DNA from: Galbibacter marinus
Lineage (GTDB): Bacteria; Bacteroidota; Bacteroidia; Flavobacteriales; Flavobacteriaceae
Length of the DNA stretch: 33,279 nucleotides
NCBI RefSeq assembly: GCF_000300875.1
Contig: NZ_AMSG01000029.1
Span: 1 to 33,279, forward strand
Reading direction: 5' to 3'
The notes beneath the pieces are model-generated. The model did not search any database. It had not been told where the DNA came from and saw nothing but the letters and a program-made list of their open reading frames with translations. This document shows positions 1-33,279 of the stretch, piece after piece; the stretch's first letter is position 1; every line of letters starts with the position of its first letter. The translations under genes and the position numbers were made by a program.

Positions 1-692
1 TCAATTTAGACCCAACTTTTGAGATTGATCCATCATTCCTAAAGCCCTCGCTGAGTAGCCTCCCCAATTTCTCCTTTATTTGAAATTCATAAAGATCAAT
101 TAAAGTCCATATAGCCTATTTCGCCCAGAGAATAACCCGGGAAAAGTAAATGTATTATAATCTAAAAAGGGACATACAGTCGTTAGAAGACCTAAAAGAC
201 ATTTTAAATTAATGCTCCAAAAACTCATAATTATGTTGAAAACACACCTTTCTACAAAAGAAGCTTTATTCGTTGAAAACTCCCATTTGATACGTGTTTT
301 TAAGGAATAAAGAGAGTGCTCCTTCCTATTAATCTATTTCAGTTTAGTTCTCCAGAATGATTAATTGTTCTCCAAAACCAATTCATTCCATGGTATATAT
401 TTTAAAATATATACCATTTAAATAGACATTGAAAAAGATAAAGGAATTATGATGACCGACCATTATTACAATGATGTACTTGAAATAGCTGACGGGTACT
501 TTATTTTGAAGGAAGCAAAAAATTGATATAATTCACAAATCGGATCTCGTTAAACATGAGTATCTAAAAGACAAATGAAGTAAAGTGCATTCGTGCTGTT
601 CGCCTCCATTTTGAATTGTTTTTAATTCCTAAACAATCCGATTTAGCTATAGCTCTACCCGTATGTCTAAAATCAAAGTTTTGGAGAAGGTT
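1..692. other. Gene-free left edge
   Basis: No convincing gene is visible. Two mini-ORFs exist on the plus strand: 233-310 (25 codons) and 449-526 (25 codons, preceded by an AAGGAATT stretch). A startless open frame runs on the minus strand at about 2-120 off the left edge. None matches a family I recognise. The stretch looks like decayed or regulatory sequence downstream of the exopolysaccharide operon. Its one striking element is the palindrome at 390-417. Confidence 0.5.
390..417. repeat. Perfect 28-bp AT-rich palindrome
   Basis: The 14-base half ATGGTATATATTTT is followed directly by its exact reverse complement, with no loop. The flanking bases (C at 389, T at 418) no longer pair. It could be an operator, a cruciform-prone site or the scar of a mobile element. 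It lacks a T-tract next to a GC stem, so it is not a standard terminator. Confidence 0.8.
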
Positions 693-1235
693 CTAATTAC
701 CAGTATTGTCGTTATCGGTTGAGGTTTCGATATAATAACCTTTATTATTCTCCTTGCCATCCACCAAACTTTTGATACTTCCGCTTGATTTTTGCTCCTC
801 AAAGTACAATTCTTCATAATCCTTAGTGTATAAGGCGTCAGGAACAACGTTGACATCAAATATTGCCTCCCGAGTCTTACCATCTACAAAGTTGCCGTAA
901 AGCGTGATATAATGCTTTGCAAGACCCACATTTTTTTGACTGTCATAACTCAAACGCAAAACACCTGTTTCTCCTTTGGGAACAAAATCCAAAGTTGATT
1001 TACCAGAGAGGTATAAACACCCACAAGAAGTAATAACCTCATCGATAATTAGTGGGTACTCCCCTGTGTTATTAATATAAAAAACAACGTCCAACTCCTG
1101 CCCTGCCAGTACGGGCCAATAATGCCTATTGTTATCTAGTATCTCAATGGAAGTTTTCCGGTCTTTGATATCAGTACCGCAAGCCCATAATGCCAGGGAA
1201 ATGACCGAAATCAATAACCACAGTTGTGTTTTCAT
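693..1235 (-). CDS. DUF1573-family lipoprotein
   Basis: This 180-residue protein begins with a lipoprotein signal: a hydrophobic stretch ending LALWAC, so Cys19 would be the lipidated residue. The rest is one Ig-like DUF1573 domain, marked by the signature SCGC in an Asp-Glu-Val-rich strand and by the following GETGVLRLSYDS stretch. The C-terminus (about residues 140-180) is polar and probably flexible. DUF1573 proteins are common in Bacteroidota and have no settled function. It is the last gene of the leftward exopolysaccharide-type operon, 23 bases after the DUF4838 gene. By position it could be a periplasmic or outer-membrane accessory factor, but that is inference. Family assignment is fairly sure; the role is unknown. 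Confidence 0.8.
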   Translation of the reverse strand: MKTQLWLLISVISLALWACGTDIKDRKTSIEILDNNRHYWPVLAGQELDVVFYINNTGEYPLIIDEVITSCGCLYLSGKSTLDFVPKGETGVLRLSYDSQKNVGLAKHYITLYGNFVDGKTREAIFDVNVVPDALYTKDYEELYFEEQKSSGSIKSLVDGKENNKGYYIETSTDNDNTGN

Positions 1236-1258
1236 ATTTTCTTTTTTATAATTCTTTT

Positions 1259-3364
1259 TTACTTTATTAGTCTAACCTCATCCAAAGCAATCGTTGATTT
1301 ACCCCCTTGTTTTTTTTTGAATATTCGGATCTGCACGGCTTTGGTATTCTCAGAAAAATCCACCTCTGTTCGGATGCGGTAAACTGTTTCTGAGATTTTC
1401 GTAGGAACTAGGGTGTATAACACCTGACTTCCATTGGTTATTTCCACCTGCTCTGGGGATAATATCCCATGTTTAGACATATTTAAAAAACGCATTTCCA
1501 GAACATTCCCTTTACCTTCACTGGGTAGTTCCATTGACAATTCCCATACCTCACCTCCATTAATCACCCATCCTTGGTGGTAATCATATGTAAAACCACT
1601 TAAACCATCGTAAAGAATACTAGCATCTTGATAATCGTGATCAGGAACAGATACAAAAGAAATACCGCTTTGGGATAACATATTGGGTTCTAATCCATGC
1701 TGTACCAAGTCTTCCCACTGCTCTATATAAGTAAGTAAACCTCCACGTACTTCTCGATAATTTGCCATATCCGAAAATCTACCATGTCGTTTTAATCGTT
1801 CTATGATTTCTTTTATCTCTGGTTTGACATGGAGATGATCAGATGTTTTTTCAAAGCCTCCATGATCCCCTAAACCTTCGTGATAAGCAACCTGTAATCG
1901 TGTAAAACTCAAGGCTGTTATTAATTTATCCAAACGAAGGTACTCTTCACCTGAGCTCTGGTTAACCATAACCTTAAGCGAATTGTAAAAGGAAACAAAT
2001 TGCTCGGTATTGAGATATGTCTTTACAATATTGTCAAAGCTTCCATAAAGTGGCCAGGGTCTATTATTGGTCATTTTATGATCTTCCAGTTGTAGGTAAT
2101 AATTGGCCAACAAAGCAGAAGATTTTGGATAAAATTTTTTCAAATACCGATGCACTAGAACATCAACATCTGAATCCTTGTCGATCATTAAGGCAGACAG
2201 AACATAGGTTTTCACATCATCAAAAGGAGAATAGTCATAACCGCTTCCATTTAAAAACAAGCCTTTCACGCCTGCTGACTTAAAGGAAGGTATCTGTTGT
2301 TGAAATCCTTTGAGAACCGGTAGTGGACTGAGGTAATCGTCAAAATTTGAGATATAACCCCAGAGATATATTTTAGATACTCTTTCTATCCAATTCTTAA
2401 GTTCTTTCTCCCATTTAGAAAATTTTGGATGTCCTTCCAGGTTGATGCCTTTTGGTAAATCTATGGACGTGAAAAACACTCCTGTATTGGTTGCCCAGGT
2501 TTTTCTTGGTGCTTCTCTTGTCGTCCTATATGCTATGGTAAAGAAGTGATGTTCCGGGTAATGATCAGCTAATTTATTCAACAAATACCCAACTGCTGGG
2601 GTTGCTAATTGGTCAGTATTCCCCAATTTAGAACATTGGTCACAAACGCAAACCAGATCGTTATCATTAGGTGCGACCATAAACCAATATGGTTTTTTGG
2701 TTCCGTCGCCGAACTGCTCCTCAACGTAGTGCTTAAGCTGTTTGTATAAGGCATTAGAGGAGAAGCAATACTGCTGCTTATTACTGACGCCATTGACTTG
2801 AGCATAAATTTCTTGATTTGCTACTATTAGCTTATGCAAATTATGACCCCATAAACCCCAGTTTTCATCGAGGTTATTTGTTCCCAAAATACCCGCATAC
2901 TCAGGATTGGTGTTTGGTTCAAGGTGTGGTTCGCGATATTCAAAATCAAACCTGCGACATTGGTCGCCAAAGCTTATAAATGAGGGCGGAAGGTCTGAAA
3001 TGGTAAAATTCTGATCTGTTTCACCAATACTTGCCATCAGCTGGTAGGTCACAAACAGCATGGCACGTTTATTTTTTACGCGCAGTATGAGAACGCCCTC
3101 CTTGTTGGAAAAGCAATAATCGTATTCCAATGTTGGCACGATCTCGAGATAGAACTCTTGATACCCAGTAGAGACCTTGAGATCTTCAGATTTGATTACC
3201 TTGGTTTTATCGAAACTCCTCATGTAAAGATGGCTGTATAGATAGTCCACCCATTGCCGGCTCAAGTGATCCTCCGCACCACTAATGCTATAGAATGATC
3301 CTTGGGCATAGACGCACCACTGAATACAGCTAAGCAGACAACATAGAAGCAATCGGGTCCTCAT
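1259..3364 (-). CDS. Secreted DUF4838 protein, glycosidase-like
   Basis: The 701-residue protein carries a Sec signal peptide ending near CVYAQG (about residue 21). The middle (about 130-450) matches the DUF4838 family, which is thought to adopt a glycoside-hydrolase-like barrel. Visible family marks are WGLWGHNLHKL (about 169-179), the segment ending in the Cys cluster Cys239-Val-Cys241 with Cys244, and aromatic barrel segments such as KIYLWGYISN. The last 140 residues look like a beta-sandwich of the carbohydrate-binding kind, with LYDGL and alternating strands. It lies only 4 bases after the TPR/barrel gene, so the two are translationally linked. In pga operons the comparable slot is held by PgaB, a deacetylase plus hydrolase. 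A polymer-trimming role here is plausible but unproven. I see no polysaccharide-deacetylase motif. Confidence 0.78.
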   Translation of the reverse strand: MRTRLLLCCLLSCIQWCVYAQGSFYSISGAEDHLSRQWVDYLYSHLYMRSFDKTKVIKSEDLKVSTGYQEFYLEIVPTLEYDYCFSNKEGVLILRVKNKRAMLFVTYQLMASIGETDQNFTISDLPPSFISFGDQCRRFDFEYREPHLEPNTNPEYAGILGTNNLDENWGLWGHNLHKLIVANQEIYAQVNGVSNKQQYCFSSNALYKQLKHYVEEQFGDGTKKPYWFMVAPNDNDLVCVCDQCSKLGNTDQLATPAVGYLLNKLADHYPEHHFFTIAYRTTREAPRKTWATNTGVFFTSIDLPKGINLEGHPKFSKWEKELKNWIERVSKIYLWGYISNFDDYLSPLPVLKGFQQQIPSFKSAGVKGLFLNGSGYDYSPFDDVKTYVLSALMIDKDSDVDVLVHRYLKKFYPKSSALLANYYLQLEDHKMTNNRPWPLYGSFDNIVKTYLNTEQFVSFYNSLKVMVNQSSGEEYLRLDKLITALSFTRLQVAYHEGLGDHGGFEKTSDHLHVKPEIKEIIERLKRHGRFSDMANYREVRGGLLTYIEQWEDLVQHGLEPNMLSQSGISFVSVPDHDYQDASILYDGLSGFTYDYHQGWVINGGEVWELSMELPSEGKGNVLEMRFLNMSKHGILSPEQVEITNGSQVLYTLVPTKISETVYRIRTEVDFSENTKAVQIRIFKKKQGGKSTIALDEVRLIK

Positions 3365-3368
3365 ATTT

Positions 3369-6173
3369 CTAAAATAAAATATTTACCTGCAAATACACAT
3401 TGAGTAAGTTACCATACTCCTGATCTGAAACCCTGTAGTTATTCATACTACCCAATATTGATCCCGATATATTTTTATAAATGGTATGACCAAATCCTGC
3501 ACCGATCATACTATTGGTCACAGCAAACGCATTATATAGCTGGTAATTAATTAGTTCTACATCGGGTGCGGAACCTACACTTGCTACAGCCATAATATAG
3601 CCATTGTGGGAAGAGAAGTAATGCCTGGTGTCCAACGACAGGCTATAGAGTAAAGCACCATCCAAATAAAATTGGTGGTATCTGGCATTGATTCGAAATC
3701 TATCCCACTCCTTTGCCGCTCCAAAAACCGCATTGTACATATTCCCATCGCTCATACCCTGATCTAATTGTTCGTCTCTGAAGCTTCGCAACCCTATTCC
3801 GAGTTCGAATTGAATTCCTTTGAGGATTTCAAAATACCTAAACAGAGAAGCATTAAAGCTTAACATCGGGAAAAACTTATTAGACACTGCCACATTAGCC
3901 ATAGTTGATGTTCTTTCACTCCAGTCCCGCAACCACTCTCCTTGAAATTGAAGCCCCTTACCGGAGGTTCTTCCAGTGTAATAAACCCTTCCAGTATAGG
4001 TGTTTTCGCCTGCAGTATGGCTGTATCCCACAGATGATATTGAATTACTGGCGTAAGTACTTTCTTGATCACGGCTTCTAAAATGAGAGAGTACTACCTG
4101 GTTTTTATAGGTTTTGTTTTGAAGATAATTCAAACGACTTTTAAATCCTGTACGCTCCAAATCAGAAGGTTTGTAAAACCCTTGGTAATAATAGGCCGAG
4201 TCGAACTGCTTTAATTGCTCATAAGCCAATCCTTTTGTGTGCTTTAAAGACATGCTATTCGGCTCATAATGCAGAGCAGTGTTGAGCTTGTCTAAGGCTT
4301 CATTAGAATGCTTTTCTTTCAATAAAGCGAGAGAGTAATTCGTAGAAGTCTCCGAAAAAGCCTTTATCAACATTTCGTGATATGGGTTGGCTTTTAATTC
4401 ATCATGTAAGCCTTGGTAAACCTTCTCATAGGTATCAATATCTGCATTCTCACTATTGAGTTCTGCCAGTTTGATCTTAAAGAAGATATTTTCCGGATGA
4501 TATTGCTCCCCTTGTTCCACATAGGTACGCATCCGTTCAAGTGCATTGGTTTTATGAGCTAAGTTTATGGCATATCCAAGGGCTTTCTCGTTTGTAGGAT
4601 CATTATTCAACCAGAGATCAACAAAGTACAGAGCATCATCGTATCTAAAGTCCTTATTAAGATTAGTTACGACTTGTTCGGCCATATCAGCATACCCTCC
4701 AAGATAAACCTGCTTCTGATTTTCGTCAACCATGCCAACTGCCTTTTCATAAGCAGCAAAGGCCTGTGAGTAGCCCTTTTGTTGAAAGTAGAGTTCAGCT
4801 CGTTTGATTTGCAATTGCGGGGTGTTATCCTCTAAAGCAATGTCATCTAAAACAGCTAAAGCGTTACTGTAATCTTCATTTGCCAAATAGGCATTAAACA
4901 AAGTGTTTTGAGCATCAGCCCTCAACTGCCCACCTCCAAACTCCACCACTTGTTTTAAAAAAATAATGGCCTGGCTATAGTTTTCTGCTTCCATTCTATC
5001 CTTAGCCTGACTATATATCGTATTGACGTATGCAGCTCTCACGTTAGGATCATTGGAATATTGTGCAAAAAGTTCCTCCGCCACGCGATTTTCCTCCGCG
5101 GTGTTTCCCAAACGATTATATACCATCATTTCGTTTAATGACAATTCCTTGGAGTTGCCCCGAGCACTTTGATGATTTTTAACAATAAGTAAGGCTTCTT
5201 GATACTGCTGGTTTCGCATGGCATCATTAAACATATAACGGTAAGCCTCCTTATCCCCAGGATTAGCAGTCATTATTTTTCCATACAATGTCAAAGGTTC
5301 CTTGTCTCTCGCATCTCTGGCTGCTTCTTGTAAATAATATTGGTATTGCTCATAACGCTTGTTGCGCTGCAGAAATCCAAGGAGCTCATTATAGCGGTTT
5401 TGTTGAGCGAGAATCCCCGTCTTTTTATCGATGAGCAGTTCATTTTGTGGAAATCGAACCAATCCGCGTTCAACAAAGGCCAATGCACCTTCCTGATCAC
5501 CAGCTTTAAGATAATCATTTGATGCATTAATGTAATTGTTAATATTTTCGGGACTTTCCGTAACCAATTCCTTACTAAGCTGAATTGCTTTATCCATATC
5601 TCCAGCCATCCGATTGGCATTGGCTTGAACCTCCAGTTGATAGAGGTAGTCTTTCTTAAGAACACTGTCATTTGGAAATATCTGATTGATCCGTTTTTGC
5701 AAGCGATCAGCCTCAACAGCATTACCCTGCAATCGGTATAAGCCTATTTTCTTCCGCCATAGTCCCTTCCAATAGGGGTTAATCTCCAGAAGTTCGTTGA
5801 CATAACATATTGCACTAGAATAGCGGCCTGTTTCAGTTTCTAGGGTGACTAATAAATGTCTTGAATCGACATTTTCCTGATTGTATCGTATGGATCTATT
5901 CAATTCTAATCGAGCATTGTCATAATCTTTATGCTGTAGATGGTATTTCCCAACGAGCATTTTTAAATCGGAGTCCTTTGGGTACTTCTTAAGATTCTTA
6001 TCAGCGAGATCTTTACCTTGTTCCCAGCTCCCATCTGCATACAACTTGTTGATATGCCTTACAAGCTCACTCTTATCATTTAGAGTGATTTCTGTCTGTG
6101 CGTTAAGACTATATGGCAAAACAACACTGACAAGCAATAGCCGAACGAACAGTACTTTTGCTGACAGCTGCAT
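3369..6173 (-). CDS. TPR protein with YaiO-type outer-membrane barrel
   Basis: The open frame extends to an ATG at 6236. A good signal peptide (MQLSAKVLFV to LNAQ) begins only at the internal ATG at 6173, which I prefer; that gives about 934 residues. After the signal comes a long array of tetratricopeptide repeats (roughly 600 residues), seen as repeating helical pairs with Gly/Ala/Tyr at the usual positions. The last 250 residues are beta-rich, with alternating aromatic residues, and end in phenylalanine, as outer-membrane barrels do. They resemble the YaiO family. The design, periplasmic TPRs plus an export barrel, is that of PgaA or BcsC/AlgK-E type secretins for polysaccharide. It lies 14 bases (long start) or 77 bases (short start) after the glycosyltransferase gene, so it is probably the exit pore and scaffold of that synthase. 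Confidence 0.85.
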   Translation of the reverse strand: MQLSAKVLFVRLLLVSVVLPYSLNAQTEITLNDKSELVRHINKLYADGSWEQGKDLADKNLKKYPKDSDLKMLVGKYHLQHKDYDNARLELNRSIRYNQENVDSRHLLVTLETETGRYSSAICYVNELLEINPYWKGLWRKKIGLYRLQGNAVEADRLQKRINQIFPNDSVLKKDYLYQLEVQANANRMAGDMDKAIQLSKELVTESPENINNYINASNDYLKAGDQEGALAFVERGLVRFPQNELLIDKKTGILAQQNRYNELLGFLQRNKRYEQYQYYLQEAARDARDKEPLTLYGKIMTANPGDKEAYRYMFNDAMRNQQYQEALLIVKNHQSARGNSKELSLNEMMVYNRLGNTAEENRVAEELFAQYSNDPNVRAAYVNTIYSQAKDRMEAENYSQAIIFLKQVVEFGGGQLRADAQNTLFNAYLANEDYSNALAVLDDIALEDNTPQLQIKRAELYFQQKGYSQAFAAYEKAVGMVDENQKQVYLGGYADMAEQVVTNLNKDFRYDDALYFVDLWLNNDPTNEKALGYAINLAHKTNALERMRTYVEQGEQYHPENIFFKIKLAELNSENADIDTYEKVYQGLHDELKANPYHEMLIKAFSETSTNYSLALLKEKHSNEALDKLNTALHYEPNSMSLKHTKGLAYEQLKQFDSAYYYQGFYKPSDLERTGFKSRLNYLQNKTYKNQVVLSHFRSRDQESTYASNSISSVGYSHTAGENTYTGRVYYTGRTSGKGLQFQGEWLRDWSERTSTMANVAVSNKFFPMLSFNASLFRYFEILKGIQFELGIGLRSFRDEQLDQGMSDGNMYNAVFGAAKEWDRFRINARYHQFYLDGALLYSLSLDTRHYFSSHNGYIMAVASVGSAPDVELINYQLYNAFAVTNSMIGAGFGHTIYKNISGSILGSMNNYRVSDQEYGNLLNVYLQVNILF

Positions 6174-6250
6174 ATGGCTTATACCCCTAAAGGTTGATAA
6201 AGGAAATCTGTTTCCTAATTCTTTTGTTGATACCATTACTTGATTCTATT

Positions 6251-7696
6251 TTATTTGGTAACCTGAAGTTTGTTCTGCGGTTTGTTTTTGGAATGACCTT
6301 GCCTTGTCATTTCTCCCCATTTGAAGTTTCTTCCGGTAAGAAACTGCACATAACCTCTAAGGGTGAATACTATAGTTAGAGGATGATATACAAATGCTTC
6401 GAAAGATGCAAAGAGAATAAGTTTGAGGTACTCAGAGAGGTTATTGTACAATTTTTTAACCGTCAGGTCATAGCTGATGGTCAACAGTGAAACACAGGTA
6501 CCCAAAAGATAAACATAACCTAACATCAGCCAAAACGTATTGAAGTTCACCTGGCCGGTCCATAAAAGATAAAAAAGACACAATAACCCAAAAAATTCAA
6601 AAATTGGTGCAAGAAATTCGAAAATAAAGATGTAGGGCATCATGATCCAGCCCATACGACCGTACTTTCTGTTAAATAAGAACTTGCGGTGTACAAAGAA
6701 GATCTGCAAAAGACCTCTTCCCCAACGGGTACGTTGGCGACTAAGAACCTTGAGGTTTGGTGGTCCTTCTGTCCAACATAATGTATCAGGTACTTGGACA
6801 ATTCTGTATTGCTCATTGTTGTCACGCTTGTGTGCAATAATACGCAATGTCATATCGAGATCTTCAGCATGAGATAGGGGATCAAAACCACCCGCCTCTA
6901 TGACGATTTCTTTATTAAACAGTCCGAATCCACCCGATACATTGGTAACAGCATTAATCCTTGCCCATCCCATTTTAGCGACCAAATAAGACCGCATATA
7001 CTCGACTTCTTGAAAGGCAGGAATGATTCCTTTTGGTGGTCGTACTTCAGTGATTTCTCCATTGTCCACTTTGCAACCATTGGACATACGCATTGTAGCA
7101 CCAACCGCGATGACCTCAACATCGGAATCCATCACGGGAAGAATTACCTTAGTTAAGGTGTCCTTGGCCAATAGACAATCTACATCTGTATTTATAAAAT
7201 AATTGTGCCTAGCGACATTAACACCCGCGTTCATCGCATCTGACTTGGTCCCTCCATTAATTTTATCAACCACAGTCAATCGTTCAAATTGAGGATCTGT
7301 AGAACGGAAAATTCGCTTTACAGGTTTACATGGCACTTTACTTACATAAGCATAAGGCACTTGGGTGAGCGCAAAATGCTCGATAAGTAAATCCAAGGTT
7401 TTGTCCTTACTACCATCATTGACAATCACCACCTCGAAATTAGGATAATCCAAATTCAACAGTGTGCTTACATTATCTATAATAATAACCTCCTCATTGA
7501 AAGCAGGGGCAACAATAGATATCCCAGGAGCTGATTCGGGATGTTTTTTAAGGATCCGCTCTTCTTTACCACTGTAGCTCTGCTTACTTCGGATAATGTT
7601 AAAGTAGGCCATTAAGGCTAAGGTAGAATATATTAGCGTAAGGGCTGTGGCATAGAAATAGATCACATATTGATAAAATACAAAAAATGCTTCCAT
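6251..7696 (-). CDS. Processive family-2 glycosyltransferase (PgaC/IcaA-like)
   Basis: This is a 481-residue inner-membrane synthase. One membrane helix lies near residues 8-31 and about three more after residue 350. The GT2 catalytic core between them shows the nucleotide-binding NDGS (93-96), the metal-binding DVD (171-173), the acceptor acid motif with Glu278-Asp279, and QRTRW (321-325). The last is the Q/RxxRW signature of processive synthases such as PgaC, cellulose synthase and hyaluronan synthase. The family polymerises UDP-sugars and threads the chain across the membrane. The product cannot be deduced; poly-N-acetylglucosamine or another beta-linked polymer is possible. It is followed closely by the barrel gene and preceded by the HEAT protein, all on one strand. 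No PilZ domain is visible. The general class is very sure; the sugar is not. Confidence 0.9.
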   Translation of the reverse strand: MEAFFVFYQYVIYFYATALTLIYSTLALMAYFNIIRSKQSYSGKEERILKKHPESAPGISIVAPAFNEEVIIIDNVSTLLNLDYPNFEVVIVNDGSKDKTLDLLIEHFALTQVPYAYVSKVPCKPVKRIFRSTDPQFERLTVVDKINGGTKSDAMNAGVNVARHNYFINTDVDCLLAKDTLTKVILPVMDSDVEVIAVGATMRMSNGCKVDNGEITEVRPPKGIIPAFQEVEYMRSYLVAKMGWARINAVTNVSGGFGLFNKEIVIEAGGFDPLSHAEDLDMTLRIIAHKRDNNEQYRIVQVPDTLCWTEGPPNLKVLSRQRTRWGRGLLQIFFVHRKFLFNRKYGRMGWIMMPYIFIFEFLAPIFEFFGLLCLFYLLWTGQVNFNTFWLMLGYVYLLGTCVSLLTISYDLTVKKLYNNLSEYLKLILFASFEAFVYHPLTIVFTLRGYVQFLTGRNFKWGEMTRQGHSKNKPQNKLQVTK

Positions 7697-7784
7697 AACT
7701 TTTTGGTAAAAAGTGGGGTTTTCTGTCGCTTTTCAACACAAGGATGCGCCAAAAGGAGGATAGAGAAAAACCCAAAAGTGTGTG

Positions 7785-8939
7785 TTAGTTTAATTGGTAA
7801 TCGACTTGTGCATAAAGTGTTTTGTCAAATTCACTTTTAGTAACAACCACAGCTTTTAAACGGGATTTTCCTTGTTCCCCATATTGACCAATGGCATAAG
7901 CTAATTGAGTTTTTGTATCACTGTCAAAGGTTTGGTTATAAATAGTAATTAGGAAATCCAATACCTCCATACCACCAAGGTTCGGCAGAGATTTGATAAT
8001 ATTACGTTGAACCAACTTAGGAGAAACCTCATAGCTTTCCATAAACACCTCCTTAGCCAAAGTGTACTTCATTATCCCTAAAGACTTGACAATCTCGCAT
8101 TTTACTGTAATGTTGTCTTCTGTCTTAAAAAGCTCCAACAAAGCGGCACAACTGCCCGTTTGTTGAAAAAACCCTATTTCTCGAATCAAAAATGCACGAT
8201 ATCTTATATCAGACGCATCTACCCAGCTTATAAGTTGAGGCAATGCACTTTGTTTGGCTTGTTCACTCAAATAATAATGTAGGCGGATTTCATCCATGGC
8301 GTTAAATCCCGTATCAAAACCCTCTTCCAGAAATTTATAAGGATCATTAATATTGTATTTCATCATGGCCGCCCTAGCGTTTTTTCTAAGGCTCCCTTTT
8401 TTGTGGTATACCGATTGTTGAATGGAAGCTCCAGAAAGCCCGACGTTCAAATCATCTAATGCACGAATAGCTTCTTGTCTAAGTTTTGGACTACGAGCAC
8501 CCATAATTTTATTCCAGAAATCAATAATTCCAAAAGAATCCAATACGGTGACGTAATTATTTAGGTTTATTTTGTCGTGATTTGCTTGTCCTGCTTCAGT
8601 CAAGGCGACAATAAAGTCAGTAAACACTCGTTTTTGATAATTTCTTTTGACAAGAACCTTATCGTCCTTAAAGGTTTGGTTTATCTCATCCTGCTGATAA
8701 TTTTTAGAGGCATACAAAATGCTTTGTAGTCGATCAATTAAAAGACTTTCCTGTTTTCTTCTAGTGCGTTGGTAATCACTTTTTACCTTATGGGTTCTAA
8801 AGAATCTAAAAAAGGAAAAACAGTACACCAATAGTAGTACACCCACTAAAACGATGGTTGTTTTAATCACTATTGGGTATCCAACGAACTGAGAAAGCAA
8901 CCAGTTCCAATAATAACTTGCGTAGAAAATAAAATCCAT
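7785..8939 (-). CDS. Membrane-anchored HEAT-repeat protein
   Basis: The 384-residue protein has one clear membrane helix at about residues 24-46, then basic residues (RTHKVKSDYQRTRRK), so the rest is probably cytoplasmic. The remainder is all-helical with HEAT-like pairs, for example around KLRQEAIRALDDL, DIRYRAFLIREIGFF and ITVKCEIVKSLGIM. HEAT arrays are protein-binding scaffolds. As first gene of the operon, 88 bases ahead of the synthase, it could be a partner or regulator of the glycosyltransferase, in the structural place of PgaD or of a cyclic-di-GMP-type co-subunit. No enzymatic motif is seen. The repeat assignment is moderately sure; the role is inferred only from position. Confidence 0.7.
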   Translation of the reverse strand: MDFIFYASYYWNWLLSQFVGYPIVIKTTIVLVGVLLLVYCFSFFRFFRTHKVKSDYQRTRRKQESLLIDRLQSILYASKNYQQDEINQTFKDDKVLVKRNYQKRVFTDFIVALTEAGQANHDKINLNNYVTVLDSFGIIDFWNKIMGARSPKLRQEAIRALDDLNVGLSGASIQQSVYHKKGSLRKNARAAMMKYNINDPYKFLEEGFDTGFNAMDEIRLHYYLSEQAKQSALPQLISWVDASDIRYRAFLIREIGFFQQTGSCAALLELFKTEDNITVKCEIVKSLGIMKYTLAKEVFMESYEVSPKLVQRNIIKSLPNLGGMEVLDFLITIYNQTFDSDTKTQLAYAIGQYGEQGKSRLKAVVVTKSEFDKTLYAQVDYQLN

Positions 8940-9086
8940 ACTTTTTTATTAATAACCAATTTTGCCCCAAAGAGTTTAGGTTTATTAGGGGTTCAAAAAA
9001 AGTCTTTCAGCAATACTGCTTTAAACGTTTTTATCTTTAAAAAGCATCTTGTTGTAGGTATGATGCGAAATTGATTAAATTCGGTG

Positions 9087-9117
9087 CAAAGATCATCCAA
9101 AGTGTAAGTTTCTACAA
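9087..9117 (-). promoter_or_regulatory. Probable promoter of the exopolysaccharide operon
   Basis: On the minus strand TTG (9117-9115), a 20-base spacer and GATCTTTG (9094-9087) match the Bacteroidota consensus TTG-N19/20-TAnnTTTG with one mismatch in the -7 box. Transcription would start near 9080, leaving a leader of about 140 bases before the HEAT-protein start. The leader contains a 5-bp inverted repeat GCATC/GATGC at 9044-9066. Confidence 0.45.
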
Positions 9118-9507
9118 TACCCGTCCTGCACATATTGACGAATACGACTAACTAATTTACGTAAAACAGCTATTCGGCATAATTTTTAGAAAACTGATTT
9201 ATAGTGATTTGAAAAATTACAATATCCGATTATGCTAATTTTCGGCCTCTTTTAAAGTTTAGGATCAACGGTTTTAATTCATCGTTGAAACTAACATCCA
9301 AGCCATCAAAATTTTGAATAAAAAGGATAAATTGGCCTAATATTATTCAAAATCAGACCCTATTCTATCCAGACAAAATCAAATAAAATAAATTCTATCA
9401 AAATTCCTGATGATATACCCTTTACACTTTAGTGCCGTAAATCTCATTAAATGTTGCTTTTACACCTATTTTTATAATAAGCTCACGGAAAAATGACCGA
9501 GCTGCGA

Positions 9508-9520
9508 TGTCCATTGGACA
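9508..9520. repeat. Inverted repeat TGTCCA-T-TGGACA
   Basis: Two perfect 6-base arms are separated by one base, in the intergenic region about 215 bases ahead of the preferred VOC start. Size and symmetry suit a dimeric repressor or activator site. No matching regulator can be named. Confidence 0.4.
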
Positions 9521-9735
9521 ATAAAAATCGGGCACACTAGCACGGATTCGAAATAATTTGTATTTTAGTATTGATATAGGTTAAAATAGGAGAATTTAAA
9601 CCACTCCTTATCCATAAAGGATAAGAGTATAAAATTATCTTTCCTGTGAAGCCACATCCACCGCCAAATCAACCTAAAAAAAACGAATATTTTAATCATT
9701 TGATTATGTTCTTAATTGAAAAAAAGAAGAGCCAA

Positions 9736-10239
9736 ATGGACACTCAAAAAGCTCCCTATAGTATCCCTTCGCAAACCCGGATAGGGCATATACACCTAAA
9801 GGTAGCGGACATGGAACGCTCTTTGAAATTTTACTGCGGCCTATTAGGCTTTAAAGAAACAAGTCGCCACGGCTCACGTGTGGTGTTTATATCAGCTGGT
9901 GGTTATCACCAGCATATCGCGCTTAACACATGGTACAGCAAGAATGGGAAACCTCCTCTTCCCAACAATACAGGACTTTCACAAGTTTCCATTCTGTACC
10001 CTACTCGACGAGATTTGGCCTGTATTCTAAAACGGATATTGGATGCAAATTACACGATTTCAGGCGCTTCGGATCATGGGGTTTCCGAAAATTTGTATAT
10101 CGAAGATCCGGATAAAAATGTCATTGCTCTATACTGGGATAAGCCCTACGAATTATGGCCATTCCATAAAGATGGCACCCTTGAGATATACAATGTCCCA
10201 CTTAATATCACAGAACTTTTAGAAACCACATCACGATAG
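9736..10239 (+). CDS. VOC-fold (glyoxalase/extradiol dioxygenase-like) protein
   Basis: The frame is open from 9646, but the first 30 residues are low-complexity and polar. The ATG at 9736 gives a natural start of 167 residues just before RIGHIHLKV. The sequence has the paired beta-alpha-beta-beta-beta units of vicinal-oxygen-chelate proteins: GHIHLKVADMERSLKFY at the front, a central HQHIAL strand, and a closing LYIEDPDKNVIALYWD with Glu/Asp. His residues in GHIHLKV and in the HQHIALN strand, and the late acidic strand, could hold the usual metal. It resembles CatE-type (catechol-2,3-dioxygenase family) proteins of unproven substrate. It converges on the AraC-type gene 18 bases downstream, which leaves little room for separate terminators. 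Confidence 0.8.
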   Translation: MDTQKAPYSIPSQTRIGHIHLKVADMERSLKFYCGLLGFKETSRHGSRVVFISAGGYHQHIALNTWYSKNGKPPLPNNTGLSQVSILYPTRRDLACILKRILDANYTISGASDHGVSENLYIEDPDKNVIALYWDKPYELWPFHKDGTLEIYNVPLNITELLETTSR

Positions 10240-10257
10240 ACTAAAACAAAAGCACTA

Positions 10258-11787
10258 TTACGGAGTACCTTTTTTGTTGTCTTGTAAGCGTGTAATGAAG
10301 ATTGATGGTGTTATTCCTGTTACCGCTTTAAATGCGGCCGTGTATTTGCTATGGGAAGAAAATCCATATTTCTCAGCCAAATAAGCAATTTTATAGGTCC
10401 GAAGTTCAGGGTTATTCTCAAGTTCAGCCATGCTTCGGCGCACCCTGATTTCATTCACATAACTATTAAACCCTAAGCCTTTGTTTCTATTGATCACATA
10501 AGAGACATATCGGGTATTCACGTTAAGTTTATTTGCCAACAATGAGAGGCTAAGGTTACTTTTTAAATAAAAATCATCATGTTCTAAAGCTTCCAATTCG
10601 GCTAAGATACAGTCAGATGTTTCTTTGGACATATATTCTTTTGTACTCGCTTGGTCATTCTGGTGGAGGTGAGCTTTGTTTTGTTTGTTTTTCAATTTTC
10701 TCCTACGTCCATAGAAATAGATCCCTACCCCAAGCAACACCAAAAAACATAACCCTGCCATTATGAAGGTAACAGTATTACGGGTGAAAAGAGCTTCTTT
10801 TAGCTTCTTGTCGGTTTTGGCAACTACCATATTGGCAAAATCCCGTTCTCTTTTGGACCTTTTAGTTATAATATCAAGATACTTTTGGTTGTATAAGGTA
10901 TAATTTTCAATATCCCCAACAAGTTTATAATATTTGGTCATGGCCAAAAAAACCCCCATATTCAGTTCTTGGAGTTTTGAAGCCTCTGCAACAGCCAATG
11001 CTTTGGACAATAATTCATAGGCCAGCTCTTTTTCTCTATTTACAATGGCAATTTCGCCCAGTCCTTTGTAAATATATCCTTTAATCACGGTCTCTGCCCT
11101 TGAGGCTCTGGCTTCCAATTCTAATGCCTTGTTGAAGTAATATTTTGCGGAATCTATCACTCCCAATTTAAACAAATTAGCACCTATTCGCTCTTTACTC
11201 TGAGCCCTAAAAGTTACCTTTTGAGGTGAATCAGGCAAACGTCTTAAAATGGTATCTGAAGTTTGAAAATAAGCAATGGCTTGTTCATAATCATTTTCTT
11301 CCTGAGCGTAGAAGCCCCTCTCTTGATAGATTTGACCCTGAATCTGGTTCGATAGTTCCCCTTGATCAACCTTTTCACACAATTCTTGTGCTTTATCTAA
11401 AAATTTATATCCATTGTTTAGCAGTCCGCTCTTTCGGTACTGGGTAGAAAGTACCCCATATATTCTAGCTCGCCATGCGGTTATTCTTTCACTCGTGGCA
11501 ATCCTATCTGCTTTCAAGGCATAGTGTAGCGTTGAATCCCTGTTTGATTTCCTGTAATACATATCAGAAATAAGCATAAGAGAACGGATTTTTTGTGTGC
11601 TTGTGGCTGAAGTTTTGTACAGTGAATCTGCGATTTTGAGCGCGTGATCAGGATCTGACGCCGCAACATTCATATAAGTGTAATAAAAAACACTATCAAA
11701 AGTCTTTTGCTGTGGATCAGTAGATTGCGCTAAGGTATTTTGGGTAAGAAGCAAGACGCAGCTAATTAAAGGAACAAAATGTTTCAT
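10258..11787 (-). CDS. TPR / transmembrane / AraC-type regulator
   Basis: The 509-residue protein has a signal peptide (to about residue 21, ending LAQS). A TPR-rich periplasmic or external region follows (about 30-325), then one membrane helix (about 335-357, FIMAGLCFLVLLGVGIYF) followed by RRRKLKNK. The C-terminal AraC-type DNA-binding domain (about 400-505) shows SLLANKLNVNTRYVSYVIN and the second helix-turn-helix KIAYLAEKYGFSSHSKY. This single-protein membrane-sensor layout is common in Flavobacteria. The signal and targets are unknown. The envelope loci on both sides (exopolysaccharide operon, lipoprotein, waaA) are candidates, but nothing in the sequence proves it. Confidence 0.88.
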   Translation of the reverse strand: MKHFVPLISCVLLLTQNTLAQSTDPQQKTFDSVFYYTYMNVAASDPDHALKIADSLYKTSATSTQKIRSLMLISDMYYRKSNRDSTLHYALKADRIATSERITAWRARIYGVLSTQYRKSGLLNNGYKFLDKAQELCEKVDQGELSNQIQGQIYQERGFYAQEENDYEQAIAYFQTSDTILRRLPDSPQKVTFRAQSKERIGANLFKLGVIDSAKYYFNKALELEARASRAETVIKGYIYKGLGEIAIVNREKELAYELLSKALAVAEASKLQELNMGVFLAMTKYYKLVGDIENYTLYNQKYLDIITKRSKRERDFANMVVAKTDKKLKEALFTRNTVTFIMAGLCFLVLLGVGIYFYGRRRKLKNKQNKAHLHQNDQASTKEYMSKETSDCILAELEALEHDDFYLKSNLSLSLLANKLNVNTRYVSYVINRNKGLGFNSYVNEIRVRRSMAELENNPELRTYKIAYLAEKYGFSSHSKYTAAFKAVTGITPSIFITRLQDNKKGTP

Positions 11788-12252
11788 AATTATCTATGGC
11801 TTTGGTTGATGAAAATCATATGATCTTAATATCTAAACATTAAAATGAGATAACCGCAAACATTCCTCATATTGTAACAACACATCAGGTAATTGAAAAT
11901 GAGGTGACCACCTATTTAAATGAATTAACTATTGTTTATCCATGGTTTCAACTGCCCAAATTCCCATACTATAGAAATTGTAGTTAACCTATGTTTTAAT
12001 TATAAAATTAACAAAGCGCCAAATATATTATAATAAAAATTGGATTTTGTTAAATTGCCTCTTAAAAGGATCTACAAAGCGTTAAACACAACATATCATC
12101 GATGAAATGTATCTACGGGAATCAGGAATATGACTAGGCAGTTCGGGCGTATATGGTGTTTTCACTACGTTATAAAAAAAGCATAGTGAACTGTTCGTGG
12201 TTCTGAGATCCAATTTTTAGTCTAACCAAATCAGCTTATGGTTGGTAGATAC
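11788..12252. other. Intergenic region without a gene
   Basis: About 465 bases upstream of the AraC-type regulator hold no ORF of note. There is a 7-bp inverted repeat, TTCACTA (12161-12167) with TAGTGAA (12184-12190). A second nested pair is CAGTTC (12140-12145) with GAACTG (12188-12193). The segments could form alternative stems. No promoter matching the consensus was found for the regulator gene. Confidence 0.4.
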
Positions 12253-12282
12253 AAAAAACCACCTATTAGAAATAGGTGGTTT
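12253..12282 (-). terminator. Terminator of the small lipoprotein gene
   Basis: A perfect 12-bp stem (12256-12267 with 12271-12282, AAACCACCTATT/AATAGGTGGTTT) surrounds a 3-base AGA loop. Read on the minus strand it is followed by a run of T (plus-strand A-run 12253-12258). It lies 30-60 bases past the stop codon of the lipoprotein gene. Confidence 0.85.
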
Positions 12283-12311
12283 ATAACTTATAAAAGCTAG
12301 AATAAATCTAA

Positions 12312-12569
12312 TTAGTCAACTTTTAATGCTTCTTTTGTATCTTCAGCAGCGTTATTGATAGCCTCTCCTGCGTCTTCAGCAGCGGTATCAATAGCTTCAC
12401 CTGCTTCATTTGCAGTGTTTTCAAATGCTTCTCCTACATCTTCTGCAGCGTTTTCAACATCATCTGCAGCGCTTTCTACTGCATCTTGAGTCTTTTCTTT
12501 AGTGGTTTCTTTACAAGAAACTACAGCAAGACCTAAAACAATGACTAATCCTAAAATTACTTTTTTCAT
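12312..12569 (-). CDS. Small 11-mer-repeat lipoprotein
   Basis: An upstream ATG at 12623 is open, but the lipoprotein signal MKKVILGLVIVLGLAVVSC starts at 12569, giving an 85-residue protein with the lipidated Cys at residue 19. The mature part is strongly acidic and helical with an 11-residue period: VGEAFENTANE, AGEAIDTAAED, AGEAINNAAED. Such 11-mers make an amphipathic or right-handed coiled helix, as in LEA- and apolipoprotein-like proteins. The function is unknown; envelope stress protection or membrane-surface binding is a guess from composition. It is transcribed in the same direction as waaA (about 96 bases after its stop) and ends in a strong terminator. Confidence 0.75.
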   Translation of the reverse strand: MKKVILGLVIVLGLAVVSCKETTKEKTQDAVESAADDVENAAEDVGEAFENTANEAGEAIDTAAEDAGEAINNAAEDTKEALKVD

Positions 12570-12665
12570 AATAGTTGTTTGTTTATTATTATTTAAATTT
12601 TGCGACTCAAAGATTAAAAGCAAAACCTTCTATCCTTGAGTTGAATTCTTCAGAGAATTATTTTA

Positions 12666-13925
12666 TCAACCCGCTGAGGAATCTTTAAGTAATTTACGAA
12701 TATAATTGCCTATTTGGATTTTTGCACCCGTCTTTTTTTCTATATATTTTTTATTTATACGGCCTTTATCTTTTATAATTTCTTTATTATCAAGTAGAAA
12801 GTTTAATTTATTAAAAAATTCACCTTTTGTGGAAATCGACTCAATTCCACCCAACTCGACGAGTTTTTCCGCTTCTATAAATCCTCTATAATGCTTTCCT
12901 ATGAGAACTGGAATTCCAAAAACCGCAGGTTCTAGTGTATTATGTAAACCTGTAGAACCCATCCCTCCTCCAACATAGGCGATATCGGCATAGCTGTAAA
13001 TTCGTGTTAGCAGTCCAACGGTATCCACGATAAGAACCTTAGCCTGACCAATGATCTCTTGATCCAATTCAGAATAAAGGACCACATTTTTCTTTATAGA
13101 ATTTTTAAGTTTTTTAATCTGATCCCCTTCTATTTTATGTGGGGCAATAACCACTTTTAAATTTTCCCTAGCCGTGTTGTTGATATAATCCACTAGAATC
13201 TCCTGGTCTTCTATCCAAGTACTACCTGCTACCAAACAAAAGGAGTTCTCTATAAACTCTTCCATAAAGTCTAAGCTATTGTCCCGATCCAAGATCTCCA
13301 TTACACGATCATAACGCGTATCCCCGCTTACGGTGACATTTTGAAAATTAATACTATTTAGAAGCGATTTTGATTGCTCATTTTGCACAAAGAAATGTGT
13401 AAAAGACTTCAAAGAATGTGTCATAAAACTGCCATAGGACTTAAAGAATATTTGGTCGGGCCTGAAAATACCAGAAACTAGTAAAGTTGGAATGTGTCGT
13501 TTTTGAAGAAGTTTTAATGTATTAGGCCAAAACTCATATTTCACGAAAATAGCGAGCTTAGGATCCGCCAACTCTATAAATCTCTGCATATTTCCTTTGG
13601 TATCCAAAGGAAGATAGCAAACTAAATCCGCTGCCTTGGTATTCTTTTTAACCTCATAACCTGATGGAGAAAAGAAGGTGACCAATATTTTGTAGTTGGG
13701 ATATTCCCTTTTACACTGCTCAATTAAGGGGAGCCCTTGTTCAAACTCACCCAATGAAGCAGTATGAAACCAGATCAAAGGATTTTCTTTATTTAACTGG
13801 GTTTGTAAATAATCGAAAGTTCCTTTTCGGCCATGGACAAATCGCCTTATTTTATCACTAAACAATGCCACAACAAAGAGCAAACCACTGACGATATGTA
13901 CAACGATATTATATAAAAAATACAC
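12666..13925 (-). CDS. waaA: 3-deoxy-D-manno-octulosonic acid (Kdo) transferase
   Basis: This 419-residue protein transfers Kdo from CMP-Kdo to lipid A precursor at the inner-membrane face. The N-terminus has one membrane anchor (about 5-22). The GT-B fold shows FHTASLGEFEQG with the likely catalytic Glu60, then VTFFSPSGYE, KYEFWPNTL, SGDTRYDRV, and the C-terminal donor loop GGGMGSTGLHNTLEPAVFG. These match WaaA/KdtA, whose usual length is about 410-430. It supports a Gram-negative envelope with LPS. It is divergent from the degT-galE pair, with 100 bases shared. A weak -7 box (TATTTTAG, 13942-13949 on the minus strand) lies ahead of it. Confidence 0.95.
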   Translation of the reverse strand: MYFLYNIVVHIVSGLLFVVALFSDKIRRFVHGRKGTFDYLQTQLNKENPLIWFHTASLGEFEQGLPLIEQCKREYPNYKILVTFFSPSGYEVKKNTKAADLVCYLPLDTKGNMQRFIELADPKLAIFVKYEFWPNTLKLLQKRHIPTLLVSGIFRPDQIFFKSYGSFMTHSLKSFTHFFVQNEQSKSLLNSINFQNVTVSGDTRYDRVMEILDRDNSLDFMEEFIENSFCLVAGSTWIEDQEILVDYINNTARENLKVVIAPHKIEGDQIKKLKNSIKKNVVLYSELDQEIIGQAKVLIVDTVGLLTRIYSYADIAYVGGGMGSTGLHNTLEPAVFGIPVLIGKHYRGFIEAEKLVELGGIESISTKGEFFNKLNFLLDNKEIIKDKGRINKKYIEKKTGAKIQIGNYIRKLLKDSSAG

Positions 13926-13969
13926 TTTCTTCCTTTTGTCGCTAAAATACGTTACTTTCTGTTAATACA

Positions 13970-14000
13970 TTGGGTGTGGAAACTTTATTTTGTAATTTTA
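13970..14000 (+). promoter_or_regulatory. Probable degT-galE promoter
   Basis: TTG (13970-13972), a 20-base spacer and TAATTTTA (13993-14000) fit the Bacteroidota promoter pattern with one mismatch. The start codon is 26 bases further on. It lies in the 100-base divergent gap with waaA. Confidence 0.5.
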
Positions 14001-14025
14001 CCACGGTTATTTAAGATGAATCCAA

Positions 14026-15174
14026 ATGAGGAAAATACAGATGGTTGACTTACAAAGTCAATACCAAACTATAAAAGAACAAGTCAATAATTCTCTAACA
14101 GAAGTACTAGAATCAGCAGCCTTTATAAATGGCCCACAGGTTCAAAACTTTCAAAAAGAATTAGAATCCTATCTAGGAGTAAAACACGTCATTCCATGTG
14201 CCAATGGAACTGATGCTCTACAAATCGCAATGATGGGTCTAGAATTAAAACCTGGGGACGAAGTTATTACTACTGATTTCACTTTTGCAGCAACAGTAGA
14301 AGTTATTGGTCTGCTACAACTCACTCCTGTTCTAGTGGATGTCGATGCGGATACCTTTAATATAAACATAGAGGCCATTAAAAAGGCAATCACTCCGAAA
14401 ACAAAGGCTATTGTCCCTGTGCATCTCTTTGGCCAATGTGCTAATATGGAAGCAATCATGGAAATTGCCAAGGAACATAACTTATATGTTATTGAAGATA
14501 ATGCTCAAGGAATTGGAGCGGATTACACCTTTAGTAATGGTGAGAAGAAAAAATCTGGAACAATTGGTCATGTAGCTGCGACTTCCTTTTTTCCATCTAA
14601 GAACCTAGGGTGCTATGGGGATGGTGGAGCAATTTTTACCAACGATGACGACCTAGCACACTTCATACGCGGTATTGTAAACCATGGGATGTACGAACGT
14701 TACCACCATGACGTAGTAGGTGTGAATTCCCGATTGGACTCTATGCAAGCAGCAGTATTACGCGCTAAGCTACCTTTATTGGATTTATACAATAAGAAAA
14801 GACGACAAGCGGCCATTAAATACACCGCTGGGTTAAAAGACAACCCGAATGTTATAACTCCGATCTTAGCTGATAAAAGCGAGCTCACAGAAGATAACAA
14901 TCAGCATGTTTTTCATCAGTATACCCTTAGAATCACTAATGGAAAGCGGGATGAATTAGTAAAACACCTCAACGAAAATGACATTCCATGTGGAGTTTAC
15001 TATCCGATTCCGTTGCACTTACAAAAAGCCTATGTTGATTCAAGATATAAGGAAGAGGATTTTAAAGTAACCAACACTTTGGTGAAAGAAGTGATCTCTC
15101 TGCCTATGCACACAGAATTGGATGATGAGCAAATCGATTTCATTACAACCAAAATAAATTCATTTTTAAACTAA
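14026..15174 (+). CDS. DegT/DnrJ/EryC1/StrS-family sugar aminotransferase
   Basis: This is a 382-residue PLP enzyme of the family that aminates keto-sugar nucleotides (WecE, ArnB, PglE types). The PLP-binding lysine is Lys192 in SFFPSKNLG. The cofactor Asp lies in VIEDNAQGIG, and GTDALQIA binds phosphate. The FTFAATVEV and LFGQCANM stretches are typical of the family. The sugar cannot be named. It is 18 bases ahead of galE, so the pair probably feeds nucleotide sugars into LPS or other surface glycans. A specific role (such as WecE, FdtB or WbpE) would need close-homologue comparison. Confidence 0.92.
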   Translation: MRKIQMVDLQSQYQTIKEQVNNSLTEVLESAAFINGPQVQNFQKELESYLGVKHVIPCANGTDALQIAMMGLELKPGDEVITTDFTFAATVEVIGLLQLTPVLVDVDADTFNINIEAIKKAITPKTKAIVPVHLFGQCANMEAIMEIAKEHNLYVIEDNAQGIGADYTFSNGEKKKSGTIGHVAATSFFPSKNLGCYGDGGAIFTNDDDLAHFIRGIVNHGMYERYHHDVVGVNSRLDSMQAAVLRAKLPLLDLYNKKRRQAAIKYTAGLKDNPNVITPILADKSELTEDNNQHVFHQYTLRITNGKRDELVKHLNENDIPCGVYYPIPLHLQKAYVDSRYKEEDFKVTNTLVKEVISLPMHTELDDEQIDFITTKINSFLN

Positions 15175-15192
15175 TACCAAACACCAAAATTA

Positions 15193-16209
15193 ATGAGCAT
15201 ATTAGTGACCGGAGGTCTCGGTTTTATAGGATCTCATACCGTAGTAGAACTTCAAAACAAAGGATTTGACGTCATTATTATTGACAATCTTTCCAATTCA
15301 ACTATAGATGTACTTGATGGAATCAAGGCCATTACTGGAAAGGCACCCATATTCGAAAAATTAGATTTAAGAGAAAAATCTGCTGTTTCAGATTTCTTTA
15401 AAAAATACCCAGATATCGAAGGTGTTATTCACTTTGCAGCATCTAAGGCTGTTGGTGAGAGTGTAGAAAAACCACTGCTATATTACGAGAACAACATCAC
15501 CACCCTAGTCTATCTTTTACAAGAGCTTTCCGCTAAAAAAGATGTTTCGTTTATCTTTAGCTCTTCCTGTACCGTATACGGTCAAGCTGATAGCCTACCA
15601 ATTACAGAAGATGCGCCAGTGAAAACAGCAGAATCACCATATGGAAATACTAAACAAATCGGAGAAGAAATCATTCAGGACAGCTGCAAGGTTTATCAAA
15701 ACATCAAAGCAATTTCACTTCGTTATTTTAATCCTATTGGAGCGCATCACAGTGCTAACATTGGAGAATTACCCGTTGGCGTTCCACAAAACCTAGTTCC
15801 ATTTATCACCCAAACAGGCGTTGGTATGCGCGAACAACTTTCTGTATTTGGTGATGATTATCCAACAAAAGATGGCACCTGTATTCGGGATTACATTCAC
15901 GTGGTTGATTTAGCAAAAGCACACGTAGTGGCTGCCCAACGTTTAATTGAAAATAAAAACCAAAGCAATTACGAGGTCTTCAATGTAGGCACTGGAACAG
16001 GAAGTACTGTTCTTGAGGTTATTGCAAGCTTTGAAAAAGTAGCAGAAAAACCCTTAAACTATAAAATTGTTGATCGTCGCCCAGGCGATGTCATAGCCGC
16101 ATATGCCGACACCACTAAAGCAAACAACACCTTAGGTTGGAAAGCAGAATCCACCTTAGATCAGGCCATGACTTCTGCATGGAAATGGGAACAAAAAATT
16201 AGAAACTAG
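15193..16209 (+). CDS. galE: UDP-glucose 4-epimerase
   Basis: This 338-residue extended SDR enzyme interconverts UDP-glucose and UDP-galactose (often also the N-acetyl forms). It shows the NAD-binding TGGLGFIGSHT at the N-terminus and the HFAASKAVGESVEKPLLYYENN stretch (in pieces) typical of GalE. The catalytic Tyr150-x3-Lys154 is in SPYGNTK, and LRYFNPIGAH and RDYIHVVDLAKAH lie in the substrate half. The length is the family norm. It follows the aminotransferase closely and is closed by a terminator, so the two form an operon. Its product would supply galactose-type donors for surface polysaccharide. Confidence 0.95.
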   Translation: MSILVTGGLGFIGSHTVVELQNKGFDVIIIDNLSNSTIDVLDGIKAITGKAPIFEKLDLREKSAVSDFFKKYPDIEGVIHFAASKAVGESVEKPLLYYENNITTLVYLLQELSAKKDVSFIFSSSCTVYGQADSLPITEDAPVKTAESPYGNTKQIGEEIIQDSCKVYQNIKAISLRYFNPIGAHHSANIGELPVGVPQNLVPFITQTGVGMREQLSVFGDDYPTKDGTCIRDYIHVVDLAKAHVVAAQRLIENKNQSNYEVFNVGTGTGSTVLEVIASFEKVAEKPLNYKIVDRRPGDVIAAYADTTKANNTLGWKAESTLDQAMTSAWKWEQKIRN

Positions 16210-16244
16210 AAAAGGAAGTACCAATTCTTTTTACTGAATATCTT

Positions 16245-16278
16245 AAAGCCTCGTTGCACATCGCAGGAGGCTTTTTTT
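16245..16278 (+). terminator. Terminator after galE
   Basis: An 8-bp stem (AAAGCCTC at 16245-16252 with GAGGCTTT at 16267-16274) encloses a 14-base loop. It runs into a seven-T tract (16272-16278), 35 bases past the galE stop. Confidence 0.85.
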
Positions 16279-16329
16279 ATGTGCATTCATAGTACCGCTT
16301 GGCTTTTAAAATTGTCAAAGGGTTAATTT

Positions 16330-16359
16330 TTGAGGAGAAGATCCTATGAACTATCTTTG
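16330..16359 (+). promoter_or_regulatory. Consensus promoter overlapping the nominal mfd start
   Basis: TTG (16330-16332), exactly 19 bases, then TATCTTTG (16352-16359) match the Bacteroidota consensus without mismatch. Transcription should begin near 16366. That is 20 bases downstream of the ATG at 16346, so that ATG would lie upstream of the transcript start. Confidence 0.7.
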
Positions 16360-16375
16360 CACAAATTATTTTTTA

Positions 16376-19300
16376 GTGGATACTGCTACCAAACAATCAG
16401 GTATAAGACAGCTTTTATCTTTATATCAAGAATCTCTGCAACTTCAGAAATTAGGGGATCTTATATCCCAACCTCAAGGAAAAATTCAACTTAGCGGATT
16501 AATCGGCTCCTCATTATCAAGTGTTCTTGCTAATGTTTTCAAGGGCGGCGACAAACCGTTTTTGGTGATCTTTAAGGACAAGGAAGAAGCTGCGTATTAT
16601 CTAAATGATCTCGAGCAGATGCTAGGGGACAAAAATGTTCTCTTCTATCCTGGAAGTTACCGTAGACCCTACCAAATAGAACAAACCGACAACGCCAACA
16701 TCCTTATGCGAGCAGAGGTGCTCAATCGCATCAACTCTCGAAAAAAGCCAGCTATTATTGTGAGTTACCCCGATGCTCTATTTGAAAAGGTGGTGACAAA
16801 AAAAGAACTAGAACGTAGCACGTTAAAGATCAATCTTAACGATAAACTATCCATTGATTTCTTAAATGAAACCCTATTCGAATACAAGTTTAAAAGGGTA
16901 GATTTTGTTACTGAACCAGGCGAGTTTTCAGTCAGAGGTGGTATTGTCGATGTGTTTTCCTTTTCAAACAACGAGCCATATAGATTTGAATTCTTTGGAG
17001 ATGAAGTAGACGGCATAAGAAGCTTCGATGTAGAAACTCAGCTTTCCACCGAACGTCTTAAAAAGGTGACCATTATTCCAAATGTAGAGAATAAATCACT
17101 GCAAGAAGATCGCCAAAGCTTCTTTAAATACATACAAGCCAACACAATTGTCTTTTTAAATAACAAAGAGCAGTTAGAAAGCAGAATAGATCAGCTTTTT
17201 GAAAAAGCAATCGTCGCTTTTTCAGGGTTATCAAAGGATATTAAACACGCTCCACCTGAAGAATTATTCTGTAATGCATCCTCGATATCCCAAGGACTTT
17301 TATCATTTACAACCGTAGAATTGCAAGGTTGGAAAGAACAGGCACAGCAGGTACTTTTTAACACAAGCCCTCAGCCTTCATTTAATAAACAATTTGAGCT
17401 GTTAATTGATAACCTCAACGAGAATCACCATAAAGGTTATACCAACTATATCTATTGTACTAGCGAGCAACAAGCCAAACGATTTAAAGATATCTTTGAG
17501 GATATTGGAAAACAAGTACACTATCAAACCATCGTCGGGACTCTGTATCAAGGATTCATAGATCACGATCTTAAAATTGCATGTTATACAGATCATCAGA
17601 TTTTTGAGCGTTACCACAAATTCTATCTTAAAAACGGTTATGCGAAAAAACAAGCGATTACTCTTAGAGAATTAACAAATCTTGAGATTGGCGATTATGT
17701 TACTCATATCGACCACGGTATTGGTCGTTTTGGAGGCTTGCAAAAAATACAGGTGGAAGGAAAAATGCAAGAGGCCATCAAACTCATCTATGGTGAGAGA
17801 GACATCCTATATGTGAGCATACACTCGCTTCATAAAATCACCAAATACAACGGTAAAGATGGAAAGACTCCTAAAATATATAAACTAGGATCCAACGCTT
17901 GGAAAAATCTCAAAAAGAAAACCAAGGCAAAGGTTAAAGAAATTGCATTTAACTTAATTAAGCTTTATGCAAAACGAAAAACAGAAAAAGGGTTTCAGTA
18001 CGGACCTGATAGTTACTTGCAAAATGAATTAGAGGCCTCCTTTATCTATGAGGATACCCCGGATCAAAGTAAGGCTACCGAAGAGGTGAAAGCCGATATG
18101 GAAAGTGAACAACCAATGGATCGCTTAGTTTGTGGTGATGTGGGATTTGGGAAAACAGAAGTAGCCATTAGAGCAGCTTTCAAAGCCGTTGATAATGGAA
18201 AGCAGGTTGCCGTTCTTGTTCCCACAACGATTCTAGCCTTCCAACATCACAAAACATTTAGTGAGCGGCTGCAAAACATGCCAGTTACCGTAGATTATTT
18301 AAACCGATTTAGAACAGCTAAAGAAAAAAGAGAAACCCTTGAGAATTTAGCCACTGGTAAGGTAGACATCATTATCGGCACGCATCAATTGGTAAACAAA
18401 AATGTAAAATTCAAGGATTTAGGCCTTCTTATAGTGGATGAAGAACAGAAGTTTGGAGTCTCAGTGAAGGACAAACTAAAAACCATTAAAGAAAATGTAG
18501 AGGTATTGACCCTAACAGCTACGCCGATTCCAAGAACGCTGCAATTTAGCCTTATGGCAGCGCGTGATTTATCAGTTATCACCACGCCTCCACCCAACAG
18601 ATATCCTATCGATAGTAATGTAATTCAGTTAAATGAAGAAATTATACGCGATGCTATTTCTTATGAGATTCAAAGAGGGGGTCAAGTGTATTTTATTCAC
18701 AATCGCATTGAAAACATCAAGGAGGTTGCCGGTATGATACAACGATTGGTTCCCGATGCTAGAATAGGAATTGGCCATGGACAAATGGAGGGTAAAAAAT
18801 TGGAGGATCTGATGTTGCGCTTTATGAACGGTGCCTTTGATGTTTTAGTGGCGACTTCCATTATTGAATCTGGACTGGATGTACCGAACGCCAACACCAT
18901 TTTTATTAACAATGCTAATAATTTTGGACTCTCTGATCTGCATCAAATGAGAGGACGTGTGGGTCGAAGTAATAAAAAGGCGTTCTGTTATTTTATTACA
19001 CCGCCTTATTCAGCGATGACTGACGATGCTAGAAAACGAATTCAAGCCCTAGAACAATTCACTGAACTTGGTAGCGGCTTCCATATAGCCATGAAGGATC
19101 TTGAGATTCGAGGGGCTGGCGATATTTTAGGGGGAGAACAAAGTGGTTTTATCAACGAAATAGGATTCGATACCTATCAAAAAATAATGAATGAAGCCAT
19201 AGTGGAACTCAAAGAAAATGAATTCGCTGATTTGTATCCTCAAGAAGAAGGCGATAAGGTATATGTGAAGGAAACCCAGCTAGATACCGATTTTGAGTTG

Positions 19301-19726
19301 CTATTCCCTGATCATTATATCAATACAGTCACTGAACGTTTAAAGCTCTATAATGAACTCAGCAACATAGAAACAGAAACCGATCTACAAGCCTATATGG
19401 ATCGGCTTATTGATCGTTTTGGCCCACTTCCAGAAGAAGCTAAAGACCTATTAAATAGCGTTAGAATTAAATGGATTGCCACACAAATGGGACTAGAGCG
19501 CCTTTTGCTCAAACAAGGTAAAATGGTAGGGTATTTTGTAGCGGACCAACAAAGCAGCTATTATCAGAGCAACCGATTTAGATCAGTTCTTGAATTTGTA
19601 CAAAAAAATCCGAGCTATTGTAAATTAAAAGAAAAACAAACCCGTAATGGCCTGCGTTTAATTATTAGTTTTGATGGTATAAAATCAATTGATAAAGCAT
19701 ACAAAGTCCTAAGTCCATTCGCTTAA
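16376..19726 (+). CDS. mfd: Transcription-repair coupling factor
   Basis: The enzyme releases RNA polymerase stalled at DNA damage and recruits UvrA. The frame is open from an ATG at 16346 (1126 residues). I place the start at the in-frame GTG at 16376 (1116 residues), because a perfect promoter covers the ATG. Numbered from the ATG, domains in order are: UvrB-like region (about 60-330, with FVTEPGEFSVRGGIVDVF), CarD-like RNA polymerase-binding module (about 455-520, with IGDYVTHIDHGIGRF), helicase with Walker A GDVGFGKTE (near 596) and DEEQ (near 698), second helicase lobe with ATSIIESGLDVPNANT and QMRGRVGRS, and the C-terminal TRCF domain. Length is normal for the phylum. Confidence 0.95.
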   Translation: MDTATKQSGIRQLLSLYQESLQLQKLGDLISQPQGKIQLSGLIGSSLSSVLANVFKGGDKPFLVIFKDKEEAAYYLNDLEQMLGDKNVLFYPGSYRRPYQIEQTDNANILMRAEVLNRINSRKKPAIIVSYPDALFEKVVTKKELERSTLKINLNDKLSIDFLNETLFEYKFKRVDFVTEPGEFSVRGGIVDVFSFSNNEPYRFEFFGDEVDGIRSFDVETQLSTERLKKVTIIPNVENKSLQEDRQSFFKYIQANTIVFLNNKEQLESRIDQLFEKAIVAFSGLSKDIKHAPPEELFCNASSISQGLLSFTTVELQGWKEQAQQVLFNTSPQPSFNKQFELLIDNLNENHHKGYTNYIYCTSEQQAKRFKDIFEDIGKQVHYQTIVGTLYQGFIDHDLKIACYTDHQIFERYHKFYLKNGYAKKQAITLRELTNLEIGDYVTHIDHGIGRFGGLQKIQVEGKMQEAIKLIYGERDILYVSIHSLHKITKYNGKDGKTPKIYKLGSNAWKNLKKKTKAKVKEIAFNLIKLYAKRKTEKGFQYGPDSYLQNELEASFIYEDTPDQSKATEEVKADMESEQPMDRLVCGDVGFGKTEVAIRAAFKAVDNGKQVAVLVPTTILAFQHHKTFSERLQNMPVTVDYLNRFRTAKEKRETLENLATGKVDIIIGTHQLVNKNVKFKDLGLLIVDEEQKFGVSVKDKLKTIKENVEVLTLTATPIPRTLQFSLMAARDLSVITTPPPNRYPIDSNVIQLNEEIIRDAISYEIQRGGQVYFIHNRIENIKEVAGMIQRLVPDARIGIGHGQMEGKKLEDLMLRFMNGAFDVLVATSIIESGLDVPNANTIFINNANNFGLSDLHQMRGRVGRSNKKAFCYFITPPYSAMTDDARKRIQALEQFTELGSGFHIAMKDLEIRGAGDILGGEQSGFINEIGFDTYQKIMNEAIVELKENEFADLYPQEEGDKVYVKETQLDTDFELLFPDHYINTVTERLKLYNELSNIETETDLQAYMDRLIDRFGPLPEEAKDLLNSVRIKWIATQMGLERLLLKQGKMVGYFVADQQSSYYQSNRFRSVLEFVQKNPSYCKLKEKQTRNGLRLIISFDGIKSIDKAYKVLSPFA

Positions 19727-19775
19727 TAACACTTAAAGAAACACAAATCATTAATCGACAATAAGACATTTATCG

Positions 19776-21080
19776 ATGAAAAACATACTTACATTTCTTT
19801 TATTACTTCCGTTGTTTATCAATGCGCAATACACAATTTCTGGAACTTTTGAACCAGCAAATACATTTACAACGGTATATTTATATCAGATAAATCCACA
19901 GGCGGAAAACTTTTTAAATTATATCTCTCACAAACGCCTAGATGAAAACTCCAAAGTGTCCATCGATCTTCCAAAGGAATTAACCCCTGGGATGTATCAA
20001 CTTAACTTTGGAATACCCCGAGCGGACTACCACTTTAATTTCATTTATAATGGAAAAGAGGATATCGTTTTTCAGTATTCCCAAGAAGATGGAGTCAGTT
20101 ACCTAGAGAGCCAGGAGAATATGGTGTACTTAGAATATCTCCATAAATCACAAATGACCAATGAATTACTCAGTGCGGTATTCTATCCAGATGTATCTGA
20201 GAAAGACTATAAGGCAGTCTTTGAGGCTATTGCTGAAATTCAACATCATTTTGAACTTCGAAGCATGGGACTTTTGGCTAGAAGTTTCATAAGATCAGGG
20301 CGCTCCCCTATTCCAGATCACCAAATAGGACCAAATGAGTATATTGCATTAGAAAAAGAGCATTATTTCGATTATATCAACTACAATGATAAGACGCTTC
20401 AAAATTCCTTTCGTCTAGTAAACCTTTCCATACTATATGTCCTTAAATTTAACCAAGAACAGCAAACCGACGTCTATATAGAAAATATAGGTGAAGTAAT
20501 GCGCCGAATCGGTGAGGATTTAAACCTTAAAAAAGAAGTTGCAACAAGACTTTGGGTCAACTTTTCGTCAGATGCAGACAACACACTAGCCAATTATATT
20601 GCCGATACATACCTATTCCCTGCAGCCAAGAAAACAGGAGACTATAAACTCATTACTGAAATTGAACAATTTCAAGCCACGGCCTTGGGAAGCGAAGCAC
20701 CCGATTTCCAAGTATCAGATGGTAAAAAACTTTCTGATCTTAACAAGGCAAAGCAGTATGTACTAATTTTCTGGAGTAGCACCTGTTCGCATTGCTTAAA
20801 AGAAATTCCACAAATTCATGAACTTGTAGACGCAATGGATAGCAAGAACCTCGAAGTAATCGCATTTGGTCTAGAAGACCAATTGTATCCATGGAAAGCT
20901 ACCATAGAGGATTACCCTAATTTTATTCACATTTACGGAGAAGGTAAATGGGATAATAAAACGGCTGAAGCTTATAACATCACCTCAACACCGACTTATT
21001 TCGTATTAGATAAAGATAAAATTATACGCAGTAAGCCAGAGTCCTTAGAGGAATTATTAGAAATACTAAAGACAGAATAA
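19776..21080 (+). CDS. Secreted thioredoxin-like (TlpA/ResA-type) protein
   Basis: This 434-residue protein has a signal peptide (MKNILTFLLL to INAQ, about 17 residues). An N-terminal beta-rich region resembling the DUF4369-type domain of Bacteroidota thiol proteins follows, then a helical middle. The C-terminal thioredoxin fold (about 300-434) starts near GSEAPDFQVSDGK. The redox pair is Cys337-x-x-Cys340 in WSSTCSHC, and a cis-proline lies in TSTPTYFV. It probably acts as a periplasmic thiol-disulfide reductase or oxidase; the partner is unknown. It lies 49 bases after mfd with no terminator between, so read-through is likely. Confidence 0.88.
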   Translation: MKNILTFLLLLPLFINAQYTISGTFEPANTFTTVYLYQINPQAENFLNYISHKRLDENSKVSIDLPKELTPGMYQLNFGIPRADYHFNFIYNGKEDIVFQYSQEDGVSYLESQENMVYLEYLHKSQMTNELLSAVFYPDVSEKDYKAVFEAIAEIQHHFELRSMGLLARSFIRSGRSPIPDHQIGPNEYIALEKEHYFDYINYNDKTLQNSFRLVNLSILYVLKFNQEQQTDVYIENIGEVMRRIGEDLNLKKEVATRLWVNFSSDADNTLANYIADTYLFPAAKKTGDYKLITEIEQFQATALGSEAPDFQVSDGKKLSDLNKAKQYVLIFWSSTCSHCLKEIPQIHELVDAMDSKNLEVIAFGLEDQLYPWKATIEDYPNFIHIYGEGKWDNKTAEAYNITSTPTYFVLDKDKIIRSKPESLEELLEILKTE

Positions 21081-21083
21081 GTC

Positions 21084-21743
21084 TTATAAGCTTTTTAAGT
21101 CTTTAATCACTTTAAAGGCGATATCAATCTGGTCCTCCCCTACAATAATGGTAAATTCATTGGTTGTAGAGATTACCTCATGAAGGATAATACCTTCCCA
21201 AGCCAAACGTTGGAAAATAAAGTAGTAGATTCCAGGAATCACCACATTTTCCTCAGGTAATTTTACGCTTATTGAAGATAACTTGTCAATCTTTTGAGTG
21301 CGCTTTTCGTCTTTAAAGATTTCTTCCACGATGGCATTCATAGAATTACTCACCACGATGTTGGTCTCATTGACTCCTCTTGAGGAAGTATAGAACACAT
21401 CTTTATTCTCGTTGATTTCCTGAAGTAACTTCGCTTGCTTGTTTAGGATGGTGTCAGAGATTAAAAAGGTGTAATCGGTAAGAGAAGATCGCACGGTAAT
21501 TTCTCCAACATTTTTAAGCACTTTTAAAATACGGTGTGTCGCTCGAAATTCTAATTCCGCTGAAAGTCGCTTTAAAGCCATAACGATGGCACCATTACGC
21601 ACATCCTTTCCTAATTGATCTTCAATATCTGGCTTGATGGTCCTGGACAAAGAAGTGAGGTTGATGATTCCTTGTGCCAGCGCCGTTTGGAGAAACGGCT
21701 TTGATTTGATGTAGTTCTCAACTACGGATGAAATTGTTTTCAT
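21084..21743 (-). CDS. ACT-type regulatory-domain protein, uncharacterised
   Basis: The 219-residue soluble protein has no signal or membrane segment. The N-terminal part (about 1-75) is helical, with QTALAQGIINLTSLSRTIKPDIEDQLG reading like a winged-helix segment (in pieces). The rest contains two alternating beta/alpha units of the ACT type (about 80-140 and 150-219), with the closing strand NEFTIIVGEDQIDIAFKVI. ACT domains bind small ligands such as amino acids. Similar proteins occur widely in Flavobacteria and are sometimes labelled aspartate-kinase-like, but no kinase domain is present. It converges on the thioredoxin gene with only 3 bases between stops, and is divergent from metG with its own promoter. 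Function unknown. Confidence 0.65.
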   Translation of the reverse strand: MKTISSVVENYIKSKPFLQTALAQGIINLTSLSRTIKPDIEDQLGKDVRNGAIVMALKRLSAELEFRATHRILKVLKNVGEITVRSSLTDYTFLISDTILNKQAKLLQEINENKDVFYTSSRGVNETNIVVSNSMNAIVEEIFKDEKRTQKIDKLSSISVKLPEENVVIPGIYYFIFQRLAWEGIILHEVISTTNEFTIIVGEDQIDIAFKVIKDLKSL

Positions 21744-21772
21744 TTTATATATGGTTTGGTCCTTACAGGATG

Positions 21773-21803
21773 TAAAAATAAGTTAAGTTTTGGTTAAAAG
21801 CAA
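21773..21803 (-). promoter_or_regulatory. Probable promoter of the ACT-type gene
   Basis: On the minus strand TTG (21803-21801), 20 bases and TATTTTTA (21780-21773) match the Bacteroidota pattern with one mismatch. The start codon lies 29 bases further. Confidence 0.5.
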
Positions 21804-21936
21804 AAAATAAAACTAAATGTTTTAAATATAACAATGTGTGTTTAATTTTAACAGTAATCGAATTACATCCTCCTTTTGGACTAAAGTTTGCATATCAAAG
21901 CTTGAATCAATATCCTTTTTCTCCGCATAAAATCAT

Positions 21937-21944
21937 TACTTTTG
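21937..21944 (+). promoter_or_regulatory. Probable metG -7 element
   Basis: TACTTTTG is a perfect TAnnTTTG box 24 bases ahead of the metG ATG. A TTG at the ideal -33 distance is absent; a CTTTTT tract lies there instead. Confidence 0.4.
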
Positions 21945-21968
21945 TGTCCTTAAAAATCAAATAATTCA

Positions 21969-24059
21969 ATGGAGTACAACGACGTTGCCAAAAATAAAAA
22001 TCGGTTTACCATTACCGCAGCCCTACCTTATACCAACGGTCCTATTCATATAGGTCACCTTGCGGGAGTTTATGTTCCTGCGGATATTTTCGCCCGTTAT
22101 TTACGTATGCAAGGCAAGGATGTAGCTTTCATTGGAGGCAGTGACGAACACGGAGTAGCCATTCCTATGAAGGCTAAGAAGGAAGGTGTGAGTCCTCAAC
22201 AAATTATAGATAAGTATCACCATATTATAAAGGACTCTTTTAAAGAGTTTGGAATTTCTTTTGATAACTACTCAAGAACATCTAATGAAATTCATCATAA
22301 AACCGCCTCGGAGTTTTTTAAAAAACTCTACCAGGATGATAAATTTATAGAGGAAGTAACCGAACAATTGTATGACCAAGAAGCAGAACAGTTTCTAGCG
22401 GACCGCTTCGTAAGTGGAACCTGTCCTAAATGTCAATACGAGGCTGCATATGGAGACCAGTGTGAAAACTGTGGTAGTTCATTAAATGCTACGGATTTGA
22501 TCAATCCTAAATCAACTATCACTGGCAGCAAGCCTGTTTTAAAACAGACCAAACATTGGTTTTTACCTTTAGATGCGTACGAAGGATTTTTGCGTCAGTG
22601 GATCATCAAGGGTCATAAAAAAGATTGGAAGCCCAATGTTTATGGTCAAGTAAAAAGCTGGATAGATGAGGGCTTAAAGCCTAGAGCGGTGACAAGAGAT
22701 TTAGATTGGGGTATTCCGGTTCCAGTACCAGGTGCAGATGGAAAAGTACTCTATGTTTGGTTTGACGCCCCTATCGGTTACATTTCTTCTACCAAAGAAT
22801 GGGCTGATCGCCAAGGAAAACAATGGGAGCCATATTGGAAAGATTCTAGGTTAATCCACTTTATAGGTAAGGACAATATTGTATTTCACTGTATCATATT
22901 TCCATCAATGCTTCAGGCACATGGTGATTATATCTTACCTGAAAATGTTCCAGCAAATGAATTTTTAAATTTAGAAGGCCAAAAACTTTCGACTTCTAAA
23001 AACTGGGCAGTGTGGTTACATGAATATTTGGAAGAATTCCCAGACCAACAAGACGTGTTGCGCTATACCCTTACAGCCAATGCACCTCAAACTAAAGACA
23101 ATGATTTTACCTGGAAAGATTTCCAAGCTAAAAACAATAATGAGCTTGTAGCAATCTTTGGAAATTTTATCAATAGAGTTACTGTACTTACTCACAAATA
23201 CTATAATGGTGTTATTCCACAGGCTGGTGAACTAACCACCGAGGATCAACAAACACTAAAGGAGTTAAAATCATACCCAGAGCTCATTTCAAATTTAATC
23301 GAAAAATATCGTTTTAGAGAGGCTGCAGCCGAACTTATGAATGTGGCAAGATTAGGTAATAAATACCTTGCGGATCAAGAGCCTTGGAAGGTGGTAAAAC
23401 AAGATCCTGAGCGCGTAAAGAGCATCATGTATGTATCGCTTCAAATCGCTACCGCTCTTGGTGTATTAAGCGAACCTTTTTTGCCTTTTACATCCATAAA
23501 ATTAAAGGGTGTACTGGACTTTGACAAGCTGCAAATCCAACCTAATTGGGAGCAGATAAAAGATCGCAGTGAACTGATCGCTCCAGGACATACCATTGCC
23601 GCTTCAGTGCTGTTATTTTCTAAAATTGAAGATGACCAAATTCAAAAACAATTGGATAAATTGGAAGCTACCAAAAAGAAGAATCAAGAAGATAACCTAG
23701 CCGCTAATGCGTCGGTAGAACCACAAAAAGACACTATTGAGTTTGATGATTTTGCAAAACTGGACATTCGTACTGGTACTATATTAGAAGCTCAAAAAAT
23801 GCCTAAGGCAGATAAGCTTTTGATATTAAAGGTAGATACTGGGATTGATGTAAGAACTATTGTATCTGGTATCGCTAAAGACTATAAAGCCGAGGATATC
23901 ATCGGAAAGCAAGTTACCGTTTTAGTGAATTTGGCTCCAAGAAAATTAAGAGGTGTATTAAGTGAAGGTATGATCCTTATGACAAACAACAGTAGTGGTA
24001 AAATTGTTTTTATAAACCCTGATCAGGACCAGGTAAACAACGGAACTGCTATTAACTAG
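21969..24059 (+). CDS. metG: Methionyl-tRNA synthetase
   Basis: The enzyme charges tRNA-Met. The 696-residue protein has the class I signature HIGH in [16 protein letters not shown]. Its zinc knuckle has Cys152-x2-Cys155 and Cys165-x2-Cys168. The KMSKS loop is present as KLSTS (339-343), followed by the anticodon-binding helical domain. A C-terminal tRNA-binding (Arc1p/EMAP-like) domain of about 105 residues starts near [14 protein letters not shown] and gives dimerisation and extra tRNA affinity. Length is normal for the long bacterial form. It is divergent from the ACT gene and 55 bases ahead of tex. Confidence 0.97.
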
Positions 24060-24114
24060 ATTTCGAAGGTTAGAATAATTAAGAAGGTTTTAAAAAATTT
24101 TATACACACTGCTC

Positions 24115-26244
24115 ATGATCTCAATTCTTGATTATATTAGTGCGCGAACTTCTATTGAAAAAAAGTCGATTCAAAACACTGTAAACCTCTTAGATCAGGA
24201 CTGTAGCATACCTTTTATATCAAGGTACCGCAAGGAAACCACTGGTAACTTAGACGAGGTTCAAATCGGAGATGTTTCTAACTTTAAAAAAGAGTTTGAG
24301 GCCCTAGAGGCTCGAAAATTAAGTATCCTTAAATCAATTGAGGAACAAAATCAGCTAACAGATCAGCTCAAGAGTCAAATCGAGAACTCTCAGGAGATAG
24401 CGGTACTTGAGGATCTTTACTTACCCTATAAAAAAAGCAGGAAAACTAAGGCAGACACTGCCATAGAGCATGGATTAGAACCCTTGGCAAAAATCATCAT
24501 GGCTCAAAATGCTACTGATTTAGACTCCATTGCTCAGCGATATACTTCAAAACATATCAGCTCAACAGAGATGGCCTTAGAGGGTGCTCGTGAAATCATT
24601 GCACAATGGATTAAAGAGCGACTTGATATCAGAAAACAACTAAGAAGGCAGTTTGAGCGCTACGGCGTTCTACAGACCAAAAAGGTTGAAGCTACTGAAA
24701 ACTCATCAGAAGCGGCTCAAAAGCACAGCGATTATTTCAACTGGAACGAACCAATAGCCAAATGTCCTTCCCATCGTTTATTGGCGATCTTAAGAGCGCA
24801 AGCCCTAGGGTTTATCAAAATAAAAGTTGAGATCGATAACAAAAGAGCCCTTGAGATCATTTATTCAAGGGTCATAAAAAGTCAGAACCTATGCGCTGAG
24901 CAAATTGAATTAGCAGCAAAGGATGCCTATAAACGAGGGTTGTATCCTGCATTATCAAAAGAAGCGTTGTCCTTGGCAAAAGAAAAAGCAGATGACACGG
25001 CTATTGCAGTATTTGAAAAGAATCTAACACAACTTCTACTGAGTCCTCCACTTGGAGAAAAACGCATATTAGCGTTGGATCCAGGTTTTAAAAGTGGATG
25101 TAAATTGGTTTGTTTAGACCAAAAAGGTGTTTTATTACACAATGAGACCATCTATCCACACCCCCCAAGAAAAGAAGCTTCTCAGGCCATTAAAAAGATG
25201 CTTACCCTAGTTAATGCGTACAAAATAGAAGCCATAGCCATTGGAAACGGTACGGCCTCAAGAGAAACAGAACAACTTATAAAACGAATAGGTTTTGAAA
25301 AACCCATTGAAGTATTTGTAGTTAGTGAAGCAGGCGCCTCGGTCTATTCAGCTTCAAAGATAGCTAGAGCAGAATTCCCAAACTATGATGTAACTGTAAG
25401 AGGTGCGGTTTCCATAGGCCGAAGACTATCCGACCCCCTAGCCGAACTTGTAAAAATCGATGCAAAATCCATAGGGGTTGGACAATACCAACACGATGTA
25501 GACCAAGTCAAATTGCAACAACGTTTAGACCGCGTGGTAGAGAGCTGTGTTAATAAAGTTGGAATAAACCTAAATACCGCTAGTAGTTCACTGTTGAAAT
25601 ATGTATCAGGAATTGGAGAAAAACTAGCAGAAAACATCATAGACTATAGAGAAAACAACGGTGCCTTCACCTCTAGAAAAGAGCTTTTAAAAGTAGCTAG
25701 ATTGGGAGAAAAAGCTTATGAACAAAGTGCTGGGTTTTTAAGAATTAAGAATCCTTCTAACCCCTTGGATGATTCTGCAGTGCATCCAGAGCGTTATCAA
25801 CTGGTAAAGCAAATGGCAAAAGATTTGGGTACAAAGGTGGATCAACTCATTGGTCAACCCGAAAAAATTGATAAAATTCCTCTAGAAAAATACGCTAGCG
25901 ACACTGTAGGAATGCTTACTCTAAAAGATATTATTGCAGAATTAAAAAAACCAGGTCTAGATCCAAGAGCCAAAGCACGAATTTTTGAGTTTGACCCCAG
26001 CATTAAGTCCATTAAAGATCTAAAGGCAGGACAGATCCTTCCTGGAATCGTCAACAATGTGACTAATTTTGGATGCTTTGTAGATATTGGGATTAAAGAA
26101 AGTGGACTAGTTCACATATCAAACCTCAGTGACACCTACGTCTCCGATGTCAATGAAATCGTACGTGTTCAACAGCATGTAAAGGTTAAAGTGTTAGAGG
26201 TGGATTTGGATCGAAGCCGTATCCAACTCTCGATGAATTTCTAA
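24115..26244 (+). CDS. tex: Tex-family RNA-binding transcription accessory protein
   Basis: The 709-residue protein has the full Tex order. The N-terminal helical domain carries IPFISRYRKETTGNLDE. A YqgF/RNase H-like domain starts near residue 320 (LALDPGFKSGCKLVCLD). Helix-hairpin-helix units sit near 480-550 (GINLNTASSSLLKYVSGIGE). A C-terminal S1 RNA-binding domain covers about 636-708 (GQILPGIVNNVTNFGCFVDI). Tex associates with transcription and RNA stability in several bacteria; its precise job is unsettled. No signal peptide is present. It follows metG on the same strand, but the 55-base gap and separate function leave operon status open. Confidence 0.95.
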   Translation: MISILDYISARTSIEKKSIQNTVNLLDQDCSIPFISRYRKETTGNLDEVQIGDVSNFKKEFEALEARKLSILKSIEEQNQLTDQLKSQIENSQEIAVLEDLYLPYKKSRKTKADTAIEHGLEPLAKIIMAQNATDLDSIAQRYTSKHISSTEMALEGAREIIAQWIKERLDIRKQLRRQFERYGVLQTKKVEATENSSEAAQKHSDYFNWNEPIAKCPSHRLLAILRAQALGFIKIKVEIDNKRALEIIYSRVIKSQNLCAEQIELAAKDAYKRGLYPALSKEALSLAKEKADDTAIAVFEKNLTQLLLSPPLGEKRILALDPGFKSGCKLVCLDQKGVLLHNETIYPHPPRKEASQAIKKMLTLVNAYKIEAIAIGNGTASRETEQLIKRIGFEKPIEVFVVSEAGASVYSASKIARAEFPNYDVTVRGAVSIGRRLSDPLAELVKIDAKSIGVGQYQHDVDQVKLQQRLDRVVESCVNKVGINLNTASSSLLKYVSGIGEKLAENIIDYRENNGAFTSRKELLKVARLGEKAYEQSAGFLRIKNPSNPLDDSAVHPERYQLVKQMAKDLGTKVDQLIGQPEKIDKIPLEKYASDTVGMLTLKDIIAELKKPGLDPRAKARIFEFDPSIKSIKDLKAGQILPGIVNNVTNFGCFVDIGIKESGLVHISNLSDTYVSDVNEIVRVQQHVKVKVLEVDLDRSRIQLSMNF

Positions 26245-26291
26245 TGAACCCCTTAAGCCATAATTAGACTACTTTTAAATTAAAACACCAA

Positions 26292-26304
26292 CAGTAAATT
26301 ACTG
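26292..26304. promoter_or_regulatory. Possible operator ahead of ferritin
   Basis: CAGTAA-A-TTACTG is a perfect inverted repeat with one central base. It ends where the -33 region of a likely promoter (TAACTTTA at 26326-26333) should lie. The location suits a repressor or activator site for ferritin, but the regulator is unknown. Confidence 0.4.
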
Positions 26305-26351
26305 CTCACAAAAGGGATAATTTTATAACTTTAACCTTAAAAGTAGAAATT

Positions 26352-26870
26352 ATGATAGTAAAGAAAGTTGAAGAATTATTGAACAAGCAGATAACGGTAG
26401 AGGCTGAATCATCTCAAATATACTTAGCCATGGCTTGCTGGGCAGAAGTTAAAGGACTACAAGGTGTTGCACAGTTCATGTATACCCAATCCGATGAAGA
26501 AAGAGAACACATGCTGAAATTGGTCAAGTTTGTAAACGAGCGAGGAGGGCATGCAAAAATATCCGCATTAAAAGCGCCCAATGTAACTTTCAATAGCTTT
26601 AAGGATATGTTCCAAATGCTTCTGGATCACGAAATATTTGTATCAGAAAGCATTAATGAGCTCGTACATGTTACCTTACAGGAGAAGGACTACTCTACAC
26701 ACAATTTCCTACAATGGTATGTGGCTGAACAAATCGAAGAAGAGGCCATGGCTAGAACCATTTTGGATAAAATTAATTTAATTGGAGATGATAAAGGAGG
26801 TCTTTATTTATTCGATAGAGATATTGAACAATTAACGGCTACTACCCAGGCTAACATACCTTCTGAATAA
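26352..26870 (+). CDS. ftnA: Non-heme bacterial ferritin
   Basis: This 172-residue four-helix protein oxidises ferrous iron and stores it in a 24-mer shell in the cytoplasm. All expected ferroxidase ligands sit at the same numbers as in Escherichia coli FtnA: Glu17, Glu50, His53, Glu94, Gln127 and Glu130, with Tyr24 as well and Glu126/Glu129 for the third iron site. Length is close to the family norm of 165-175. It lacks the Met haem ligand of bacterioferritin in the usual setting. The upstream region shows a -7-like TAACTTTA and a 13-base inverted repeat. A Lys/Cys-rich mini-gene follows 85 bases later on the same strand. Confidence 0.96.
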   Translation: MIVKKVEELLNKQITVEAESSQIYLAMACWAEVKGLQGVAQFMYTQSDEEREHMLKLVKFVNERGGHAKISALKAPNVTFNSFKDMFQMLLDHEIFVSESINELVHVTLQEKDYSTHNFLQWYVAEQIEEEAMARTILDKINLIGDDKGGLYLFDRDIEQLTATTQANIPSE

Positions 26871-26918
26871 TTTTTAATTATATAGTGTTAAAGTTTATTT
26901 AGATTTAATTTAAATAAA

Positions 26919-26926
26919 TATATTTG
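26919..26926 (+). promoter_or_regulatory. Probable -7 box of the Lys/Cys-rich mini-gene
   Basis: TATATTTG fits TAnnTTTG exactly. The upstream -33 position shows TTT rather than TTG. The predicted transcript start, near 26933, is about 23 bases ahead of the TTG start codon at 26956. Confidence 0.45.
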
Positions 26927-26955
26927 CCCGTTGTTTTACTAAAACAGGTAGTGTC

Positions 26956-27126
26956 TTGGGCAAAAAGAAGAAAGACAAAAAGGACAAGAAAATTAAAAAA
27001 CACAAACTTAAGGACCTGGAAAAGAAGGCTCTTAAGTCTAAGTGTTGTGAAAAATATCGAAAAAGCGAATCTAAACGCTGTAAGAGATGCCCTTGCTTCG
27101 ATTTAATAAAAGAAAAGGCAGCATAA
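26956..27126 (+). CDS. Lys/Cys-rich small protein, TTG start
   Basis: Reading from TTG at 26956 gives a 56-residue protein that no ATG can start, since an in-frame stop lies at 26911. The first half is nearly all Lys with Asp, Ile and Leu (GKKKKDKKDKKIKKHKLKD). The second half holds Cys30-Cys31 and then Cys42-x2-Cys45-x-Cys47 before FDLIKEKAA. The CCEKYRK and RCKRCPCFDL blocks look like a small metal-binding or nucleic-acid-binding protein. I recall similar blocks in other Flavobacteria as unnamed proteins, from memory only. The -7 box ahead, the terminator just after the stop, and the ordered cysteines support it over the Arg/Lys-rich shadow frame at 26924-27106. It may share an iron or metal theme with the ferritin gene upstream. 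Confidence 0.65.
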   Translation: MGKKKKDKKDKKIKKHKLKDLEKKALKSKCCEKYRKSESKRCKRCPCFDLIKEKAA

Positions 27127-27133
27127 GTTAAAT

Positions 27134-27175
27134 CAAAGTCGCTTGGCTATCATACCAAAGCGACTTTGTGTTTTT
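27134..27175 (+). terminator. Terminator after the Lys/Cys-rich mini-gene
   Basis: CAAAGTCGCTT (27134-27144) pairs with AAGCGACTTTG (27158-27168). An extra GG/CC pair extends the stem past a one-base bulge. A T-run ends at 27175. It starts 7 bases after the stop codon. Confidence 0.85.
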
Positions 27176-27294
27176 AATATGTTTTTCCACCGACTACAGT
27201 TGTTTACTTTTTTTCCTAAATTAACAGCTGGTTGAGTGCTATAAATAATAGTCCAATACCATCCCCGAACACAGATAATTTCAATACATCGAAT

Positions 27295-28830
27295 ATGGAA
27301 ACCATCAACAAACTTGAAGTTCGCAATTTAGTAATGCAGGACTATTTGGAACTCAGGGCTTCTATGGTAGAGGCTTATACTGGGATTGAAGATGCACCTT
27401 GGAAACAAAGTGAAATTAGCAAATTACTTTCCTTATTTCCAGATGGCCAATTAGTGGTTTTAGTGGATGATAAAGTGGTAGGTTGCGCACTTTCTATTAT
27501 TGTGGATCATTCCATCGTTGACCAAAATCACACCTATGAACAAATTACGGGGAGCTATACTTTTTCAACCCATAATCCCGATGGCAACATTTTATATGGG
27601 ATTGATGTGTTCATCCATCCCAAATACAGAGGGCTTCGCTTGGGAAGAAGACTTTATGAAAAACGAAAAGAACTCACCGAGCAATTAAACCTAAAGTCCA
27701 TCATGTTTGCGGGTCGTATCCCAAACTACAGTAAATACGCCAACGAAATCACCCCTAAGGCTTATATTGAGAAGGTAAAGATGAAGGAATTGTTCGATCC
27801 TGTGCTCGCCTTCCAATTGAGTAACGATTTTCATGTAAAAAAAATCATGAAAAATTATCTTGAAGGTGATATACATTCCCTTGAGTACGCTGTTTTGATG
27901 GAATGGAACAATATCTATTACGATCAAAGTCCTAAACTGATCAACTTAGAAAAATCGGTCGTACGCCTTGGCCTTATCCAATGGCAAATGAGACCTTTAA
28001 AAAATCTTGAATCCCTTTTTGACCAAGCGGAATTCTTTATAGATGCTGTCTCAGGATACGGAAGTGATTTCGCGCTCTTTCCGGAGCTCTTCATAGCTCC
28101 TTTAATGGCAGATTACAATCACCTTAATGAAGCTGATGCCATTAGGGAACTTGCAAAATACACTGAACCGATTTATCAGAAATTTCAAGAATTCGCAATT
28201 TCGTATAATATCAATATCATCACAGGGAGTATGCCTCATATTGTGGATGGTAATTTATACAATTCTGGATTCCTATGTAAACGCGATGGATCCTCGGAGA
28301 TGTACACCAAAATACACATTACTCCAAATGAAGTTGCCCATTGGGGGATGAAAGGTGGTGATCAAATTAAAACCTTTGATACCGATTGTGGTAAAATAGG
28401 AATTATGATTTGTTATGATGTAGAATTTCCAGAACTCAGTAGAATAATGGCAGATCAGGGAATGCAACTTCTCTTCGTTCCATTTTTAACTGATACACAA
28501 AACGGATACACTAGAGTAAAGAGTTGTGCGCAAGCCAGAGCCATTGAAAATGAATGCTATGTTGTCATTGCAGGCTGTGTGGGTAATTTGCCGAAGGTTA
28601 ACAATATGGACATCCAATACGCCCAGGCAGCAGTGCTCACCCCATCAGACTTTGCTTTTCCAAATGACGGCATTAAAGCACAGGCAACTCCCAATACGGA
28701 AATGACTTTAATCGTTGATGTTAATTTGGATTTACTTAAGGAACTTCACCAATATGGAAGTGTTCGCGTTTTAAAGGATCGAAGACACGATCTCTACAAG
28801 GTAGTCCACAAACAACAGGACGACCTATAG
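27295..28830 (+). CDS. GNAT acetyltransferase-nitrilase fusion protein
   Basis: The open frame reaches a TTG at 27232, but the ATG at 27295 precedes the conserved-looking KLEVRNLVMQDYLEL, so I use it (511 residues). The N-terminal GNAT domain (about 1-210) has the acetyl-CoA loop in PKYRGLRLGRRLYEKR. The C-terminal carbon-nitrogen hydrolase domain carries the catalytic triad Glu264 (LFPELF), Lys339 (TKIHI) and Cys373 (MICYDVEFPE). Bacillus subtilis YhcX has the same architecture. The reaction is unknown; an amide or nitrile substrate with an acetyl-transfer step is inferred from the domains only. It ends 27 bases before the convergent CBS gene. A terminator upstream isolates it from ferritin and the mini-gene. 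Confidence 0.9.
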   Translation: METINKLEVRNLVMQDYLELRASMVEAYTGIEDAPWKQSEISKLLSLFPDGQLVVLVDDKVVGCALSIIVDHSIVDQNHTYEQITGSYTFSTHNPDGNILYGIDVFIHPKYRGLRLGRRLYEKRKELTEQLNLKSIMFAGRIPNYSKYANEITPKAYIEKVKMKELFDPVLAFQLSNDFHVKKIMKNYLEGDIHSLEYAVLMEWNNIYYDQSPKLINLEKSVVRLGLIQWQMRPLKNLESLFDQAEFFIDAVSGYGSDFALFPELFIAPLMADYNHLNEADAIRELAKYTEPIYQKFQEFAISYNINIITGSMPHIVDGNLYNSGFLCKRDGSSEMYTKIHITPNEVAHWGMKGGDQIKTFDTDCGKIGIMICYDVEFPELSRIMADQGMQLLFVPFLTDTQNGYTRVKSCAQARAIENECYVVIAGCVGNLPKVNNMDIQYAQAAVLTPSDFAFPNDGIKAQATPNTEMTLIVDVNLDLLKELHQYGSVRVLKDRRHDLYKVVHKQQDDL

Positions 28831-28857
28831 ATTGGCTTTTAAAGGACGCTAAAGGGC

Positions 28858-29319
28858 TTAATAATTATGGCTATTGAGTTTTAAAGCGGCAACAACGACA
28901 TCTTTCCTACTGAGCTGTCCGACAAGCTTCCCTTGATCTAATACGGGTAGACGTCGTCTGTGTCCGTTGTGAAACTGAGATGCGGCGTCAAAAATATTCA
29001 TATCACTGGGAATGGTCTCCACATTAGTAGACATAAATTTCTCCACGCTTTTATCTAAAATAGGCATATTGAAATACCGGCTTTCTGAAATTTGCTTCAT
29101 ACAATCAGCCTCGGAGATAATTCCAACTAGCCCTCCTCTTTGATCACATACAGGCCCTCCTGAAATTTTGTGTTTCACCAGGAGTTCCATAACCTCTAAT
29201 ATGGATTGCTCTGGTCTAAAAGTCACCAAATTTCTCGTCATATAATCCGATACCAATATGGGAGCATGGTACTCCTTCTTTTGATCTTCCCTGGCCCCCT
29301 GAAAACTTTTAATCCCCAT
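28858..29319 (-). CDS. CBS-domain-pair protein
   Basis: This 153-residue soluble protein consists of two CBS domains (about 22-80 and 88-148) and short tails. The first shows VSDYMTRNLVTFRPEQSI and GGLVGIISEADC; the second shows VEKFMSTNVETIPSDMNI and GKLVGQLSRKDVV. CBS pairs bind adenine nucleotides and sense energy state. There is no catalytic domain, so this is a stand-alone sensor whose partner is unknown. It is convergent with the GNAT-nitrilase gene. Its start leaves 185 bases shared with the divergent M28 peptidase gene. Confidence 0.92.
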   Translation of the reverse strand: MGIKSFQGAREDQKKEYHAPILVSDYMTRNLVTFRPEQSILEVMELLVKHKISGGPVCDQRGGLVGIISEADCMKQISESRYFNMPILDKSVEKFMSTNVETIPSDMNIFDAASQFHNGHRRRLPVLDQGKLVGQLSRKDVVVAALKLNSHNY

Positions 29320-29504
29320 ACTACTATATTTTTAAAATTGGCTGTAAACACTAAATATAATGAAATTTTTTGGATAAATTGTAAACTATTCATAACTATC
29401 CTAGTAATTTTTTTAGGTATTTTCAAAAACTATAAAATTTATAAAATAGTAGCAATTAATAATATATTCCTTATTTTTATAAATAGTCAACAAATCAACA
29501 GCCT

Positions 29505-31772
29505 TTGAAAAAATTTAAACTTGTCATATCTTTTGTTATCTTATTGGCTGTTTGCGCCTGGCGGTTTTATGATCTTACTCCGCAAGGAGATTTTCAGCCC
29601 AAAGATTATTCGATAGAGAATGTTCAAGCTCACATCCAAACAATGGCCGATCGCCCACATTATGTTGGAACCGATGCTCACAAAGAGGTTCAAGGTTATT
29701 TAATTGATCAACTTGAATCCATGGGATTGGAAGTGGAAATCCAAAAAGGCTACAGCATTGGTAATTGGGGTAACCTTGCTATGGTTCACAACATTCTTAC
29801 AAGAATAAAGGGAAGTTCTTCCTCTAAAGCACTACTGTTATTATCACACTACGACAGTAGTCCACACTCTTCTTTTGGGGCAAGCGACGATGCCGTTGGG
29901 GTGAGTATTATATTGGAAGGAATCAATAGCTTACTTAAAAGTGGTGAAAAACCTAAGAACGATATCATTGTACTTTTCAGCGATGCTGAGGAGCTCGGAC
30001 TACTTGGAGCTAATTTATTTGTCAGCAAACATCGCTGGTCAAAAGATGTTGGCCTAGTTCTAAATTTTGAAGCCAGAGGAAGCGGTGGCCCAAGTTACAT
30101 GTTACTAGAGACCAATGGAGGGAACAAAAATCTCATTGAGAGTTTTAATCAAGCTAATGTTGAATTTCCTGTTGCAAACTCACTCACCTACAGTGTCTAT
30201 AAAATGCTTCCCAACGATACAGACCTAACGGTCTTTAGGGAACTTGCAAACATCGATGGTTTTAATTTTGCATTTATCGATGATCACTTTGATTATCACA
30301 CCTCTAACGATCGATACGAAAACCTAAATCAAAATACTCTTAAACATCAGATATCGTATTTACTACCATTATTGGAGTATTATTCAAATGCTGATCTCAG
30401 GATCCTAAAATCCAATGTGGATAATATCTATTTTGATTTCCCGGTCTTCAATTTTGTATACTACCCCTTTAGTTGGATTTACCCCATGCTTATTATTGCC
30501 ATTTTGGTGTTCTTCTATATATTTTATTTAGGGATTTCAAACAGAACGATTAACTCCCAAGGAGTCTTTAAAAGTTTATTTGTTTTTCTTGGCTGCCTAA
30601 TTTTATGTGCTGGGATCGGATATATCGCCTGGCCCGCTTTAAAGTTTATTTACCCCCATTACGGTGATATCTTACATGGTTTCCCTTATAATGGACATTT
30701 ATACATCGCCGCCCTGACTAGTTTAAGCTTTACAGTTTGTTTTTATATTTACTCTAGAGTTAAAAAGATTCAAATTGCAGAACTTGTTATTGTTCCTATT
30801 GGATTGTGGCTACTTCTGTGTCTTGGCATAGCGTTTTATCTTAAAGGAGCTAGCTTTTTTATTATCCTTATCTATGCTTCGCTGGCATCATTATGGATGC
30901 TTATTAAGGCCAAGGATAAACGACCGCCCGTAGGATATCTTGTTGCTTTATGTATTCCTTCTATTTGGATTATAGCTCCTTTAATTCAGATGTTTCCAGT
31001 AGGTTTAGGTCTAAAATTAGTCATTAGCAGCACTGTATTAAGTGTGTTACTTTTTGGATTATTACTTCCTGTGTTAGGACAGTTCAAAAATAAACGTCTC
31101 TATGCAATTCTCAGTCTGAGCCTCTGCGCTCTATTTTTTATAAGTGCCCACCTTCATTCGTCCCCTTCCCCAGAAAGACCGCATCCAACTAGTTTAGTTT
31201 ATCAGTTAAATTTAGACACGCATCAAGCCCATTGGGCGACTTATAACAAAGAGCTAAATTCTTGGCTTAAACAATATATCTCTGACAGTACTCAGAGCAC
31301 AATCCCATCTGATGAATTAACTAGTAAATACGCAACTAATTACACAAAAATAGCCAAAGCGCCCGTTAAAAACATTAAAGAACCGACGGTGAAAATCCTA
31401 CAAGACACTAGTTTTAGAGGTAAGAGAAAAATACGATTACATATAACACCAAATAGAAAAGTAGATAGATTAGAAGTAAAAACAACCGCTACTAAAATCA
31501 GTAAATGTACCGTAAATGGGGTACATGTACCCTTATCGTATTTATTCAAACGATCAGATCGACTTTTCACCCATTATATCAGTGAGAATCAGTCAACGGA
31601 GATTGAAATAGAATGTAGCCAACAAGACCAACTAAGCTTTCAAATTTACGAGGCTTCTTATGACCTTTTAGATCACCCTTTATTCAGTGTTCCGGATCGT
31701 CCGAAGAACACCATTGCAATGCCCTTTGTATTAAACGATGCGGTACTCACTAAAAAAACAATAGAATTATAA
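29505..31772 (+). CDS. Membrane-bound M28-family zinc aminopeptidase
   Basis: The likely start is a TTG at 29505, giving MKKFKLVISFVILLAVCAW as signal-anchor. The 755-residue protein has a periplasmic M28 metallopeptidase domain (about 35-310) with a full zinc set: His115 and Asp117 (SHYDSS), Asp128 (bridging), Glu162-Glu163 (AEELGLLGA), Glu189 (NFEARG) and His265 (DYHTSNDR). It is followed by several membrane helices (about 325-545) and a C-terminal extracytoplasmic domain (about 550-755) of beta character. This layout resembles the Fxna/ERMP1-like membrane-tethered M28 peptidases. Its stop TAA overlaps the ATG of the next gene by one base (TAATG), so translation is coupled. The substrate is unknown. 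Confidence 0.88.
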   Translation: MKKFKLVISFVILLAVCAWRFYDLTPQGDFQPKDYSIENVQAHIQTMADRPHYVGTDAHKEVQGYLIDQLESMGLEVEIQKGYSIGNWGNLAMVHNILTRIKGSSSSKALLLLSHYDSSPHSSFGASDDAVGVSIILEGINSLLKSGEKPKNDIIVLFSDAEELGLLGANLFVSKHRWSKDVGLVLNFEARGSGGPSYMLLETNGGNKNLIESFNQANVEFPVANSLTYSVYKMLPNDTDLTVFRELANIDGFNFAFIDDHFDYHTSNDRYENLNQNTLKHQISYLLPLLEYYSNADLRILKSNVDNIYFDFPVFNFVYYPFSWIYPMLIIAILVFFYIFYLGISNRTINSQGVFKSLFVFLGCLILCAGIGYIAWPALKFIYPHYGDILHGFPYNGHLYIAALTSLSFTVCFYIYSRVKKIQIAELVIVPIGLWLLLCLGIAFYLKGASFFIILIYASLASLWMLIKAKDKRPPVGYLVALCIPSIWIIAPLIQMFPVGLGLKLVISSTVLSVLLFGLLLPVLGQFKNKRLYAILSLSLCALFFISAHLHSSPSPERPHPTSLVYQLNLDTHQAHWATYNKELNSWLKQYISDSTQSTIPSDELTSKYATNYTKIAKAPVKNIKEPTVKILQDTSFRGKRKIRLHITPNRKVDRLEVKTTATKISKCTVNGVHVPLSYLFKRSDRLFTHYISENQSTEIEIECSQQDQLSFQIYEASYDLLDHPLFSVPDRPKNTIAMPFVLNDAVLTKKTIEL

Positions 31773-32584
31773 TGCAGAAAAAAATTGGGATTTTGGGATG
31801 CGGATGGTTGGGATTTCCGCTGGCTAAGTATTTTGTGAAAAAGGGGTACCAGGTTCGTGGTTCTACCACTTCGCTCGATAAGATTTTATCATTAGCCTTA
31901 CATGAAATTAATCCTTTCTTAATTGCAATTCACAATCATCACAGCGAAGGTAATCTAGATTACTTTTTAAAAGATTTAGATGTACTTATTATTAATCTTC
32001 CACCAAAGCTACAATCCAACCCAAAATCGAATTTCGTTTCGAAAATACGAACCTTGATTAAAAAGTTAAACAATTGCACCACCAAAAACATCATTTTTAT
32101 CAGCAGTATATCAGTCTATGGAAACACTCTAAAAGTAGTGGATGAAAGCAGTCCTACCTACCCCGAAACGCTCAGTGGAAAGCAAATTTTAGAAGCTGAA
32201 AAATTATTGATGAATTGTACGAATTTATCTATTAAAGTAATACGTTGTGCAGGCCTTTATGGGCCAGAGCGCCATCCTGTTTTTCAATTGGCCAAAAAAG
32301 AGATATTACATAATCCAAATCAACCAGTAAACCTAATTCATTTGGAGGATTGTATTGGCATCATCGACCTTTTAATAGACAACCCTATTCAGAGTCAAAT
32401 CATTAATGCTGTTGCACCCTACCACCCTACTCGTAAAGTTTACTATTCCGCTATTGCTAAAGAGTTGAATTTGAATCTTCCTGCGTTTGAATCAAGTGAT
32501 TCTGCTCCAGGAAAGACAGTTAGCTCATTATTTATTAACAGGAACTTAGCATATGAATTCAAATATCCTGGGCTGAATATCTAA
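31772..32584 (+). CDS. NAD(P)-dependent SDR epimerase/dehydratase (YeeZ-like)
   Basis: This 270-residue protein has the nucleotide-binding GILGCGWLGFPLAKY at the N-terminus. IINLPPKL and IFISSISVYG with the following ETLSGKQILEAEKLL point to the NAD-dependent epimerase/dehydratase family. The canonical YxxxK is not evident; the usual Tyr position appears as Thr-Leu-Ser-Gly-Lys. It resembles YeeZ-type atypical SDR proteins of unknown substrate. It starts inside the TAATG of the M28 peptidase stop, so the two form a coupled pair, though no shared pathway is obvious. Confidence 0.82.
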   Translation: MQKKIGILGCGWLGFPLAKYFVKKGYQVRGSTTSLDKILSLALHEINPFLIAIHNHHSEGNLDYFLKDLDVLIINLPPKLQSNPKSNFVSKIRTLIKKLNNCTTKNIIFISSISVYGNTLKVVDESSPTYPETLSGKQILEAEKLLMNCTNLSIKVIRCAGLYGPERHPVFQLAKKEILHNPNQPVNLIHLEDCIGIIDLLIDNPIQSQIINAVAPYHPTRKVYYSAIAKELNLNLPAFESSDSAPGKTVSSLFINRNLAYEFKYPGLNI

Positions 32585-32675
32585 GTTCCGTTAAAATCCT
32601 TAACACATAGACTATATTCTAGTTAAATAATGGTTAAACCGACTTAAAGCCACTAGAAGAAGCTTTATTGTTTGG

Positions 32676-32811
32676 TATCTTTACACCAAGAGAAAAGAAC
32701 AAAATAATATAGTTTTCATTTTTTGAACTTATAAGATTAGGTTAGGTTTTTAAGTTAGTTTAGATTAGTTTATTAAGAAGAGAGTGGGTTTTAAATCCGC
32801 TCTCTTTTTTT
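32676..32811 (+). ncRNA. Candidate small RNA with intrinsic terminator
   Basis: A -7-like TATCTTTA box (32676-32683) is followed by about 120 transcribed bases. There is no start codon in them and they include a TTAG-rich tract (about 32736-32774). They end in a stem (32779-32787 with 32797-32805, one G-U pair) and a T-run. No good -33 TTG is seen. It could instead be the leader of a lost gene or a terminator region of the SDR gene. It is not any RNA family I can name. Confidence 0.35.
32778..32811 (+). terminator. Strong intrinsic terminator
   Basis: GAGAGTGGG-type stem (AGAGAGTGG paired with CCGCTCTCT, one wobble) has a 9-base loop and a run of seven T. It lies about 200 bases after the SDR stop and closes either that transcript or the candidate small RNA. 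Confidence 0.85.
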
Positions 32812-32978
32812 ATACCTGTGCATCATTTAGTGTTTTTTTAGCTAAATATGATAATATACCAGTGCAGAAGATTTCCACATCAAAAGCCCTTAAAAATACA
32901 CCGCCATGTATATTAAAAAAATTAATAGCTTTGCGCTTTAAGTACAATAAGGTTAAACCATAACATGTTACACATAAA

Positions 32979-33279
32979 CTACCCAACCACGCATAGCGAT
33001 TGATTGGGTTTTAAACCTGAATGAACATGAGCAATAGTGCAACACATATCATTCGATTTTCCGACACGGTTTATGGCGCGTCCAAGGGTAGCTATATTAA
33101 TAGATGCGTTCACATCAGCATCCATATGGCCTGCACAGTTTTGGCACTTAAAGTGCTTGTTAGTTCGTTTACCAATATGTTTACATACATTACAGGTCTG
33201 ACTAGTGTATCGAGGGTCAACTACTACAACAGGGACACCCGTAAGCAATCCCTTGTATTCCAAAAGCAAGCGAAGTTGT
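32979..33279 (-). CDS. tnpB: IS200/IS605-type TnpB, C-terminal part
   Basis: The frame is open to the right edge (QLRLLLEYKG precedes the internal TTG at 33269), so this is the last 99 residues of a longer gene that starts outside. It shows the TnpB zinc ribbon CNVC and CQNC, then DADVNASINIA, the third RuvC acidic motif, all intact. TnpB proteins are RNA-guided nucleases of IS605/IS607 elements. The gene end overlaps a nested hairpin, as expected where the guide (omega) RNA is encoded. Whether the protein is functional cannot be judged, as the N-terminal two-thirds is not in view. TnpA is not seen. Confidence 0.88.
   Translation of the reverse strand, partial: QLRLLLEYKGLLTGVPVVVVDPRYTSQTCNVCKHIGKRTNKHFKCQNCAGHMDADVNASINIATLGRAINRVGKSNDMCCTIAHVHSGLKPNQSLCVVG
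32981..33017 (-). repeat. Nested hairpin at the tnpB 3' end
   Basis: Outer arms ACCCAA (32981-32986) and TTGGGT (33004-33009) enclose an inner CGC (32990-32992)/GCG (32996-32998) pair. An alternative stem GGTTT/AAACC lies at 33007-33017. It covers the last codons and stop of tnpB. This suits an omega-RNA scaffold or subterminal IS hairpin, without proof. Confidence 0.5.

Follow-up and report, generated by a model that had tools for sequence, protein, structure and literature searches.

A HEAT-repeat protein encoded beside a processive-type glycosyltransferase as the conserved core of a probable exopolysaccharide export system in Galbibacter marinus and other bacteria

Our analysis of a 33,279-nucleotide stretch of DNA from Galbibacter marinus (contig NZ_AMSG01000029.1; hereafter the window) points to a system for synthase-dependent exopolysaccharide export. 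It would belong to a family that has no name yet, in which a processive synthase of the GT2 type is likely to work with a near-obligatory, membrane-anchored HEAT-repeat partner. The conserved unit is a HEAT gene directly upstream of a gene of this GT2 family. The original prediction had instead taken five gene families as the unit; that there is one conserved unit was borne out, but the frame of five families is too narrow, since the HEAT-GT2 pair is far commoner and spans phyla.

In the window the pair belongs to a five-gene cluster on the minus strand (positions 693-8939 in the ORF listing), which encodes, in 5′-3′ direction of the transcript, a HEAT membrane protein, a processive-type GT2, a TPR protein with a YaiO-type barrel, a DUF4838 protein and a DUF1573 probable lipoprotein (Table 1). 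ORF coordinates agree with the predicted arrangement of five same-strand genes separated by 4-88 bases, the gaps from HEAT to DUF1573 being 88, 14, 4 and 23 bases. One of them would become 77 bases if the gene of the 955-aa TPR-barrel protein starts at its second methionine (position 6173), where a signal-peptide-like stretch begins and where the true start likely lies.

Table 1. Features of the Galbibacter marinus cluster, with positions in the window and the evidence for each.
Feature	Positions	Strand	Length	Evidence
Membrane-anchored HEAT-repeat protein, gene 1	7785..8939	-	384 aa	Pfam HEAT_2, hydropathy
GT2 with membrane segments, proposed polymer synthase	6251..7696	-	481 aa	Pfam, NCBIfam, motifs, tree
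TPR + C-terminal YaiO-type barrel protein	3369..6236	-	955 aa	Pfam YaiO and TPR, AlphaFold model
DUF4838 protein, probably secreted	1259..3364	-	701 aa	Pfam, AlphaFold, Foldseek, profile match
DUF4838 residue 336, codon GGT (Gly)	2357..2359	-		Alignment with 32 other proteins
DUF1573 (HYDIN-type Ig) probable lipoprotein	693..1235	-	180 aa	Pfam, LWAC lipobox

Bacteroides finegoldii has all five genes too, arranged as in the window; its synthase is 48.4% identical to that of the window, and the cluster thus is a conserved unit, as had been proposed. All five families occur together in 9 of 80 named loci (here and below the best 80 of at least 374 confirmed relatives) and in 3 of 104 loci of an even phylum sample, and the synthases of five-gene loci form one clade (support 100/99). 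We therefore regard it as extremely improbable that the genes lie together loosely or by chance, as would a DUF4838 gene for glycan utilisation that happens to adjoin an unrelated synthase: it is true that most HEAT-GT2 loci lack DUF4838, but the conserved order in distant relatives excludes a chance gathering, and this explanation was rejected. Over positions 1-10300 the sigma-70 scan gave 43 sites where 32.1 (sd 5.3) were expected, and the terminator scan gave 10 where 7.0 (sd 3.0) were. A promoter pattern of the Bacteroidota type gave 3 matches against 3.8 expected, none of them upstream of the HEAT gene, and we make no promoter claim.

The phylum sample comprised 395 evenly drawn Bacteroidota genomes, of which 94, about a quarter, carry the GT2 family. 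It gave 106 matches, from which the window's own was left out, and 105 loci were fetched; adjacency scoring omitted one locus with a truncated GT2 (L245) and gene-run scoring omitted another (L223). The resulting 104 loci come from fewer genomes, 12 of which had two matches. Adjacency was counted from six-frame profile searches; simple ORF calling misses genes in GC-rich loci. A HEAT gene lies directly upstream of the GT2 gene in all 104 scored loci, as it does in the window, and in 74 of the best 80 named loci across phyla. Conserved adjacency across Bacteroidota thus holds for the pair, and five of five families for the 3 loci mentioned above. Four of the six misses among the best 80 named loci are contig ends and two are apparent HEAT-GT2 fusions: in each a single ORF matches the HEAT profile over its N-terminal ~550 aa, although the scores of 26.5 and 18.5 bits are weak and include large composition corrections. 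The HEAT profile, which was trained on GT2-adjacent proteins, gave 194 matches in 2.9 Mb of related loci, and 192 of these fall in the slot beside GT2; of the other two, one is the same upstream gene in a longer form (L178) and one a second HEAT protein (L059). Two of the loci (L165 and L189) overlap in the same genome. The pair was found in Bacteroidota, eight further bacterial phyla and one haloarchaeon; environmental carriers include Mesorhizobium ciceri WSM1271 and Chitinophaga sp. YR627. Many of its loci also encode a CheY-like receiver or a YaiO barrel, and extracytoplasmic enzymes that vary from locus to locus. In the annotated records consulted, these genes have no more specific names than HEAT, glycosyltransferase, YaiO family, tetratricopeptide or hypothetical.

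The HEAT protein itself (Pfam HEAT_2, 46.7 bits against a cut-off of 27.7) has one N-terminal membrane segment by hydropathy. Eight of the residues from 45 to 62, just behind it, are Lys or Arg, and because of this basic stretch the positive-inside reading predicts a cytoplasmic solenoid. We propose that it is a partner of the synthase. The original prediction had placed it where PgaD stands in Pga systems, and near-constant adjacency and the two apparent fusions strengthen the comparison with a PgaD-like inner-membrane partner, with contact between HEAT protein and synthase as our inference. As had also been predicted, none of the operon's ORFs of 80 aa or longer was found to encode a PgaD-type protein; it is the HEAT protein that adjoins the synthase.

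The synthase scored 69.4 bits with Pfam Glyco_tranf_2_3 (cut-off 27) and carries the motifs DVDC, AEDLD and QRTRW of processive synthases together with four TM-like segments, so that the window encodes a membrane GT2 with processive motif, a general feature of synthase-dependent exopolysaccharide systems. The Q..RW motif is kept in 97 of 98 family members. Pga/Ica systems (pgaABCD, icaADBC) resemble the cluster in combining a GT2 synthase and a small inner-membrane partner with a TPR + barrel exporter and a secreted polymer-acting enzyme, and one might suspect a diverged pga operon that makes the same polymer (PNAG) by the same mechanism after loss or replacement of PgaB and PgaD. The synthase does reach 117.4 bits with NCBIfam PgaC_IcaA (TIGR03937), the TPR + barrel layout is like that of PgaA, and GlmS is encoded beside some members. 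However, 117.4 bits is far below the cut-off of 422.3, and TIGR03937 had no match in the whole genome at E 1e-20. In the tree, a branch supported at 97/99 sets apart the 59 HEAT-linked synthases, and both YaiP and PgaC, the latter on a long branch, lie outside. With the family profile E. coli PgaC scores 130 bits, whereas phylum members score at least 453 except for one truncated locus at 253. A search of the whole genome found no PgaB-type GHL13 domain, in agreement with the predicted lack of a PgaB-type protein, while the E. coli control was positive. The window further differs from Pga/Ica in having HEAT in the place of PgaD/IcaD and a DUF4838 fold instead of GHL13, and in the receivers beside most of its relatives. 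Canonical Pga was therefore rejected on score, tree and GHL13 absence, and a diverged form of it appears quite unlikely; the description of the synthase as PgaC-like is valid at superfamily level but not as membership in PgaC.

For the third protein, Pfam domains confirmed the predicted Pga-like architecture of synthase and TPR-barrel protein (TPR_19 60.5 bits, cut-off 25; YaiO barrel PF19413 51.3 bits, cut-off 23.9), and the barrel also passed TIGR04390 (34.2 bits, cut-off 32). An outer-membrane barrel with TPR scaffold, another general feature of synthase-dependent systems, is thus present, and we propose that the protein serves as periplasmic TPR conduit and export pore. The AlphaFold model (pLDDT 84.4, pTM 0.43) shows TPR-like helix pairs followed by 14 strands, against 16 in the PgaA barrel. 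Among the 50 Foldseek matches listed for this model, all were helical-repeat proteins by their titles and no barrel was matched. A YaiO-type barrel was found in the fetched stretch of 56 of 104 phylum loci and 53 of the best 80 named loci but in none of 15 Bacillota loci, in keeping with the lack of an outer membrane in these cells.

Such a barrel also occurs in the YaiO-YaiP-YaiS type system of E. coli, where it is likewise encoded with a GT2. A system of that type nevertheless seems very unlikely here: against the family profile YaiP reaches 62 bits, and in the tree it has the longest branch of all and lies apart from the HEAT-linked synthases. Instead of HEAT and DUF4838, the E. coli stretch (yaiS-yaiP-yaiX-yaiO) has genes for a deacetylase and for an acyltransferase that is broken by an IS; the HEAT profile found no match in it, and its yaiO gene, at 774 bases, could not accommodate the TPR part. 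No deacetylase is encoded in the operon of the window, and a YaiP-type assignment was rejected. Bacterial cellulose (bcs) systems also pair a processive GT2 with a TPR-barrel exporter, but with the CelA and BcsA models the synthase of the window scores much too low. XagABC of Xanthomonas was considered as a further candidate.

The cluster was predicted to be an undescribed system, and literature searches indeed found no published description of either the HEAT-GT2 pairing or the five-gene set. The main text of an operon survey of five exopolysaccharide systems contains neither 'HEAT' nor 'YaiO' (PMC7112194). Passages of papers on an iron stimulon (PMC10434189), on the lipocone (PMC12419801) and on a Xanthomonas genome, the last with a mention of xagBCD (PMC3826837), gave no relevant lead.

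We suggest that the GT2 would polymerise a nucleotide sugar on the cytoplasmic face, most likely an amino sugar, perhaps with uronic acid, and thread the chain through its own membrane helices, while the HEAT protein would bind the synthase from the cytoplasmic side to hold or gate it. In diderms the chain would then follow the periplasmic TPR scaffold and leave via the YaiO-type barrel; in the branch of the window secreted DUF4838 might trim or bind the polymer during export, with DUF1573 as a putative envelope-anchored accessory. GlmS genes lie near four relatives (L018, L094, L098 and L238) and UDP-glucose dehydrogenase genes in 6 Bacillota loci, so that most loci have no substrate genes, and the five-gene clade of the window has none at all. 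LtaS-like sulfatase-fold proteins were encoded in 43 of 185 fetched loci, in 33 on the synthase strand, and recall BcsG of cellulose systems. They could also mean group transfer onto envelope glycans, and the GT2 might then make a short, lipid-linked or envelope-attached glycan rather than free exopolysaccharide; against this stand the Q..RW motif, the presence of a YaiO barrel in roughly every second locus and the large TPR domain, and we consider it unlikely. Beyond the export system itself, we tentatively raise the possibility that HEAT-GT2 is a separate and ancient synthase class of bacteria and some archaea, in which the membrane-anchored HEAT solenoid, under control of a phosphorylated CheY-like receiver or of some other signal, would gate the processive synthase of an amino-sugar polymer, sometimes with uronic acid and then glycosaminoglycan-like. 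Different lineages would plug in other parts, with DUF4838 and DUF1573 those of a Bacteroidota branch that includes gut and rumen Bacteroidales. If true, the export system would add a synthase class that is regulated perhaps via a protein adaptor and a receiver. It would also provide DUF4838 with a function that can be tested in these loci, and would point to a surface polymer of gut and environmental bacteria that has gone unrecognised.

In most relatives the signal would probably come from the phosphorylatable receiver that is encoded beside HEAT, in place of the c-di-GMP/PgaD arrangement. How often a receiver is counted depends on the method: it is found in 84 of 104 phylum loci anywhere in the stretch scored, in 70 if it must share the strand of a core gene and lie no more than 400 bases from it, and in 74 in the same gene run, and among the best 80 named loci in 64 anywhere in the stretch and 41 near a core gene. 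Receiver matches are also common away from core genes (83 and 78 in two locus sets), and therefore only adjacency is informative. Of 48 stand-alone receivers, 46 keep the Asp read as acceptor and 47 the Lys. A receiver-profile search of the window gave no match, 3 of the 12 five-of-five loci have a receiver in the fetched stretch and the other 9 gave no match, and none of the three from the phylum sample has one in the run; receiver control hence cannot be the rule in the five-gene clade. Some HEAT-GT2 members have GGDEF proteins as neighbours or a GGDEF fusion to the receiver, so that c-di-GMP may also act.

The DUF4838 protein exceeds its Pfam cut-off (PF16126, 123 bits against 26.6), and its AlphaFold model (pLDDT 90.5) comprises a glycosidase-type N-terminal domain, a barrel-like part, a helical part and a C-terminal beta sandwich. 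Foldseek matches to the model were from GH20, GH115, GH138, GH84 and GH67, with TM-scores of 0.28-0.45 among the matches listed, so that the modelled likeness to glycosidases would be one of superfamily level; a profile match to 6q63 runs through the N- and C-terminal parts. The model resembles hexosaminidase and alpha-glucuronidase folds. PgaB was not among the 50 PDB matches listed, and the idea that DUF4838 takes the place of PgaB survives as a functional analogy at best. The protein shares its Pfam match with other PF16126 proteins and a modelled likeness with GH20/GH67/GH84/GH115 glycosidases, but the DUF4838 of the window is tied to a synthase operon and has Gly at the second of two conserved acidic sites. 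Residue D234 is conserved. At position 336, 31 of the 32 other proteins in the alignment have Asp and one has Glu; the protein of Chryseobacterium lacus has Asp there. These two may be the catalytic residues; because the conserved acid at 336 is replaced by Gly, the protein may lack its catalytic acid and hydrolysis may be dead in this strain. We propose that it is a polymer-processing or polymer-binding protein. Adjacency scoring placed DUF4838 in 19 of the best 80 named loci and 12 of 104 phylum loci; by other counts it is in 13 of 104 gene runs and, anywhere in the stretch, in 14 of 105 phylum loci and 20 of the best 80 named loci. The DUF1573 protein (Pfam 51.4 bits, cut-off 26.1) has an LWAC lipobox, recognised by eye, and is a probable lipoprotein. 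This family is present in 9 of the best 80 named loci and 3 of 104 phylum loci, in each case together with DUF4838 (9 of 9 and 3 of 3), and marks the five-gene subclade.

Our analysis confirmed the originally predicted single unit of five minus-strand ORFs, which are separated by gaps of 88, 14, 4 and 23 bases. The order of transcription is HEAT (a membrane HEAT-repeat protein), GT2 (a family 2 glycosyltransferase, the proposed polymer synthase), TPR-YaiO (a TPR protein with a YaiO-type barrel), DUF4838 and DUF1573, and all five family assignments exceed their own Pfam cut-offs. This order is repeated, again with short gaps and with a 988-aa TPR-barrel protein, on a Bacteroides finegoldii record (locus L014), and loci with all five families were found in other genomes as well. 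The L014 record is named plasmid 4; dapB lies on it too, and it may be chromosomal. About 700 bases upstream of HEAT are available for control signals; a pattern scan found no Bacteroidota-type promoter pattern in them, and generic scans gave no clear-cut signal.

Features of and around the five-gene clusters
Location	Strand	Feature	Remark
Window 693-8939	minus	five-gene cluster	
Window 9646-10239	opposite to cluster	VOC/glyoxalase family ORF	next ORF beyond HEAT
Window 10258-11787	same strand	TPR + AraC-type HTH regulator	beyond VOC gene; could be unrelated to cluster
Window 12666-13925		Kdo transferase gene	near the genes of the next row
Window 14026-16209	plus	DegT aminotransferase and GDP-mannose dehydratase/epimerase-type genes	about 5 kb from cluster
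L014 2193-7442		chondroitinase-family lyase, DUF6250 and DUF4842 genes	adjoin B. finegoldii cluster

The named loci, the best 80 of 374 relatives confirmed, come from a scan of one genome per species with a GT2 alignment. The synthase family was present (E 1e-120) in 94 of 395 genomes drawn evenly from the Bacteroidota, with 104 scored loci; within the Flavobacteriaceae it occurred in 23 of 100 genomes. All five families are present in nine of these best 80 loci and in 3/104 phylum loci; DUF4838 (12/104) and DUF1573 (3/104, all with five of five) are confined to a minority. At L026, L030, L031 and L035 the contig stops right after DUF4838, hence DUF1573 is not visible there.

The wider core is the HEAT-GT2 pair. 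HEAT lies directly upstream of GT2 in all 104 phylum loci and in 74 of the 80 named ones; four of the remaining six have less than 500 bases of upstream sequence. The other two are ORFs of 980 aa (L075) and 967 aa (L084) that look like HEAT-GT2 fusions, judging from weak HEAT-profile scores of their N-terminal halves (18.5 and 26.5 bits, respectively, once large corrections for composition had been applied). Both halves start with a hydrophobic segment; in the Pfam scan HEAT_2 was sub-threshold in L075 and absent from L084. Over 2.9 Mb of loci, 192 HEAT-profile rows fell in the slot beside GT2 and two elsewhere, one being a longer form of the upstream gene itself. Searching 198 genomes from the class with the window HEAT protein gave matches in 12 (own genome counted), and GT2 adjoins HEAT in 10 of these 12 loci. 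The pair was also found on plasmid records of Mesorhizobium, Erythrobacter, Devosia, Planococcus and the haloarchaeon Halosolutus. One genome (G318) carries two units about 6 kb apart (L165 with L189).

In a synthase tree of 64 rows, a 97/99 branch parts the 59 HEAT-linked synthases from PgaC and YaiP of E. coli and from three remote GT2s found on plasmid records; the exact position of PgaC and YaiP is unsure because of very long branches. The nine five-gene rows, including the window and L026 at its contig edge, form a single clade (100/99), whose neighbours are double-synthase Chitinophagaceae with a CheY-like receiver and DUF4838. Among the latter falls L027, a Chitinophaga-like double-synthase cluster on a contig labelled Beijerinckiaceae, which probably reflects mislabelling or contamination, or else a transfer.

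Taken together, the cluster probably encodes an exopolysaccharide system in which HEAT partners the synthase. Beyond gene content and fold, we infer that GT2 most likely polymerises and translocates the chain, that HEAT would hold or gate it from inside, that TPR and barrel would export the polymer, and that DUF4838 would trim or bind it, with DUF1573 in a supporting part. The single hydrophobic segment of the window HEAT protein, followed by a strongly basic stretch at residues 45-62, predicts a topology in which the solenoid should face the cytoplasm. Synthase-dependent export is already known; as far as our searches go, the HEAT partner and the parts list are not, and the portion of the open-licence literature covered gave no description of either.

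The true start of the TPR protein is probably its second Met (6173), which opens a stretch resembling a signal peptide. Its predicted model (pLDDT 84.4, pTM 0.43) has long TPR-type helix pairs and 14 strands at the C-terminus. The exporter PgaA combines TPRs with a barrel of 16 strands.

The AlphaFold model of DUF4838 drew on 17 sequences and is of good quality (pLDDT 90.5, pTM 0.89). DUF4838 had been proposed to take the place of PgaB, the secreted Pga enzyme, yet PgaB was absent among the Foldseek matches listed; the best were BT0459 (6q63) and GH115, GH138, GH20, GH84 and GH67 enzymes, with E down to 2.5e-16 but TM-scores of just 0.28-0.45 among those listed. A sequence profile reached 6q63 at 1.1e-14 via N-terminal and C-terminal parts, the barrel not being covered. 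An alignment of 34 proteins shows Asp234 in every one of the 33 that have a residue at this site. At position 336 it shows Asp in 31 proteins, Glu in one and Gly (codon GGT) in the window alone. If 234 and 336 are the catalytic pair, as proposed here, the window protein may bind rather than cut, or Gly336 may reflect a recent base change or sequencing error.

A CheY-like receiver lies within the gene run of the core in 74/104 phylum loci. Alignment of 48 stand-alone receivers shows the presumed acceptor Asp conserved in 46 of them and the Lys in 47. In the phylum sample, no receiver lies in the run of any of the three loci with DUF1573; the window has no receiver-profile match, and of 12 five-of-five loci from both sets, three have a match in the fetched stretch and nine have none. 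In some other loci GGDEF domains adjoin or are fused to receivers. Receiver control has about an even chance in the wider family and would be possible in the five-gene clade only through an unlinked receiver. L173, L175, L189 and L190 combine HEAT, GT2, YaiO and DUF4838 with a downstream receiver.

Of 185 loci, 43 encode LtaS/sulfatase-fold proteins; the gene shares the synthase strand in 33 and lies on the opposite one in 10. Very long GT2 ORFs (1134-1270 aa) were seen at L167, L168, L171, L172, L174, L176, L194, L197 and L198; in the two of these scanned with Pfam (L167, L198) a sulfatase-fold domain is fused to GT2. All nine loci match sulfatase queries on the GT2 strand, adjoining GT2, which points to a putative polymer-decorating enzyme. 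None of 15 Bacillota loci had a barrel match. Four large Bacillota proteins tested (L068, L017, L089, L071) lack Pfam matches and were read by eye as partly putative TIM-barrel glycosidases. Large proteins of two related kinds adjoin HEAT-GT2 at L017, L054, L071, L082, L086 and L095 (Bacillota and one Myxococcota contig) and are possible glycosidase-type partners. UDP-glucose dehydrogenase was found in six of the best 80 of 374 relatives, all Bacillota, and GlmS in L094, L098, L238 and the archaeal L018; L226 has a weak GlmS match on the opposite strand. These neighbours, in a minority of loci and none in the window's clade, hint at an amino sugar, alone or together with uronic acid. At L235-L243 (mostly family f73), an NAD-dependent epimerase lies upstream of HEAT in six of nine loci; the downstream protein is GlmS at L238 and a CHASE3-GGDEF cyclase at L239.
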